A stretch of DNA of 64,000 bases from Phycisphaera sp. Its GTDB lineage: Bacteria > Planctomycetota > Phycisphaerae > Phycisphaerales > Phycisphaeraceae. This document shows, piece by piece, positions 1 through 64,000 of the stretch. The stretch covers positions 1-64,000 of the forward strand of contig WGMF01000028.1 in assembly GCA_016125215.1 (NCBI GenBank), in the 5' to 3' direction. Every line of letters begins with the position of its first letter. The first letter of the stretch is position 1. The notes under the pieces are model-generated. The model was not told where the DNA came from and did not search any database. It worked only from the letters and a program-made list of their open reading frames with translations. Made by a program: the position numbers and the translations under genes.

Positions 1-235
1 GGCCAACGACCTGAAAGTGCCGGCGTCGATGACGCTGCTGTTCCTGCCGCCGTACTCACCGGAGTTGATGCCGGTGGAGCGTGTGTGGCTGTGGATGCGT
101 CATCACGACCTGAGCAACCGCGTGTTCGAGGACGGGGCTGTCATCGATCGAGCCTGCCACGATAGTTGGAACAAACTGACGCCCGAGCGGCTCAAAACCA
201 TCACTGCGACCGAGTGGCTCACGCACGAGAATTAA
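1..235 (+). CDS. IS630-type transposase, C-terminal fragment (cut by window start)
   Basis: The frame is open from base 2 to the TAA at 233-235, so the start lies outside the window. The visible 77 residues carry LPPYSPELMPVERVW, the signature around the last acidic residue of the DDE catalytic triad of IS630/Tc1-mariner transposases (here E in PVE). The gene ends just before a likely element end: IS630 elements finish shortly after the transposase stop and insert at TA, and TATAA follows at 246-250. The stop codon overlaps the stop of the opposite-strand gene. Whether the full element is intact cannot be judged from this fragment. Confidence 0.85.
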   Translation, partial: ANDLKVPASMTLLFLPPYSPELMPVERVWLWMRHHDLSNRVFEDGAVIDRACHDSWNKLTPERLKTITATEWLTHEN

Positions 236-738
236 ATGGGATTGGTATAATTGTCCGCTGAGGTGAACAGCTCCTTGCCCAGGCCTGCCCACTTCTTGCT
301 CACGTGGGCGTATTCCTCCTCATCCTTGACGAACCGGAAGTCCCAGCCCGTCCACTTGCCCCGCAACATGCAAACGGGTTGCTCCTGCGTGTCGAGCACC
401 GTGAAGGCCCCACCGATGGAGAAAAACTTCTGCTTGAACATCCCAACCAGCCGGTTCTCACCGTCGAGCACCTGCACCTTCGATAAAAACAACGAGATGC
501 CCCGCTTGACCCGGACCACCTGTCGGCCATCCGGGGTACGGACCACCACGTCAAACGGCGTCATCCGTTTGTAATCAGTGAACCGCAGAATCTTGGTGAA
601 GAGGCCTAACCCCTCCTCACGGCAGTGCATCACAATCTGCCCCGTCTGCGGGTTGTAGATGTCGTAGTTGTTCGACGCTTTGAACGCGCCGACGTGCTCT
701 TTGACGAGATACAGATTCAACTCGAGCGGGTTGGACAT
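232..738 (-). CDS. LURP-one-related / phospholipid scramblase-like protein
   Basis: A 168-residue protein with the repeated beta-strand pattern of the Tubby C-terminal-like superfamily: a start like LNLYLVKEHVGAFKASNNYD, a central VQVLDGENRLVGMFKQKF, and IGGAFTVLDTQEQPVCMLRG followed by WTGWDFRF. Family members bind lipid or phosphoinositides in eukaryotes; the bacterial role is unknown. The start ATG at 736-738 has GAGG 7 bases upstream. It is co-directional with the sugar cluster and 40 bp downstream of it, so it may be its last gene or independent. The last residues (YTNPI) lie where the adjacent IS630 element should end, so the native C-terminus may have been replaced. Confidence 0.7.
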   Translation of the reverse strand: MSNPLELNLYLVKEHVGAFKASNNYDIYNPQTGQIVMHCREEGLGLFTKILRFTDYKRMTPFDVVVRTPDGRQVVRVKRGISLFLSKVQVLDGENRLVGMFKQKFFSIGGAFTVLDTQEQPVCMLRGKWTGWDFRFVKDEEEYAHVSKKWAGLGKELFTSADNYTNPI

Positions 739-778
739 GGTCAGGCCTCTATCAAGACGTGGTGTGTGGGTGACGCTT

Positions 779-1951
779 TCAAAAATTCGGCGTAACGAGA
801 TAACTCACCCCTTCAGCCGACTTCCCGGACAGTCTACCCGCGACACGATGGGCAAGCGCCGGGGGCAGGAGAAGCAGCACCCTCGATCCTTCGGGTTCAC
901 CCCCGGGCTTCACGATGGGCTTTCCCATATGCGTGCCACCGATGCGCGAGGGGTCTTCGTCCACGAAAAAACCGATGCGATCCAGCATCCCCCCTGCCAG
1001 CCAGGTCGCCGCGATCGAGGTCCCGAAGAGACCTAACTTTTGATTAGTTGCCAGGCCGATCGCCCACTCTCCCACACGCTCAAGCCACGCCACAGTCCTG
1101 TTTGCCAGCGTCAACGGATCGGCATCCCTGCCCCGGACCGGCGTCGGCACCCCCCGGCGACCCCGTTGCCAGATCGCGGTAAGTTCCTTGGGCAACGCAT
1201 CGTTCACCACGCACGCATCGGCCATCCCCGCCCGATCAAGAACGCCACAGAGCGATAAAGCCGTAAAGTGGGAACAGTGGTCCACGATCACTAGATCAAA
1301 CGGGTTGGTCGCGTGGTCGGGTACCTCGACAAGCAGCACGCCGCCCGGGTTGAGCATCCCGACCAGCCTCGACAACATCGCGCCGGGCTGCGGCACGTGC
1401 TCGAGCACGTGCACCAATGAAATCACATCGAACCCGCTCCCGACCTCCCAGGGATAGCCCGCGTGCATGTGCTCAACCCCAGGGATCGATTCCACCCGTT
1501 GCCGGTATCGCCCGTCCAACTCGGTCCCCATCAATCGCCAGCCGGGGAGTACCGCCGAACATGCCCGGAGCATCGCACCGTTCCCGCAACCCACATCCAG
1601 CCACGCCCCTCGCTCCGGGAGTGTCACACGCTGACGGACATACTCAAGCAAGCTTACCGAGCGCGTCGCGGCAACACCGGTTTGCATATCAAATACCGAT
1701 TGCTCCACACCACCGCTCTGGTGGTAGATCGTATACCCCGAATACACGCTTGCAGCTTCGTCGTGCCAGGCCCGATCCAACGGGTGACTCACACCCCCGC
1801 AGCCGCCGCACACCATCAATCGGCCACCCGCCCCCCACGGACGGCAATCCGACGTGACCCGACGCAAGTATCGATAGCCCGCGATCGGCACCGTCCCCGT
1901 GGAACCGCAGAGGTGACAACCCTCAACAACATCATTCGTAGCCATAGTCAC
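779..1951 (-). CDS. SAM-dependent C-methyltransferase with zinc-binding N-terminus
   Basis: 390 residues with three regions. The N-terminal 10-60 region has CHLCG and later CGGCGG, the cysteine pairs of the putative zinc-binding domain of sugar C-methyltransferases. The middle (about 100-230) is a class I Rossmann methyltransferase with glycine motif DVGCGNGAML. The C-terminal part (about 300-380; GLFGTSIAATWL, FFVDEDPSRIG) matches the C-methyltransferase C-terminal domain. Such enzymes methylate keto-sugar nucleotides at carbon. Start is GTG at 1951 or ATG two codons later at 1945; neither has a clear ribosome binding site. It lies near the end of the sugar-biosynthesis run. Confidence 0.8.
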   Translation of the reverse strand: MTMATNDVVEGCHLCGSTGTVPIAGYRYLRRVTSDCRPWGAGGRLMVCGGCGGVSHPLDRAWHDEAASVYSGYTIYHQSGGVEQSVFDMQTGVAATRSVSLLEYVRQRVTLPERGAWLDVGCGNGAMLRACSAVLPGWRLMGTELDGRYRQRVESIPGVEHMHAGYPWEVGSGFDVISLVHVLEHVPQPGAMLSRLVGMLNPGGVLLVEVPDHATNPFDLVIVDHCSHFTALSLCGVLDRAGMADACVVNDALPKELTAIWQRGRRGVPTPVRGRDADPLTLANRTVAWLERVGEWAIGLATNQKLGLFGTSIAATWLAGGMLDRIGFFVDEDPSRIGGTHMGKPIVKPGGEPEGSRVLLLLPPALAHRVAGRLSGKSAEGVSYLVTPNF

Positions 1952-1969
1952 AGGACAGACGCCTCGGGT

Positions 1970-2962
1970 TCAGACCTTGTGCACATATTCGAGCGGTAGC
2001 TTACGGATGACTACCCAGTTGGACTCAACCCACTCCACGACTTCGCCCACACCCGTATCAAACAAAACCCGGGGTTCCCAGCCCAAATCCTTGCGGGCCT
2101 TGGCACAGTCCAGCCAATATCGTCCATCCTGCCCCAACCGTTCACCGACCACTTTCGTGCAGCTTTCCGGGTTTTTCCCCATCTTCCGACACACCGTGGC
2201 CACCACGTCCGCCACGGTGTCGTCGCTGGGGACGCTCAGGTGATACGTCCCGCCCGCGCCACGCTCGATCGCCCGGAGAACGCAGTCGACCACGTCGCGG
2301 ATATGGATAAAGGACTTTCTCGACAAACCCCCGCCGTGCAATTCGACCGTCTTCCCGAGCTTGATGTAGATCGCGGTCCGGGGAATAATCTTAAAAAGTT
2401 GCTGGTGCTTACCGTAGACATTGGTTGAACGGATCAATGTTGCAGGATAATTAAAATTGGCAATAAGGGTATTGATAAACATATCCGCAGCCGCCTTCGA
2501 GACCGCGTAAGGCGTGGAAGGGTTAAACAATGCCGATTCATCCACTGCGCCCCGACAGGTCCCGAGCATCTCCGCGGAGGAGATGTGCACATACCTCTTG
2601 AGCCAGCTTTGCCTGCGCAGGTAGTCGCACAGCTTGACCACAGCAAGCGTATTGACCTCGAAGTACTCTACCGGGCTGTGGTTGCTCAACCCCACCTCGC
2701 TCAGCGCCGCAACATGTATCACAACGCGGGGTTGAATCCGATCGAGCTGTTCACGGAGCTTGTCAAACGCTACGCGGATGTCGATCTGGATGAACTCAAA
2801 TCCGCCTGTTTCGAGGGCTTTATAGGGCAGAAACAACGCATCGGCCTCCGCGGATCGGCTGACCCCCACCACGTGCCCCACACCGCTGCGCAACAGCCCC
2901 TCCACGATGTGGCTTCCCGTAAAGCAATTGCTCCCGATCACCATCACCGGACCGTCTATCAA
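1970..2962 (-). CDS. NAD-dependent epimerase/dehydratase (extended SDR)
   Basis: 330 residues of the extended short-chain dehydrogenase family. The N-terminal nucleotide-binding motif is [17 protein letters not shown], a variant of GxxGxxG, and the active-site YxxxK is in [11 protein letters not shown], with the partner serine in VHISSAEM. The general plan resembles GDP-mannose dehydratase and dTDP-glucose 4,6-dehydratase relatives, so 4,6-dehydration, epimerisation or reduction of a nucleotide sugar is possible; the exact reaction cannot be read from sequence. The start is TTG at 2962, forming a TTGA overlap with the stop of the upstream aminotransferase, which indicates translational coupling. 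Confidence 0.85.
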
Positions 2963-4068
2963 CTCTCACCCCCACCCCCGCAGAACGCGCGGACCTCTTC
3001 GATCACAAAATCCAATTCCTCATCCGTCAGGTGCTGGTGGGCGGGCAGGGTCAGCATCCGCTTGACATCCGACTCACACACCGGGAAGTCCCCTTCACGA
3101 TAGCCCAGGTGCGACGCCGCCGATTGGAGGTGGACCGGGATAGGGTAATGCACCTTGGCCTCGATCCCACGACTTTGCAAATATCTCAGCATATCATCCC
3201 TTCTCTGCACCCTGAGAATATATAGATGAAAAACATGTCGAACTCCCTCACGCCGGGTCGGGACCACGATTTGGGGAGCCAGGTCCGCAAAGGCCTCATC
3301 GTAGCGATTGGCGTTGTTGATCCGCTTCCGCGTGATCCACGGCAGTTCGGGGATGAGCCGGTTGCCGATCACCGCCTGCAGCGTATCCAGACGTGAGTTG
3401 TGCCCGAAGACCGCGACCTCGTCACGGTTGACCAGCCCGTGGTTGCGCAGCAACCGCAAGCGTTCAGCCAGGTCTATATTGTGTGTCACAACCACCCCGC
3501 CGTCACCCCAGACGTTGATATTCTTAAGCGGGTGCAGGCTGAAACCCGCGGCGTCCCCCCACGAACCCACGGATTTCCCGTGGATTTGCCCGCCAATCGA
3601 CTGACACGCATCCTCCACTACACGCAGACCGTAACGCTGGGCAATATCCATGATCGCGGGCATGTCAGCGACATTCCCCGTGTAATGCACGGGAAGGATC
3701 GCACGGGTCTTGGGCGAGATCGCTTTCTCAATCTTCCGGGGGTCGATGACAAAGCCCTCTTCGCTGTCGACGAAAACTGGCGTCGCACCTGTCATCGCGA
3801 TCGCGCCCACCGTGGCAATAAAAGTGTTGGGGGTCGTGATGACCTCATCCCCAGGCCCGATCCCCAGCGCTTTGAGCGAGAGGATTAACGCATCGGTCCC
3901 GCTCCCGACGCCGATCGCATAGGGGGCATCGCAGAACCTTGCAAAGCGTTTTTCAAACTCCACCAAAGGTGCCCCTAACGTGAAATCACCGGTTTTGACA
4001 AATCGCCGCAGGTCATCGAGATAGGCCTCGACATCGGAGAACTGTCGATCGAGGTACGAAAAGGGCAC
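2959..4068 (-). CDS. DegT/DnrJ/EryC1/StrS aminotransferase (copy 2)
   Basis: PLP-dependent aminotransferase acting on keto sugars attached to a nucleotide. [11 protein letters not shown] and the lysine in [10 protein letters not shown] (Schiff-base position) are typical, and VVEDACQS holds the aspartate that contacts the pyridine ring. The frame extends to an ATG at 4137, but that overlaps the preceding gene by 59 bp; the GTG at 4066-4068 has AGGAAG 11 bases upstream, lies just after the preceding stop and aligns with the usual family start (VPFSYLDRQ), so it is preferred (369 residues). It is a tandem paralogue of the gene immediately upstream. Confidence 0.85.
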
Positions 4069-4078
4069 ACGCGTCGGC

Positions 4079-5206
4079 TTACTTCCTGAAAAACGCGCGG
4101 ACGCAGGAGGCAACGTAGTCGAGCTGCTCATTGTCAAGCTCCGGGTAAATGGGAAGACTTAGGATCCGACGCGACTGCCGCTCTGCCACGGGGAAACTCC
4201 CCGCCCCGAACCCCAGCGAGACCGCGGCATCCTGAAGGTGGATCGGTCGGGGGTAGTGGATCGCGGTTCCGATCCCACGGGAATGCAAATAATCTTTGAG
4301 CTCATCCCGGCGGTCGGTTTGAACAATAAACGTGTGATAGACCGCAAACTCCCCGGCGTTGTCGGATGGCAACTCAAGGCCCTCGATGTCGGCCAGGGCA
4401 TCACGGTAAAAACAGGCGTTTTTCCTTCTCGCAGCGGCCCAACCGTCGAGGTGCTCCATTTTGACCAGCAGCATAGCCGCCTGGATCGTGTCAAGCCTCG
4501 AGTTGCCCGACCACTCGACACAGTTCTCTCTGCTCTCAAGACCGAGGTTTCGCATCAGCCTGACACGCTGGGCCAGGTCGTCACGGTTGGTGACCAGCAC
4601 ACCCCCGTCGCCACAGGCGTTAAGCGTCTTGAGCGGGTGGAGACTGAAGCATCCACAATCACCAAACGTCCCGACGTGCTGCCCATCAAGCCCGGCACCG
4701 ATCGCCTGGGCCGCGTCTTCGATAACAGACAGGCCGTGCCCCCGAGCGATCGTCATGACCCGTCGCATCGCGGCCGGCCTTCCTGTGAGATGAACAGGCA
4801 GGATCGCACGGGTGCGGGGCGTGATCCGGTCCCGGATCAGTTCTACGTTGATATTCATATCACAGCCGGCGTCGACAAACACCGGCGTTGCGCCGACGAT
4901 TCGGATCGCGCTGGTAGTGGCCACAAATGAATTAGGGGGCGTGAGGACCTCATCCCCCGGGCCGACCCCCAATGCCCGTAATCCCAACACCAGCGCATCG
5001 GTGCCCGAGTTGAGGCCGACCGCGTGTCTGGCGCCACAGTAGTGTGCGATTTTCCGCTCGAATTGCTCGACCTCCGGCCCGAGCACAAACTGTCCGTGGT
5101 CCAGCACCCGTGACACCGCTTCGAGCAATTCACCCTTGAGAAGCGCGTGCTGTCGCACGATGTCGACATAGGGCACTTGACGGGTTGTGTGTGTCTCGGT
5201 GAGCAT
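4079..5206 (-). CDS. DegT/DnrJ/EryC1/StrS aminotransferase (copy 1)
   Basis: 375-residue PLP-dependent sugar aminotransferase. It shows [18 protein letters not shown], the aspartate in [10 protein letters not shown], and the Schiff-base lysine in [10 protein letters not shown]. It resembles the downstream copy along its length ([19 protein letters not shown] against [19 protein letters not shown]), so the pair arose by duplication. Two aminotransferases in one cluster fit a diamino sugar or two amino sugars in the final glycan. Ten bases separate it from the upstream methyltransferase; the start ATG at 5204-5206 has no strong ribosome binding site. Confidence 0.88.
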
Positions 5207-5215
5207 GGAAACGGA

Positions 5216-5878
5216 CTACTCAAAATAGATAAACGAGTGATCGCCGGTGTAGCCGCAGCGGTCAAACCACCACTGCCACTCGCGTGGCGTGAAAAAGCAT
5301 TCACACGTCAGTTGCCAGTAGAGCAGGTTGGCTTTTTCCTCTTCGTTGCGGTACGACTCGACCACGATATATTTTCCACCCCGGGAAACTCGCTCGACTT
5401 CTCGTAGCGCACAGTCGAGTTCGTCACAATACAGATTGTGCAGCGTTGTGATCGATATCACCAGGTCAAACGACCCGTCATCAAACGGTAACGACACCGC
5501 GTTACCCACAGAAAGCGCCCCAGCCAGTTCGGGCTTGGCGTTTTCGACCGCGTAGTTCGAGATATCGATGCCCCGGACCTCGATGCCCGGGACAGTCTGC
5601 GTAAGGTCGTACAGCAGGAACCCTTTGCCGCAACCCACGTCGAGCACACGTTGCCCGGGCTTGAGCCCGTAATGTGCTGCCAAACGCTGCGCGACCTTCA
5701 TCCATCGACCGTCGTACCGCATGCCGCCGTAGCCGAATTGACGGTCCCCGTCCCAGTATTCCCGATCAAACCGCTTGGCAACCCGGGCCGCCTGCGCCTT
5801 AGGAAACGCGTTCACACGCCCGAGATAGTCCCGGCGGGTCCGCGTGTGCAGGTCGCTCATGAAGTCGATGTAAGCCAT
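5216..5878 (-). CDS. class I SAM-dependent methyltransferase
   Basis: 220 residues with a Methyltransf_11-type Rossmann core: VLDVGCGKGFLLYDL (motif I), GIDISNYAVENA (motif II) and LPFDDGSFDLVISITTLHN (motif IV region). The substrate is not evident; small methyltransferases of this kind in glycan clusters O- or N-methylate sugars. A second in-frame ATG seven codons downstream (MSDLHTRTRRDYL) is an alternative start. It lies 9 bp upstream of the first aminotransferase and 30 bp downstream of the APH-fold kinase, all on the minus strand. Confidence 0.8.
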   Translation of the reverse strand: MAYIDFMSDLHTRTRRDYLGRVNAFPKAQAARVAKRFDREYWDGDRQFGYGGMRYDGRWMKVAQRLAAHYGLKPGQRVLDVGCGKGFLLYDLTQTVPGIEVRGIDISNYAVENAKPELAGALSVGNAVSLPFDDGSFDLVISITTLHNLYCDELDCALREVERVSRGGKYIVVESYRNEEEKANLLYWQLTCECFFTPREWQWWFDRCGYTGDHSFIYFE

Positions 5879-5908
5879 CCCTGAGGCCTTTGATACGTAT
5901 TCATGAAA

Positions 5909-6964
5909 TCAATGCGACGAGGACTCAATGTCCCGCAGTTCGCTTTCAGCCAGCGCCAGACACTCATCCCTTGAGAGCCCATCATTATTTGCGCCACCCG
6001 CAAAACTCCTGCGTTCGCGGTGGATGGGCAACATGTGCATTAATCTCATACAACACCATTTGAGCCTGTAACACGGAAACAATATATGCACACGCTGCCT
6101 GAACTGAGCGGGAGAATCCAGTGCATGGGCAAGCTTGTCCATCATCGGCTCGACATATTCCCTTGGCACGGGCACCGCGACCTGATTGAAGAAATCCAGC
6201 ACGCACTTGGCCGGATCGTCCCAGCCGGCGTACTCAAAATCGATGAAAACCACTCCACCGTTTGGACGAACGATAGCGTTATGGAAACCGAAATCGGATG
6301 GAGAGACGATCCGGTCGTGATCGGGCACCACCCGGTGGATGTCAAGGCGCAGCTCTGCACATCTCGCAAGCACGGACTCACGGAGTCTTCTCCACAGAGG
6401 CTCGAGCCGTTCGTAAACAAAAACCATGGTCCTGCGATCCGTCTGTGAGATCGGCTCAATTGCCATGAGTTGGGCCACACGACGGTCGATGCTCTCGAGG
6501 TGAGACATCATCGAGAAGCAACCGTCTGACGCCGTCGGCAGGGAGACCGCCAGCGGGTCATGCCGGAACCGATTCAACGATAAAACAAACTCGCACGCGG
6601 ACATCACATGCCCTCGCGTCACCGCGCCGGGTTTGATCGGAGCACCCTCAACAAACTCATATAAGCCGAGCCTGCAAGGGAGCTGCCTGACCAGGGGTTG
6701 GGGGATACACCGCACGCCTCTTTCCCATGCAAACTTGGAAAACGCAAACTCGGCACCGAGACGGTCTCGCGTGTCCAGGTCGTGGTGAAAATACTCCTTG
6801 AGCAGGAAAATCCCTGTATCGGTCTTGATTTTCCGTACGCGGTTGTTCCCGCCCCCGGGCATGCGTTCGAGCTTCAATGAAGACGCCGACAGGCCCGCCA
6901 TGGCGAACATGACGCTGACGACAGGTTCAAGCATGTCCTCTATGTCGTGGACGGATGTGGTCAT
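5909..6964 (-). CDS. aminoglycoside-phosphotransferase-fold small-molecule kinase
   Basis: 351 residues of the APH/choline kinase fold. A glycine-rich N-lobe (MPGGGNNRVRKI) and a conserved lysine (FLLKEYFHHD) are followed by the catalytic segment SPSDFGFHNAI and the metal-binding IDFEYAGWDD. The catalytic segment keeps Asp and Asn with the normal spacing (D-x4-N), but the histidine two residues before the Asp in most relatives is Pro. The start is taken at ATG 6964 because it overlaps the upstream stop as ATGA and follows AAAGGAG; a start at 7009 is also open. In this context it may phosphorylate a sugar or aminoalcohol; the substrate is unknown. Confidence 0.75.
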   Translation of the reverse strand: MTTSVHDIEDMLEPVVSVMFAMAGLSASSLKLERMPGGGNNRVRKIKTDTGIFLLKEYFHHDLDTRDRLGAEFAFSKFAWERGVRCIPQPLVRQLPCRLGLYEFVEGAPIKPGAVTRGHVMSACEFVLSLNRFRHDPLAVSLPTASDGCFSMMSHLESIDRRVAQLMAIEPISQTDRRTMVFVYERLEPLWRRLRESVLARCAELRLDIHRVVPDHDRIVSPSDFGFHNAIVRPNGGVVFIDFEYAGWDDPAKCVLDFFNQVAVPVPREYVEPMMDKLAHALDSPAQFRQRVHILFPCYRLKWCCMRLMHMLPIHRERRSFAGGANNDGLSRDECLALAESELRDIESSSH

Positions 6965-7578
6965 GCCACTCCTTTCAGAGGAGCGATGAGTGTGGGCAGG
7001 TCGCTCCATCGTTCTAGCCTGAGAAAAGCAGCCCCCTCGTGGGATCCTAATGCATCGAACAGTACTCTCCTTACACCTTTTGGGAACGAGGGCTCACCGA
7101 GGAACTCGGGCAGGTCATCTATAAAAATGTCACAGCGTTGTTGGGCAATACGGGCGATTTTTTCATCACGCGTGACTTCAAACCAGATGCTGTCCTGTGT
7201 GAATGGCCCCCCTTTGTCCGACAGGAATCCGTGATGACGCAACCAACCGCGTGCCGCGTCATGCAATCGCACGCGCGGGCCACGATGGGGGTAGAGAGTC
7301 TTGTGACTGACCAGGATCACATCGATGTCGGAGACAACCAATCTACGTAATACCTCGAGACAACCTTCAAAAGGACTTGCCTGCAGGATATATGAGCCGT
7401 ATGCCATGCCCTGTAGCTCGATCCAGTGTTCCTCCGCGTTATTCGATCGTATGTAGTCTCGTATGGCCTGTTTACCTTTTCCGACCGAAGCGGGTATCAA
7501 TCCCATCTCAAGGCCGAGCCTGTAAAACAGCTCGTCGTAACAGACAATCGTATTGTCAAAATCAACACCGATACGCAT
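6961..7578 (-). CDS. HAD-superfamily hydrolase
   Basis: 205 residues. The first HAD motif is at the very N-terminus (GVDFDNTIV, nucleophile D and acid D two residues on), motif II is ILVSHK, and the acidic motif IV is IFIDDLPEFL. The insert after motif I is mainly helical. Such enzymes usually remove phosphate from sugar phosphates; in heptose pathways a GmhB-type phosphatase is needed, and this could fill that position, though it is not a close GmhB look-alike. Its stop overlaps the start of the APH-fold kinase by four bases. Confidence 0.8.
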   Translation of the reverse strand: MRIGVDFDNTIVCYDELFYRLGLEMGLIPASVGKGKQAIRDYIRSNNAEEHWIELQGMAYGSYILQASPFEGCLEVLRRLVVSDIDVILVSHKTLYPHRGPRVRLHDAARGWLRHHGFLSDKGGPFTQDSIWFEVTRDEKIARIAQQRCDIFIDDLPEFLGEPSFPKGVRRVLFDALGSHEGAAFLRLERWSDLPTLIAPLKGVA

Positions 7579-7602
7579 GGAGTTAAACCGAATTTGATAT
7601 TA

Positions 7603-8643
7603 TTAATTTGCAGCCATTTTAACCAGTGGACGGATGATCCTGGATGACTCAAGCTCATCCAGCGCATCATTGATTCTTTCTAGTTTGAATTCCCTTTCGA
7701 TCAAAGGTTCGGGACTAATCCGTCCGTGATGCAGCATGGCCGCGATCCTGGGGATGTCCCGGTCCGGTACCGTGTCTCCGCCCCATGTCCCCAGCAGATT
7801 TTTGCCCTGATTCAAAAGGGCTGGATCGATCTTCAGCTTCTCACCGTACCGAGCGTTGCCGATGACCACCGCGGTCCCGCCACGGGACCTGACACTCTCT
7901 ATTGCCTGTGTCATAACCTCGGTACGCCCTGTGGCTTCGATGGCCAGGTCGACCCCACCGGGCACGAACGACCTCAACTTCTCAATGACGTTGCTATCAT
8001 TGGCTTGGATTGTGTAATCCGCACCCAATGTAGATGCTATTTGCAATTTATGTTCAATACGATCTATCACTATAATTGGACAACAACCGGCTGATATAGC
8101 TCCCATTAGCGCACACATTCCAACCCCCCCGACGCCGAATATCGCCACGCTCATTCCGGGCCGAGCCTGACCCGTGTTGACCACAGCGCCCACGCCCGTA
8201 GGCAGCGCACATCCAAGCAGGGTCGACACCCGCATATCCATCTCTGACGCCAGGACGGTCAATCGGTTTTCACTCACGACACTCATCCGGGAGAATGTGG
8301 TCACCGCGCCGGCGTTGACCGTTCCGATCGCTGCACGGTAAACGGTGCCGGGCACATCACAGCCACTGCCTTTGATCCACGAAATGACCACACGGTCGCC
8401 GGGCTTGACCTTGACGACACCGGTGCCGACTTCGAGCACCCGACCCGTTCCCTCATGCCCGAGGCAATGCGGCAGGTAGCGGTCCTGCCCTCGATGGCCA
8501 CGGGCTTCAAGGAGTTGGGTGTGACACACGCCCGAGTATGCAATCTCAACGAGAACCTGGCCGGCCTTGAGTACGGGGATATCCAGGTCCATCAATTCCA
8601 GGGGCATGCCCGTCTGCACCAAGACCGCTGCTAAAGTTTTCAT
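7603..8643 (-). CDS. zinc-dependent alcohol dehydrogenase (MDR) lacking the structural zinc loop
   Basis: 346 residues of the medium-chain dehydrogenase family. Catalytic zinc ligands are present: Cys in YSGVCHTQL, His-Glu in HCLGHEGTG and Cys in LLGCALPTG. The cofactor site is FGVGGVGMCAL, followed by the acidic end of the next strand (IVIDR), which suggests NAD. The region that normally carries the four structural-zinc cysteines retains only one (IKGSGCDVPG). The frame opens at 8826, but ATG 8643 overlaps the upstream stop as ATGA and aligns with the family start. It probably oxidises or reduces a sugar or polyol intermediate of the cluster. Confidence 0.82.
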   Translation of the reverse strand: MKTLAAVLVQTGMPLELMDLDIPVLKAGQVLVEIAYSGVCHTQLLEARGHRGQDRYLPHCLGHEGTGRVLEVGTGVVKVKPGDRVVISWIKGSGCDVPGTVYRAAIGTVNAGAVTTFSRMSVVSENRLTVLASEMDMRVSTLLGCALPTGVGAVVNTGQARPGMSVAIFGVGGVGMCALMGAISAGCCPIIVIDRIEHKLQIASTLGADYTIQANDSNVIEKLRSFVPGGVDLAIEATGRTEVMTQAIESVRSRGGTAVVIGNARYGEKLKIDPALLNQGKNLLGTWGGDTVPDRDIPRIAAMLHHGRISPEPLIEREFKLERINDALDELESSRIIRPLVKMAAN

Positions 8644-9590
8644 GCCGCTCCTGTCATCGGGATCGCCCTGGGGTATGCCCGGGCGATTTTGTCCGATATT
8701 GTGCGGGAATCCAAGCCATATTCGGTCCGTGCCTCTGTTTGACCGCCCGCGGTGTCGAGGTAGTGATCCGCTGTCCCGAAGCGGAGTAGTTTCGCGTGAT
8801 GCCGGTTGGATTGATCCACAAGCCATTCACTGACGACGCCACCCATACCTCCCAGCAGGCTGTGCTCTTCGAGCGTGGCAACCAGTCGGAAGGATGAAAA
8901 CAATCTATCAAGCGTGCCGTGATCCATGGGTTTGATCGATGGGCAACTCACAACCTCACATGTCAATCCTGTATGCTCGAGCTGGTTCGCAACTTCGATG
9001 GCAAGTGGTGCAATGACACCGGTCACCATTATTGCTACATCCCGACCTTGGCGTAATGGATAGGCCTTGCCGATCTCGAAATCCAAGGGGTCGGTGTGGA
9101 CCGACTGTTCACCTTTCTTTCCCAGACGGATATAGATCGCCCCGTCGTGTGAGAGGGTGACGGGTAGCATAGCACGGAGTTCTGCCACGTCCGCCGGGCA
9201 GAGCACGGCCATGTTCGGGAGCACCCGCATGTGGGCAATGTCTTCACAAGACTCATGGGTTGCCCCGAGTTCCGCGTAGCACAAGCCCGATCCTACCCCG
9301 ACTAATACAACAGGTTGACGGTGATAGCAAAGATCGACACGGACCTGCTCGAGGCATCGGGTGGTGATGAAAGGCGCAATGGTATAGCAATAAGGACGCA
9401 ATCCAGACATGGCCATACCCGCGGCCATGCTCACCATATTGGCCTCAGCGATACCACAGTTATAGAAGCGTTCGGGGAACTGATCTTTGAATTCATCGAA
9501 CAAACGGTTGCCGATGTCACCCATGAGCAGCACCACGCGCTCATCGCGGGCGGCCAGCTCAACCATCGCTTTGGAGAAGGCGTTTCTCAC
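8640..9590 (-). CDS. transketolase, C-terminal subunit
   Basis: 316 residues covering the pyrimidine-binding and C-terminal domains of a split transketolase. The segment YNCGIAEANMVSMAAGMA contains the glutamate that activates thiamine diphosphate, and the C-terminal domain includes LATLEEHSLLGGMG. It is coupled by a GTGA overlap to the N-terminal subunit gene directly upstream. Split transketolases occur in central metabolism of some bacteria and in glycan or secondary-metabolite clusters; placement inside a nucleotide-sugar operon favours a dedicated role, such as C2 transfer onto a sugar or supply of sedoheptulose 7-phosphate. Confidence 0.88.
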   Translation of the reverse strand: MRNAFSKAMVELAARDERVVLLMGDIGNRLFDEFKDQFPERFYNCGIAEANMVSMAAGMAMSGLRPYCYTIAPFITTRCLEQVRVDLCYHRQPVVLVGVGSGLCYAELGATHESCEDIAHMRVLPNMAVLCPADVAELRAMLPVTLSHDGAIYIRLGKKGEQSVHTDPLDFEIGKAYPLRQGRDVAIMVTGVIAPLAIEVANQLEHTGLTCEVVSCPSIKPMDHGTLDRLFSSFRLVATLEEHSLLGGMGGVVSEWLVDQSNRHHAKLLRFGTADHYLDTAGGQTEARTEYGLDSRTISDKIARAYPRAIPMTGAA

Positions 9591-10450
9591 GCTTTTTCAA
9601 GCTCCTGGATCGCCATCTGGCACTCGCGTTCGTCGGGGACCCGGTAGTGCCAGTTGTTGTCGTCTTCCATAAAGCTCACGCCTCTGCCCTTGGTCGTGTG
9701 TGCGATGATCGCCACCGGTTGATCGTCTTGTTGAAGCCAGAGCGCGTCGATGAGCCCCGCGATGTCGTGGCCATCAACCTCGACACCGTGCCAGCCAAAA
9801 CTCTGCCATTTTTCGCGAAGGGGTGACAATGACAGGATATCCTGACTACGGCCTGTGCCCTGCCATTTGTTGTAGTCCACAACCACCGTCAGGTTGGCAA
9901 GCTTTGCGGAGGGTGCAAACATGGCCGCTTCCCATACGGAGCCTTCGTTGCATTCCCCGTCACCCATCACCACGACCACCCGGTGGTCGATCTTTTTGAT
10001 CCGACCGGCCAGAGCCATGCCCACACCAAGCGACAGGCCGTGCCCGAGCGATCCGGTTGCCGCCTCGACACCGGGCACCGCAAATGGGATCGGCTGTTCG
10101 GCAAGTCTGCCGCCGTGCCTGCCGAAGGATTCGAGTTCTTTCACAGGGAAGAATCCCCTGTGCGCCAAGACGGCGTAGAGCGCCGAGGCCGCGTGACCTT
10201 TGCTGAAAACAAGCCTGTCTCTTGCGGGGTCACGTGGGTGTTGCGGATCGATCCGTAAGACGCCCCAATAAGCCGCGGTGAGGATATCGATGCACGACAG
10301 AGCCGAGGCCAAGTGCGGCGCACGGGCTTTGAAGGACATACCCACCACTTCACGGCGTAGTGTGAGGGCGATCTGCGTGAGGTCGCCTACCGCCTGACGC
10401 GCGAGTCGCAGCGGGGTGTGGCTGGGATCAAGGGGAGACGCGGCGCTCAC
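9587..10450 (-). CDS. transketolase, N-terminal subunit
   Basis: 287 residues with the diphosphate-binding half of transketolase: KGHAASALYAVLAHRG near the N-terminus, GSLGHGLSLGVGMA, and the thiamine-diphosphate motif VVMGDGECNEGSVWEAAMFA ending in a VVDYNKWQGTG helix. With the next gene it makes one complete enzyme. The start is GTG 10450, overlapping the upstream epimerase stop as GTGA. No other pentose phosphate genes are present in the window, which argues for a pathway-specific copy. Confidence 0.88.
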   Translation of the reverse strand: MSAASPLDPSHTPLRLARQAVGDLTQIALTLRREVVGMSFKARAPHLASALSCIDILTAAYWGVLRIDPQHPRDPARDRLVFSKGHAASALYAVLAHRGFFPVKELESFGRHGGRLAEQPIPFAVPGVEAATGSLGHGLSLGVGMALAGRIKKIDHRVVVVMGDGECNEGSVWEAAMFAPSAKLANLTVVVDYNKWQGTGRSQDILSLSPLREKWQSFGWHGVEVDGHDIAGLIDALWLQQDDQPVAIIAHTTKGRGVSFMEDDNNWHYRVPDERECQMAIQELEKA

Positions 10451-11508
10451 GCGGCCACCCCCTTGTCCACACCTTGCAAATCGATCAGGCCTGCCTGGAC
10501 TTTCTGCATGGTCTTGATGTTGGAGTATTTTGTATTCACAAGCGCATCGGCGATTTTGCCGGCGCGGAACGCCTGCGTCAGGCTGCGCACAGCGTCTTCG
10601 ATGCCGTGCGCCGGAACAAACCCCAGTTCATCCGCGATCTTGCGGGAGGAGATGTGGTACGACCGGTGGTCGTCCGTGGGTGTGGTAACGATGTCGATCG
10701 GGCCCATGTCGGGCAATTCCTGTTGCACGACACCACGGACCATCTCGGCGATCTGTGCCACGCTGTGGTTCTGGTAGCCCGCGTTGAACACCTTGCCCGC
10801 GATGCGCTCGTCCGCATGACCGAGCAGGCGGACGTAGAGGTCGGTGATATCATCGATGTGGATGTTGGGACGGAGTTGGTCTCCGCCGAACACGGTGATC
10901 TTTCGGCGTTCGATTGCGTGGGCGGTGAGGATGTTGACGGTGAGGTCCAGCCTGAGGCGGGGCGAGTAGCCACAGACCGTTGCCGGCCTGATGATGACGG
11001 GCACAAAGTCGTTGCTCCGCTGCTCCAGAAGAATCGGCTCACAGAGCGCCTTGAATCGGCTGTAGTCCGTGAGAGGTCGCAGGGCGTGCGTCTCATCGAC
11101 GTCGGGCTCATCGCTCAAGCCATAGACACTCGACGACGAGGCGTAGATGAACCGCCTGACCCCCGCGAGTTTGGAGAGTTGCACGAGCGGCGCGAAGGCG
11201 TCGAGGTTGACACTGCGGGTCAGTGCGGGGTTGAGCTCGGCGCTGGGGTCGTTGGAGATGCACGCAAGATGGATAACCGCGTCGCATCCGCGCAGGAGCC
11301 GTGCGAGGAGGTTTCGGTCACGGATATCGCCCTTGTGCTCTTCGAGGTTGGGGTGGCCCTTGACCTGATCGAGCACGTCGCTGCCGAAGATATACCAATC
11401 GAGCACGCGGACCTTCAGGCCCGCGTCGAGGAGCTTAGGCACTAGCACGGCGCCGACGTACCCCGCCCCGCCTGTCACGAGCACGCGATTGAACGATCTG
11501 GTTCCCAT
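10447..11508 (-). CDS. NAD-dependent sugar epimerase/dehydratase
   Basis: 353 residues of the extended SDR family. Cofactor motif VTGGAGYVGAVL is at residues 10-22, the catalytic serine region is RFIYASSSSVYG and YxxxK is DYSRFKALCEP. It resembles GalE-like C4 epimerases and, given the heptose-type genes upstream, could act on an NDP-heptose as HldD or WcaG-like enzymes do. The start overlaps the upstream SIS gene by 74 bp, which is long, yet the cofactor motif requires a start within the first eight codons, so the overlap appears genuine. Confidence 0.85.
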   Translation of the reverse strand: MGTRSFNRVLVTGGAGYVGAVLVPKLLDAGLKVRVLDWYIFGSDVLDQVKGHPNLEEHKGDIRDRNLLARLLRGCDAVIHLACISNDPSAELNPALTRSVNLDAFAPLVQLSKLAGVRRFIYASSSSVYGLSDEPDVDETHALRPLTDYSRFKALCEPILLEQRSNDFVPVIIRPATVCGYSPRLRLDLTVNILTAHAIERRKITVFGGDQLRPNIHIDDITDLYVRLLGHADERIAGKVFNAGYQNHSVAQIAEMVRGVVQQELPDMGPIDIVTTPTDDHRSYHISSRKIADELGFVPAHGIEDAVRSLTQAFRAGKIADALVNTKYSNIKTMQKVQAGLIDLQGVDKGVAA

Positions 11509-12112
11509 CCTTGGTTACCTCTGTGTGTTGGGTTTGGTTGGAGACGGCCGCCATCGCGGCATCGGAGATATAGTGAGCGATGACCGAGTGCGCCAGTTCG
11601 ACATAGCCGTATTGAGACGACGGGATATAGAAGTTCAGGTCGCCCCTTTGGCGTAAAGGGTTGTCTTTGGCAAAGCCCGAGAGGGTGATGATCCTGCAAC
11701 CCGCCGAGGCCGCGGCGGCCACCGCGCGGAGGATGTTCTCCGAGCGACCCGAGCTGCTGATGGCAATCAATACATCGCCGGGCTCGGCCCACTGTTCGAT
11801 GCCGAACTCGTAAGCGCGTTCGTATCCCTCGTCGTTGGTCAGTGCGGTGAGCAGGGAGGGTTCGGTGAAAACCATCGAGCGCAGGCCCACGGCCTTGGAC
11901 AGGTCGTTGTGCAGGTGGGATGCGATCGCCGCGCTGCCGCCGTTGCCGATGACCAAAGCCTTACCCGACTCCAGACGCGTGGAGAGCAGGGTTTCCACGG
12001 CTTGCTGGGCACCACGGTCAAAACTCAATTGGGTCTTGCCCACGCCGGTGACTACCGATCCGCGGAGCAGTCGGGCCAATTCATCACAATATCCCACAGC
12101 GCTTAGAGTCAT
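11435..12112 (-). CDS. SIS-domain sugar isomerase (GmhA-like)
   Basis: 225 residues with a single SIS domain: GKALVIGNGGSAAIASHL is the phosphosugar loop of the GmhA/DiaA group and AISSSGRSENILRAV is the second conserved serine-rich loop. GmhA converts sedoheptulose 7-phosphate to D-glycero-D-manno-heptose 7-phosphate. The HldE-like gene directly upstream supports a heptose-type pathway. The last 25 residues are Arg-rich and are the shifted reading of the next gene, so the C-terminal tail is probably not structured. DiaA-like roles are less likely in this context. Confidence 0.8.
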   Translation of the reverse strand: MTLSAVGYCDELARLLRGSVVTGVGKTQLSFDRGAQQAVETLLSTRLESGKALVIGNGGSAAIASHLHNDLSKAVGLRSMVFTEPSLLTALTNDEGYERAYEFGIEQWAEPGDVLIAISSSGRSENILRAVAAAASAGCRIITLSGFAKDNPLRQRGDLNFYIPSSQYGYVELAHSVIAHYISDAAMAAVSNQTQHTEVTKDGNQIVQSRARDRRGGVRRRRASA

Positions 12113-12131
12113 AGTTCAGTTTGGTCCGGTG

Positions 12132-13730
12132 TTACTTGAGCAGGCACTCGACGTGTTTCATAAGGGGCACGCGTTGGAGGTATCGGCTGTGACCCACGGT
12201 AGCCACGGCCTCGGCGCCGGCGGCGTTGCCCAGGAGTCCGACGACCTCCATCGGGGCGTTTTGCGCCACACAAAGCCCCGCGACGGAGATGAACGTATCC
12301 CCCGCGCCCATGCGGTCTTTGACGGTTTGTGCCACGGCGGGGACATGCGAATAACCTTGCGTTTGATTGAAACACAAGCAACCGTGCGATCCGCGTGTGA
12401 CGATGATATTGGGGCAGTTGAGCTTACTGGAAACGCCTTTGACAAGGGCTTCGAGGTCGCCCTCACGGTCACGGGCCTCAAGGCGGATTTCGTTTTCGGC
12501 AACGCAGACCAGGTCTGCCCGCGGGTACTTGGAGATCGCGTGATAGCCCAGGTTTCCAGCGTTGGATTGGGCGTTGACGACCAGGAATCGCGACTTCTTT
12601 GTGATGAGGTCGACCACGGCGGGGCTGAGCATACCGTGGCCGAAGTCGACGACAATGACCACGTCGTGAAGGGGGATTTCATTCTCAAGGCAGGTATATA
12701 GGCTTGACTCGCATTCCGGATCGAGCGGGCTGTCGTTGCAGTCATAGACCTCAAAGAGTTTCTGGAAGAAGTAGCCATCGATAAACCGACGTTTGACGAT
12801 GGTAGGGCCTGTGGATCGGGAGATCAGTTTAGCGTGGACGGACTTGACCAGACGATCGCGGATGAAGGATTGCTTGTCCGCGTTTTGGCCCAGGACGCTG
12901 ACAACCGAGGTTATTCCAGCGAAATCGGCGACGTGATTGGCCACCGCCAGGATCCCCCCGGCAAATTGTTCGGAGGATTGTTGTTTGACGACGAGGACCG
13001 GCTCCTTGGAGCTTTTACCGATCGCGCGGCAGTAGACGTATTCATCGATGATCGTCTCCCCGATGACGAGGACGGAGAGTTTAGAGGCGTTATTGAGGTA
13101 TTGCAATACCGAGTCGATCGGGTGTCTTTGCGAAAACTGGCGGAGATAGGTAGTGGTTTCTTCGGGGAGTTGGCTCAGGTAGCGGTTGATGAGGTTGGAG
13201 GAGCTGAAGACCTCGTCGTCGGTGAAGGCTAGTTGTCCGCCGACGGACTCGACGGCCTGGCGTTCGATGACGATGTGTCCGGTGTGGTCGGCGTTGTCTT
13301 TCCTGAACTCGGAGCCTTTGACGAAGAAGTTGGGCTTGAGGCGTTGGATGGTCTGGACCGCGGAGGGCGAGTCGTTGATGGCGACGTAATCGACGCAGGC
13401 CAGGGCGGCCAGGGCGTGGGCGCGGAGTTGTTCGGGGAAGGCGGGTCGGCCGGGGCCCTTGTTGACAAAGCGGTCGGGCGTGAGGGTGACGACGAGCGTT
13501 CCACCGAGTTTTTTGGCGGATTCGAGGTGTTTGATGTGGCCGACGTGGAGCAGGTCGAACACACCGTGGCAGTGGATGATCGGCTTGCCGTTGCGTGTGG
13601 CGGACACACGCTGGATCAAGGTTTCGAGGGGCAGGATTTTCGATGACGAGAGCGATGATGTGGGCGCCACGGTTGAGCCGACGGCGTCTCGGGGGTTCGT
13701 GTGATCGGGATGGGTCGTGGTTTGAGACAA
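12132..13730 (-). CDS. bifunctional nucleotidyltransferase-sugar kinase, HldE-like with inverted domain order
   Basis: 532 residues. Residues about 45-175 form a cytidylyltransferase-like nucleotidyltransferase (HCHGVFDLLHVGHIKHLESA, with HVGH). Residues about 210-525 form a PfkB/ribokinase domain (FAGGILAVANHVADF, and the catalytic RMGAGDTFISVAG near the end). In HldE (RfaE) the kinase precedes the transferase; here the order is reversed. The predicted chemistry is phosphorylation of a sugar 7-phosphate at C1 and transfer of a nucleotide to it. The start appears to be TTG 13730, 24 bp after the preceding stop. It is the second gene of the run. Confidence 0.85.
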   Translation of the reverse strand: MSQTTTHPDHTNPRDAVGSTVAPTSSLSSSKILPLETLIQRVSATRNGKPIIHCHGVFDLLHVGHIKHLESAKKLGGTLVVTLTPDRFVNKGPGRPAFPEQLRAHALAALACVDYVAINDSPSAVQTIQRLKPNFFVKGSEFRKDNADHTGHIVIERQAVESVGGQLAFTDDEVFSSSNLINRYLSQLPEETTTYLRQFSQRHPIDSVLQYLNNASKLSVLVIGETIIDEYVYCRAIGKSSKEPVLVVKQQSSEQFAGGILAVANHVADFAGITSVVSVLGQNADKQSFIRDRLVKSVHAKLISRSTGPTIVKRRFIDGYFFQKLFEVYDCNDSPLDPECESSLYTCLENEIPLHDVVIVVDFGHGMLSPAVVDLITKKSRFLVVNAQSNAGNLGYHAISKYPRADLVCVAENEIRLEARDREGDLEALVKGVSSKLNCPNIIVTRGSHGCLCFNQTQGYSHVPAVAQTVKDRMGAGDTFISVAGLCVAQNAPMEVVGLLGNAAGAEAVATVGHSRYLQRVPLMKHVECLLK

Positions 13731-13754
13731 GGGCGATACCCGTGTTTGAGCGGA

Positions 13755-16106
13755 TCAGGCGGATTGAGCGTCGTAAGAGGGCAGCGATGCGAAGCGGCAT
13801 TCGCACGACTGGCGCATGAGTTTGAGCAGTCGCTGAGCGGTTTGTTGGGCGGTCAGATGGTTACGGATAAATTGTGTTTGTTCGGTCTGGATTTCCCTGC
13901 GCAGGTCGGGGGATTGGATATATCTTTCGATGAGGTAGTTGATGTTGTCGCTGTCGTTGAAGGCGATCTCACCCAGGCGTGGGAGCAGGGGTTGCTCGGG
14001 TTGGACGAGGCCGGCGTTTTCGTAGCTTCTGACCTGTCGCACCACGTCGGGTTTGTGAGAATAGCCGATGTTTTGAGCCTGTTTGAGGGAGGCCTGCCAC
14101 CGGCGCTGGTCCTGGGGGTCCAGGAGCGACAAGAGTTCCTCGTCGGTCCGGGCGGTGTTGAACGGTGTCTGGGCAAGGGTTGTGGAGAGGTCGCAGAGCA
14201 GGTTGTGGGAGGAGTGGTCCCGGACGAGAAAAAAGGCCCCCGCGGAAAGTCCCGAGAGCAGGCGTACGTGGGAAATGCAGGGATAAGGTTCGAGGTTGAA
14301 GGTGATTTTTGCAGACCTGACGAGGCGGTAGAGGTCGGGACCGTTGGCCACAGGGCCGCGCGCGTAGCGTGCAAAGCGCGGGTGTTGTTCCCAGCCGTTG
14401 CCGTGGATGGCCAGGTTGAGGTTCATGCGGTCGGCGATGTCGGCGGCCCAGTCCAGGGACTGCTGACGGTAGAGCGTGATGTTGAGCGGGTTCCACAGCG
14501 CGAGGGTGATGCGTCGCCGGGTGTGGGGGTCGAGTTGGACGCCGAGCTTGCGTGCGTGCTGGTCGATGAGCAGCGCCAGGTCGTGCAACGAGGGGACGCA
14601 CCCCGTGGGAGTGGTGTATCGGTCGAGTACCGCGTGTGTGAGCGAAGCGATCAGGGGTTTGAATTCGTCGGACGCGCTGTCGATCAGTCGCTGGGCCAGG
14701 ATTGGCGGATCGCCTGAGACGTGTGAGATGTAGAGCAGGTCGGGCCCGTCCTGGGGTTGGTTGTCGAGTTGGGCGATCTGGTCTTCATCGAGGCAGGGCG
14801 CAAACATCATGGGCGCATCGAGCGTGCGTTGGGCGGGGTAGCCCAGGTCGGCGATGAGCATCGGGGCACAGAAGGCGGCGACGAAGTCGTTGGGCCCGAG
14901 GGTGGAAGCGGATTGGGGCTGGGTGAGGTTGGGGAGGATGTCCTGGATGTAGCACAGGTGCGGGAGGTTTTCGGGAAGGAGGTTGCCCAGTGACGCGCGG
15001 GTGTGGTCGAATGTGACGAAGAGGTCGGGCTTGAACTCGTCGAGGGTTTTGAGGATGGCGGTGCTGGAGACACGGCTGTGGTTGTGGGGTTCGATGAGTG
15101 TGCGTGTCTGCCAGCCGATGCGTTGGAAGCCGATGGCCAGGTCACGGGTCGAGTGCTGGAGGACGGTGGTGAATCGTGAGGTGAGGAAACAGACACGGCC
15201 CGGTCGTGCGGTTGGGGGCGTGAGAAGCTGGACCAGAGCGGCTGTGGGCTGGGTTTCGTAGTAGGTTTTGACGCGCGAGGCGATGGATTTTTCGAGGCGC
15301 GAGCGGGCCTGGAGGGCGTGCTGGGCCCGGGCCTCGAAGGCGGGGCCTTGCGTGTGCTGCTGGATATGCACGACCGGCTCGGGGAGGTAGAGGTCGCTCA
15401 CGAGGGCGGATTCGAGTTGCTCGGCCCAGTCGTGCCCGATGTGCCAGTGGAATTCGGGGCTGGCGATGGGGCCGTCGGGTTGGCCCAGGTCGTGGAGCAT
15501 CATGCAGACGTTGAGCAACTCCGTGTCGGGCTCGACGATGTGGGTGACGGTCGTCTGGCCCATGGCCTGGACACGGCGGTCGCGTCCGAGTGCGGAGAGG
15601 AGGTAGCCGTCGCCGATGCCCAGCAGGGAGATGGGCAGGCCCTTGGCGCGGTAGGTTTCGACCTCGGCCAGAAGCTTGGGCAGGGCCTGGGACGGCTCGT
15701 TGCCCGGGGTGAGGCTCACGGGCCTGGTCGGGTCGAGCAGGTCGGCAATGGAGATGCCCCCCCGGGGTGTGGCGTAGATTTTGTAGCGCAGGGGCTTGAG
15801 GGTGGGGGTGATTCTGGAGAGAAGATTGGGCCTGTGGCGGGTCATGGCCGAAAGATTGCGGGCCAGTGTGAGGGTGACGGTCTGGTGCGTGTTGCGCTGC
15901 TCGACCGGACCAAGCAGGTCGACGATGCGTTGCCATTCGCCGGATTGAAAGAGGAGGGTGGCCAGCGTGTCGCGTTGATCGGGCTGGAGTGACGCGGTCA
16001 GTTGGTACCAGCGATTATCATCGCGCAGGGCATCGCTGACGCTGATGTGGGTGGGGACCAGGCGCTGTGGGGATGGATCGACTCGGACACCGGGCTTTTG
16101 CGTCAC
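13755..16106 (-). CDS. large CgeB-like glycosyltransferase
   Basis: 783 residues. The C-terminal half resembles the CgeB/Glyco_trans_1_2 group of GT-B glycosyltransferases (IHGNGWEQH, AKITFNLEPYP, HVRLLSGLSAGAFFLVRDH). The N-terminal half has a Rossmann-like LLGIGDGYLLSAL and VEPD pattern reminiscent of the DUF115/MAF glycosyltransferases that modify flagellin. No signal peptide or membrane segment is seen, so it is cytoplasmic. GTG 16106 follows AAAGG at a spacing of 7. It is the first gene of the leftward cluster and the only obvious glycosyltransferase in it, so it may attach the finished sugar to a protein or glycan. Confidence 0.65.
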   Translation of the reverse strand: MTQKPGVRVDPSPQRLVPTHISVSDALRDDNRWYQLTASLQPDQRDTLATLLFQSGEWQRIVDLLGPVEQRNTHQTVTLTLARNLSAMTRHRPNLLSRITPTLKPLRYKIYATPRGGISIADLLDPTRPVSLTPGNEPSQALPKLLAEVETYRAKGLPISLLGIGDGYLLSALGRDRRVQAMGQTTVTHIVEPDTELLNVCMMLHDLGQPDGPIASPEFHWHIGHDWAEQLESALVSDLYLPEPVVHIQQHTQGPAFEARAQHALQARSRLEKSIASRVKTYYETQPTAALVQLLTPPTARPGRVCFLTSRFTTVLQHSTRDLAIGFQRIGWQTRTLIEPHNHSRVSSTAILKTLDEFKPDLFVTFDHTRASLGNLLPENLPHLCYIQDILPNLTQPQSASTLGPNDFVAAFCAPMLIADLGYPAQRTLDAPMMFAPCLDEDQIAQLDNQPQDGPDLLYISHVSGDPPILAQRLIDSASDEFKPLIASLTHAVLDRYTTPTGCVPSLHDLALLIDQHARKLGVQLDPHTRRRITLALWNPLNITLYRQQSLDWAADIADRMNLNLAIHGNGWEQHPRFARYARGPVANGPDLYRLVRSAKITFNLEPYPCISHVRLLSGLSAGAFFLVRDHSSHNLLCDLSTTLAQTPFNTARTDEELLSLLDPQDQRRWQASLKQAQNIGYSHKPDVVRQVRSYENAGLVQPEQPLLPRLGEIAFNDSDNINYLIERYIQSPDLRREIQTEQTQFIRNHLTAQQTAQRLLKLMRQSCECRFASLPSYDAQSA

Positions 16107-16578
16107 GGCAAGGCCTTTCCGGGCAAAACGCGGGTTAACCTAGATCGTTATCGGGTGGTACGGAAAGCGGGGCTGAAAAAAGGGGTACGGGGGTTCTGTG
16201 ATGGGGTGGGCGATAAAATCATCGAGGATCGGCAATATTTGAAACCCACTGATCGTTATTTTATATTTTCATTCTTTGAATAGATTTATAATTATTTGTA
16301 CGCAATTCAGCCCCACCCCCGTGAATAGCCTTGCATCGCCCGCCGATGTAGTGGGGTTCACGCCGGTCGGACAGATGGGAATTGAAAATCGGTGTTAAAA
16401 TCGGCCCTTAAAACTACTCAAACGCCATTTGAATCAAGCCCCGTTTCCCCCTTGGCTCAACAGGCGCGTTGATGTCACACGCATCCACCGGTACTCTGTA
16501 TTGGACTTGGCCCAACGGCAGTCGGGGCAAACGCCTTCCAAACCCAACCACCCCACCCCTCTCACGGAGTGCAAAACC
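16107..16578. other. divergent intergenic region
   Basis: 472 bp between the start of the leftward sugar cluster and the histone-like gene. The centre (16240-16310) is AT-rich, unlike its surroundings, and holds the promoter described separately. No ORF with supporting features was found. No convincing promoter was found for the leftward cluster. Confidence 0.6.
16239..16267 (+). promoter_or_regulatory. sigma70-type promoter upstream of hc1
   Basis: TTGAAA at 16239-16244, a 17-bp spacer, then TATATT at 16262-16267. The predicted transcription start is near 16274, giving a leader of about 305 nt before the Hc1 start codon. A TATAAT at 16287-16292 has no matching -35 element. Confidence 0.5.
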
Positions 16579-16761
16579 ATGCTGGAAACATACGAACAAC
16601 TCAAGAAACTCGTTGAATCCATCGAAGACGACGTACGCAAAGCCGCAGGCGGCAACAAAGCGGCTGGCACCCGTGTCCGCAAGATGATGCAGGACATCAA
16701 AAACACCGCACAAGCTGTCCGCGTCAAGGTCCTCGAAACCCGGGAAACCACCGAAGAGTAA
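16579..16761 (+). CDS. histone H1-like protein Hc1 family, short form
   Basis: 60 residues matching the conserved N-terminal part of Hc1: a helical start (YEQLKKLVESIEDDVRKAA) followed by GNKAAGTRVRKMMQDIKN and a basic helix. Chlamydial Hc1 continues into a long Lys/Ala tail; this one stops after ETRETTEE, like the short forms of Bacteroidetes, and is not strongly basic at its end. It is expected to bind DNA in the nucleoid. ATG 16579 has GGAG 9 bases upstream; an upstream in-frame ATG at 16429 has no support. A GGAAG-rich tandem repeat begins right after the stop. Confidence 0.75.
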   Translation: MLETYEQLKKLVESIEDDVRKAAGGNKAAGTRVRKMMQDIKNTAQAVRVKVLETRETTEE

Positions 16762-16858
16762 CCCCCGGAAGTTAAAACCCCCGGAAGTAAAACCCCGGAA
16801 GTTAAAACCCCGGAAGTCAAAACCCCGGAAGTCAAAACTCCCGGAAGTTAAAAACCCC
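16762..16858 (+). repeat. tandem repeat CCCCGGAAGTTAAAA, six units
   Basis: Six imperfect 15-17-bp units of CCCCCGGAAGTYAAAA run directly from the Hc1 stop codon. The CCCGGAAG core recurs alone elsewhere (18655, 43495, 48299, 50173) and, on the complementary strand, in the MurJ linker near 36545-36606. It does not form an obvious hairpin. Confidence 0.9.
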
Positions 16859-17238
16859 GATTCTTGATGCCTCAGGGTGTCACGACCACGGCAGGTTGAA
16901 CCCCGGCTGTCCCGACAGACCCCGGCAAGCCCAGAGGCTGACAGTGCTCGGGGCCCACCGCCCCCTGATGGGGGTGAAAGGCCGTGGTTGAGCAACCCCA
17001 TCCACCGCGTGATCAATCCTGCTGTCGTGTGTCGGGCTCTCTACCCGTGAACACGATAAGCACGAATCGCGCTGTGCTGTTAACCTACTGCGCCGCCATC
17101 TTGCCAGCCGACCCGTGTGACCCTCGGCCGGTGCTGAAGTTTCAGGATCGACGGCGTATGTGTGCTTGAACCGTTGGACAGCAAATTTCCATCCGCACGG
17201 ACCGGACCGCCCCGTCAACCCTAAGTGAAAACCTGAAG
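16859..17238. other. intergenic region, nothing recognised
   Basis: 380 bp between the tandem repeat and the FabZ-like gene. No supported ORF, RNA or hairpin terminator was seen. Confidence 0.5.
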
Positions 17239-17718
17239 ATGGCCCCAACGCTCCTGTTCGACATATCCACGATCGACTTGAACCGCATCACGGGCGATAT
17301 CGCGGACATCGAGAGTTACAACCCCCACCGCGCCCCGATGCGGATGCTCGACGGCATCATTCATGTTGACTCCGCAGCAGGCGAGGGTGTGGCCTTCAAA
17401 AACATCGGTGCGGACGAGTTCTGGGCGGGTGGCCACATCCCCGGCCGGCCGATCTTCCCCGCGGTGCTCATGATCGAAGCCTCAGCCCAGTTCGCAAGCT
17501 ATCTCACGCTCAAGTACCGGGAGAAGCAAAAGCGTTTCCTCGGGTTTGTCGCGGCGGACGATTTCAAGTTCCGCGGCCAGGTCGTGCCCGGCGACAAGCT
17601 CTACGTCCTCTGCAAAGAAGTCGAATACCGTCCCGGCAGGCGTTTCATCTCCCTGACGCAGGGCCTGGTCAACGGCTCGATCGTCTTCGAGGGCAAGGTC
17701 ACGGGCATGCCGATCTGA
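17239..17718 (+). CDS. FabZ-like 3-hydroxyacyl-ACP dehydratase
   Basis: 159 residues with a hot-dog fold of the FabZ/FabA type. The active-site segment GGHIPGRPIFPAVLMIEAS contains the catalytic His and, 14 residues later, the Glu; family members usually have PG where this has PA. R-F-L-G-F then a DDFKFRGQVVPGDKL strand are also typical. FabZ dehydrates hydroxyacyl-ACP in fatty-acid synthesis. No other lipid genes adjoin it, so it may be a second copy with a specialised role. ATG 17239 has no strong ribosome binding site. Confidence 0.85.
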   Translation: MAPTLLFDISTIDLNRITGDIADIESYNPHRAPMRMLDGIIHVDSAAGEGVAFKNIGADEFWAGGHIPGRPIFPAVLMIEASAQFASYLTLKYREKQKRFLGFVAADDFKFRGQVVPGDKLYVLCKEVEYRPGRRFISLTQGLVNGSIVFEGKVTGMPI

Positions 17719-17727
17719 GGCGGATTG

Positions 17728-18005
17728 ACCGCCAAAACGCCGTGGTCGCCAAGAGGGGACAAGAGCATCCGCAGATGACGCAGCTGGAAGCGGCACACGA
17801 ATGGTTCTCGGGTTGACACGGTGACTTCATTCATCTGTGGCTGCTAAAGAGGCCGGGGGAAGCACACGAGTGATACCTTTTAATAACCGACCAGTCATCG
17901 AATGACTAAAAAGCAAGTTGACTCCGGGGTCGATTCGATATTTCCCCATCTGCGCAATCTGTGGATACTCTTCTCTCCTCTTGGCGACCTTGGCGTCTTG
18001 GCGGT
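17728..18005. repeat. mirrored repeat pair (CCGCCAAGACGCC and ATCCGCAGATGACGCAG modules)
   Basis: Left arm 17728-17783 reads an 8-9-bp-periodic GCCAAG module, a GA-rich stretch and ATCCGCAGATGACGCAG. The right arm 17950-18005 is the imperfect reverse complement of the same three modules in the same outside-in order. About 165 bp without a gene lie between them. This fills most of the 372-bp gap between the dehydratase and nuoJ. Confidence 0.85.
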
Positions 18006-18090
18006 GAATGCCCCACCGAATTGACCGTCCCACGCATGACCGCTATCTTGTGACGTTTCTAACTCCCAGCTAATTACAGGGGTTTTGGGC

Positions 18091-18651
18091 TTGACCACCA
18101 CACTGGCGCAACTGGGCACGGACGCGGGATTGCAGCAGGTCGCGCCGCTTCTGTTTTACGCTGTGGCGCTGGTCACGGTGCTCAGCGCCTGGGCCATCGT
18201 GCTGAGCCAGAACATCGTCCGCATGGCGGTCTACCTGCTTCTCACGCTCACCGGTGTCGCGGGCATGTATTTCATGCTCGACGCCGAGTTGCTGGCCGCC
18301 ATCCAGCTCATCGTTTACGCGGGTGGCACGCTCATCCTGATCGTCTTTGGCGTCATGCTCACCAGCGGCAACCCCTTCCTCAAGCTCCGACCCAAGTTGT
18401 GGGAGGTCTTCGTCGCGGTCGGCCTGAGCCTGTTCATCATGGGCCTGCTGCTCTTTGCCAAGGTCACCACCCACCTGCCCGAGCCCAGCGCCACGATTGA
18501 AGAAGCAAACAAGCCGGCGGGTTACGACCTTGTCCACGAGATCGGGCGCGGCCTGCTCAGCGTTTACCTCGTCCCCTTTGAAGTCGCGGCGGTGCTGCTG
18601 CTGGTCGTGATGATCGGCGCCGCCTACATGGCCCGCAGGCGAGCCACCTGA
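18091..18651 (+). CDS. nuoJ: NADH-quinone oxidoreductase subunit J
   Basis: About 186 residues, five hydrophobic segments, with the NuoJ pattern MAVYLLLTLTGVAGMYFMLD around the third helix and LIVYAGGTLILIVFGVMLTS. It is part of the proton-pumping membrane arm of complex I. The start is TTG; 18091 sits 8 bases after AGGGG, whereas TTG 18085 is too close to it. It opens a J-K-L-M-(insert)-N run; nuoA to nuoI are not in the window. Confidence 0.92.
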   Translation: MTTTLAQLGTDAGLQQVAPLLFYAVALVTVLSAWAIVLSQNIVRMAVYLLLTLTGVAGMYFMLDAELLAAIQLIVYAGGTLILIVFGVMLTSGNPFLKLRPKLWEVFVAVGLSLFIMGLLLFAKVTTHLPEPSATIEEANKPAGYDLVHEIGRGLLSVYLVPFEVAAVLLLVVMIGAAYMARRRAT

Positions 18652-18689
18652 CCCCCGGAAGTCAATACAAGGTCTCTTAACCCGTCACC

Positions 18690-18727
18690 CGTCACTAGTC
18701 ACCACTCACCAGTCACCAGTCACCCCC
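18690..18727 (+). repeat. short repeats of CACCAGTCACC
   Basis: A 7-bp-periodic stretch (GTCACTAGTCACCACTCACC and CACCAGTCACCAGTCACC) between nuoJ and nuoK, next to a CCCCCGGAAGT element at 18653. Related CCACTAGTCCACTAGG sequence occurs at 26401 after nuoN. Confidence 0.7.
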
Positions 18728-18730
18728 CCC

Positions 18731-19072
18731 ATGAACCCCGTATTCGACATCAGCCTGCACCACTTCCTGATCGTCTCCTTCGCCCTGGCCGGCGCGGGGG
18801 TGGCGACGATCCTGACCAAGCGCAACGCCATCGGGATCCTCATCGGGGTCGAACTGCTGCTCAACGCCGCGGGGGTCAACTTCATCGCATTCAACAAGTT
18901 CCTCTGGCACAACACCACCTCGACATCAACCGGCCTCGATGGCATGGTCTTCACGATCTTCATCATCGTGGTCGCCGCCGCCGAGGCCGCCGTCGCACTG
19001 GCCATCTTCCTGAACTTCTACAACAACTTCAGCACCGTCGACGTCGAAAAAGCGGACGAACTCAAGGGATAG
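18731..19072 (+). CDS. nuoK: NADH-quinone oxidoreductase subunit K
   Basis: 113 residues with three membrane helices. ILTKRNAIGILIGVELLLNA contains the conserved Glu of the second helix, and IFIIVVAAAEAAVALAIFL contains the second conserved Glu; both are part of the proton path. Length is slightly above the usual 100-105 owing to the C-terminal tail. ATG 18731 follows a C-rich run without a ribosome binding site. It lies between nuoJ and nuoL in the usual order. Confidence 0.95.
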   Translation: MNPVFDISLHHFLIVSFALAGAGVATILTKRNAIGILIGVELLLNAAGVNFIAFNKFLWHNTTSTSTGLDGMVFTIFIIVVAAAEAAVALAIFLNFYNNFSTVDVEKADELKG

Positions 19073-19078
19073 GAACAC

Positions 19079-19252
19079 ACCGCCAAGACGCCAAGGTCGC
19101 CAAGGTCGGAACAAAAGAACAGAGAAGAGAAGAAGAGAAGAAGAGAAGAGTGAAAATGAACGGCCATCAATCATCAATAATCAATCATCAATCATCAATG
19201 GTTTTCCTGCCTCGCCCCTGACATCAGACATCAAACATCAGACATCAGACAT
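19079..19252. repeat. cluster of intergenic modules
   Basis: Four low-complexity modules in series: CCGCCAAGACGCCAAGG (19080-19109), an AGAAGAGA run (19118-19150), ATCAATCATCAA heptamers (19164-19200) and ACATCAGACATCA (19219-19252). The module vocabulary recurs in other intergenic spaces. It fills the 188 bp between nuoK and nuoL. Confidence 0.8.
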
Positions 19253-19260
19253 TCTTCCTC

Positions 19261-21375
<2,115 letters not shown>

Positions 21376-21380
21376 GGATC

Positions 21381-21522
21381 AGCCGCCGATGAACGCAGAT
21401 GGACGCCGATAAGAATCAAGAATAACCAAAAGATAGACAGACCAATACCCAAGACAGGAATCAACATCGCAACCGCATGACCTTCTGAACCCATCCGCGT
21501 TCATCGGCGTTCATCTGCGGCT
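21381..21522. repeat. mirrored repeat (GATGAACGCAGATGGACG module)
   Basis: The left arm 21381-21416 (CCGCCGATGAACGCAGATGG and on) and right arm 21492-21522 (GCGTTCATCGGCGTTCAT followed by CTGCGGCT) are reverse complements with about 75 bp between. It occupies almost the whole nuoL-nuoM gap. Confidence 0.85.
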
Positions 21523-21542
21523 ACTCACTCTGGATCTAAACC

Positions 21543-23078
21543 ATGCCCACGCTCCTTAACCTCATGATCTTCACGCCCCTGATCGGGGCCCTGCTCTGCC
21601 TCGTGGCCCCCAGCAAGCAGGCGGCCAAGTCCATCGCGCTGGTGGTCAGCGTCGTCACGCTGGCGATGAGCCTCGTCCTCGCGGCGCAGTACGACTACCA
21701 CGCCGGCGGCGTGCAGTTCGAGTCCGCCATGATGTGGATCAAAGGGATCAACGTCGAGTACCGCACCGGGATGGACGGCCTGTCGCTTCCGCTGATCGTG
21801 CTGACCACCGCCCTCTCCGTGCTCGTCGTGGCCGCGTCGTGGAACATCGAAAAAATGACCAAGGCCTTCATGGCCCTCTACCTGTTCCTCTACACCGGGA
21901 TGCTCGGCGTCTTCCTCTCGCTGGACATGGTGCTGTTCTACGTCTTCTTCGAGGTCTCACTCTTACCGATGTATTTCCTCATCGGCATCTGGGGCGGACC
22001 CCGGAAAGAATACGCCGCGATCAAGTTCTTCCTCTACACGCTGGCCGGCTCGATCTGCCTGCTCGTGGTGATGCTCGGCCTCTACCACATCACGCCCAAC
22101 GCAGCCGACAGCGGCGGAAAGCCGATCTGGAACATGATGACGCTCCAGAGCGACTCGGTCCACGCGCTCTTTGCCAAGGGCGGGACCTACTGGGTCTTCG
22201 CACAGTGGGCGTTCTGGCTCACGCTCGTGGCGTTCCTCATCAAACTCCCCGCGGTGCCGTTCCACACCTGGCTGCCCGACGCGCACGTCGAGGCCCCGAC
22301 GCCGATCTCGATGATCCTGGCCGGCGTGCTCCTGAAGATGGGCGGCTACGCCATGATGCGGATCACCTGGCCCTTCTTCCCCGACTCGGCGAGGCTCTTC
22401 TGGGTCTGCGTCGCCACGCTGGGCGTGATTGCCATCATCTACGGCGCGCTGTGTGCCATGGCACAGAGCGACTGGAAGAAACTCGTCGCCTATTCAAGTG
22501 TGAGTCACATGGGCTACGTCACGCTCGGCCTGGCGGTGCTCACGCGGACGGGTTTTGACGGGGCTTATTTCCAGATGATCGCCCACGGCATCACCAGCGC
22601 GATGATGTTCTTCATGGTCGGCGTCGTCTACGAACGCGCCCACCACCGCGAGATCGACCGCCTCGGCGGGATCTGGCTCAAGTGGCCCGGCTACGGCGGG
22701 TGGTCTTTGCTGTGCTTCTTCGCCGGCATGGGCCTGCCGGGCCTGTGCGGGTTCATCGGCGAGATCATGGTCCTGCTCGGCACGTTCGAGGCCGTCGGCC
22801 ACGGCGCGGGGCACACCACGATCGTCTACACCCTCGGCGTCCTTGCGGCCTTTGGCGTCGTGCTCACGGCAGGCTACATCCTCTGGATGTTCCAGCGCGT
22901 CTACATGGGCCTGCCCAAGCCCGACTACGACCACTACGAACCCGTCAACACCCGTGAGTACGCCATCATGACCGTCCTGGGTGTCCTGGCGCTGGTGTTC
23001 GGCATCGTCCCCATGATCGTCTTCCACGCCACCGGCGTAACGTTCAACCACCTCTTCGCCATGCTCGCGGTTCAGTGA
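21543..23078 (+). CDS. nuoM: NADH-quinone oxidoreductase subunit M
   Basis: 511 residues, about 14 membrane helices. Key features are FYVFFEVSLLPMYFLIGIWG with the proton-path Glu, FLIKLPAVPFHTWLPDAHVE with the Lys, and SDWKKLVAYSSVSHMGYVTL. It is an antiporter-like subunit of complex I. It follows nuoL after a repeat-filled gap. Instead of nuoN, the next gene is a divergent tetR/osmC pair. Confidence 0.96.
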   Translation: MPTLLNLMIFTPLIGALLCLVAPSKQAAKSIALVVSVVTLAMSLVLAAQYDYHAGGVQFESAMMWIKGINVEYRTGMDGLSLPLIVLTTALSVLVVAASWNIEKMTKAFMALYLFLYTGMLGVFLSLDMVLFYVFFEVSLLPMYFLIGIWGGPRKEYAAIKFFLYTLAGSICLLVVMLGLYHITPNAADSGGKPIWNMMTLQSDSVHALFAKGGTYWVFAQWAFWLTLVAFLIKLPAVPFHTWLPDAHVEAPTPISMILAGVLLKMGGYAMMRITWPFFPDSARLFWVCVATLGVIAIIYGALCAMAQSDWKKLVAYSSVSHMGYVTLGLAVLTRTGFDGAYFQMIAHGITSAMMFFMVGVVYERAHHREIDRLGGIWLKWPGYGGWSLLCFFAGMGLPGLCGFIGEIMVLLGTFEAVGHGAGHTTIVYTLGVLAAFGVVLTAGYILWMFQRVYMGLPKPDYDHYEPVNTREYAIMTVLGVLALVFGIVPMIVFHATGVTFNHLFAMLAVQ

Positions 23079-23085
23079 TCCATAT

Positions 23086-23180
23086 GTAAAGCCGCGTGCC
23101 ACGCACGCGCTCCGACGCTCCCGTCAACAGAAATCATCGTTTTTGCCACACTCGTGCGCGGGCACTGCCCGCGTCTTTAC
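23086..23180. terminator. long hairpin between convergent nuoM and tetR
   Basis: GTAAAGCCGCGTGCC (23086 on) and its imperfect mirror ending GCGTCTTTAC (to 23180) form 24-bp arms with a 47-nt loop, in the 130-bp space between genes that converge. No T-run follows, so any terminator role is uncertain; it may be another member of the intergenic repeat set. Confidence 0.5.
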
Positions 23181-23208
23181 ACAAAACCACAGCAGGCTGC
23201 CGAACGGA

Positions 23209-23862
23209 TTACGCTACCCGGCGTCGTTTTTTGGTTTTGGCTTTTGTGGCCGTCGCCGTGTGCGAATCGATCAGCGCCTCGACCGCGGGGCGGATGACGC
23301 GGGCGGCGTCGTTTCGGCCGTGCACCTGACGGAGGATCAGCGTCCCCTCCACGAGGGCGCTGTACTGGTCGGCAAAGGCCTCGGGGTCACGCAGGCCGAT
23401 CTGGGCGGCCTGGTCTCGTGCCATGTCACGGTTACGCCGTTTGTGCTCGGCGGCGGCCTGGTGGACGGGGTCGTGCGGGTTGGGGAACTCGGCGGCGGTG
23501 TTGATGAAGATGCAGCCCCGGAACGACGGGTCGTTGAACCAGCGGTCAAAGACATCAAACAGGCCCAGGAGCTGAGCACGGGGGTCGTCGCCGGCGATTG
23601 TTTCCACGGCTCGCTGCCAGGCCTTCATCTCCCACTCGTCACGCTGTTTGACCGCCGCGACCATCAGGTCGTCCTTGCTCTCGAAATGTTTGTAGAAGGT
23701 GGTTTTGGTCACACCCGCTGCGCCGATCACTTGATCCAGGCCCACCGCTTGAAATCCGTGCGTGTAGAACAGCTCGACCGCGGTGGCGATCAGGCGCTGG
23801 CGCCCGGTGCGCGGGGCGGGTGGCACACCGAACAATTCTTCCAGACGGCTTGCGTCGGCCAT
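23209..23862 (-). CDS. TetR-family transcriptional regulator
   Basis: 217 residues. The N-terminal helix-turn-helix reads LIATAVELFYTHGFQAVGLD, then QVIGAAGVTKTTFYKHFESK. The C-terminal ligand domain includes GCIFINTAAEFPNP, a pattern common in regulators near oxidoreductases. The frame extends to 23982, but ATG 23862 is preferred because the extra N-terminal residues have no family character and would cover the likely operator. Transcribed divergently from osmC, it probably represses both genes. Confidence 0.88.
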   Translation of the reverse strand: MADASRLEELFGVPPAPRTGRQRLIATAVELFYTHGFQAVGLDQVIGAAGVTKTTFYKHFESKDDLMVAAVKQRDEWEMKAWQRAVETIAGDDPRAQLLGLFDVFDRWFNDPSFRGCIFINTAAEFPNPHDPVHQAAAEHKRRNRDMARDQAAQIGLRDPEAFADQYSALVEGTLILRQVHGRNDAARVIRPAVEALIDSHTATATKAKTKKRRRVA

Positions 23863-23877
23863 GGCGGTGGGCCCTGT

Positions 23878-23951
23878 GGGGGTTGACCTCAAGTACACCG
23901 GGGGTTGACCGCAAGTGCACTGTGCGCGTCGCTCGATATGTGCATCATATC
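23878..23951. promoter_or_regulatory. candidate operator region between tetR and osmC
   Basis: Two adjacent 22-bp direct repeats (23878-23899 and 23900-23921) share GGGGGTTGACC, CAAGT and CAC; 22 bp is about two helical turns, so both copies face the same side of DNA. A separate inverted repeat GATATG-N5-CATATC lies at 23935-23951. Either could bind the divergent TetR protein. Confidence 0.5.
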
Positions 23952-24008
23952 CGGTGGCCGGCCGGCCGGGTATCGCAAACAATCAAACCCCTACACAAGG
24001 ATTCAGAC

Positions 24009-24575
24009 ATGAACGCAAGCACACAGGAACAGGTCGTCCTCAACGGAATCAACGTGACCGGACTGCGGGAGATGATCGGGGCTGTGACAGCCAGGCCCGC
24101 CGCGGGCCAGACGAAATGGAAGGTCCAAAGCTCCTTTGTCCACGGCTGCCGGTCGGACCACCGCGTGAGCGGGTTCTCGATCGGCGGGGAATGGGTGGAT
24201 CGCAACTTCACCCTCAAGGTGGACGAACCCGTCGAACTGGGCGGGACCAACGCCTACCCCAACCCGCAGGAGTACCTGCTCGCGGGGATCAACGCCTGCG
24301 TGTTGACGGGCTACGTGATGACCGCGGCGGCCATGGGCGTGAAGATCGACCGCCTCGAGGTCGAGATCACGGGTGACATCGACCTGCGCGGACTGCTGGG
24401 CATCGATGAAAAGGTCGCACCCGGTTACGAGAGCCTCCAGCAGACCATCCGCGTCAGCGGCGACGGCACGCCCGAGCAGTTCAAGAAGATCCACGAAGTG
24501 GTCCTGCGGACCAGCCCCAACTACTTCAACATCACCCACGCCGTGCCGACAAGCTCGAAGCTCGTTGTTGAGTGA
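24009..24575 (+). CDS. OsmC-family protein
   Basis: 188 residues of the OsmC/Ohr family, which uses two cysteines to reduce organic peroxides. The C-terminal helix Cys is in INACVLTGYVMTAAAMGV; an earlier Cys lies in SSFVHGCRSDHRVSGFS, a pairing more like the broader OsmC-like group than canonical Ohr. ATG 24009 has AAGGA upstream. It is divergent from the TetR gene and ends in a clear intrinsic terminator, so it is transcribed separately from nuoN. Confidence 0.85.
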   Translation: MNASTQEQVVLNGINVTGLREMIGAVTARPAAGQTKWKVQSSFVHGCRSDHRVSGFSIGGEWVDRNFTLKVDEPVELGGTNAYPNPQEYLLAGINACVLTGYVMTAAAMGVKIDRLEVEITGDIDLRGLLGIDEKVAPGYESLQQTIRVSGDGTPEQFKKIHEVVLRTSPNYFNITHAVPTSSKLVVE

Positions 24576-24602
24576 TCCTGACAACCCGAACCAGGAACTC
24601 CA

Positions 24603-24631
24603 AACCGGACGGCCCCCCGCCCGGTTTTTTT
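24603..24631 (+). terminator. intrinsic terminator after osmC
   Basis: AACCGGAC and GCCCGGTT form an 8-bp stem (one mismatch) followed by seven T residues, 28 bp after the osmC stop. Confidence 0.8.
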
Positions 24632-24732
24632 CATACCCAAGGTCGGTGTGCGGGTGGGTTGTCCAGCGGGTGCGTTTTACGATAACCTATTGCCTTTCCA
24701 CGGCTCGGACCCACACACACAGGGAACCCACA

Positions 24733-26415
24733 TTGGTACCGCAAATCCCCGACTGGTCGAACATCTCGCTCGTCATGCCCGAGGTCTTTCTCGTGCTCGG
24801 GATGTGCGCGGTGCTCCTCGTGCCGTTCATCAAACGCTCGAGCCACACGCTCCCCTCGGCCGCGGCGGTGGTCGCGCTGGCGCTGGCGCTGGTGTCGGCG
24901 ATCACGAGCTTTGGCGTCATGGGCAAGAGTGAGCCGCAGGTCTGGCTAAGCTCGATGCTCACCATCGACCCGTTCAGCCAGTTCTTCAAGATTCTCCTTT
25001 GCCTGTTCACACTTCTTGTCGTGGCGCAGTGGCTGGCCACCGCGAAGGACCAGACGCACGCCTACGACACGCCGGACTTTCTTTGCCTGATCCTCGGCGC
25101 AGCCACGGGCATGGCGCTGATGAGCAGCGCCCACAACCTGCTGATGATCTTCATCGCGACCGAGTCGGCGTCGCTGCCGAGCTTCGCACTGGCGGGCTGG
25201 CGTAAACGTCACCGCGTCGGGTCGGAGAGCTCGCTCAAGTACGTCCTCTTCGGCGCTGCGGCCAGCGCGGTGTCGCTCTACGGCATGTCGCTGATCTACG
25301 GCACGACGGGCACGCTCGACCTCGTGGGTATTGCCCACAGCGCGGTCGAGGCGGGCGGCATCTCACCCCTGATGGCGGTCGGGTTGCTTGCGATGTTTGC
25401 CGGCTTTGCCTTCAAGCTCAGCGCGGTGCCGCTGCACTTCTGGTGCCCTGACGTCTTCGAGGGTGCGCCGATTGCCGTGACGACGTTTTTGAGCGTGGCG
25501 TCCAAGGGTGGTGCGATCTGCCTGCTGCTGCGTGTGCTCGACACCTTCGGGGCCACGGCACCCGTCGGTTCGAAAATGTTCACCGGCGTCGGCGTGGGTG
25601 TGGCGATCCTCGGCGCCATCACCGCGTCGTGGGGCAACCTCGTGGCGCTGCACCAGAACAACATCAAACGCCTGCTGGCCTACAGCTCCATCAGCCACGC
25701 GGGCTACATGATAATGGCCGCCAGCGTGATCCTCTTTGCCCACCAATCCTCGGAGGACGGGCTGACCTCGCCTCTGGTCGCGGGGTCGGTGCTCTTTTAC
25801 CTCACGGTCTACCTCTTCATGAACATGGGCGCGTTCACCGTGGCGGCGCTCGTCGCTCGGAACAACGGCTCGGAAGACATCCGGGACTACGCGGGGCTTT
25901 CCAAACGCAACATCGCCCTGTCGATCCTGCTGCTCGTCTTCCTGCTGAGCCTCTTCGGGATGCCGGCCCTGGGCGGGTTCATGGGCAAGGTCTACCTGAT
26001 GACCACGATGAGCACGCTGGGACCGGCTGGCTTTGTGCTGATCGTCGTGCTGGGTGTCAACACTGTCGTCAGCCTCTTCTACTACATGAAGCCGGGCTAC
26101 TACATGTTTTTCAAGGACGATGGCAAACCACGGCAAACCGTAGCCGTGCCGATGCTGGCTACGGTCGTGCTGGCGGTGAGTGTCGTGATGGTGTTCGTCA
26201 CAGGTCTGCTCCCGGGGGCGGTGCAAGACCTGGCGGTGGACCATGCGAGGATCGAGAAGTGGCCGAGTGGAGGGAAAAGTGGCCAAGTGGCCGAGTGGCC
26301 AAGTGTGGGAGAAGACTCTATGACCTCGAATCATGGCGCGAATAGCGATCTGCGGATCGCTTCCGATACATCCACGAACGACCGTCCCACAAACACTGGT
26401 CCACTAGTCCACTAG
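24733..26415 (+). CDS. nuoN: NADH-quinone oxidoreductase subunit N with repeat-derived tail
   Basis: About 560 residues. Family features: FIATESASLPSFALAGW with the Glu, FAGFAFKLSAVPLHFWCPDV with the Lys, and HQNNIKRLLAYSSISHAGYM. The start TTG 24733 has AGGGAA 8 bases upstream; ATG 24775 is inside the first helix. The conserved protein ends near VTGLLPGAVQDLAVDHA, but the frame continues about 50 residues through an AAGTGGCC repeat and stops inside its mirrored copy, giving a polar tail unlike NuoN. It is separated from nuoM by tetR/osmC. Confidence 0.93.
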   Translation: MVPQIPDWSNISLVMPEVFLVLGMCAVLLVPFIKRSSHTLPSAAAVVALALALVSAITSFGVMGKSEPQVWLSSMLTIDPFSQFFKILLCLFTLLVVAQWLATAKDQTHAYDTPDFLCLILGAATGMALMSSAHNLLMIFIATESASLPSFALAGWRKRHRVGSESSLKYVLFGAAASAVSLYGMSLIYGTTGTLDLVGIAHSAVEAGGISPLMAVGLLAMFAGFAFKLSAVPLHFWCPDVFEGAPIAVTTFLSVASKGGAICLLLRVLDTFGATAPVGSKMFTGVGVGVAILGAITASWGNLVALHQNNIKRLLAYSSISHAGYMIMAASVILFAHQSSEDGLTSPLVAGSVLFYLTVYLFMNMGAFTVAALVARNNGSEDIRDYAGLSKRNIALSILLLVFLLSLFGMPALGGFMGKVYLMTTMSTLGPAGFVLIVVLGVNTVVSLFYYMKPGYYMFFKDDGKPRQTVAVPMLATVVLAVSVVMVFVTGLLPGAVQDLAVDHARIEKWPSGGKSGQVAEWPSVGEDSMTSNHGANSDLRIASDTSTNDRPTNTGPLVH

Positions 26416-26430
26416 GCCACTTGACCACTT
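26257..26430. repeat. mirrored AAGTGGCC repeat overlapping the nuoN 3' end
   Basis: 8-bp-periodic AAGTGGCCAAGTGGCC copies at 26257-26270 and 26276-26309, mirrored by CCACTAGTCCACTAGGCC and CTTGACCACTT at 26401-26430. The nuoN stop codon lies inside the right arm. Confidence 0.85.
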
Positions 26431-26447
26431 CTTCTCCCCCCCTCCCC

Positions 26448-26894
26448 ATGCTCAACCGCGACGCCCTAGCCGACGAACTCAACACACTCCTGGCCACCGA
26501 GACGCGCAGCCTCGTGCGTCACGTGCAGTCCGAGGCCAAGCCCCACCTGACGCCGCGCACCTTCAAGGTGTGGAAGACGCTGGTCGACATGGGGCACACG
26601 AGCCTGGAACACGCCCACCGCTTGTCGGACCTGATCGACAAGCTGGAGCTGCCGCCGCGGTCGATCCCGTTCGACACGAGCGTGGCGGATTTTCATTACA
26701 TGACCATCGAACGGCTGCTCGGGCCGATCGTCGAGGAAAAAAACCGGCAGGTCGCGGCCTACGAGCGGGCGATCAAGCACGCGCAGGGCTCGGCAGCTGC
26801 CGTGACGGACCTCAACATGCTGCTCGAAGAAAACCGAAAGCAGCTGGCCGCACTCAAGGCCGTGGCGGAATCGCTCGCGGTGTCCCTGGCGTAA
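26448..26894 (+). CDS. hypothetical helical-bundle protein
   Basis: 148 residues from ATG 26448 (a start at 26421 lies in the repeat and is less likely). The composition is almost entirely helical, with HTSLEHAHRLSDLIDKL, MTIERLLGPIVEEKNRQ and LEENRKQLAALKAV. The ExxH and EExx spacing is loosely ferritin-like, but a full set of metal ligands is not seen. No signal peptide or membrane segment. It lies in an isolated position after nuoN and converges on yedK. Function not recognised. Confidence 0.7.
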   Translation: MLNRDALADELNTLLATETRSLVRHVQSEAKPHLTPRTFKVWKTLVDMGHTSLEHAHRLSDLIDKLELPPRSIPFDTSVADFHYMTIERLLGPIVEEKNRQVAAYERAIKHAQGSAAAVTDLNMLLEENRKQLAALKAVAESLAVSLA

Positions 26895-26913
26895 AGACAT
26901 CACTTAATTACGG

Positions 26914-27645
26914 TCACCCCTCGAACAACCCGCCCTGTGACTGGCCGGCAACGGGTTCCTGGATGCGCGGGTCGTCCACGCTGGGTTTGTTGACCAGTGT
27001 CGAGATCGGCAGGGCCTCCATCGCGTCGCTCTCGAAAGGCTCGTAGAGGTCTTCGAGGCCCCTGGCGTGGCCGGGCGAGGTGTCGAGCCAGCGGTCGTAG
27101 TCACGGTCGTGGAGGATCACGGGCATGCGGTCGTGGATCGAATGCATCAATTGATTAGGCCTGGTGGTGAGCACGGCACAGGTTTCAAGCTCGTTGCCGT
27201 CCGCGTCCTGCCAAGTCTCCCAGATGCCCGCGAGGGCGAAGGGCTCGCCGCTGCGCATGCGGACCATGTAGGGTTGTTTGCGCCCGCCTTTGCCGACCGC
27301 GTCGGGTTTCTGCCATTCGTAAAAGCAGTCGGCCGGCACAAGGCATCGGCGGTGGCGCATCGCCCCGCGAAAGGCGGGTTTGTCGGCCGCGGTCTCGCTG
27401 CGTGCGTTGGCCATGCGGTTGCCGATCGTGATGTCGTCCGCCCACGAAGGGACCAAGCCCCATCGGAGCAGGGCCGGCTCACGCGACCGGCCGCCGTCGG
27501 CGGTGTTGCGGATAGCCAGCACCTGTTGCGAAGGGGCGATGTTGTAACGCGCGTAGAGCGCCGCGAGCACTTCGTGTACGTGAGTCAGGCCGAACTTCTC
27601 AGCCAGGATCGCCGCCTGTGCTTTAAGGGCGAATCGTCCGCACAT
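26914..27645 (-). CDS. yedK: SRAP/HMCES-family abasic-site processing protein
   Basis: 243 residues. The protein starts MCGRF, with Cys2 free to become the N-terminal catalytic residue that crosslinks to abasic sites in single-stranded DNA. Other family blocks are NIAPSQ, WGLVPSWADD, NARSETAADKPAF, RRCLVPADCFYEW, FALAGIWE and TTRPNQLMHSIHDRMPVIL, including the active-site His. Length is near that of E. coli YedK. It converges with the helical-bundle gene upstream and is followed by a gap holding a rightward promoter. Confidence 0.93.
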   Translation of the reverse strand: MCGRFALKAQAAILAEKFGLTHVHEVLAALYARYNIAPSQQVLAIRNTADGGRSREPALLRWGLVPSWADDITIGNRMANARSETAADKPAFRGAMRHRRCLVPADCFYEWQKPDAVGKGGRKQPYMVRMRSGEPFALAGIWETWQDADGNELETCAVLTTRPNQLMHSIHDRMPVILHDRDYDRWLDTSPGHARGLEDLYEPFESDAMEALPISTLVNKPSVDDPRIQEPVAGQSQGGLFEG

Positions 27646-27718
27646 GGATCACACTCCCGGGCCGGCGTCTGGAAAGGGCACGCCTGGATGCGTGGCGTTT
27701 TTCACCGCTTTTGGGCCA

Positions 27719-27746
27719 TTGACAAAAGACTTTATTGTCGTATCAT
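27719..27746 (+). promoter_or_regulatory. strong sigma70-type promoter in the yedK-GT4 gap
   Basis: A perfect TTGACA at 27719-27724, a 16-bp spacer and TATCAT at 27741-27746. It reads rightward although both flanking genes are leftward, so it does not serve either of them. Confidence 0.6.
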
Positions 27747-27752
27747 TAATTA

Positions 27753-27836
27753 GGATCAGTTAGTCTCTATATGCCTACTTCAGACCCCCGGTCGGTCAAC
27801 CCGCCCCCCCCGTCACCGGCCGGGGGGTCTTTTTTT
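27753..27836 (+). ncRNA. candidate small RNA, antisense to the 3' end of the GT4 gene
   Basis: A unit of about 84 nt runs from the promoter at 27719-27746 to a terminator hairpin (AGACCCCCGG at 27782-27791 paired with CCGGGGGGTCT at 27820-27830) followed by T residues to 27836. No ORF with a ribosome binding site lies inside. The terminator half overlaps the last 13 codons of the leftward glycosyltransferase gene. No known RNA family was recognised. Confidence 0.5.
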
Positions 27837-28974
27837 CTTTGGCCACCGCGTCGCGGGCGTCGGTGAGCACGCGCTCGAACTGGCTGAAGATCGATTGCCA
27901 CGTCAGGCCCATCGCACGTTCACGCGCCCGCTTGCCCATCGCTGTGACTATTGCGCGGTCTGCGGCGAGTTCTTTGGCTGCCGACACAAACGCCTCGCTG
28001 TTGTCGAACTCGACCGTCACACCTTCGACGCCGGTCTGGATGTATTGCCTCGGGGCCGCGTAGTCATAGGCCACCACCGCAAGACCGCTCGCAAGCGCTT
28101 CGGTGACGACGTTGCCGAACGTCTCGGTCACGCTGGCAAAGACAAACACGTCGGCGCTGGCGTAGTGCGTGGCCAGGGCCTCGCCCCGCTGCATCCCGGC
28201 AAAGACGTATTCGGGGTGGCGCTTCTCAAGTTCAGCCTTGTAAGGCCCGTCGCCGACGAGCACGAACCGGCTGTCCGGACAATGTTCTTTCATCGCCTCG
28301 TACGCCCGGACCGCGACGGGGATGTTTTTCTCCTGCGCGATGCGACCGACGTAAGCCACGACCAGCGTGTCGCCCGTCGCGCCCCATTGTTTTCGTAGTT
28401 CGGTGCTTCGCCGGTGCGGGCCGAAGAGTTCCGTGTCGACGCCGCGCCCGATGATGAGCACGCCGTGGAAGCCCTCCTTTTCGAGCATCTCCTTGACGTC
28501 GAGCGACGGCACGATGGTGCAGCGTGCCTTGTTGTGGACGTAGCGCATGTACTTCATCACGCCGTTCTGGAGAAAGCCATAACCGTAGTGCTTGCCGTAG
28601 GAATGGAAGTTGGTGTGAAAACTCGACGTGACCGCGATGCCCAGGGATTTAGCCACACGCACCGCGCTCAACCCGAGCGGACCCTCTGTTGCAACATGCA
28701 CCACGTCGGGCTTCCACTCGCGCCAACGCCTGCGCAGCGTCCCACCGCAGGGCAAGCCGAAGTGCAGCCCCTCGTAGCGCGGGATCGGCAGGCCGGCCAC
28801 GGTCAGGTGCGTCGGGTTGCCATCGGTCACACAAGCATCGCCCTTGCGCTGGCGTGGCCGAACCACTTCAAGATCGTGCCCCATGCCCACCAGCCCGCCG
28901 ACCAGACGACCGAGCGTCATGGCGACCCCGTTCACTTCCGGGGGATACGTTTCGGTGACAAGGGCGATCCGCAC
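27796..28974 (-). CDS. GT4-family glycosyltransferase (MgtA-like)
   Basis: 392 residues, two-domain GT-B enzyme. N-terminal domain starts RIALVTETYPPEVNGVAMTL; the donor-binding C-terminal domain has VAYVGRIAQEKNI, LVGDGPYKAELE and the EX7E-like ASVTETFGNVVTEALASGLA. It resembles GDP-mannose-dependent alpha-mannosyltransferases such as MgtA and PimB, acting on lipid or polysaccharide acceptors at the inner membrane face. ATG 28974 starts the gene; the upstream 434 bp are repeats. The 3' end is Pro/Gly-rich and overlaps an antisense RNA candidate. Confidence 0.88.
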   Translation of the reverse strand: MRIALVTETYPPEVNGVAMTLGRLVGGLVGMGHDLEVVRPRQRKGDACVTDGNPTHLTVAGLPIPRYEGLHFGLPCGGTLRRRWREWKPDVVHVATEGPLGLSAVRVAKSLGIAVTSSFHTNFHSYGKHYGYGFLQNGVMKYMRYVHNKARCTIVPSLDVKEMLEKEGFHGVLIIGRGVDTELFGPHRRSTELRKQWGATGDTLVVAYVGRIAQEKNIPVAVRAYEAMKEHCPDSRFVLVGDGPYKAELEKRHPEYVFAGMQRGEALATHYASADVFVFASVTETFGNVVTEALASGLAVVAYDYAAPRQYIQTGVEGVTVEFDNSEAFVSAAKELAADRAIVTAMGKRARERAMGLTWQSIFSQFERVLTDARDAVAKEKKTPRPVTGGAG

Positions 28975-29042
28975 AGGCAGGCTCCGGGGAAAGTGGCGTT
29001 TGGGGTATCCGGTGATTCGATGAAGATGCTAACCGACCGAGA

Positions 29043-29375
29043 GATGATCCGCAGATGACGCAGATATCAAGGCCGATGAATTCAAGATGAAATCGGCCAC
29101 CGAGACACCGAGAGCACCGAGAGCACAGAGAAGAGTTTCACGCCAAGCCCGCCAAGACCGCCAGGTTTTTCAGAGTCAGAGTGGACACAATGAATTATCG
29201 AGTTCAGATTAAACCACGGTCAAAAAGAACGGCCGTCCGTTTCATTCTGCCTGATCTTGACTCGGCGCTCTTGGCGAGCTTGGCGTGAAATTCGCATTTC
29301 TTCTCGGTGCTCTCGGTGTCTCGGTGGCCATTCTTGCATCGAATCTGCGTGATCTGCATCATCTGCGGATGATCC
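29043..29375. repeat. composite mirrored repeat, three modules per arm
   Basis: Left arm 29043-29164: ATCCGCAGATGACGCAGAT, then CACCGAGACACCGAGAGC, then CACGCCAAGCCCGCCAAG. Right arm 29261-29375 is the reverse complement with the same nesting. About 95 bp lie between. It fills the 434-bp gap between gcvP (3' end) and the GT4 gene (5' end), both leftward; no ORF was seen there. Confidence 0.9.
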
Positions 29376-29408
29376 CCCGCGTACTTCAAACCCAAGCGCC
29401 CGATACGA

Positions 29409-32339
29409 TCACGTTGCCAGGCTCTCCACGCTCGGGCAGGTGCAGACGAGGTGTCTGTCGCCGTAGGCGTTGTCGATGCGTGCCACGGCGGGCCAGAACT
29501 TGAATGTGCGCAGGCTTGCTACGGGGAACGCGGCCGACTCGCGCGTGTAGGGGTGATTCCACTCGTCGCCGCTGACCATCTGAGTCGTGTGAGGGGCGTG
29601 CTTGAGGGCGTTGTCTTCGCGGTCGGATCGGGCCTGTTCGATGTCCACAATCTCCCGCCGGATACAGGTCATCGCTTCGCACAGGCGGTCGAGCTCCGCG
29701 CGGGACTCGCTCTCGGTCGGTTCGATCATGAGCGTCCCCGGCTCGGGCCAGCTCATCGTCGGGGCGTGGAAACCATAATCCATCAGTCGCTTGGCCATGT
29801 CTTCCACACGGATGCCCGCGCTCTTCTCAAACGATCGGCAATCCAAAATAAACTCGTGCGCCACGCGGTCGTGCCGCCCACGGAAGAGGACCGCGTATTG
29901 ATCTTTCAATTGATTAGCCATGTAGTTGGCATTGAGGATCGCCACCTGCGTGGCTTTGCGCAGGCCGGCGTCGCCCATCATCTTGATATAGGCGTAGGAG
30001 ATCGGCAGGATCATCGGGCTGCCGTAGGGCGCCGCCGACACCGGCTTGATCGAATCGGGCGTGGCGACGTCGGGCGCGACAACAGGGTGGCCCGGCAGGA
30101 ACTTTTGCAGGTGTTTTGCGACACAGATCGGCCCCATGCCCGGCCCGCCGCCGCCGTGCGGGATGCAGAACGTCTTGTGAAGATTCAAGTGGCAGACATC
30201 GGCCCCGATTCTCCCGGGGGCGGTCAGGCCGACCTGCGCGTTCATGTTCGCGCCGTCCATGTAAACCTGCCCGCCGTGCGCGTGGATCAATTTGCACACG
30301 TCGATCACGCCCTCCTCGAACACGCCGTGCGTCGAGGGGTAGGTGAGCATCAGCGCACCGAGTTGGCCGGCGTGCTGCTGGGCCTTGGCTTTGAGGTCGT
30401 CGAGGTCGATGTTGCCTTGTTCGTCGCATTCAACGGCAACAACACGGAAGCCCGCCATCACCGCGCTGGCAGGATTCGTGCCGTGGGCCGAGACGGGGAT
30501 GAGGCAGACGTCACGCTGCACATCACCCCGCGCGTGGTGGTAAGCCCGGATGACGAGCAGGCCGGCATATTCCCCCGATGAGCCGGCGTTGGGCTGCAGC
30601 GAGACCCCCGGAAGGTGCGTGATGCCCGCGAGCAGCCGTTCGAGTTCGGCAAACAACTCCGCATAACCCCGGGTCTGGTCCGCGGGGGCAAAGGGGTGGA
30701 TGTCCGCAAAGCCGGGCCAGGTCACCGGCACCATCTCGCTCGTGGCGTTGAGCTTCATCGTGCACGAACCGAGCGGGATCATCGAGTTGCACAGCGAACT
30801 GTCTCGCGATTCGAGACGCTTGATGTAACGCAGCATCTCGTGCTCGGCGTGGTAACGGTGGAAGACCTCGTGCGTGAGGTAAGCTGAAGTGCGGGCAAAG
30901 GCCTCGGGCAGCGACGCGTCAGCCTGATCGATCGCTTGCTTGACACTGACCGCCTGCGTTCCGCCCGCAACCGATGCAAACGCATCGATGACCACCTGCA
31001 CATCTTCGGCGGTGGTGGTCTCGTCAAGCGTCACACCCACAGAGCCGTCGGGGTAATGACGCAGGTTGATCCCCGCCTGCACCGAGGACTTGTGGAGACG
31101 CTCGGCCTTTGCACCGTCGAGGCGGACGCGCAGCGTGTCGAAACAGACCGCGTCTTCCCCGCCATCGATAAGCAGCCCCATGCCCCGCAGCGCCGCGGCC
31201 AGCACGCAGGTCCAGCCTTGCACACGCTGCGCGATTCGGCGTAACCCGTCGGGCCCGTGGTACACGGCGTACATCGACGCCATGATGGCCAAGAGCACCT
31301 GCGCGGTGCAGATGTTGCTCGTCGCCTTATCTCGGCGGATGTGCTGCTCGCGCGTCTGGACCGCAAGACGCAAGGCCGGGTTGCCCGAAGCGTCTTTCGA
31401 TACACCGACGAGCCGTCCCGGCATCTTGCGGGAGTATTCACTGCGACACGCAAGGTAGGCCGCGTGCGGGCCGCCAAAACCCATGGGCACGCCGAAACGC
31501 TGCGTCGAACCGACCGCGATGTCCGCCCCCCACTCGCCCGGCGGCTTGAGCAGCGCCAACGCAAGGATATCCGCCGCCGCGATCACCACGCCCCCGCAAG
31601 TGTGGGTGGCACTGACTAACGACGTGTAGTCTTTGACGTGGCCATCGGTCGTGGGGTACTGCACGAGGACGCCAAAGACGCTGTCATCGGGCATCATCGA
31701 TTCGGTCTTGGCAACCACGATCTCCCAGCCGCGTGCCTCGGCCCGGCCCTTGACGACCGCGATGGTCTGTGGGTGACAATCGTCCGCCACGAGAAACTTC
31801 GTGCGATTGCCCTTCGCGATGCTCTGCGCCATCGCCATCGCCTCGGCGGCGGCGGTCGCTTCGTCGAGCAGCGAGGCGTTGGCCAAAGGCAGCGCGGTCA
31901 GATCGCACACCATCGTCTGGAAGTTGAGGATCGCTTCGAGTCGGCCCTGGGAGATCTCAGCCTGGTACGGCGTGTACTGCGTGTACCAGCCGGGGTTTTC
32001 GAGGATGTTCCGCGCGATGACGCCGGGCGTGATCGAGCCGTGGTAGCCCATGCCGATGAACGAACGCATGACCTTGTTCTTCGAGGCGATGGCCTTCATG
32101 TACGCGAGGCACTGCGTCTCGGTCATCGCCGATCCGACGCCCATGTCGCCGTCGATACGGATCGAGCGAGGAAGCGTGGCGTCGGTGAGTTCGTCAAGCG
32201 TGCCATAGCCCAGCGTAGCCAACATCTCGCGGATGTCGGCGTCGGACGGGCCGATGTGCCTGCGGGCAAAGGTGTCGCTGGGTTCGAGGTGCCATGCGGT
32301 TTGGGTGGGCGACTGGGTCGGGGTGGCGGTCATGCTCAC
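29409..32339 (-). CDS. gcvP: glycine dehydrogenase (decarboxylating), P-protein
   Basis: 976 residues, the single-chain form with fused N- and C-halves. The N-terminal half starts with the typical [20 protein letters not shown]; the catalytic half contains [12 protein letters not shown] and the PLP lysine in [18 protein letters not shown]. It decarboxylates glycine and passes the aminomethyl group to the H-protein. gcvT and gcvH are not adjacent. The gene is divergent from polX; ATG 32339 is the usual start. Length is close to E. coli GcvP. Confidence 0.96.
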
Positions 32340-32435
32340 TCCATGAGCGGTTAGGTTTTGCGGGGATTCCGTCGAAGCGGATTATCTTAGCAGGTCAGCG
32401 CCCGCCCCCGGCTGCCGGGGTTTTACAATAGGGCT

Positions 32436-34238
32436 ATGAGCACTAACCGCGAACTCGCAGCCCGTTTCGAGCAGATGGCACAACTCATGGAACTGCTGGG
32501 GGTCAATCGCTTCAAAGTGATTGCCTACCAGCGGGGCAGCCGAACGCTCGAAGACCTGACCACCGATGTCGCTTCACTCGTCAACAAGGACAACCCCACC
32601 GACCTCAAAGCCCTGACCGATATCGACGGCATCGGCAAGGGTTTGGCTGAGAAGATCGCCGAGTTCGTCACGACCGGCCGCATCGCTGAACACGACGGGC
32701 TGCTGGATAAAGTGCCCAAGGGGTTGCTCCCGCTCTTTGACATCCCGGGACTCGGGCCTAAGACTATCGCGCTGCTCTGGCACGAGGCCGGTGTCGAGTC
32801 GGTGGACGACCTCAAGAAAAAACTTGATGCCCACGCGCTGGACAACCTGCCGGGCTTCGGGCAGAAGAAGATCGACAACCTCCGCAAGAACCTCGCCTTT
32901 GCCGAGCAGGCGTCGCAGCGCGTCCGACTCGGCCAGGCGCTGCCCTTTGCGGAAGCTTTGGTAAATGAACTGCGAAAACTTCCGGGGGTGAAGCGGGCCG
33001 ATTATGCCGGCAGCCTGCGACGCGGTCAGGAGACGATCGGCGACATCGATGTGATTGCGGCTGCGTCGCCCGATGATGCTGCGGCTATCTCCAAAGCCTT
33101 TGTGGAGTTACTCCCGGGGGCGGAGGTGATCGGGCAGGGCGAGACCAAGACCTCGGTACGTTTGCCACAAGATAGCTCGCTTCCGGGGGTTCCGGGGGTG
33201 CAATGCGACCTGCGCATCATCGACCCCGCACGCTTCGGCGCAGCCCTGATGTATTTCACCGGCTCGAAAGAGCACAACGTCAAGATGCGCGAACGAGCGA
33301 TCAAGCGTGGGCTGACGCTCAACGAATACGGTTTGTGGAAAGAAGGCACCGAAGCACGCAAACACGACGGCGACAAGGGCCTCGTCGCGGGCAAGACCGA
33401 GCAAGACGTTTTTCAAGCCCTCGACCTGAAAGTCATCGAACCCGAACTCCGCCAGGACCGCGGCGAGATCGCGCTGTCTGAAAATGACCAACTCCCCGAA
33501 CTCATCACGATTGACGATATCCAGGCCGAGCTCCACGCCCACACCACCGCCAGCGACGGCCGCTGGTCCATCGAGGAATACGCCGAGTTTGCGATCAAAC
33601 GCGGCTACCACACCCTCGCCGTCACCGACCACTCCAAGAGCCAGCCCATCGCCCACGGCCTCGACGAAAAGCGCCTCGAAAATCACATCAAGGCTATCCA
33701 CAAGGCCGCGGAGCAATACAAGAACAAGATCGCGATCCTGGCCGGCAGCGAGGTTGACATCCTCTCCGATGGCAAGCTCGACTACCCTGACAGTTTGTTA
33801 GCTCAACTCGACATCGTTGTCGCTTCACCGCACGTCGCGCTCTCCCAACGCCCGGAAGAGGCGACGAAGAGATTGCTCAAGGCGATCGAGAACCCCTACG
33901 TCACCATCCTCGGCCACCCCACGGGCCGCCTGATCCTCCGCCGGGAGGGCCTGTCGCCCGACATGGACAAGGTCATCACCGCCGCCAAGGGTCGCGGCAT
34001 CGCCCTGGAGATCAACGCCAACAGTTACCGACTCGACCTGCGTGATACACACGCCCGCGCCGCCCTTGCCGCCGGCGTCAAGCTCGCCATCAACACCGAC
34101 GCGCACGGCCCGGAGGACATGGACCAGTTGCGCTACGGCCTGCTCACCGCAAGACGCGCGGGGGCAACGAAGAACGATGTCGTCAACTGTATGAGCAAAG
34201 CCACGCTGGCGAAGTGGATCAAAAACACAAGGCCGTAA
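32436..34238 (+). CDS. polX: DNA polymerase/3'-5' exonuclease PolX
   Basis: 600 residues. N-terminal helix-hairpin-helix motifs (IDGIGKGLAEKIAEF, IPGLGPKTIALL, LPGFGQKKIDNL) lead to the pol X palm with SLRRGQETIGDIDVIAA, which carries the catalytic aspartates. The C-terminal PHP domain has HAHTTASDGRWSIEEYAEFA and VTDHSKS for metal-dependent exonuclease activity. It acts in base-excision or gap repair. TACAAT at 32424-32429 lies seven bases before the ATG, so the message may be leaderless. Confidence 0.95.
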   Translation: MSTNRELAARFEQMAQLMELLGVNRFKVIAYQRGSRTLEDLTTDVASLVNKDNPTDLKALTDIDGIGKGLAEKIAEFVTTGRIAEHDGLLDKVPKGLLPLFDIPGLGPKTIALLWHEAGVESVDDLKKKLDAHALDNLPGFGQKKIDNLRKNLAFAEQASQRVRLGQALPFAEALVNELRKLPGVKRADYAGSLRRGQETIGDIDVIAAASPDDAAAISKAFVELLPGAEVIGQGETKTSVRLPQDSSLPGVPGVQCDLRIIDPARFGAALMYFTGSKEHNVKMRERAIKRGLTLNEYGLWKEGTEARKHDGDKGLVAGKTEQDVFQALDLKVIEPELRQDRGEIALSENDQLPELITIDDIQAELHAHTTASDGRWSIEEYAEFAIKRGYHTLAVTDHSKSQPIAHGLDEKRLENHIKAIHKAAEQYKNKIAILAGSEVDILSDGKLDYPDSLLAQLDIVVASPHVALSQRPEEATKRLLKAIENPYVTILGHPTGRLILRREGLSPDMDKVITAAKGRGIALEINANSYRLDLRDTHARAALAAGVKLAINTDAHGPEDMDQLRYGLLTARRAGATKNDVVNCMSKATLAKWIKNTRP

Positions 34239-34333
34239 ACCGCCAAGACGCCGAGGTCGCCAAGATAGGAAAGAGAATCATTCAGATGTGATCTCTGGGA
34301 TCGGGCTTGGCGTTCTTGGCGTCTTGGCGGTTA
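34236..34333. repeat. mirrored GCCAAG repeat bridging convergent stop codons
   Basis: The left arm starts with the polX TAA (34236-34238) and continues ACCGCCAAGACGCC; the right arm ends with the complement of the deaminase TAA (34331-34333). Arms of about 28 bp flank a 41-nt loop. It could act as a two-way terminator. Confidence 0.85.
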
Positions 34334-34804
34334 ATACGCCTGACCCGAGCGAGATTGCCAATTGCGGTAGATTTCCAGCGCCTCAGCACGCAGGAAGTCG
34401 GGGACGAGTTGGACGCCCGTTCCACCAAGCGTCTTGAGTTGCTGGTTGGTGACCTTCAGTTCGTTGAAGCCAAATTGGTCGGCATCCTCGACTCGCGCGG
34501 AGTAAACGATGCGGTCGATGCGTGCCCAGTGGATGGCGGTGAAGCACATCGGGCACGGCTCGGTGGTCGAATAAATCGTCGCCCCCGGGAGGTGGATGGA
34601 CTTGATCCTGTGGCAGGCCTCACGGATGCAGATCACCTCGGCGTGGGCGGTCGGGTCGGTGTTGAGCCAGACGTGGTTGTGTGTGGATGCAAGCACCTCA
34701 CCGTCACGCACGATGCACGCCCCGAAGGGGGATTGCCCCTTGGCCACCCCCACGCGGCAGGCGTCGAGCGCCAGTCGCATGAACCTTTCATCGTCGTGAG
34801 GCAT
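34331..34804 (-). CDS. nucleoside deaminase (cytidine/deoxycytidylate deaminase fold, GuaD-like)
   Basis: 157 residues. Zinc-binding motifs are HAEVICIREA (H and proton-shuttle E) and TTEPCPMCFTAI (two Cys). The spacing and the TEPCPMCF block fit guanine/cytosine-type free deaminases rather than TadA, which is encoded elsewhere in the window (49087). ATG 34804 is preferred; nine further residues upstream are open but unsupported. It converges with polX and shares a hairpin with it at the 3' end. Confidence 0.85.
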   Translation of the reverse strand: MPHDDERFMRLALDACRVGVAKGQSPFGACIVRDGEVLASTHNHVWLNTDPTAHAEVICIREACHRIKSIHLPGATIYSTTEPCPMCFTAIHWARIDRIVYSARVEDADQFGFNELKVTNQQLKTLGGTGVQLVPDFLRAEALEIYRNWQSRSGQAY

Positions 34805-34841
34805 GGTGGGAAGTTTACAGGATGAAAGCATGTAAATGTTT

Positions 34842-34899
34842 ATTTAGCCCGGTCGCTGGCGACCGGTGGCCCACGCGCCGCAAGCGGCGGGGCTAAATG
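34842..34899. repeat. TTTAGCCCGGTCGC inverted module
   Basis: TTTAGCCCGGTCGC with GACCGG, then CGCCGCAAGCGGCGGGGCT and AAAT, make nested hairpins just upstream of the deaminase gene. Related GGTCGNAAGCGACCGGGCT copies are at 47780-47804 and 55338-55358. Confidence 0.75.
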
Positions 34900-34927
34900 A
34901 GTGGATGCACCTTACCCCAACAAGCTG

Positions 34928-37555
34928 TCACCTGCGCAGCAACCACCTGGGTTCTTCCATGCGCATCGCCAGCGCCGCCGCCGTGAAGATCGCTCCACCG
35001 AAACCGACACCCCCCGCGAGGAACAGGCCCGCGTGGGTCAAGGTCATTCCCATCACATCATAGGATTGGGTGTAATACACGAGTGCGGCGGTCATCACCG
35101 CGCTGGCAAGAAGGCACTTGCCCCACGACCAGAGCACCGCGCGATCGACAGGCTTATCCACGTAGTGCCGCACCACGGCGATCATCGCTGCGCACTGGAC
35201 CATGGCGCAGATCGCGGTAGCCCACGCAAAGCCCGCCGGCCCGAGGAACCAGACAAACGTGAGGTTGAGCATGAAGTTGAGCAGGACAAACGCGGTACTG
35301 AGGTAGAGCGGCGAGCGTGTGTCGCCCAGGGCGTAGAACGCGCGGGTGAGCACGTGGTTCATGGAATAGGCCCAGATGGCGGGGGCGTAGCCGATGAGGA
35401 TGAAGCTGACAATCTGTGAGTCGCTTGCGGTGAATTGACCGCGCTCGAAGATGACGCGCACGAGCGGCAAGCCGACGGCGATCAACCCCACGCTGGCGGG
35501 CAGGCCGATGAACACGGTCAGACGCAGGCCGTGGCGGAGGATATCGACAAAATGATTGCGGTCAGCCGAGGTGCCACCCATTGCGGTCGAGAGCGGCGCG
35601 GCACGGGAGAGCGCCGGGTAGATGGCGGTGGCGATGGCAATGCCGAAGATGCCCAGGGGGAATTCGTAGAGGCGTTGTGCCCACGAAAGTGCCGCCACGT
35701 CGCCGGCGTTGAGCGGCAGGGGCAGCGTGAACCCTAACAACTTGAAGTGGGCTGCGCCGTCGTCGGTCGCCCTCAGCGCCATGGCGACGGCGTTGTCTAT
35801 GAAGGTGTTGATCTGGAAGATGCCCATGCCGATCGCGGTCGGGGCAAAGCGTCGCATGAGCGAGCGGATGGCGGAGGTGGTCTGTACGTCGGGCTTGAGC
35901 AGCAGCGCGATCTTTTCGACACGGGCCACCGCCAGCACCTGCCACGCCAGTTGTAAAACGCCGGCCACGATGACGCTCAACGACACCGCGTAGACCGCAC
36001 GGTGGAGCACCGCATCCGAGCCATCGTTGCGGGTAAAGAGCAGGGCCACGGTGATGATGACGAGGTTGAGCAGGATCGGCGCAGCCGCGGTCGAAGCGAA
36101 CCTGTGATGCACCTGCAGGATCGACCCGATCACCGCCACGGCACAGACCAACGGCATGTAGGGCAGCATGACCATGGTCAGACGGATGGCTAGGACGCTC
36201 TGTTCGGACCACCCACCACGCGCAAGCAGGCCCACCAGCACGGCTTCGCCGATCAGCGTCACCAGCCCGAGGAATATCATCAGCACGCTCAGGCACAGCG
36301 AGAAAACGCGCGTGGCGGTGAGCCTGTCTTTGTGCAGCGCGTGGGCATAAACGGGGATCAGCGCCGCGGAGAGCGCCCCCTCGCCGAATAGCCTGCGGAA
36401 GAGGTTGGGGATTTGGAAACCAAAGACAAATGCGTCGGCCACAAGGCTACGCCCGAAGACCGCCGCAAGAACAGACTCACGACCAAGACCGGTGACACGC
36501 GACAAGAACGTCAACACACTGACCGTCCGTGCCCCCCCCACAAACGACGCCCCCCCGGAACCCCCGGAAGCCCCGGAAGCCTCGGAAGCCCCGGAACCCC
36601 CGGAAGTATTCCCCGAGGTTGATTCGGGTTGATTTGATGACTCATCGACTGATCGTGCGGTCGAGTGTGAGACGGTCTGTTTACGCCTGGCAACATCGAG
36701 CAGCGCAGCGCTGCAACGACTGGCGTGTTGTTGTGCAAGCACGAAACCCGTCCCCACCACAGCCGCGAACAAAAGCCCCAGTTCGTGCGCGACCATGTCG
36801 CCGTATTCGTGGCCGAGGTTGATGCGGTACTGCACCCACTCGATCACGGGTGACGCCAGCGCGACAACGACAAAAGCCCCGGTGCGCGTGAGCCACGATT
36901 GAGAATCACCAAATGGCCGCGCGGCGTTAAACAAGTAAAAGACCAGCGCCGCGCCTAGCGCGTGACCGAGGTAATCAAACCGCCAGACAAGAATGAAACG
37001 CGACGGGTCGGCGGCTTGCGGAAAGAGCGGTGCGAGGTTGATCCCCGGTGTAAAGAGCAGGATATACGCGAACGGCAGAAAGACCCCCAATAGAGCGCGT
37101 GAATAGACCACGCTCACGGGCCTGGGTTTGTCGAGTGAACGCACAATCACCCACGCGGGGACAATCGCCGCCAGGATGCCCATGAAGTTGGCAGACAGGT
37201 CGGGCCAGCACGCGGTGCGCTCGAAGATGGGGATGAGCTGGCTGGCCTCATCGATCGCTGCGTAGATTGTTGCGACACACGCGGCGGTGACGATGTGCCT
37301 CGCCCACGCGGCCCGCCGTCCCCCAATTCTCGCAAGGACGAGCAGCAGCGCCAGCAGCCCAAACGCTCCCCAGTGGACAATTTTGTCCACGTTGAGTTCG
37401 CTCATCTCCTGCTCGCCGATGTCGATCTTGAGGTTCGGCCAATGGGTCGAGACGGTCAGTGCAAGCCAATAAACGCCCAGCATCCAGCGCCAGAACAGAG
37501 GCTTGAGCCATCGGGGAGGTGAGTCGGTTTGATCGGGATTCGAGGGGAGGTTCAC
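34928..37555 (-). CDS. murJ: VanZ-VanZ-MurJ fusion (lipid II flippase)
   Basis: 875 residues. Residues about 20-290 hold two VanZ-like membrane units (for example VDKIVHWGAFGLLALLLVLA and FDYLGHALGAALVFYLF, each with following helices). Residues about 310-340 are a Gly/Ser/Ala linker. From about 345 the protein is MurJ/MviN with its 14 helices (TFLSRVTGLGRESVLAAVFG, IPNLFRRLFGEGALSAALIP). MurJ moves lipid II across the inner membrane. The GTG start overlaps the parA stop by four bases. The linker DNA (36545-36606) is made of the GGAAG-rich repeat seen elsewhere. Ordinary MurJ is about 510 residues. Confidence 0.88.
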   Translation of the reverse strand: MNLPSNPDQTDSPPRWLKPLFWRWMLGVYWLALTVSTHWPNLKIDIGEQEMSELNVDKIVHWGAFGLLALLLVLARIGGRRAAWARHIVTAACVATIYAAIDEASQLIPIFERTACWPDLSANFMGILAAIVPAWVIVRSLDKPRPVSVVYSRALLGVFLPFAYILLFTPGINLAPLFPQAADPSRFILVWRFDYLGHALGAALVFYLFNAARPFGDSQSWLTRTGAFVVVALASPVIEWVQYRINLGHEYGDMVAHELGLLFAAVVGTGFVLAQQHASRCSAALLDVARRKQTVSHSTARSVDESSNQPESTSGNTSGGSGASEASGASGGSGGASFVGGARTVSVLTFLSRVTGLGRESVLAAVFGRSLVADAFVFGFQIPNLFRRLFGEGALSAALIPVYAHALHKDRLTATRVFSLCLSVLMIFLGLVTLIGEAVLVGLLARGGWSEQSVLAIRLTMVMLPYMPLVCAVAVIGSILQVHHRFASTAAAPILLNLVIITVALLFTRNDGSDAVLHRAVYAVSLSVIVAGVLQLAWQVLAVARVEKIALLLKPDVQTTSAIRSLMRRFAPTAIGMGIFQINTFIDNAVAMALRATDDGAAHFKLLGFTLPLPLNAGDVAALSWAQRLYEFPLGIFGIAIATAIYPALSRAAPLSTAMGGTSADRNHFVDILRHGLRLTVFIGLPASVGLIAVGLPLVRVIFERGQFTASDSQIVSFILIGYAPAIWAYSMNHVLTRAFYALGDTRSPLYLSTAFVLLNFMLNLTFVWFLGPAGFAWATAICAMVQCAAMIAVVRHYVDKPVDRAVLWSWGKCLLASAVMTAALVYYTQSYDVMGMTLTHAGLFLAGGVGFGGAIFTAAALAMRMEEPRWLLRR

Positions 37556-38463
37556 GCCGACTGCCCGACCCCGGCCGCGATGACCGAGGCCGCCAGCTTG
37601 CGGTAGTCGTCCGCCCCGTTGGAGGTGGGTGCGTAGTCGTAGATCGTCTTACCGAACGAGGGCGACTCGGCAAGCTTGATGTTGCGACGGATCGGCGGGT
37701 CGAAGACCACAGCCTGACGCCAGGGCACGTCGAGCGAGCGGCCGGCGTCGAGAAAAGCCTTGACATCCGCCACGACTTCGCTGGCCAGGATCGTCTGCGC
37801 CTCGTGCATGCACAGCACCATGCCCGTCACGCGCAGCGAAGGGTTGAAGCCCTGCCGAATGAGCTGCACGGTTTCGAGCAGCTTGCTCAACCCCTGCAGC
37901 GCGAGGAAGTGGGCCTGCATCGGGACGACGACCTCGCTTGCGGTGGTCAGGGCGTTGATGGTGAGCAGGCCCAGGCTCGGCGGGCAATCGATCAGGACGT
38001 AATCGAATTTCTTCTCACCGTCACCCGAGAGCACGCCGGCTAGCCGATCTCGCAGCACACGCTGGGCCGACCCGGTGACCATCTTCGGGGCCAATTCCGT
38101 CTCCGCGCCGGCGAGATTGACTTCAGCCGGCAGGAGCGAGAGGTTCTCGTGCCCCTCGACGGTCCTAATCAACTGTTGCGCATCCGCGTCGTCGTCGGTG
38201 AGCAGGTGGTAGACGCTCGATTCGAGTTCGTTGGGGTCAACGCCCAGGTGGATGGTGAGATGGGCCTGCGGGTCGAGGTCGACCATGAGCACGCGGCACC
38301 CCTCCCGGCCCAGGGCGGCACCGAGGTTGGCAGTGGTCGTCGTCTTGCCCACGCCGCCCTTCTGGTTGAGCAAGGCGATCACACGGCATGGCCGACCGCG
38401 GGACTCAGACCCGGTATCCACCGCGTGGGTTATGGAAGTGTGGTCAGATACCGTTTGAGTCAC
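37552..38463 (-). CDS. parA: ParA/Soj-family ATPase
   Basis: 303 residues. Deviant Walker A is LNQKGGVGKTTTTANLGAA, with signature lysine, then VLMVDLDPQAHLTIHLG and the Walker B region VLIDCPPSLGLLTINAL. These ATPases place chromosomes, plasmids or protein complexes in the cell. No parB gene or obvious parS site is nearby; the gene is coupled to murJ by a GTGA overlap, so it may be the chromosomal Soj of a dispersed system or act with the envelope gene. Start GTG 38463. Confidence 0.88.
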   Translation of the reverse strand: MTQTVSDHTSITHAVDTGSESRGRPCRVIALLNQKGGVGKTTTTANLGAALGREGCRVLMVDLDPQAHLTIHLGVDPNELESSVYHLLTDDDADAQQLIRTVEGHENLSLLPAEVNLAGAETELAPKMVTGSAQRVLRDRLAGVLSGDGEKKFDYVLIDCPPSLGLLTINALTTASEVVVPMQAHFLALQGLSKLLETVQLIRQGFNPSLRVTGMVLCMHEAQTILASEVVADVKAFLDAGRSLDVPWRQAVVFDPPIRRNIKLAESPSFGKTIYDYAPTSNGADDYRKLAASVIAAGVGQSA

Positions 38464-38529
38464 GACGTGACGCCTCCGTGCGTGGGTGCGAACATTGTAC
38501 GGTGAACATCAACCAAACCAAACCTGGAT

Positions 38530-40209
<1,680 letters not shown>

Positions 40210-40266
40210 GTGGATAAGTCTGCCACTTTTTTGTGTCATGAACCTTGGTCTGATATCATTAAGGCC

Positions 40267-40497
40267 ATGCAGCGCTCCGTAAAAATTACGATCCGAGCGG
40301 GCGAAACACACTATGTCGCGGAGTGCGCTGATATCCCGGTCGTCACTCAGGGAACAACGGTGGATGAAACCATCGCCAATATCCGCGAGGCTGTCTCACT
40401 GTTTTTTGAAGACGAAAGCCCCGCAGATTTTGGTTACATGGACGACCCCTCACTGTTGATCGTCATGGAAATCGAGCCGACCGCTCATGCCGGGTAA
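40267..40497 (+). CDS. hicB: HicB-family antitoxin
   Basis: 76 residues with the partial RNase H-like fold of HicB: ITIRAGETHYVAECADIPVV, then TVDETIANIREAVSLFFED. No C-terminal helix-turn-helix or ribbon-helix-helix domain follows, so it is a short HicB. ATG 40267 has AAGG just upstream; a longer frame from 40210 is unsupported. It overlaps hicA by 11 bases, so the pair is translated together, antitoxin first. Confidence 0.82.
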   Translation: MQRSVKITIRAGETHYVAECADIPVVTQGTTVDETIANIREAVSLFFEDESPADFGYMDDPSLLIVMEIEPTAHAG

Positions 40498-40738
40498 ACT
40501 CCGCAGACTCTCCGCTCGTGAGATTGAAGCGATATTTGCCCGCTTCGGTTTCATCCGGGTCGCAGGGGGCAAAGGCAGTCACCTGAAACTTCGTCGGGTG
40601 TTGTTAAACGGAACCCGGCAAACACTTATCATGCCCGACCACAAAGAGCTTGACCGGGGCACGCTGGCGTCAATTTATCGAAAGGCGCTGGCATATCTTC
40701 CGGATAATGATCTGCGTCCACATTTCTACACTGACTGA
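40487..40738 (+). CDS. hicA: HicA-family mRNA interferase toxin
   Basis: 83 residues. The double-stranded-RNA-binding-like HicA fold is seen in LSAREIEAIFARFGFIRVA, the catalytic His in GGKGSHLKLRR, and IMPDHKELDRGTLASIYRKA. HicA cleaves mRNA until bound by HicB. It overlaps the antitoxin gene, as expected for a toxin-antitoxin pair. The module sits directly behind atpD. Confidence 0.85.
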   Translation: MPGKLRRLSAREIEAIFARFGFIRVAGGKGSHLKLRRVLLNGTRQTLIMPDHKELDRGTLASIYRKALAYLPDNDLRPHFYTD

Positions 40739-40880
40739 CCGTGCTCCCACTGCCATCGCTCGATGATCGGATACAAGGTTTAGGGAATCTCACTCGGAGA
40801 GTTGAACTTTCAATTGCGGTGGGTTTGTCAAACGCCCCAAGTTCACCCACACCGGCACAGGGCTTGCATAAACCCGGTTC

Positions 40881-42755
40881 ATGACCCAAACCGCTTCACC
40901 GTTGCCTAAACAACAGGCAAATCAGGCCCCGTCGCGCCCGCTGGATGCTGTGCTGGCGGGCATGTACGAGCGATATCGCTACGACCACGACGGTGAGGTG
41001 GCGACCTACATCCCCGAACTGGCCAAGGCCAACCCCGACTGGTTTGGGCTGTGCCTGGCCACCACCGACGGCACCCTTTACAGCGTCGGCGACACCGAAG
41101 TCCCTTTCACGATCCAATCTATATCCAAACCCTTTGCCTACGCCATGGCCCTCGAGCACCGGGGGCACGCGGAGGTCCAGAGGCGCGTCGGCGTCGAGCC
41201 TTCGGGCGAAGCTTTTAACTCCATCAGCCTCGAGCCGGGCACCGGTCGGCCGCTCAACCCGATGATTAACGCCGGCGCGATTGCGGTGAGCTGCCTGATC
41301 TACCAGACCTACCGTGAGAACGCGCTGGACAAAGTGCTCGAATGGTTTGCGGGCTTCACCGGTCGGGTGATGACCCTCGACGAGAGCGTCTATCAATCCG
41401 AGTGCGGCACGGGCCACCGCAACCGCGCGATCGCCCACCTCTTACGCAATTTCGACATCGTCGGAGACCCCGTCGAGCCCGGCGTCGATCTTTATTTCAA
41501 ACAGTGCTCGATCCTCGTCACCGCGCAGGACCTGGCCATGATGGGCGCCACGATCGGCAACCGGGGCATCAACCCCCGCACCGGTCAGCGGGCGATCTCT
41601 GTCGGCCTAGTCGATGACATGCTCAGCCTGATGACGACCTGCGGCATGTACGACTACGCCGGCCAGTGGCTGTACGACGTGGGGCTACCCGCCAAGTCCG
41701 GGGTGGCCGGCGGGATATTGGCGATGCTGCCCGGGCGCATGGGCATCGGAACCTTCTCACCCCGTCTCGATTCGCACGGAAACTCGGTGCGAGGGATCAA
41801 GGTCTGCCGGGAGCTTTCCGAAAAATTCAGACTCCACCTCTTCAGTGCCCCGAGGCAGGCCCGGTCGGTCATCCGTCGCGTCACCACGCTCGAACACCGC
41901 CACTCGCAGCGCGTGCGTTCGCTCAGCGATACGGCCCGTATCAAATCGCTGGGACAGGCGGTGCGTGTGTTCGAGTTGCAGGGCGACATCGAGTTCGACG
42001 GGATGGAGCGTGTGCAGCGCACGGTGAGCCAGGCTGCGCATTACGCGGGGCATTTCGTGCTGGATTTTTCGCGTGTCGACTATCTCGACGAGGTAGCGAC
42101 ACAGGGGATCGTCAGCCTGATCCAGAGCCTTCTGTCAGCAGGCCGACACGTCGGCGTGACGGGCAAACCCCCCACGGACGTGCTGTCGATCAAGGCTGGA
42201 AACGACGGGGGCGCTTACGTGGTCTTTGAGGACCTCGACAGCGCGATCGAGTCGTGCGAGGAGAGCCTGCTCACGGGTCTGCCGTTGCAGCTCAATTGGA
42301 ACTTCTCGGATGCCGAACTGCAACCCGAAGAGCTGGACCTTGCCCGCAAGCTTAAGCCGGAAGAACTCGACCAGCTTCGGCCCTACCTGAGGCGGAACGA
42401 ATACGCCGCTGAAACGCGGATCATCGCACGCGGCGACGCGGCGGACATGGTCCACTTCCCTGCCAAGGGGCTTGTCGCGGTGAGAAGGGAACTCGAACCG
42501 GGCAAGTGGCAGACACTCGCACGCATCGGCCGGGGGTCGGTCTTCGGCGAGATGGCGGTGATCGACCGAGGCCAGCGCTCCAGCGACATCTGGACGGTCA
42601 CCGAGGTGACGAGTTACACCCTTTCCCTTGAAGACTACGACCGACTCAACACCGAGGCCCCCGCCCTGAAGGTCAAGGTATTGGAACACCTCGTCGGCGT
42701 ACTCACGTCGCGGCTGCGCAACGCCAACGAACAGATCGCGGCCCTGGTGGTGTAG
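40881..42755 (+). CDS. glsA: glutaminase-STAS-cyclic nucleotide-binding fusion
   Basis: 624 residues in three domains. Residues about 20-320 are a serine-dependent glutaminase of the beta-lactamase-like fold (TIQSISKPFAYAMALEHRG with SxxK; NPMINAGAIA). Residues about 345-450 are a STAS domain whose loop reads VDYLDEVATQGI and lacks the usual phosphorylated Ser. Residues about 480-620 are a cNMP-binding domain (LRRNEYAAETRIIARGDAAD, RIGRGSVFGEMAVIDRGQRS). It should convert glutamine to glutamate, possibly under nucleotide control. It is transcribed alone; ATG 40881. Confidence 0.9.
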   Translation: MTQTASPLPKQQANQAPSRPLDAVLAGMYERYRYDHDGEVATYIPELAKANPDWFGLCLATTDGTLYSVGDTEVPFTIQSISKPFAYAMALEHRGHAEVQRRVGVEPSGEAFNSISLEPGTGRPLNPMINAGAIAVSCLIYQTYRENALDKVLEWFAGFTGRVMTLDESVYQSECGTGHRNRAIAHLLRNFDIVGDPVEPGVDLYFKQCSILVTAQDLAMMGATIGNRGINPRTGQRAISVGLVDDMLSLMTTCGMYDYAGQWLYDVGLPAKSGVAGGILAMLPGRMGIGTFSPRLDSHGNSVRGIKVCRELSEKFRLHLFSAPRQARSVIRRVTTLEHRHSQRVRSLSDTARIKSLGQAVRVFELQGDIEFDGMERVQRTVSQAAHYAGHFVLDFSRVDYLDEVATQGIVSLIQSLLSAGRHVGVTGKPPTDVLSIKAGNDGGAYVVFEDLDSAIESCEESLLTGLPLQLNWNFSDAELQPEELDLARKLKPEELDQLRPYLRRNEYAAETRIIARGDAADMVHFPAKGLVAVRRELEPGKWQTLARIGRGSVFGEMAVIDRGQRSSDIWTVTEVTSYTLSLEDYDRLNTEAPALKVKVLEHLVGVLTSRLRNANEQIAALVV

Positions 42756-42792
42756 AACAATCTGTCAGTCGGCGGGCGGGAATTTGAGTCGG

Positions 42793-43155
42793 CTAAAAAG
42801 ATCGGCTTGAGGCGTGATGCCATTGTTCACGGGCGTCCCCGATCAGGCCCCGGACCTGCGCGGGCACTTGCTCACTGCCCCACCTCGATTCGAGGGCGGT
42901 GGCGTGCCGATCGATCAAGACCAGCGCTTTGTCCAGGGCTACGGGCACCTCAACGGGGTCTAGACGATCCAGTTGGCCCAATGCGAACCAGACCGCTTGC
43001 AGCGCGATCAGGTCTGCCACCGATGCACGCCAGCGGTGGCCCTCGTCATTTTCGGGCAGCGCCACCGCCGACCGCGCAAACTCGATCCAGTTCCCAAGCA
43101 GGACCGACCAGGTCAGTGCGTCGGAATCGGGTTGACCCTGAAATTCGGGTGACAT
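42793..43155 (-). CDS. hypothetical protein
   Basis: 120 residues from ATG 43155 (a start at 43209 is open but weak). Helical, with LTWSVLLGNWIEFARSAVAL, RASVADLIALQAVWFALGQL and REQWHHASSRSF. No signal peptide, membrane helix or catalytic motif. It converges with glsA and lies next to the AT-rich region that holds a small-RNA candidate. Function not recognised. Confidence 0.65.
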   Translation of the reverse strand: MSPEFQGQPDSDALTWSVLLGNWIEFARSAVALPENDEGHRWRASVADLIALQAVWFALGQLDRLDPVEVPVALDKALVLIDRHATALESRWGSEQVPAQVRGLIGDAREQWHHASSRSF

Positions 43156-43421
43156 GACTATCTGCTCCCGGGATGATGTGGCACAATGACACAGGCGGAT
43201 TGTGAGCAAAAGATTAAGACCAATGGCGACGTGCTTGAGCGATAAGTAGTTGCCCTGATTCCAGTAATCTCAACTGGACCCAAACCTGTTCCTGCGAAAT
43301 TCATCGCGAAAATCACGCTTAGATGCCTGACTCGACATTAAGTACATGATCTTACTAATTTTAGATATTTACATATTCTTGCTTTCTTAAAATTTTTTTA
43401 GCCATTTAGTCGTCAACACAC

Positions 43422-43450
43422 TTGAAAATGTGTTTCCGCAGTGTTAATAT
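43422..43450 (+). promoter_or_regulatory. sigma70-type promoter for small-RNA candidate
   Basis: TTGAAA at 43422-43427, exactly 17 bp, then TAATAT at 43445-43450, in an AT-rich patch (43330-43450). The predicted start is near 43457. Confidence 0.65.
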
Positions 43451-43456
43451 ACCCGC

Positions 43457-43540
43457 GTCGATTCGGTGATGTTCGTGCCGAGTCGCTCAACTTGCCCCCG
43501 GAAGGGCTCGGCTTGGCTTCGGCCTTGCCGGGCCTTTTTT
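43457..43540 (+). ncRNA. candidate small RNA of about 84 nt
   Basis: A short unit lies between a strong promoter (43422-43450) and a strong intrinsic terminator (43505-43540). It has no ORF with a ribosome binding site, lies in a 658-bp gap (43156-43813), and carries a CCCCCGGAAG element (43495) before the terminator stem. The sequence was not recognised as a known RNA family. The remainder of the gap, to 43813, shows only a CACGCCAAGCACGCC repeat fragment at 43793-43808. Confidence 0.55.
43505..43540 (+). terminator. intrinsic terminator of the small-RNA candidate
   Basis: GGCTCGGCTTGGC and GCCTTGCCGGGCC pair over 13 positions (two T-T mismatches, one G-T pair) around a TTCG tetraloop, followed by six T residues. 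Confidence 0.85.
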
Positions 43541-43813
43541 ATTGCGCATGCCGCGTCGAGTCCCGGATGCCCCCCGTTTGAGGGGGGTTGTTGAATCACC
43601 CGCATCACCCGGACAATCTAACACTTGGTTAGTCGAGGTCGGCCTGACTCGCGCAGGACGGGCACGGCCCGTGGGCAATCGATACCGACGGGCTTGACCC
43701 GTTGGCAAGTTGCGGTGATCCTCAAGCCTGACGCGCGTGAAAGACCGCCACGAAGCAAAAGAACTTACTCTTGAATACAAGAAAGCCTATTCACGCCAAG
43801 CACGCCAAAGCCC

Positions 43814-44716
43814 ATGACCAACTCTTTGTCTATTCACCCCTCTCCCGCCGCCATCCGTGTCCGCGGCCTCGTCAAGCGCTTCGAGGGTAAGACCGTCCTC
43901 GACGGCATCGACCTCGACATCCCCACAGGCCAGACCACCGTCATCATGGGCGGCTCGGGCTCGGGCAAGAGCACGCTCCTGCGCTGCATCATCGGGTCGT
44001 TCCCCCCCGAAGAGGGCACCATCGAGTTCCTCGGCGTCGATCTCACCCACGCCACCGAAACTCAGCGAAACGAAATCCGCAAGCAGTTCGGCGTCCTCTT
44101 CCAGAGCGGGGCGCTCTTCAACTCCATGACCCTGGCGCAGAACGTCGCGCTGCCGCTCGAAGAGCACACCAGCCTCCCCGCCGAGACAGTCGAGATCATG
44201 GTCAAGATCAAGCTCGAACTCGTCGGCCTGCGCGAACACGCGGACAAGTTCCCCTCCCAGGTCTCCGGCGGCATGAAGAAACGAGCCGGCCTCGCACGCG
44301 CCCTGGCGCTCGACCCCAAGGTGCTTTTCTACGACGAACCCTCCGCGGGCCTCGACCCCGTCACCAGTGCCGAGATCGACCAGCTCATCCTCTCGCTCAC
44401 GAAGCAGCTTGGCGTCACCAGTGTCGTCGTCACGCACGAGATGGACTCGGCCTTTACCATCGCCGACCGGATGGCCATGCTCGACAAGGGACGCATGCTC
44501 AAGGTCGACAGCCGGGACTATTTCGATACGCTCCGCAAAACCGAAGGCGAACTGCCCGAGACCCAGGCGCTCATCCGCCAGTTCCTGCGCGGCGATGCGG
44601 AGGGGCCCATCACCCAACGCAAGCAGGGGTCGAGCTACGAGGAAGACCTATTAGGCAAGATCGGCCCGAGCCTCACGCCCAGGCCCAGCGTGCAGGCGAC
44701 GCGCGTCGGCAGGTAG
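43814..44716 (+). CDS. mlaF: ABC transporter ATPase, MlaF-like
   Basis: 300 residues. Walker A is MGGSGSGKSTLLRCIIG, Q-loop LFQSGALFNSMT, signature VSGGMKKRAGLARALALDP, Walker B VLFYDEPSAGLDP and switch His VVVTHEMDS. The LFQSGALFNSMT and SGGMKKR blocks are typical of MlaF, which powers phospholipid transport between the outer and inner membrane. The C-terminal tail past 260 is longer than in E. coli. Directly followed by mlaD; no mlaE permease gene is nearby. Confidence 0.9.
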   Translation: MTNSLSIHPSPAAIRVRGLVKRFEGKTVLDGIDLDIPTGQTTVIMGGSGSGKSTLLRCIIGSFPPEEGTIEFLGVDLTHATETQRNEIRKQFGVLFQSGALFNSMTLAQNVALPLEEHTSLPAETVEIMVKIKLELVGLREHADKFPSQVSGGMKKRAGLARALALDPKVLFYDEPSAGLDPVTSAEIDQLILSLTKQLGVTSVVVTHEMDSAFTIADRMAMLDKGRMLKVDSRDYFDTLRKTEGELPETQALIRQFLRGDAEGPITQRKQGSSYEEDLLGKIGPSLTPRPSVQATRVGR

Positions 44717-44785
44717 ACCGATCACATCACGTCTCCAACCCGCACCGGTCTCGCCGAGGGCGGGGATTACGATTAAACTCACGCT

Positions 44786-46000
44786 ATGGCGGTCAACCGA
44801 GACAACGTGCGCGCGGGCCTGTTCGTGGTGGCCGGGGCCATCCTCACCCTCGTCGTGGTCTACACCCTGACTGACCTGGGGACCTGGCTCGAACGCAAAC
44901 AGAGTGTCACGGTGTACTACACCCTGGCTGACGGGCTGCAGGGATTGAAGGTCGGCTCGGACGTGACGCTGGGCGACCAGGCGGTCGGCTCCGTCACCGC
45001 CGTCACCGACGCCATCGAAAACCAGCCCGACGGATCGCAGCGCGTCAAGGGGGTCAACGTCACCTTCGAGCTGCCCGACAAATACAAGCTCTACGACAAC
45101 GCTGCCATCGAGGTCAAGGGCAAGCTCATCGGCTCCGGCGCCACGCTCAACGTCCGCAGCCTCGGCTCGGGCCAGCGCTACACGCAAGGCTCGGTCATCG
45201 CGGGCTCGGTCGCCTCCAACCCGTTGACCAAGAACTTCGTCACCGACATCGGCATCCGTGAAGAGCAGAAAGAACAGATGCGGCAGGTCATCGCAAATGT
45301 CGCATCAATCACGAAAACCGTGGACGAGCGCTTGCCGGGGATCATGGACAAGTTGGACGCGATCCTCGCCGACGCGGGGCCGGCGGTGAGCGACGCAAGG
45401 CTGACCGTCTCCAATGCCAGGGAAACACTCGCACAGCTCAAGGTGATGGTCGACGCCGCCAACGCCCACGTCAAGACGTGGTTCGAGCGCATCGACTCGA
45501 TCAGCGCCGATGCGCAGGTCGGCCTGGCCAACGCCCGCGACATCACGCAGACCCTCAAGGACAAGACGCTCGCACAAATCACCGAGGCGCTGGATAAAGC
45601 CGACGCCGCCGTCTCGAACGTGAAGCAAACCACCGACGACCTCAAGGTCTTCGTCAACGGCCAGCGCCCGATCCTCGAACGCGCTTTGGCCAACGCCCAG
45701 ATCACCACCGACCAGCTCAAACTCGCCGCGGTCGAGGTGCGACGCTCACCCTGGCGGTTGCTCTACAGCCCCAAGGACAAGGAACTGGTCACCGACGACC
45801 TCTACGACTCGGCCCGCTCCTTCGCCCTGGCCGCCGGCTCGCTCCAGGCCGCCGCAGACAGCCTCCGCGCCACCTCCACCGCCTACCCCGACGACAAACA
45901 ATCCATCTCGCAGATGCTCGACCACCTCGAAAAACTCTTCACCCGCTACAGCGAAGCGGAAGACCGCTTCTGGAAGGCGATCGAAGCATCGAAGAAGTGA
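44786..46000 (+). CDS. mlaD: MlaD/MCE-domain periplasmic lipid-binding protein
   Basis: 404 residues. A single N-terminal membrane helix (residues 10-30, GLFVVAGAILTLVVVYTLT) leads to one MCE domain (TVYYTLADGLQGLKVGSDVT), then a long helical region from about 150 to 300 with coiled-coil character (LPGIMDKLDAILADAGPAV). It should work with MlaF to carry lipids across the periplasm. E. coli MlaD is about 183 residues, so the helical extension resembles longer MCE proteins that span more of the periplasm. ATG 44786. Confidence 0.87.
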   Translation: MAVNRDNVRAGLFVVAGAILTLVVVYTLTDLGTWLERKQSVTVYYTLADGLQGLKVGSDVTLGDQAVGSVTAVTDAIENQPDGSQRVKGVNVTFELPDKYKLYDNAAIEVKGKLIGSGATLNVRSLGSGQRYTQGSVIAGSVASNPLTKNFVTDIGIREEQKEQMRQVIANVASITKTVDERLPGIMDKLDAILADAGPAVSDARLTVSNARETLAQLKVMVDAANAHVKTWFERIDSISADAQVGLANARDITQTLKDKTLAQITEALDKADAAVSNVKQTTDDLKVFVNGQRPILERALANAQITTDQLKLAAVEVRRSPWRLLYSPKDKELVTDDLYDSARSFALAAGSLQAAADSLRATSTAYPDDKQSISQMLDHLEKLFTRYSEAEDRFWKAIEASKK

Positions 46001-46010
46001 CAACAGATTG

Positions 46011-46096
46011 GACGGGATAACAGGATCGGGCGGATCAACAGGATCAAATCCAATTTGTTCTGATCCTGTCTATCCCTGAAATCCTCTTATCCCGTC
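46011..46096. repeat. mirrored GACGGGATAACAGGATC repeat
   Basis: Left arm 46011-46048 has GGATC at 8-9-bp spacing; right arm 46058-46096 is its imperfect mirror. It lies between convergent mlaD and the solute-binding gene. A second copy is at 62500-62630. Confidence 0.88.
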
Positions 46097-46115
46097 AAAT
46101 TCATGATGCCCGGAC

Positions 46116-47675
46116 TCACTCCGACGCGCGGCGGACCACCTCACGGTATTGCTCCGCGAAGAAGATCGACCAGCGGACGCGGTCGGTGGTGAGTTTGTCG
46201 GCGTCTTTGTATCGGCTGTAGCGCACACTCAGTGATTTTTCAAAAGCCGCTTCGGCCTCGACCGCTTTTTGGTGCATCGGGTGATTGTCGTTGCGCAGCG
46301 CGTCCGCGGCCGAGACCCAGCCCGGCGGCGGGGGCAGCGTCAACTCATCGGGCATGGCGTCAAACAACGCAAGAAGCTCCTCTTTCTTTCTGGGGTCCTT
46401 GGTGTTCAGGATCGCCTCCCACGCCGCGACAAGCCCGTCGTGCACGTCGATCCCCAGCGCGTGACTCACCGGCGTCACCATCGCGTAGTAATAAGGCATC
46501 CCGTCGGGGAAGGCCTTGGCGTAGTCCCACGGGTTGACCTGGTCGGTCCACTCTTTCATGTAGCGCGGCGAGTACATGTCCTGCCGCACGGGCAAACGAC
46601 GCAGCTCGAACTTGACCGGCCCGCCGTCAACACCCAGCCGCTTCTGCCAGAGGCCCTGGGCTTCGGGGGTCAGCAGCCAGAGCACGAACTCATGGGCGAT
46701 TTTTTCGTGCGGCGCGCCGAGCAAAATACTGATCGGGTCGGCGTTCACGGAGGTCATGTATTTCGGGTCGACGTAACCCACGCGCGGCTCGCCGCCCCCG
46801 GGATTGACGATCGCCCCGGACTGGTAACGCCCGTAGAAATCGATGCACATCCCCGCAGCCGCCTCGCCGGAGGATATGTCGACGGGCACCTTGGCTGAGC
46901 TGGCGGTGAAGTAGCGCGAGTTGGCAAAGACCCGGCGGAGCATTTTCCAGCCATCGGTCCAGCCCTCACGACGGAGGATCGCTTCATAAGTCGCACCGAT
47001 CGAGCCGGAGTGACCGGGGTCGGAGAGGGCGACCTGATTGAGGTAATCCGGCGAGGTCAGGTCGGACCACGTGGTCGGCTCGGGGAGCTTGAGCATGGCC
47101 AGCAGGTCGCGGTTGTAGACGATGCCGAAGCTCGACAAAGCCGCCCCGACCCATCGGAACTCGGGGTGGTAGAGCCGTGCCCCGCCGATGTCCGGCTCGG
47201 GGAACGCGGAGTAGAGCAGCGACTCGGGCATGTCGATGGGCACGGTGACACTGAGGTTGCCTTTTTCGCCCGTGACCTTGGCCAGGTCGATGCCGCGTGC
47301 CAGGACGTTGTGTTCGTATTCGCCCCCACCGAAGAAGAGGTCAAAGCCCACGCCGTGGACGGGCCTGTGGTCCTCGTGGGCACGCTTGGCCTCGGCTTCA
47401 TAGGCGGCCAGCACCATCTTGCGCAGGTCGCTGGTCCCGCCGAGCGCTCGCCAGTCGAAGGCGACCGGGCCCTGCCCCTTCGAGACGCGGTACTCATTGA
47501 ACGCACGGGCAAACTCGAAACGGATCTGCTCGTTGTGCGGCGTGATGATGACGAGCCTGTCGCCCGGAGCCGAGTCCGTGGCGTTCGAGGCGTCACTGTG
47601 GCGCATGGCCAGGGGCACCCCGACGATCAGCGCCAGGAGCAATACCACCACGATCTTGATCCACTTGTCGGACAT
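46116..47675 (-). CDS. extracellular solute-binding protein (ABC transporter type)
   Basis: 519 residues. An N-terminal hydrophobic helix (about residues 6-24) is a signal anchor or signal peptide without a lipobox Cys. The mature part resembles family 1/AfuA-type binding proteins: LVIITPHNEQIRFEFARAF, SSFGIVYNRDLLAML and HEFVLWLLTPEAQGLWQKR. Members bind iron or other small solutes in the periplasm. The C-terminal 100 residues (DELTLPPPPGWVSAADALRN onward) go beyond the normal fold. No permease or ATPase gene adjoins. ATG 47675. Confidence 0.8.
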   Translation of the reverse strand: MSDKWIKIVVVLLLALIVGVPLAMRHSDASNATDSAPGDRLVIITPHNEQIRFEFARAFNEYRVSKGQGPVAFDWRALGGTSDLRKMVLAAYEAEAKRAHEDHRPVHGVGFDLFFGGGEYEHNVLARGIDLAKVTGEKGNLSVTVPIDMPESLLYSAFPEPDIGGARLYHPEFRWVGAALSSFGIVYNRDLLAMLKLPEPTTWSDLTSPDYLNQVALSDPGHSGSIGATYEAILRREGWTDGWKMLRRVFANSRYFTASSAKVPVDISSGEAAAGMCIDFYGRYQSGAIVNPGGGEPRVGYVDPKYMTSVNADPISILLGAPHEKIAHEFVLWLLTPEAQGLWQKRLGVDGGPVKFELRRLPVRQDMYSPRYMKEWTDQVNPWDYAKAFPDGMPYYYAMVTPVSHALGIDVHDGLVAAWEAILNTKDPRKKEELLALFDAMPDELTLPPPPGWVSAADALRNDNHPMHQKAVEAEAAFEKSLSVRYSRYKDADKLTTDRVRWSIFFAEQYREVVRRASE

Positions 47676-47697
47676 GGGCGGGCTACCGGGGCGGGTT

Positions 47698-47881
47698 CAA
47701 CACAGAGTACACAGAGGACTCAGAGAAGAAATCCATTGATAATTGATGATTGATGATTGATGATCTCAGAAGTTGAACCTCCGGTCGTAAGCGACCGGGC
47801 TAAATCTCAAAAACTCCTAACTCCTAACTCCTGTCTCCTCACTCCTGTCTCTTCTCTGTGTCCTCTGTGTTCTCTGTGTTT
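47698..47881. repeat. mirrored ACACAGAG repeat with nested modules
   Basis: Outer arms 47698-47730 and 47851-47881 are ACACAGAGGACACAGAG-type and mirrored. Between them are a TGATTGATGATTGATGAT run (47743-47763), a GGTCGTAAGCGACCGGGCT module (47782-47800) and CTCCTAACTCCTAACTCC (47814-47833). It fills the 228 bp between the leftward glycerate kinase gene and solute-binding gene. Confidence 0.9.
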
Positions 47882-47903
47882 AATATCTCTTCACCTGCGC
47901 AGT

Positions 47904-49040
47904 TTATCCGATGCGCCCGCTCCGCATGAAATCCGCCACGACTTTCGCGGTGGTCTGTTCAATAAACTCGGCGGCGCGGGCGATGGAGACTTCCGGGGGT
48001 TGGCCGGGGGCGATGGCGTGGGCGGCGGTCAGGCCGAGGGTTTGACACTGTTTTTCATCGAGCCTCATCCGGCCGGCCAGGGCGATGACGGGGCACCTGC
48101 CCGCATGATTAACGACCCCCGCGATGGCCTTGCCCGAGAGGGTCTGCTCGTCGAGCGATCCTTCACCGGTCAGGCAGAGGTCGGCTGCGGCGGCACGGCT
48201 AACAAAGTGTAAGGCGTCGAGCACCAGTCCGATGCCCGGCTCGAGTGTGGCCCCCAGAAACGCGACCAGACCGGCTCCAAGCCCACCCGCTGCGCCGGCC
48301 CCCGGAAGGTTCTCCACATCCACGCCGATTTGTCCGCGGACGAGCCCGGCCACGTGACGAAGCCCGTCATCGAGCATCAAGGTTTGTTCGGGTGTCGCGC
48401 CCTTCTGTGGGCTGTAGACATGCGCTGCGCCGTTTGGGCCGGTGAGCGGGTTGGTCACGTCGCAGGCGACACGGATGGGCGTGTGGCGGATGCGCGGGTC
48501 GAGGAGAGTCGTGTCGATGCGTGCGATGTTGTGAAGCATCCCGCCGGTGAGGGGCAAGGTGATGGGGGAACCGTTTTTGTTGAAAAAGCGCACACCCAAG
48601 GCCATCGCGCAGCCGCAGCCCATGTCGTTAGTCGCGCTGCCGCCGATGCCCATGAGGACGGACGTTGCCCCGGCGTCGAGGGCCGTTTGGAGAAGCTCAC
48701 CTGTGCCGAGGGTGGTGGTGATCGTCGGGTCGCGCTCGTCGGGCTTAAGCAGGGACAGACCGGAGGCGGACGCCATTTCGATGATGGCCAGGCCCTCGGG
48801 GGTCAGGCCCCACGTGGCGTGGACTTGCCCGCCGCGTGGCCCGGTGACAGGGTTGGTCATGCGCTGGCCGCCCGAGCCGGCGATGAGCGCTTCGACCGTG
48901 CCCTCGCCCCCGTCGGCAATGGGGCACAGGTCGACCTCGGCGTCGGGACACGCGAGCAGCACGCCGCGCCGCATCGCCTTGGCCACGTCCGGCGCGCTGA
49001 GCGATCCCTTGAACTTGTCCGGGGCACAGATGACCTTCAC
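47904..49040 (-). CDS. glxK: glycerate kinase (GlxK family)
   Basis: 378 residues from GTG 49040; the frame is open upstream to 49295, but that part overlaps tadA and has no family character. Motifs: VICAPDKFKGSLSAPDVAKA, IADGGEGTVEALIA, MGIGGSATNDMGCGCAMALG and AGAAGGLGAGLVAFLGATL. It phosphorylates D-glycerate to 2-phosphoglycerate. Its start faces the tadA start with a very short gap, so the promoters must overlap. No glyoxylate genes are adjacent. Confidence 0.93.
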   Translation of the reverse strand: MKVICAPDKFKGSLSAPDVAKAMRRGVLLACPDAEVDLCPIADGGEGTVEALIAGSGGQRMTNPVTGPRGGQVHATWGLTPEGLAIIEMASASGLSLLKPDERDPTITTTLGTGELLQTALDAGATSVLMGIGGSATNDMGCGCAMALGVRFFNKNGSPITLPLTGGMLHNIARIDTTLLDPRIRHTPIRVACDVTNPLTGPNGAAHVYSPQKGATPEQTLMLDDGLRHVAGLVRGQIGVDVENLPGAGAAGGLGAGLVAFLGATLEPGIGLVLDALHFVSRAAAADLCLTGEGSLDEQTLSGKAIAGVVNHAGRCPVIALAGRMRLDEKQCQTLGLTAAHAIAPGQPPEVSIARAAEFIEQTTAKVVADFMRSGRIG

Positions 49041-49086
49041 GCCCTGTGAGTGTAGCCTGTCGTGCGTGAACGAGGTAGACCTGAGC

Positions 49087-49563
49087 ATGATGCGGCGTGC
49101 GCTGGCGATGGCCCAGTCGGCGGCGGACCTTGATGAGGTGCCCGTCGGCGCGGTGGTGTACCGCGGGGAAGAGGTGTTGGCTGAGGCGCACAACCTGCGT
49201 GAATCGCTCGACGACCCGACGGCCCACGCGGAGGTTTTGGCCATCCGTGAGGCGGCCATGAAGCTCGGGTCGTGGCGGCTGGAGGGCTGCTGCATCGCGG
49301 TGACGCTCGAGCCGTGTCCGATGTGTGCCGGTGCGCTGGTGAACAGCCGGATCGAGCGCTTGATTTACGGTGCGGACGACCCGAAGATGGGTTGCGTGCG
49401 GACGCTCCACGCGCTGTGCGACGACCCCCGTTTTAACCACCGGATCACGTGGGAAGCGGGCGTGTTGTCTGAGGATTGTGCGGGTTTGCTCAAGCGTTTT
49501 TTCGAGGCCAAACGGCGGTCGGGCAAAACGACGCCACCCGGTGAATCAAACAGCACCCCGTAA
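49087..49563 (+). CDS. tadA: tRNA-specific adenosine deaminase
   Basis: 158 residues. DEVPVGAVVY, the zinc site HAEVLAIREA and LEPCPMCAGALVNSRIERL, and GADDPKMGCVRTL are characteristic of TadA, which makes inosine at the tRNA-Arg wobble position. ATG 49087 has GAGG 11 bases upstream; a GTG at 49066 is an alternative start. It is divergent from glxK, and its 3' end overlaps the convergent pseudouridine synthase gene by 18 bp. Confidence 0.93.
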   Translation: MMRRALAMAQSAADLDEVPVGAVVYRGEEVLAEAHNLRESLDDPTAHAEVLAIREAAMKLGSWRLEGCCIAVTLEPCPMCAGALVNSRIERLIYGADDPKMGCVRTLHALCDDPRFNHRITWEAGVLSEDCAGLLKRFFEAKRRSGKTTPPGESNSTP

Positions 49564-50478
49564 CCGTGCGAGCACGTCCAGAAAATCTTCCGGGGATGGG
49601 ACGCTGACGTCGATGTCGCCGATCACGATGCGCTGGGCGTGGAGCATGACGCGCGGAGAGCCGGTCGGGTCGATGAACCCCTCGGGCTGGTAGTGCGGAT
49701 CGCCGGCGAGTGGCAAGCCGACGTGTGCCAGCATGACACGGACCTGGTGGAGGAAACCGGTGCCGAGTTGGACCTCCACCAGCGCCGCGTTGCCCAGCGA
49801 CTCTAACATTTTGTAAGTCAGGTCACACGGCCGACCGCCGGGGTCGCGTCCGTCCACGACCTTTACGCGGGCCGGTGAGTGTTGCGTGACACGGAGATTC
49901 ATCCGCAGGGTCTGGGGTTGTTTCTCAGGGTGGCCGATGACGATGGCGTGGTAGAGCTTGTGTGTCTGGTGGGATGAAAAAGCTTCGCGTAAGGCTTCCC
50001 AGCGCGCCTGGGTGGTGGCAAAGAGCATCACCCCGGAGGTTTCGATATCCAGCCTGTGAACCACCCCGCAGCGCAGTCCGCCCTCACCGACGTTGAGCAT
50101 CGCGGGGTAGCGAGCGACGAGCGCATTGAGCAGCGTGCCTGTTTCGTTGGGTTCGAGCGGGTGGACCGCGACCCCCGGAAGTTTGTGGACCACCACGTAT
50201 CCCGACCCCTCAGCCAGGATTTGCAGGGGGGCTTGTGCCTGGGGGATCGGCTGCTGGTCTTCGGGGCGCGTGAAAGGCCCGACCGTCACCCGCTGGCCCG
50301 GCTGGAGCGTAAACCCCTTGTCCCGGCTGGTCACGACCCGACCCTCAACAGACACCCGACCATCACCTAGCAATCTGACCACCTGCGAACGCGACAAACC
50401 CAGCTCGCAACCGAGCAGCACGTCCAGACGCATAATGCGTGTCACTTCAATAGTTTGGTGTGGAGAGGGATCGGGCAC
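49546..50478 (-). CDS. RluD-family pseudouridine synthase
   Basis: 310 residues. An S4 domain (LDVLLGCELGLSRSQVVRLL) is followed by the catalytic domain with VHKLPGVAVHP and the active-site Asp in GVVHRLDIETSGVMLFA. LVEVQLGTGFLHQVRVML is the RluA-type motif III (usually TGRxHQIR, here TGFLHQVR). It modifies uridines in 23S rRNA or tRNA; which positions cannot be told. The N-terminal start may be the ATG 15 codons further in (MRLDVLLG). Confidence 0.9.
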   Translation of the reverse strand: MPDPSPHQTIEVTRIMRLDVLLGCELGLSRSQVVRLLGDGRVSVEGRVVTSRDKGFTLQPGQRVTVGPFTRPEDQQPIPQAQAPLQILAEGSGYVVVHKLPGVAVHPLEPNETGTLLNALVARYPAMLNVGEGGLRCGVVHRLDIETSGVMLFATTQARWEALREAFSSHQTHKLYHAIVIGHPEKQPQTLRMNLRVTQHSPARVKVVDGRDPGGRPCDLTYKMLESLGNAALVEVQLGTGFLHQVRVMLAHVGLPLAGDPHYQPEGFIDPTGSPRVMLHAQRIVIGDIDVSVPSPEDFLDVLARLRGAV

Positions 50479-50536
50479 GCAAACATCATCAAGCCCAGAT
50501 CAGCGTTGGGCAAGCCGGGCATGGATTGCCGTGAGA

Positions 50537-51238
50537 TCAGACCGAGGTGTGGTCGAAGAGGTACTCGCCCGAGGCGTCGTTGGCGTCGTGGATGCGGGCT
50601 TCGAGTTTGTGGATGGCACGGGAGATGGCGGGCATGTGGGGGTTGATGCGCAGGGCCTGGCGGTAGCAGCGGAACGCCTGGCATAGCTCGCCCATCTGCG
50701 TGTAGCAGTGGCCCATGCCGGCGATGGCACCGAAGTGCGTCGGGATCAGGTCGACCGCGCGTCGGCAATCGCTGAGGGACTGCTCCCACTGGGAACAAAA
50801 AAAGTGCGCAATTGCGCACTGGTTGAAGGCCTCGGCAAAGGTCGGGGCCGCGAGCTTGGCCTGTCGGAAGGACTCGATGGCACGATCGTAAGACTCAACC
50901 GCCATGAGTGCGACGCCCTCTTTGAAGGGTTGGGCTGCCTCTTTGCCGCACGCGCGGAAGTAAACCGACCACAAGCCGTGCTCCGCCATTTCGTTGACCT
51001 GTCGGTCAGGGTCACGAAGGGATCGGGTCAGACAGGGGATGACCGATTTGTCGCCGACCAGCCCGAGCACCACAGCCGCAGCCCTGCGGGCGTCGGTGTC
51101 GCATGACCCCAGGAATCGGCAGAGGTCCCGCATCGGCCAACGGGCCCGGACCCTTCGTGCCAATTCGTTGGCATCGCCCGAGGCCAGGGCCGGCGCGATG
51201 GTTTCAAGAAATTCGTGAGGGTTCGCCTCCATAGACAT
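50537..51238 (-). CDS. HEAT/TPR repeat protein
   Basis: 233 residues from ATG 51238 (ATG 51232 is equally possible). The N-terminal half has a HEAT-like segment (DTDARRAAAVVLGLVGDKSV, CLTRSLRDPDRQVNEMAEHG). The C-terminal half has three to four TPR units (YDRAIESFRQAKLAAPTFAE, WEQSLSDCRRAVDLIPTHFG, QAFRCYRQALRINPHMPAIS). No catalytic motif or signal peptide; a protein-binding scaffold is likely. It is leftward, 58 bp upstream of the RluD-type gene. Confidence 0.82.
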   Translation of the reverse strand: MSMEANPHEFLETIAPALASGDANELARRVRARWPMRDLCRFLGSCDTDARRAAAVVLGLVGDKSVIPCLTRSLRDPDRQVNEMAEHGLWSVYFRACGKEAAQPFKEGVALMAVESYDRAIESFRQAKLAAPTFAEAFNQCAIAHFFCSQWEQSLSDCRRAVDLIPTHFGAIAGMGHCYTQMGELCQAFRCYRQALRINPHMPAISRAIHKLEARIHDANDASGEYLFDHTSV

Positions 51239-51351
51239 GGTGGATTCTAGGGGGCCAGTCCCGTCCAGACAATCCCCCACGATGCGGATAATCCCCTATA
51301 CCATCCTGACTTGCTGACGGGGTTATCGGTCGTGCGGGTTGGGCAAAAAGA

Positions 51352-51505
51352 AGTTTCACGCCAAGTTTGCCAAGGCCGCCAAGTGTCGAGGAGAGATGGA
51401 GAGATGGGTAGCTGGGGGCTCATTCAATGTATTTCATCTGTTTTGACATCATCAATAGTCAATGCTTTTTCAATCTTGGCGTTCTTGGCGAGCTGGGCGT
51501 GAAAC
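51352..51505. repeat. mirrored CACGCCAAG repeat
   Basis: Left arm 51352-51382 (TTTCACGCCAAGTTTGCCAA, then GGCCGCCAAG) and right arm 51475-51505 in reverse, flanking about 92 bp. It takes up half of the 316-bp gap between the TPR gene and the PilZ gene. Confidence 0.85.
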
Positions 51506-51554
51506 ATCCTGCATACGTTTCAGATTCACGCCCAGCCTTTCCGATAAAACCCCT

Positions 51555-51875
51555 ATGGCCAACCCCAACCGACGGCGCTTTACCCGCACCACGCTCGACC
51601 TGCCGGTCAAGGTCCGTTGCGAGATGACCGGTCGTTACCTGGCCGGCCGAACGCAGAACGCCTCCGAGGGTGGGCTGCTTGTGAAGATCGACCACCCGTC
51701 GCTGCTCGTGCCGGGCCAGCGTGTGCTCGTGGGCACCGCACAGCACAAGCGTCAGGCCATCATCGAACAAGCTCACATGGTCAGCGCCACCGTTGTCCGC
51801 TCCCTGCGGATGGCCGGCGGTCAGACCGTGGCTGTGGCTTACGACGAGCCGCAGCGCCTGCTGGCCGCGGGTTGA
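51555..51875 (+). CDS. PilZ-domain protein
   Basis: 106 residues. The PilZ pattern is NRRRFTRTTLDLPVKVRCEM (RxxxR), followed by TQNASEGGLLVKI (N/DxSxxG) and the GQRVLVG strand. Most PilZ domains bind cyclic di-GMP. It is the first gene of the Tad locus, 70 bp before cpaF, and may link cyclic di-GMP to pilus assembly. GATAAA at 51543-51548 lies six bases before the ATG, so the message may be leaderless. The frame upstream to 51462 is repeat sequence. Confidence 0.8.
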   Translation: MANPNRRRFTRTTLDLPVKVRCEMTGRYLAGRTQNASEGGLLVKIDHPSLLVPGQRVLVGTAQHKRQAIIEQAHMVSATVVRSLRMAGGQTVAVAYDEPQRLLAAG

Positions 51876-51910
51876 ACAACGCTGCCCGTGACCGTCAAGC
51901 CCCATCACAA

Positions 51911-51939
51911 TTGCCCCGACCCCGCTTTGGCGCGATAAT
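51911..51939 (+). promoter_or_regulatory. promoter for cpaF, probably leaderless
   Basis: TTGCCC at 51911-51916, a 17-bp spacer, GATAAT at 51934-51939. The predicted start, seven bases after the -10, is the A of the cpaF ATG at 51946. There is no ribosome binding site. Confidence 0.5.
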
Positions 51940-51945
51940 CCCACC

Positions 51946-53064
51946 ATGCCCGCAAGCGAAATCTTCGCACGCACCGTCGCCCACTACCTGGCGCCCATCA
52001 AACGCTACCTCGACGACACCTCCGTCACCGAGGTCATGGTCAACAAGGCCGACGAGGTCTACATCGAACGCGACGGCAAGATCGAAAAGACCGACGCCCG
52101 ATTCACCGACGACGAGGCCTACGACGCCGCGGTCAACAACATCCTGCAATTCACGGGTAAAACGCTCAACGAACTGACGCCCCTGATCGACGCACGCCTG
52201 CCCGACGGCTCGCGCGTCCACGTCGCACGCCCCCCCTGCTCGCGCTTCGGCACCGTCGTGACCATCCGCAAGTTTGCCAAGTCGATGCTCGATATCGACT
52301 GGCTCGTCGAATTGGGCACGCTCACCGAACAGGCCCGGCAATACCTGCACGTGGCGGTGGCCGCGGAGCTCAACGTCCTCGTGGCCGGCGGAACCAGCTC
52401 GGGCAAGACCTCGCTGCTCAACGCCCTGTCGAGCTTCATCCCCAAGGGCGAACGCATCGTCGTCATCGAAGACAGTGCCGAACTGCAACTCCAACAGGAA
52501 CACGTCATCTCCCTCGAAGCCCGGTCGGCTGACCGCTACGGGCGCGGGCAGGTGACCATCCGCGACCTGTTCCGATCATCACTGCGTCTGCGTCCCGACC
52601 GGATCGTGATCGGCGAGGTGCGTGGCGGCGAGGCGCTGGACATGATCCAGGCCATGACCTCCGGCCACGGCGGGTCGATGGGCACGCTCCACGCCAACAA
52701 CCCCCGCGACGCCCTCAACCGCCTCGAAACCATGGCCCTGATGAGCAAGGTCGACCTGCCCCTGCACGCCCTGCGGTCCCAGGTCTCCTCGGCGATCGAC
52801 GTCGTCGTCCAGATGAGTCGGCACATCGGCTCACGCAGGCTGGTGACGCAGATATCCGAGGTCGAACCCATGGGCGAAGACGGCCGATACCGCCTCAAAG
52901 ACCTCTTCCTGCTCGACCACGACCCCACAAAATCCACCGAGGCAGGCGATAAAGTGTTGCAATTAACCTGGACCGGTGAGCGTTCTACACTCGCCGGCAG
53001 GTTGCGACCAAGAGACGAGAAACTCGTCACCCCCGCCGTCGAGGGCCTGTTCAAAACGACGTGA
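51946..53064 (+). CDS. cpaF: Tad/CpaF-type secretion ATPase
   Basis: 372 residues. N-terminal domain includes DDTSVTEVMVNKADEVYIE; the ATPase core has VAGGTSSGKTSLLNALSSFI (Walker A), VVIEDSAELQL and RIVIGEVRGGEALDMIQAM (Walker B) with STLHAN-type MGTLHANNPRDALNRLE. It lacks the longer N-terminus of typical CpaF. It should power pilus extension as a hexameric motor. It lies upstream of two Flp prepilins. A second, FHA-containing CpaF is encoded at 62645. Confidence 0.93.
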   Translation: MPASEIFARTVAHYLAPIKRYLDDTSVTEVMVNKADEVYIERDGKIEKTDARFTDDEAYDAAVNNILQFTGKTLNELTPLIDARLPDGSRVHVARPPCSRFGTVVTIRKFAKSMLDIDWLVELGTLTEQARQYLHVAVAAELNVLVAGGTSSGKTSLLNALSSFIPKGERIVVIEDSAELQLQQEHVISLEARSADRYGRGQVTIRDLFRSSLRLRPDRIVIGEVRGGEALDMIQAMTSGHGGSMGTLHANNPRDALNRLETMALMSKVDLPLHALRSQVSSAIDVVVQMSRHIGSRRLVTQISEVEPMGEDGRYRLKDLFLLDHDPTKSTEAGDKVLQLTWTGERSTLAGRLRPRDEKLVTPAVEGLFKTT

Positions 53065-53080
53065 GACCGCGGCTAGCAAG

Positions 53081-53150
53081 AGCGGGTGAGAGTGGGCAGG
53101 TTCGAGCAGGAGCGAGTGGGAGCGTGTAGGAGCGTGTAGGAGCGTGTAGG
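53081..53150 (+). repeat. tandem decamer repeat with embedded AGGAG
   Basis: Seven 10-bp units, the last three identical (AGCGTGTAGG). Each junction writes AGGAG, and the last one (53148-53152) is the ribosome binding site of the following pilin gene, spaced 6 bases from its GTG. Confidence 0.88.
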
Positions 53151-53158
53151 AGTTTGAC

Positions 53159-53395
53159 GTGCCAAGCCCGATAACCCACAACACCCGCGACTCACACCCC
53201 CCGACCGATGAGGGTTGGGAAGAAATCGTGGCAGAGGGTTGGGTGGTCAACGACCGCGGCGCGACCACGCTCGAGTGGGCCTTGCTCTTAGCCGCCATCG
53301 CCCTGCCGAGTTACTTCATCCTGAAACTTGCCCTCGAAACCCTGACCGCCCATTACCAGATGATGACCACCCTCAACAACCTGCCCTTTCCGTAA
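53159..53395 (+). CDS. Flp-type prepilin (copy 1)
   Basis: 78 residues with a class III signal: cleavage after Gly in DRGATTLEWALLLAAI leaves A-T-T-L-E, with Glu at position 5 of the mature protein, then a 20-residue hydrophobic helix. GTG 53159 gives a leader of 34 residues, longer than usual; GTG 53228 would give 11. The mature pilin is short, as in Flp/Fap pilins. It is directly upstream of a second pilin gene and shares its cleavage motif. Confidence 0.78.
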   Translation: MPSPITHNTRDSHPPTDEGWEEIVAEGWVVNDRGATTLEWALLLAAIALPSYFILKLALETLTAHYQMMTTLNNLPFP

Positions 53396-53496
53396 CCCCC
53401 GAAAGATGAACATACAACCCGCCTCTCAAGGCGATGAACATTAGAACCGCACGACTTCCAATCCCACCCCCGCACCCCTAACGTGAGGAACTGACC

Positions 53497-53715
53497 ATGA
53501 AAACCCTGCAACGCTTCGCCTCGTTCACCGCCCGCCTCGTCCGCGACGACCGAGGGGCTGAGGGCCTCGAAAAGCTGCTCATCATCGGCGCCATCGTCCT
53601 GCCCCTGCTTGCCCTGCTGATCCTCTTCCGTGACAGCATCACCGAATGGGTCCGCAGCAACTGGGGCACGGTCAAGAGCGACGCCGACAACATCGACACC
53701 TCGCCCCTGCCGTAA
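53497..53715 (+). CDS. Flp-type prepilin (copy 2)
   Basis: 72 residues with the leader DDRG cut before AEGLEKLLIIGAIVLPLLA; Glu is at mature position 5. A short hydrophilic tail ends in IDTSPLP. ATG 53497 has GAGGA at good spacing. It is probably the major or second Flp pilin. The two pilins differ in sequence after the helix, so they may form distinct or mixed fibres. Confidence 0.82.
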   Translation: MKTLQRFASFTARLVRDDRGAEGLEKLLIIGAIVLPLLALLILFRDSITEWVRSNWGTVKSDADNIDTSPLP

Positions 53716-53745
53716 GACTGACTGCTCGGATTCAATGCTGAAATA

Positions 53746-53831
53746 AACCCCCGAGACACCGAGGACACCGAGTCCAAACATAAGTCCACAGCACTGATTT
53801 TCTTCTCGGTGTTCTCGGTGTCTCGGGGGTT
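53746..53831. repeat. mirrored AACCCCCGAGACACCGAG repeat
   Basis: Left arm 53746-53772 and right arm 53805-53831 mirror each other around a 32-nt loop, between the second pilin and the peptidase gene. It could attenuate transcription after the pilin genes. Confidence 0.88.
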
Positions 53832-53920
53832 AAACAGCCTGCTCATTCTGTAATGACCCCGTATCCGAAGCAGATTAATATCCATCAAGATGCTCAACCC
53901 GGGACACGGAGCGCGAACGT

Positions 53921-54484
53921 TTGCTATGGCCAACGATCCTCTTTTCGATGCTCTGCCTGTTGCTGCTCACCGCGGCGGTGTTCGACATGCGGACGCACCG
54001 CGTGCCCAACGTGCTGACCATTGGCGGGATGGCGGTCGGCTTGCTGGCGTGGGGGGTGCGTGGCTATCTCGAACACGGGACGGGCGGGGCGTGGGAGGGG
54101 CTGGGCGTCTCGTTCGTCGGTCTGGCATCGGCCCTGGTGCCCTTTGCGATCATTTACGCCCTGGGCGGACTGGGCGGCGGGGACGTGAAACTCATGGGCG
54201 CTCTGGGTGCGATCACAGGCGACTGGCGCTGCGTCGTGGCGGCGGCGTTCTACGCCCTGCTCCTGGCGGCGGCGTGGGCCTGTGTGGTCATGTTCAAAAA
54301 ACGCATCGTGGGCAGGACGCTCGGGCGGATCGCGTCGGCGGCGATGTTCGTGATGGCACGGGTCAAGCCGACGATCCCCGATGACGGGCCGCGCGTCCCC
54401 TTTGCCCTGATGGTGGCCGTCGGCGGCGTGCTGGCTGGGTTACAATACCTCTTGGGCATCGCACCCCCGTGGGGAAACCTCTGA
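53921..54484 (+). CDS. cpaA: prepilin peptidase CpaA/TadV
   Basis: 187 residues, six membrane helices. The catalytic aspartates of the A24 family are in AVFDMRTHRVPNVLT and GGGDVKLMGALG. It cleaves Flp prepilin leaders. The start is TTG 53921 with GGAG 9 bases upstream. Its stop overlaps the next start as TGATG. Confidence 0.9.
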   Translation: MLWPTILFSMLCLLLLTAAVFDMRTHRVPNVLTIGGMAVGLLAWGVRGYLEHGTGGAWEGLGVSFVGLASALVPFAIIYALGGLGGGDVKLMGALGAITGDWRCVVAAAFYALLLAAAWACVVMFKKRIVGRTLGRIASAAMFVMARVKPTIPDDGPRVPFALMVAVGGVLAGLQYLLGIAPPWGNL

Positions 54485-55242
54485 TGACCCGAAAGAACTT
54501 ACAACTTGTCAGACGGCTGCGGGGCCACGTCGTGAAGCTGTGGTCCGACCAAACCGGCACCGCGACGATGGAGTTCGTGCTCGTCTTCCCCATCGCGTTG
54601 TTCCTGGCTTTGCTCATCGCGCAGACGACGCTCGTGATGGCCGCCAACAACTACGTCCACTACGCCGCCTTTGCCGCGACGCGCAGCGCGATCGTGCAAA
54701 TCCCGGACAACTCGCCCAGCGAGCCTGCCAACTATTACTTCGGCCAGGGCAGCCTCAAGCACGAAGCGATCCGCCGAAGCGCCGTCTATGCGCTCGTGCC
54801 CGTCAGCGGTCGGCTGCGCGATGGCGACGCCGACCCGACCGTCTCGCCCGACGCCTACAAGCAGGGACTCGACAGTTACTTTGCCACGCTCGGCAGGACC
54901 TCGCCGGTGTGGGTCGAGAGCCTCATGGCCGACCGCCTGCGATACGCCGACGCCATGACGACGGTGCGCCTCTACGTGCCCGAGGTCGTGGACGATAACA
55001 CGATCGAATTCACCGATGTGAACTCTGGCCGACTGTTCGGACCTCGCGACCCGGTCACCGTCCGCGTAACGCACAAGCTCAACCTCTCGATCCCCATCGC
55101 CAGCCGGTTCTTTGCCGACGGCAGCCAGACGTTCGGCTCGACCACCGTCCGCTACGCCCTGGTCACCGCCGACTGCACCCTGACCAACGAGGGCATCGAC
55201 CGCAACCTGCCACCGACGCCGCCGGTTCAAAGGTCGCCTTAA
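54484..55242 (+). CDS. TadE-like pseudopilin
   Basis: 252 residues. One N-terminal hydrophobic helix is preceded by TGTATMEFVLVFPIALFLAL, the TadE-type signal with Glu at +5 or +6 after the cleavage zone. The rest is periplasmic and has no catalytic motif. TadE pseudopilins are needed for Flp pilus assembly. ATG 54484 overlaps the cpaA stop, so the two are translated together. Confidence 0.82.
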   Translation: MTRKNLQLVRRLRGHVVKLWSDQTGTATMEFVLVFPIALFLALLIAQTTLVMAANNYVHYAAFAATRSAIVQIPDNSPSEPANYYFGQGSLKHEAIRRSAVYALVPVSGRLRDGDADPTVSPDAYKQGLDSYFATLGRTSPVWVESLMADRLRYADAMTTVRLYVPEVVDDNTIEFTDVNSGRLFGPRDPVTVRVTHKLNLSIPIASRFFADGSQTFGSTTVRYALVTADCTLTNEGIDRNLPPTPPVQRSP

Positions 55243-55259
55243 GAAGGTCTCTCACGACA

Positions 55260-55360
55260 AGACGCCATGGCAGCCATGGACGCCAGGATTCAAAGCCTTG
55301 ATGATTGATGATTGACGATCTCAGATGTGTGCCCTCCGGTCGCAAGCGACCGGGCTGAAT
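55260..55360. repeat. intergenic modules between tadE-like and kinase genes
   Basis: A degenerate GACGCCATGGCAGCC stretch, a TGATGATTGATGATTGA run (55299-55315) and GGTCGCAAGCGACCGGGCT (55338-55356), matching modules at 47743-47804. Confidence 0.75.
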
Positions 55361-55409
55361 GTTGATGCCCAACGCCTAACGCCCAACGACTCACTCCCGC
55401 CCCCTGCCC

Positions 55410-58007
55410 ATGATTTCAAGCTCATCCAACACGTCGCACAATTCTCCGTCCGGGCTTTCGGTCGGGGACAGGCTCGATAAGTTTGAAATCCGCGAGCAGA
55501 TCGGCGCGGGCGGTTTCTCGGTGGTCTGGAAAGGGTACGACCCGCTGCTCGACCGTTTCGTGGCGATCAAACAACTCACGCTCGACCCGACCGCGGATGA
55601 ACAGACCCTGCGCGAGAGATTCAAAGCCGAGTCCCACCTGCAACGCCGGGCCTCGGAGTCGGACCCGCACCTCGTGCGTGTCTACGACTTCATCGACGAA
55701 GCCCGCGGCCTGTTCATCGTCATGGAATACGTCGAGGGTGATTCGCTCGAGGTCCTGCTTGCCCGCGACGGCAAACCCATGGAGGAACGCCAGGCCCTGG
55801 GCATCATCGGCGGTTGTGCCCTGGCGCTGCGTGCGCTGCACAAACAAAACATCATCCACCGCGACCTCAAGCCCGCGAACATCCTCCTGCCCGCATCGGG
55901 CGGCCTGAAAATCTGCGACTTCGGCCTCTCGGCCCTCATCGAGGAGCAGGAAACCCTCGACAAGGGCACCGCCCGTTACATGGCACCGGAGCTTTTTGCC
56001 GAGGAACCCTGCGACGCGCGGGCGGACATCTACTCGCTGGGCATGATTGCCTACGAGATGCTCGCCGGTCGTGCGAAGTTCGAGGAATCGTTCCGCATCG
56101 TCATGCGTGACCAGCGTCACGAGGCGCTGCGCTGGATGAAGTGGCACACCAACATGCGTGCCCGGCCCACGCCGTTGTCCTCGCTCGTGCCGAGCACACC
56201 GGCGACGCTCAACGACCTCGTCGCTCGCATGATGGACAAGGACGCGGGCAAACGCATCGCCGACGCCGACGAACTGCTCACCGCCATCCGAAGGCATTAC
56301 AGCGGCACCCCACCCACGTCGCACCACGCCGACGCCAAGACCCACGGCTCAGCCCACGCGCACAAACCCACGCAACCCGCCCCGCCGACGGCCGCGCTGC
56401 CCGGGCGGTCAAAGCTGCCGATCGTGCTGGCGGTCGTGCTGGGGGTGCAGGCGCTGGGCCTGGGCGGGTACTGGCTGTGGCGACAGGGGCAGGAATCGCG
56501 ATTGGAAAACGACCGCCGCGCTTTCGCGGTGACACAATTCGAGTCCGCAAGGCAGCAGGTCAAGGACAAGCAATACGAATCGGCCATCAAGGTGCTCGAC
56601 GAACTGGCCCAGCAGTGGAAGAGTGATGCGCAACTCGGCCAGGGCAGCCTGAATCTTGCCGCCTGGGCCCGCGCCAACGACGCCTACGAGCACGACGACA
56701 TCCCCACCGCCCTCTCGTCGCTGGCCTACCTCAACGAACACGCCGTCAACTGGGGCGACCTGGTCCCCGAACTCGAACGCATGGCTCGCAAACGACAGGC
56801 CTACCTCGACGAGGTCAAACAGATCACCGACCTCATCGACAAGGGCAACTTTGATGCGGCCCAGTTGCGCCTGCGTGAACAACGCGAACTGACCTACTCC
56901 GACGCCGAGACCCAGACCTTTGCCCAGTTGCAGGAGCGGCTGGACACGACGGTCAAGCGTGACCAGATCGACCGCGCCCTGGCGTCGGCCAAACGCCTGG
57001 CGGACAGCGGCGACATCGACGCGGCGATCCAGACGCTCAACGACGCCAAGCGTCGGACGACGTCGAGCGAGATCGACGACGCCATTGCCCAATACACCAC
57101 GACCCGTCAGTATCAGTCGCTCCTCGCCCAGGCCGGCAACGCCGAAAACAACAACGACCTGGCCCAGGCGATCACGCTTTACGACCAGGCGCAGGGCATC
57201 CGCCGCAGCGACTCGGTCACGGACAAGCTCAACAAGCTCCGCGCCAACCAGGCCTTTTTGAAGGGCCAGGAACTCGAAGCCCAGGGCCGATTCAACCGGG
57301 CCGACGCCCTCTACACGCAGGCCCTGGGTTACGACCCGAACCACGCACAGGCCAAGGCGGGCAAGGCGCGCCTGAAAGTCGCGGACCAGCGATCGGGCTA
57401 CCTCTCGGCGGCGGAGTCCGCCTACTCCAGCGGCGACTACGACCAGGCGGTCCGCCAATACCAGGCGGCGCTTGAACTGGGCGACGACACGGCTGTCCGT
57501 GACAAGCTCAAGGACGCGCGGGTGCTTTCAGCCGTGAGCAAGGGCAAGGAACTCTTGCGCCAGGGTCAGGTCGACCAGGCGCAGACGTTTTTTGAACAGG
57601 CGTTGTCGCTTCGGCCCGACGAGGCCCAGGCTCAGCGCGGGTTGGACCAGATCAAGCAGTGGCGCGAATACGCCCGGTTCCGGGATTCGGGCGATGCGCT
57701 GCGTAAAGAGGGCCGATACGCCGAGGCCAAGCGGGATTACTTCCGTGCCCAGAAGGTGCTCGACACGCCGGCGATCAAGCAGCGCCTCGAAGACGTGGAC
57801 TACGAAGACATGATCGAGTCGGCCAGGCAGGCCATGGCGCAGAAGAACTGGCCCGCCGCGAGAAGCTGGCTCCAGACCGCGTTCAAACTCCGCCAGACCG
57901 ATGAGGCCAGGCGGATGCTCGAAGAGGTCCACAAGAACGACCCGTCCGCCACCGACCCGGACAAAACCGGCGGTCCCAACGGCTCGGGCGAAGGGGGTGC
58001 GGGATGA
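55410..58007 (+). CDS. Hanks-type Ser/Thr kinase with TPR tail
   Basis: 865 residues. Residues about 25-290 are a complete kinase: G-loop IGAGGFSVVWKG, VAIK lysine, catalytic IIHRDLKPANILL, DFGLS and GTARYMAPE. A His/Pro-rich segment and one membrane helix (about 333-355) follow, so the kinase is cytoplasmic and the rest outside. From about 365 a long helical region with TPRs (FNRADALYTQALGYDPNHAQ, VDQAQTFFEQALSLRPDEAQ) extends to the end. It lies within the Tad locus and overlaps the next gene by four bases, which ties its expression to pilus genes. Confidence 0.9.
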   Translation: MISSSSNTSHNSPSGLSVGDRLDKFEIREQIGAGGFSVVWKGYDPLLDRFVAIKQLTLDPTADEQTLRERFKAESHLQRRASESDPHLVRVYDFIDEARGLFIVMEYVEGDSLEVLLARDGKPMEERQALGIIGGCALALRALHKQNIIHRDLKPANILLPASGGLKICDFGLSALIEEQETLDKGTARYMAPELFAEEPCDARADIYSLGMIAYEMLAGRAKFEESFRIVMRDQRHEALRWMKWHTNMRARPTPLSSLVPSTPATLNDLVARMMDKDAGKRIADADELLTAIRRHYSGTPPTSHHADAKTHGSAHAHKPTQPAPPTAALPGRSKLPIVLAVVLGVQALGLGGYWLWRQGQESRLENDRRAFAVTQFESARQQVKDKQYESAIKVLDELAQQWKSDAQLGQGSLNLAAWARANDAYEHDDIPTALSSLAYLNEHAVNWGDLVPELERMARKRQAYLDEVKQITDLIDKGNFDAAQLRLREQRELTYSDAETQTFAQLQERLDTTVKRDQIDRALASAKRLADSGDIDAAIQTLNDAKRRTTSSEIDDAIAQYTTTRQYQSLLAQAGNAENNNDLAQAITLYDQAQGIRRSDSVTDKLNKLRANQAFLKGQELEAQGRFNRADALYTQALGYDPNHAQAKAGKARLKVADQRSGYLSAAESAYSSGDYDQAVRQYQAALELGDDTAVRDKLKDARVLSAVSKGKELLRQGQVDQAQTFFEQALSLRPDEAQAQRGLDQIKQWREYARFRDSGDALRKEGRYAEAKRDYFRAQKVLDTPAIKQRLEDVDYEDMIESARQAMAQKNWPAARSWLQTAFKLRQTDEARRMLEEVHKNDPSATDPDKTGGPNGSGEGGAG

Positions 58008-60244
58008 GATCACTCCTGTCAGTTCAAGCGCGTTCCCGTTTGGGGTGTGCCACTGGCGGCTTGCCCGCCAGTGTTCCTGTCGGCGAAAATCCGCACTGGC
58101 GGGCGAGCCGCCAGTGGCACCCGACCCGTCCCGCAAGACCTAACACATTGTCACACGCCCGACGACGCGGCGCGGTGATGGTGATTGTGCTGCTGGCGCT
58201 TTTGCTCCTGGCGGGGCTGGTGGCGTATGTCTTCAACAGCGGACGCCAGACAGCCCGTCGTGTGGCGATGCAGAACGCGGCGGACGCGGCGGCCGCGGCG
58301 GGCAGCGGGTGGGTCGCGCGTTCGCTCAACCTCGTGGCCATGAACAACGTCGCCATCAGCCGGCACCTGGCCACCGTCAACGTCCTCGACTCGGCCCCCA
58401 CCGCCACGCACAGCGCCAACCTCGAACAGACGTTCCTCCACGACGCGATGCAGCAGGGCCGGTCGTGGAACACCGGCAGCGGTCGGCTCGATGCGGTGGC
58501 CTACCAGAACGCCGACCTGCTGCTTGCCGAGTTGCAGGCCGAGGTCGCCATGCTCGACCCGGTGGACCAGATGTTTCAGGCCAACGACGTGCGCAGGATG
58601 ACGCACTACAACGCGCCCGACGGCCGCGGTCGGTTGTGGGAAGCCATGCAATCGCTCGACGAGCTGAGCCAGACCACGATGGAAAACCTCGCGGTGCTCA
58701 CGCAGCTCAACACGACGCGCGGCGGCCAGGTCGCGGACGAAGAGGACGCACGTTGCCTGCTTCTTCCCGCGGTGGCGGACGTGCCGTGGCAGCGTCGAAC
58801 GTTCAACGACTTCAAACGCCCGGTCAAACAGGGACTGCTCCCGCAGGATGTCGACGACAAGACCACCAACCGCGGGCCGTATGACACCCTGTTTGGCTGG
58901 CGGGATTTCCAGAACGAATACTCGGGCGGCGGCGACAGGCAGCGGATCAGCCAGGGGACGCAGACCGGCGGGATCGGCCGACCGTTCGGCGGCGGGCCGG
59001 GCGACCGCTCGACGGGGGGCGGCGAGCCACGCACGATCACCCGGCGGACCTACCGCACCTTCGGCACTCAGTCCTGGGCGCTGCGCCGCATGAGCGACTT
59101 CGTCTACGCCCGTCGCAACAACGGCGGCCCCGACAACCTCGAAGAGAGCCGATTCAACACCTGGCTGCGCCAACTCGCCGGCACAAAGCTGGGCTATTGC
59201 TGGGACAGGCTTTCACCACGCATGTTTGCCATCCCCCGGTGGGACGCCGCTTACCCGGCGGTGCCCGCAAACGTCCAAAGCCCGCTGCCATTTTCCGAGA
59301 CCGCCTACTTCCGGCTCGACATCAAGAGCAAGTACGCCCGCACCGACGGACGCTTCATGACCGACGACGGGACTTGGGCGTATTCTCAGTTTAACCGCGC
59401 CCAGGGGACGCGCGGCGACTCGGCCTTCACCATCAACCGCCCGACCGGGTGGTGGCTGCCACGCTACACCGTCAACATCAACGGCCAGCGAGTGACGCAG
59501 CGCATGACGCAGCCCACACAGCTCTCGCTCATCGAACCCCGCGCGACAACCACGCAGATCGGCCCGAAGGCGTGGCTCTACGAATACCCTTACACGGTGT
59601 TATATGACTACGACATCGACCTGCCCCCCCTGCTCGACGCCGACGGCAACATGGTCCCGCAAGACGCTTATTTCGTGCAGCTCGTAGTCTTCGGGGGGGT
59701 GAACACCAACCCGATCCCCGCGAAGGTTTTCGAGGCCGCAGCCGAACGCAACGCCGCTGCGCGTGACAGCGACCGCGACGCCGGCGCCGTCGGCAGCGCC
59801 ATCGCCGATTCGTCTCTGACCGAATCGGTCCAGAACCCCTACGCCGGCTTCAACCCCAGCGCCTCATCGGCCCCGGCCCCGATCGACCTGAATCACACCG
59901 AGGTGAAAACGGACGAGGACTCCCGCAGGGCGTACTTGACGTTCCTGGCGGTGGCGCAGCGTAAGAGTTCGCCTTCGATGTGGCCTTCACGTTTCGGGGG
60001 GGCTGAGCGTTCGGTCGCCATGGCCCAGGCCGAGGTGTTTAACAACCATTCGTGGGACCTGTGGACGCAGGCCTGGTCGTCGCAACTCGACGTGATCGAA
60101 GATTACGACGCGTGGGTCGAGGTGCTCCGCAAGGACGCCCCGACACTGCCCACACTGACAGACATGACCGATGAACAGATCGAAGTCCTGCTCACCCGAC
60201 TCGACGCCGGCAAAGCGCTGGCCGAGCCGATGCTCGGGCACTGA
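58004..60244 (+). CDS. TadG-like pilus-assembly protein
   Basis: 746 residues. After a repeat-derived N-terminus (residues 15-40), RRRGAVMVIVLLALLLLAG opens a membrane helix followed by QNAADAAAAAGSGW and ARSLNLVAMNN, the TadG-type N-terminal pattern. The large remainder is extracytoplasmic and of unknown fold, with a Gly-rich stretch near 325-345. ATG 58004 overlaps the kinase stop as ATGA; a start near GTG 58178 would skip the repeat. Much longer than typical TadG, so it may have an extra surface role. Confidence 0.72.
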   Translation: MRSLLSVQARSRLGCATGGLPASVPVGENPHWRASRQWHPTRPARPNTLSHARRRGAVMVIVLLALLLLAGLVAYVFNSGRQTARRVAMQNAADAAAAAGSGWVARSLNLVAMNNVAISRHLATVNVLDSAPTATHSANLEQTFLHDAMQQGRSWNTGSGRLDAVAYQNADLLLAELQAEVAMLDPVDQMFQANDVRRMTHYNAPDGRGRLWEAMQSLDELSQTTMENLAVLTQLNTTRGGQVADEEDARCLLLPAVADVPWQRRTFNDFKRPVKQGLLPQDVDDKTTNRGPYDTLFGWRDFQNEYSGGGDRQRISQGTQTGGIGRPFGGGPGDRSTGGGEPRTITRRTYRTFGTQSWALRRMSDFVYARRNNGGPDNLEESRFNTWLRQLAGTKLGYCWDRLSPRMFAIPRWDAAYPAVPANVQSPLPFSETAYFRLDIKSKYARTDGRFMTDDGTWAYSQFNRAQGTRGDSAFTINRPTGWWLPRYTVNINGQRVTQRMTQPTQLSLIEPRATTTQIGPKAWLYEYPYTVLYDYDIDLPPLLDADGNMVPQDAYFVQLVVFGGVNTNPIPAKVFEAAAERNAAARDSDRDAGAVGSAIADSSLTESVQNPYAGFNPSASSAPAPIDLNHTEVKTDEDSRRAYLTFLAVAQRKSSPSMWPSRFGGAERSVAMAQAEVFNNHSWDLWTQAWSSQLDVIEDYDAWVEVLRKDAPTLPTLTDMTDEQIEVLLTRLDAGKALAEPMLGH
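58047..58120. repeat. 27-bp inverted repeat inside the TadG-like N-terminus
   Basis: GTGCCACTGGCGGCTTGCCC (58047 on) and its mirror ending CCGCCAGTGGCAC (to 58120) match over 27 bp with one mismatch, around a 20-nt loop. It resembles REP-type intergenic elements, but here the frame reads through it. Confidence 0.9.
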
Positions 60245-60278
60245 GATTATGTTTCGGACGGATTGCGAGGAACAAGCC

Positions 60279-60980
60279 ATGAAACCCACCTCACACAACG
60301 CGCACCGCAGGGGCACCGTCATGGCGGAGATGGTGCTGGTGTTGCCGTTGTTGATTGCGATCCTCGCGCTGCTGTTGTTTCTTGGCCCGGCGATGGTGCG
60401 TCTGCAGCACGGCAAGACGATGGCGCGTTACGAGGTCTGGCGGATGGCGGTCCGAGCGCCCGGTCCGTCCGCCAATGATGCGCTGGGCCACCCGCAGCTT
60501 AATCAGCTCTTCTTTGCCAACCGCGCCTCGCAGATCACCCTCGACGCCGGCCCGGGCTACCCCAATGAACCCGACAACACCTTTAACCAGTTTGCCGGCT
60601 CGGTCTCGGACAACACCGGTCGCTTCGCACAGGCGGTGACGGACCAGCTCGAACACGGTCGGTCGCGTCTGTTTCACGTCACCCACCCGTCGCGCAACGA
60701 CGCCTGGGGCGGGCCGATCGCCTCGCGCTTCACACGCATCGGCCACGACTGGCGCTTTGTCAACGGCTGGACCTACAACACCTCCCGCGCCGCGTGGGAG
60801 ATGGCCCCGCCCTTTGCCGACCATCTCGACATTATCCGCGATGTTTTTTACGAGAACGAAGACGCGCCGATCCTCGACCTGGATCAATCGGGCAACCGCC
60901 TGGCCTCCGTGTTGCGTCGAATCTACATGGCCCACCCCGGATACGCCGGCCCGACCATCGACCCCGTCTTCAGCCGTTGA
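60279..60980 (+). CDS. TadE-like pseudopilin (copy 2)
   Basis: 233 residues. RRGTVMAEMVLVLPLLIAIL gives a prepilin-like signal and helix; the rest is periplasmic. ATG 60279 has GAGGA upstream; the longer frame from 60171 overlaps the preceding gene and is not supported. It follows the TadG-like gene by 34 bp in the same operon and probably makes a minor pilin or assembly factor. Confidence 0.78.
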   Translation: MKPTSHNAHRRGTVMAEMVLVLPLLIAILALLLFLGPAMVRLQHGKTMARYEVWRMAVRAPGPSANDALGHPQLNQLFFANRASQITLDAGPGYPNEPDNTFNQFAGSVSDNTGRFAQAVTDQLEHGRSRLFHVTHPSRNDAWGGPIASRFTRIGHDWRFVNGWTYNTSRAAWEMAPPFADHLDIIRDVFYENEDAPILDLDQSGNRLASVLRRIYMAHPGYAGPTIDPVFSR

Positions 60981-61009
60981 AAGACAACGATGCGATACAC
61001 TGCCCGTTC

Positions 61010-61651
61010 ATGCCGATCAAGCCCGTAACCCCATCCTTTGAGCCCCCCGACCCCGACACCCGTAAGCGTGACGACCCGCACAAACGCAGGGCCTCTCGCT
61101 GGACTGTCGTCGCCGCACTGGCCGCCATCGTGGTGAGCGCCCTGATCGTCAGCTACCAGAATGTTTCGTCCCGGCCGTGGGTCATGCCGATCATCAACGA
61201 CCTGAGCCAGACGGAGAACACGTCAACCGAGCGGTCGGACACGGGGTATGGTCCGCAGATCAACGGCGCGTTCCCTGACACGCAAATGCTGGGGCTTGTG
61301 GCGCCGGGTGACGCACCGCTCGACCGGGAACCCGCGTCGCTCGAACCGGACGCAACAGCCCGGCGATTGACCGGCTTCTCACGCACCGGGCTCATGGGGA
61401 CGGAGGAGTTTTCCATCTGGCAGACCACGCCCGAAGACCTGCCACGTCTGATGAAGCACTTTGTCTCCTCAGCCCAATTGCTGGGCTTTACCGAGATGGC
61501 AGACCCTCAAGACCACACCCCGCATGCCGACGCCCCCGCCACCCGCCGACTGGTCTGTCGCGGCAACATCATGACGCAGTGCCTGACTCTCCGCCCCTCA
61601 TCCCACGAGGGTGAGGCCCGCCTCGTGGTCTGGTACATCGGCGGGGAATAG
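61010..61651 (+). CDS. membrane-anchored hypothetical protein in the Tad locus
   Basis: 213 residues with one membrane helix (about residues 28-48, VVAALAAIVVSALIV) and a soluble outer domain with IWQTTPEDLPRLMKHFVSSA and TRRLVCRGNIMTQCLTL. No known domain was recognised. It lies 29 bp after a TadE-like gene and 42 bp before cpaB, so a role in pilus assembly is likely but not shown. Confidence 0.72.
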   Translation: MPIKPVTPSFEPPDPDTRKRDDPHKRRASRWTVVAALAAIVVSALIVSYQNVSSRPWVMPIINDLSQTENTSTERSDTGYGPQINGAFPDTQMLGLVAPGDAPLDREPASLEPDATARRLTGFSRTGLMGTEEFSIWQTTPEDLPRLMKHFVSSAQLLGFTEMADPQDHTPHADAPATRRLVCRGNIMTQCLTLRPSSHEGEARLVVWYIGGE

Positions 61652-61693
61652 ACCGTCGCTTGCAGTTCGAACGGATTGATCGAGAATATCACA

Positions 61694-62479
61694 ATGAACG
61701 CAGCCGCCCAGTCGCCCCCCCGACCCAACTCGACACGCCTGGTGATCGTCGCGCTCGTGCTTGCGGCGCTGGCGGTCGTGGCGGTCAACCTCTACATCGC
61801 CAACATCAAGAAGCAGCTCGAAGAGGCGTCGTTCACGGTCTACCGCCTCAACCGCTCGCTCCAGCCGGGCGAGAAGTTCCGCGCCGTCTACGCCGTGCCC
61901 ACGCGGATGCCTCTGTCCTACAAGGAAAGCTTCGAGGGCTTTGTGCAGGACAAAGAGGGCAGCCTGAGCCTGAGCAACTTCGACGGCGACACCGTCTACG
62001 CCTCGGTCGGCGAGGGCGACTTCCTGCGCGACCGGATCTTCCGTGAAGCCACCGGCGACGAGGCGCTGCGGCCGGGCGTTGGCATGCGATTCGTCAAACT
62101 CAACATCAACCCACGCAACGCCCCGGGCAGCCTGATGCAGGGCGAGGTCGTCGACGTGCTCGCGCCCTTTGCCAGCCCCGGCCGCGTGCCCGAGGTCATG
62201 GTCGTCATGGAGAACGTCAAGGTCGTGGCCGTCGGCTCGCGCGTGGCCCAGATCGACACCGGCGACTCCCGCACCAAGCCCGTGACCAACTACCACAACA
62301 TCACCATCGAGGTCGAACCCCAGGAAGCCGTCGACCTGGCCATGATCGAAGAACTCTCCACCGGCGACTTCCAGATCGTCATCCGAAACCAAGCCGACCT
62401 GGGCCACCCCTTCACAGGCAAGGGCGGCATCAACGACAAGGTCCTCGAACTGCTCGCCAAGGCACGCAGCGGGAGTTAG
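61694..62479 (+). CDS. cpaB: CpaB/RcpC-like pilus assembly protein
   Basis: 261 residues. An N-terminal membrane helix (LVIVALVLAALAVVAVNLYI) is followed by a SAF-like domain (LQPGEKFRAVYAVPTRMPLS) and the CpaB body (GVGMRFVKLNINPRNAPGS, GEVVDVLAPFASPGRVPEV). CpaB is a periplasmic component that supports the secretin channel. ATG 61694 is chosen; TTG 61676 is an alternative. A secretin (CpaC) gene is not visible in the window. Confidence 0.82.
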   Translation: MNAAAQSPPRPNSTRLVIVALVLAALAVVAVNLYIANIKKQLEEASFTVYRLNRSLQPGEKFRAVYAVPTRMPLSYKESFEGFVQDKEGSLSLSNFDGDTVYASVGEGDFLRDRIFREATGDEALRPGVGMRFVKLNINPRNAPGSLMQGEVVDVLAPFASPGRVPEVMVVMENVKVVAVGSRVAQIDTGDSRTKPVTNYHNITIEVEPQEAVDLAMIEELSTGDFQIVIRNQADLGHPFTGKGGINDKVLELLAKARSGS

Positions 62480-62499
62480 GCAGTTCAAGCCGATCCGCC

Positions 62500-62630
62500 T
62501 GACGGGATAACAGGATCGGCAAGATTCACAGGATCAATCCTCATGACGACAGATTGCCCGTGTCTCTCTTTACACACACAAAAGTTCTTTTCTGATCCTG
62601 TCAATCCATAACATCCTGTTATCCTGTCAA
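62500..62630. repeat. mirrored GACGGGATAACAGGATC repeat (second copy)
   Basis: Left arm 62500-62536 and right arm 62591-62630 carry the GGATC-periodic module of 46011-46096 in mirrored order, 15 bp before the next gene. Confidence 0.85.
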
Positions 62631-62644
62631 CTCTTAATATCCCC

Positions 62645-64000
62645 ATGGACTTCTGGCTCTACGACCACGCGAACAACGAACGCCGACCTGTCACGGTCGA
62701 GGGTGAGCCTGTCACGATCGGCCGGGACGATGCGTGTGACATCGTGCTCAAGGGCGCGTTCGTCGCGCGCAGGCACGCCCGCATCGTCCGCAAGGGCAAC
62801 CAGTTTTTCGTCGAGAACCTCTCGCGCTCGGCCCTGACCGTTGCCGGCCGTGACGCCTCGATCGGACAGAGCGTGCGCGTGGACTTCGGCGACGAGATCC
62901 AGGTCGCCCAGTATTCCGTCGTCCCCATCGGCACCACCCGGGCCGGCGGCAATGCCCGCGAAACCGACCGCAGGCTGATGCAGTCCCGCCTCGTCGCCTT
63001 CGAGCAACAGGTCCACTCCGAACTGCTCGACCGCATGAACCTCCGTGTCACCGCGCACGTCGACAAGAGCGACTCACAATATGTCACGCAGGTGCTCAAC
63101 CACCTCGAGGAAATCCTCGGTGCCAAGACCCAGTCGATGGACGAAACGCTCCAGACGCACACCGTCCACCTCCACCTGCACCGCCTCGTGACCTCCGAGG
63201 TCATGCGCCAGTGCCAGGGGAAGGTGCAGACCGACTACCAGGCCGCCGACTCTCGCCAGCTCGACCCTGCGCGCGAACGCGCGGTCCACGAGGTCGTCTC
63301 GTCCATCGTGGACATGATGCCGCTGATCTTCGACCCCACGAGCGTGGCTGAGGACCTCGCGCTGGCCGAGGAAGCCTACGACGACCTGTTCAACCAGGTC
63401 CTGCCCACGATCAGCAAAAACGTCCAGCGTTACATCGTCCAGCGCACCGTCGCCAAGGACATCCAGGACATCATGTTCGGCCTGGGCCCGCTGCAGGACC
63501 TGCTCGAGATGGGCAACGTCAGCGAGATCATGGTCGTGGGCAAAGACCGCATCTACGTCGAGAAAAACGGCGTCATCCAGCCGACCACACGCTCGTTCTT
63601 CTCCGACGACACCCTGCTCTCCGTGATCGAACGCATCCTCTCGCCCGTCGGTCGGCGGGTGGACACGAGCAACCCGCTCGTCGACGCACGCCTCTCGGAC
63701 GGCTCGCGCGTCAACGTCGTGATCTCCCCCCTCTCGCTTGTCGGGCCGATCCTCACCATCCGCAAGTTCGGGTGGATCCCCTTCACCATCGACGACCTCG
63801 TGGAACGCAGGTCCATCAGCCCGCAGTGCGCCGAGTTCCTCAAGGCCTGCGTGATCGGGCGGAAGAACATCATCGTCTCGGGCGGGACCGGCTCGGGGAA
63901 GACCACGCTGCTCAACACGCTCTGTGCCTACGCGCGGGCCAACGAGCGCATCGTGACGGTCGAGGAGTCCGCCGAGTTGAGATTGCCTCAGCCGCACGTC
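62645..64000 (+). CDS. FHA-domain CpaF secretion ATPase (3' end beyond window)
   Basis: 452 residues are visible from ATG 62645. Residues 1-100 form an FHA domain with VTIGRDDACDIVLKG and the conserved RRHARI, which binds phosphothreonine. After a helical linker, the CpaF core follows: LGPLQDLLEMGNVSEIMVVG, DARLSDGSRVNVVISPLSL and Walker A VSGGTGSGKTTLLNTL, then the EESAELRLPQPH segment. The ATPase is longer than the first CpaF (51946). The gene starts 15 bp after a repeat and follows cpaB. Confidence 0.93.
   Translation, partial: MDFWLYDHANNERRPVTVEGEPVTIGRDDACDIVLKGAFVARRHARIVRKGNQFFVENLSRSALTVAGRDASIGQSVRVDFGDEIQVAQYSVVPIGTTRAGGNARETDRRLMQSRLVAFEQQVHSELLDRMNLRVTAHVDKSDSQYVTQVLNHLEEILGAKTQSMDETLQTHTVHLHLHRLVTSEVMRQCQGKVQTDYQAADSRQLDPARERAVHEVVSSIVDMMPLIFDPTSVAEDLALAEEAYDDLFNQVLPTISKNVQRYIVQRTVAKDIQDIMFGLGPLQDLLEMGNVSEIMVVGKDRIYVEKNGVIQPTTRSFFSDDTLLSVIERILSPVGRRVDTSNPLVDARLSDGSRVNVVISPLSLVGPILTIRKFGWIPFTIDDLVERRSISPQCAEFLKACVIGRKNIIVSGGTGSGKTTLLNTLCAYARANERIVTVEESAELRLPQPHV

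Follow-up and report, generated by a model that had tools for sequence, protein, structure and literature searches.

Why should a lipid II flippase carry VanZ domains at its N terminus, and what could they be doing there? VanZ is a widespread membrane protein family whose reaction, to our knowledge, is still unknown. The question is raised by one open reading frame (ORF) in the window, by which we mean the whole 64,000-nucleotide stretch of Phycisphaera sp. DNA analysed here, part of a 192-kb contig in a 4.04-Mb draft genome of 58 contigs that is rated 98% complete. The original prediction held that a single frame encodes two VanZ-like units, a Gly/Ser/Ala linker and a full MurJ; translation and profile matches confirm this, with the parts arranged along the frame as VanZ unit 1, VanZ unit 2, linker and complete MurJ (Table 1).

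Table 1. Features of the fusion ORF and its surroundings, in window coordinates
Feature	Coordinates	Strand	Basis or remark
Whole fusion ORF, 875 aa, GTG start, no internal stop	34928..37555	-	ORF translation
VanZ unit 1, aa 15-142, four helices in the model	37130..37513	-	NCBIfam and model
VanZ unit 2, aa 146-285, divergent	36701..37120	-	Profile match
Low-complexity Gly/Ser/Ala linker, about aa 286-338	36542..36700	-	Model confidence mostly low there
MurJ domain, aa 339-875	34931..36541	-	PF03023, TIGR01695, fold
ParA/Soj-like ATPase gene, upstream of the fusion ORF	37552..38463	-	Stop overlaps the fusion GTG start (GTGA)
CCCCGGAAG-type tandem repeat within the linker, period 9	36552..36606	.	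Tandem-repeat rows
Period-15 array with CCCCGGAAG core, directly after the ORF ending at 16761 (putative Hc1)	16763..16859	.	Tandem-repeat rows

By profile, fold and charged residues, the C-terminal part is a predicted lipid II flippase. It matches PF03023 at E 4.8e-90 (302.8 bits against a cut-off of 27.4, aa 363-834) and the equivalog TIGR01695 at 331.3 bits (cut-off 235.55, aa 344-870), and the full AlphaFold model (mean pLDDT 78, pTM 0.64, with the MurJ block mostly at 80-97 and its lowest values, 65-79, in a few blocks) best matches solved MurJ, with a Foldseek E of 1.2e-16 to 7wax and a TM score of 0.86 by target length. Alignment to E. coli chains places R18, R24, D39, R52 and R270, which we take to be the cavity charges of E. 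coli MurJ under that numbering, all in the window protein, with D25 replaced by E and D269 by Q; the D39 position varies among relatives, being D in 32 of 38 fused rows and 25 of 61 other rows. In its full-length domain, fold and charged residues, the protein is like MurJ/MviN (TIGR01695, PF03023; structures 7wax, 6cc4 and 5t77), from which it differs by an N-terminal VanZ extension of about 340 residues. Mycobacterial MviN has a C-terminal pseudokinase and an extracellular domain and is, like the window fusion, a MurJ with an accessory domain that may regulate it, although that accessory domain is soluble and C-terminal, whereas the one described here is an N-terminal membrane domain. A profile search of the assembly found the MurJ of the fusion as its sole MurJ match, and the same genome has one FtsW/RodA match.

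The two N-terminal units differ in how readily they are recognized. Unit 1 scores 34.9 bits against NF037970 (cut-off 20, aa 50-126) and 24.2 bits against PF04892, or 29.1 in another scan, both under that profile's cut-off of 30.1, and for unit 2 neither Pfam nor NCBIfam reported a match. A profile built from 53 single-VanZ units nevertheless matches unit 2 of the window at E 3.6e-8, and hhalign profile-profile comparison of unit 1 with unit 2 gives 98.6% (98.6-98.9% over comparisons). The 53-unit profile recovers 26 of 27 second units, 25 of them at E <= 3.6e-8 and one at 0.0012, missing that of G019, and it returned zero matches among its controls, 27 reversed units and 590 MurJ slices. Curated profiles are similarly uneven on separate VanZ genes: among three scanned, one scored above the cut-off (L039, 35.7), one below it (L037, 27) and one had no match (L044). 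Helices of unit 1 fall at 18-36, 55-74, 81-106 and 116-139 in model numbering; unit 2 modelled alone (mean pLDDT 79) has helices at 5-26, 42-70, 79-102 and 109-152. In the full model the four helices of unit 2 and the linker are at low confidence, and a Foldseek comparison of the unit 2 model with solved structures gave no match at E <= 0.001.

We assessed the spread of this linkage with iterated profiles in 101 genomes of the order including the window's own (95 with a match), 150 of the class and 199 of the phylum, sets that overlap. We read 92 loci of the order (window included; G020, G073 and G084 had matches and were left out) and 49 outside it, and the counts given here are of loci rather than of independent events. 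The same fusion, which the original prediction had proposed to seek in related genomes, is indeed present in them: VanZ and MurJ share one stop-free frame in 38 of the 92 Phycisphaerales loci, comprising 29 of 44 in the window's family (f1), all 8 in f6 and 1 of 17 in f2. The tandem VanZ form occurs in one family. Among individual loci, G047 has an in-frame TAG inside MurJ, though its junction is still scored as fused; the start positions of G003 and G099 are uncertain because both sit in very long open frames; and G011 has a long stretch following unit 1 in which a degenerate unit 2 may be hidden. Because the window's genome is a draft, an assembly error or a frameshift could in principle have joined two genes, an outcome named beforehand as refuting the fusion; yet the junction is open in 37 further loci, including those of the one-contig genomes G030, G005 and G034, and we regard such an artefact as exceedingly unlikely.

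Separate genes in relatives had likewise been named as a point against the fusion. They do occur, with a separate VanZ upstream of MurJ on the same strand in 42 of the 92 order loci (34 within 1.5 kb), and they bear on the origin of the joint rather than on whether the fusion is real. VanZ was not found near MurJ in 12 of the 92 (6 in f5, 3 in f2 and 3 in f3), including G065, whose contig stops at MurJ; each of the 6 f5 genomes has a VanZ match elsewhere, on a contig other than that of MurJ. The 49 loci outside the order gave no VanZ-profile match on the MurJ strand within the stretch read. A ParA gene lies upstream on the MurJ strand in 48 of the 92 order loci, among them G089 and G069, in which the VanZ profile found none. 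Adjacency or fusion of VanZ and MurJ is seen in five families (f1, f2, f3, f4 and f6), even though the MurJ matches are only 38-51% identical to that of the window.

On a MurJ tree of 99 rows, these states imply at least nine changes between fused and separate forms and at least eight between double and single VanZ. This tree was inferred quickly (LG+G4, with SH-aLRT as the sole branch support; G043, a short fragment, left out), and with 35 of its 96 inner branches open, gain and loss of the fusion are indistinguishable on it. Judged from gene order and this tree, VanZ and MurJ are the usual neighbours in a parA-vanZ-murJ cluster of the order, their genes frequently overlapping or lying almost end to end, and their fused and separate states appear to have changed repeatedly, which suggests that physical fusion is not needed. 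The separate pairs offer a view of how the forms may interconvert: in 14 of 23 close separate pairs (in f1, f2 and f4), MurJ could start at -4 relative to the end of the VanZ gene, an offset that also arises by chance after a TGA stop and so lends support rather than proof. The order-wide pattern illustrates how overlapping gene pairs can switch between fused and split forms.

Such switching could mean that VanZ is independent of MurJ and that fusion is a near-neutral outcome of overlapping, co-transcribed genes. The repeated changes of state on the tree, the possible 4-bp overlaps and the absence of adjacency from f5 all fit that account; however, linkage is retained across five families despite the low identity of their MurJ proteins, and fused loci form the majority in both f1 and f6. 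Weighing these, we consider near-neutral joining rather unlikely.

A different origin had been suggested for the window's fusion, namely that a GGAAG-rich repeat expanded over a former gene boundary. A repeat abundant in this genome does form an array in the linker: tandem-repeat rows give the array a period of 9 (6 copies, 91% matches) and also a period of 18, and the coding strand reads the antisense of CCCCGGAAG. The original prediction equated this array with the one after the ORF ending at 16761; the two, with periods of 9 and 15, have the 9-mer core in common but not the whole unit. The core is strongly enriched, with 19 copies in the window (100 shuffles averaged 1.06 and never exceeded 4) and 845 copies genome-wide against 65 for a control of the 9-mer written backwards. 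Tandem pairs number 89 in this genome against 0 for the control, and they occur in 32 of 46 sampled f1 genomes, up to 485; over the same 46, control pairs were 0 in most, 12 in G033 and 1 in two others. Within 21 stretches of the window's genome, a biased sample made up of the window and 20 stretches picked around arrays, with genes called by a home-made codon score, CCCCGGAAG lies 48 times in sense, 25 times in antisense and 37 times between genes (1, 1 and 0 for the backwards control).

Comparison of junctions tells against the repeat as cause. Two or more copies of CCCCGGAAG are found at the window's junction alone, 1 of 38 fused and 0 of 34 separate loci, and a single copy occurs at four other fused junctions and at 1 of 34 separate ones. 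Linkers elsewhere vary in their letters and in length, from about 0 to 59 aa, with one of 178 aa that may hold a degenerate unit; in f6, where all 8 loci are fused, they measure about 0-21 aa. The possible overlaps in separate relatives mean, moreover, that there was often no spacer to cross. Although the array itself and the four single-copy junctions speak for it, creation of the fusion by an expanding CCCCGGAAG/GGAAG repeat is therefore not supported, and we hold it to be very improbable. Because the array is found at one junction and possible overlaps are frequent, the repeat seems to postdate the fusion and most likely entered an existing, permissive linker.

The repeats have features of their own. 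CCCCGGAAG arrays are short and many, with array-specific spacers, and lie in both coding and non-coding DNA; six copies in the stretches read start 1-3 bp past a predicted stop on their own strand. The window further contains clusters of 7-14-bp tandem arrays (18680-18724, 19115-19252 and 47735-47880), presumably of the kind named STRR in cyanobacteria. A literature text search for CCCCGGAAG gave, among the matches listed, none on planctomycetes.

If the linker is incidental, the conserved features of the VanZ units are a better guide to their role. Counting over 107 VanZ units, the conserved residues of unit 1 are R23, H38, D57, H61, D102, E103, Q106, R113, D119, N123 and G126, and unit 2 keeps D194, H198, E239, Q242, D253 and H257 with loss of the loop Arg (R to L). 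An alignment of the two window units with 10 named records (12 rows) shows no variation at an R in helix 1 or at D, H, E, Q, D and G. In 78 of 80 VanZ-bearing loci (37 of 38 fused and 41 of 42 separate), at least one unit carries a complete set of six residues: D and H in helix 2, E and Q in helix 3, R in the loop and D in helix 4. The two exceptions are G017 and the separate pair of G023, in which the helix-2 D is absent from both units; in G016, unit 1 has lost the set and unit 2 is intact. As an observation in its own right, the fused VanZ unit of G017 (L056) has 5 of the 6 residues replaced with its MurJ frame open, a natural loss of the putative site. Lys and Arg are denser in the loop between helices 2 and 3 (2.2-2.9 per unit) than in the loops between helices 1 and 2 and helices 3 and 4 (1.0-1.9), a comparison made with no significance test; this distribution suggests that both termini lie inside, and the conserved residues are accordingly predicted to face outside.

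The motifs also place the window units relative to described families. In VanZ-1, according to excerpts of PMC12419801, helix 2 has an N, helix 3 an ExxQ common to Skillet and helix 4 a DxDDxxxN; VanZ-2 has RKxxH in helix 2 and DxxxD in helix 4. Unit 1 of the window (DKxxH, ExxQ, R, DxxxN) and unit 2 (D..xxH, ExxQ, DxxxH) are a mixture of the two. The same excerpts predict flipped lipid II head groups as the target of VanZ-1 and VanZ-2 and describe VanZ domains fused to, or in the neighbourhoods of, genes that include a lipid-carrier flippase (PMC12419801, eLife 2025).

Recurrent joining of VanZ to MurJ suggests a shared substrate, the cell-wall building block that the flippase moves. Given what the sequences show directly, namely the domain architecture, a linkage that spans the clade and a conserved set of residues, we tentatively propose a MurJ with a fused tandem pair of Lipocone-type VanZ units that act on the flipped, diphosphate-linked head group, a reading that we rate as a serious possibility somewhat short of probable. 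Each unit would consist of four helices with both ends in the cytoplasm, so that the linker would be cytoplasmic as well, and the conserved D..H, E..Q, R and D..N/H would cluster on the outside of the membrane, the side on which MurJ releases lipid II. The chemistry that we infer for the VanZ units would be a cleavage or transfer reaction with lipid II or the spent carrier as substrate, and fusion or tight co-translation would keep flipping and head-group processing together. Several observations weigh against this reading: the 12 order loci without a nearby VanZ, the depleted residue sets of G017 and G023, the missing loop Arg of the window's unit 2, that unit's low confidence in the full model and its lack of a solved match, and the repeated changes between fused and separate forms. 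We also considered VanZ as a missing C55-PP phosphatase, a role weakened by UppP in 56 of 61 order genomes (the window's included) and two PAP2 matches in the window's genome; with these present, the cell need not depend on VanZ alone for carrier phosphatase activity.

Alternatively, VanZ may be no enzyme at all but a membrane scaffold or gate that regulates MurJ through its opening, its substrate access or its placement with ParA. A single MurJ match with a covalent partner, the ParA neighbour in about half of the order loci, the tandem VanZ seen in one family and the persistence of the fusion in G017 after loss of the VanZ motif can all be read in this way. Conservation, however, centres on polar residues resembling an active site, which a scaffold does not obviously need, and we judge regulation of this kind doubtful.

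Returning to VanZ units as head-group enzymes, a stronger form can be envisioned in which MurJ is a flip-and-process machine and VanZ cleaves or re-heads the emerging lipid II (or a different lipid-linked sugar), thereby setting precursor supply at the point of flipping. This version strikes us as unlikely; if true, it would give VanZ a native substrate and could explain how VanZ elsewhere lowers antibiotic binding to cells, as reported for teicoplanin in excerpts of PMC7146870. The VanZ of the glycopeptide resistance clusters described there belongs to a VanZ-like family, as do the window units, but the latter sit with parA and murJ and do not imply resistance. More generally, the covalent tie to a sole MurJ match, the order-wide recurrence and the conserved polar set would make lipid-linked wall precursors, or the carrier of these, the likeliest VanZ substrates; the single fused protein, or a relative's separate pair, provides a system in which the role of VanZ could be tested.

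That the fusion hints at VanZ working with the lipid II flippase, as the original prediction argued, is reasonable; its general form is already published, since excerpts of PMC12419801 link the VanZ-1 and VanZ-2 Lipocone families with flippases of the MviN_MATE clan, a linkage common to the window. Among the matches listed in our literature search on VanZ and MurJ/MviN-type flippases, that paper alone appeared to link both. Relative to its Lipocone families as given in those excerpts, the window has a tandem VanZ before its sole MurJ match and the mixed motif, and the order has parA synteny and repeated change of state. To that published picture the present analysis adds the pattern across the order, the occurrence of VanZ in tandem, the shifts between fused and separate genes, ParA as a neighbour, and arguments against the repeat having caused the fusion.

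The genome of the window also holds VanZ matches away from the fusion. On contig C35, an 858-aa ORF (L190, 775-3351) has two VanZ matches above the Pfam cut-off (50.1 and 43.1 bits) and is unfused to MurJ. On contig C13, a 373-aa ORF (L191, 919-2040) has a VanZ match of 39.3 bits and lies beside an ORF that we take to be hexapeptide-acyltransferase-like.
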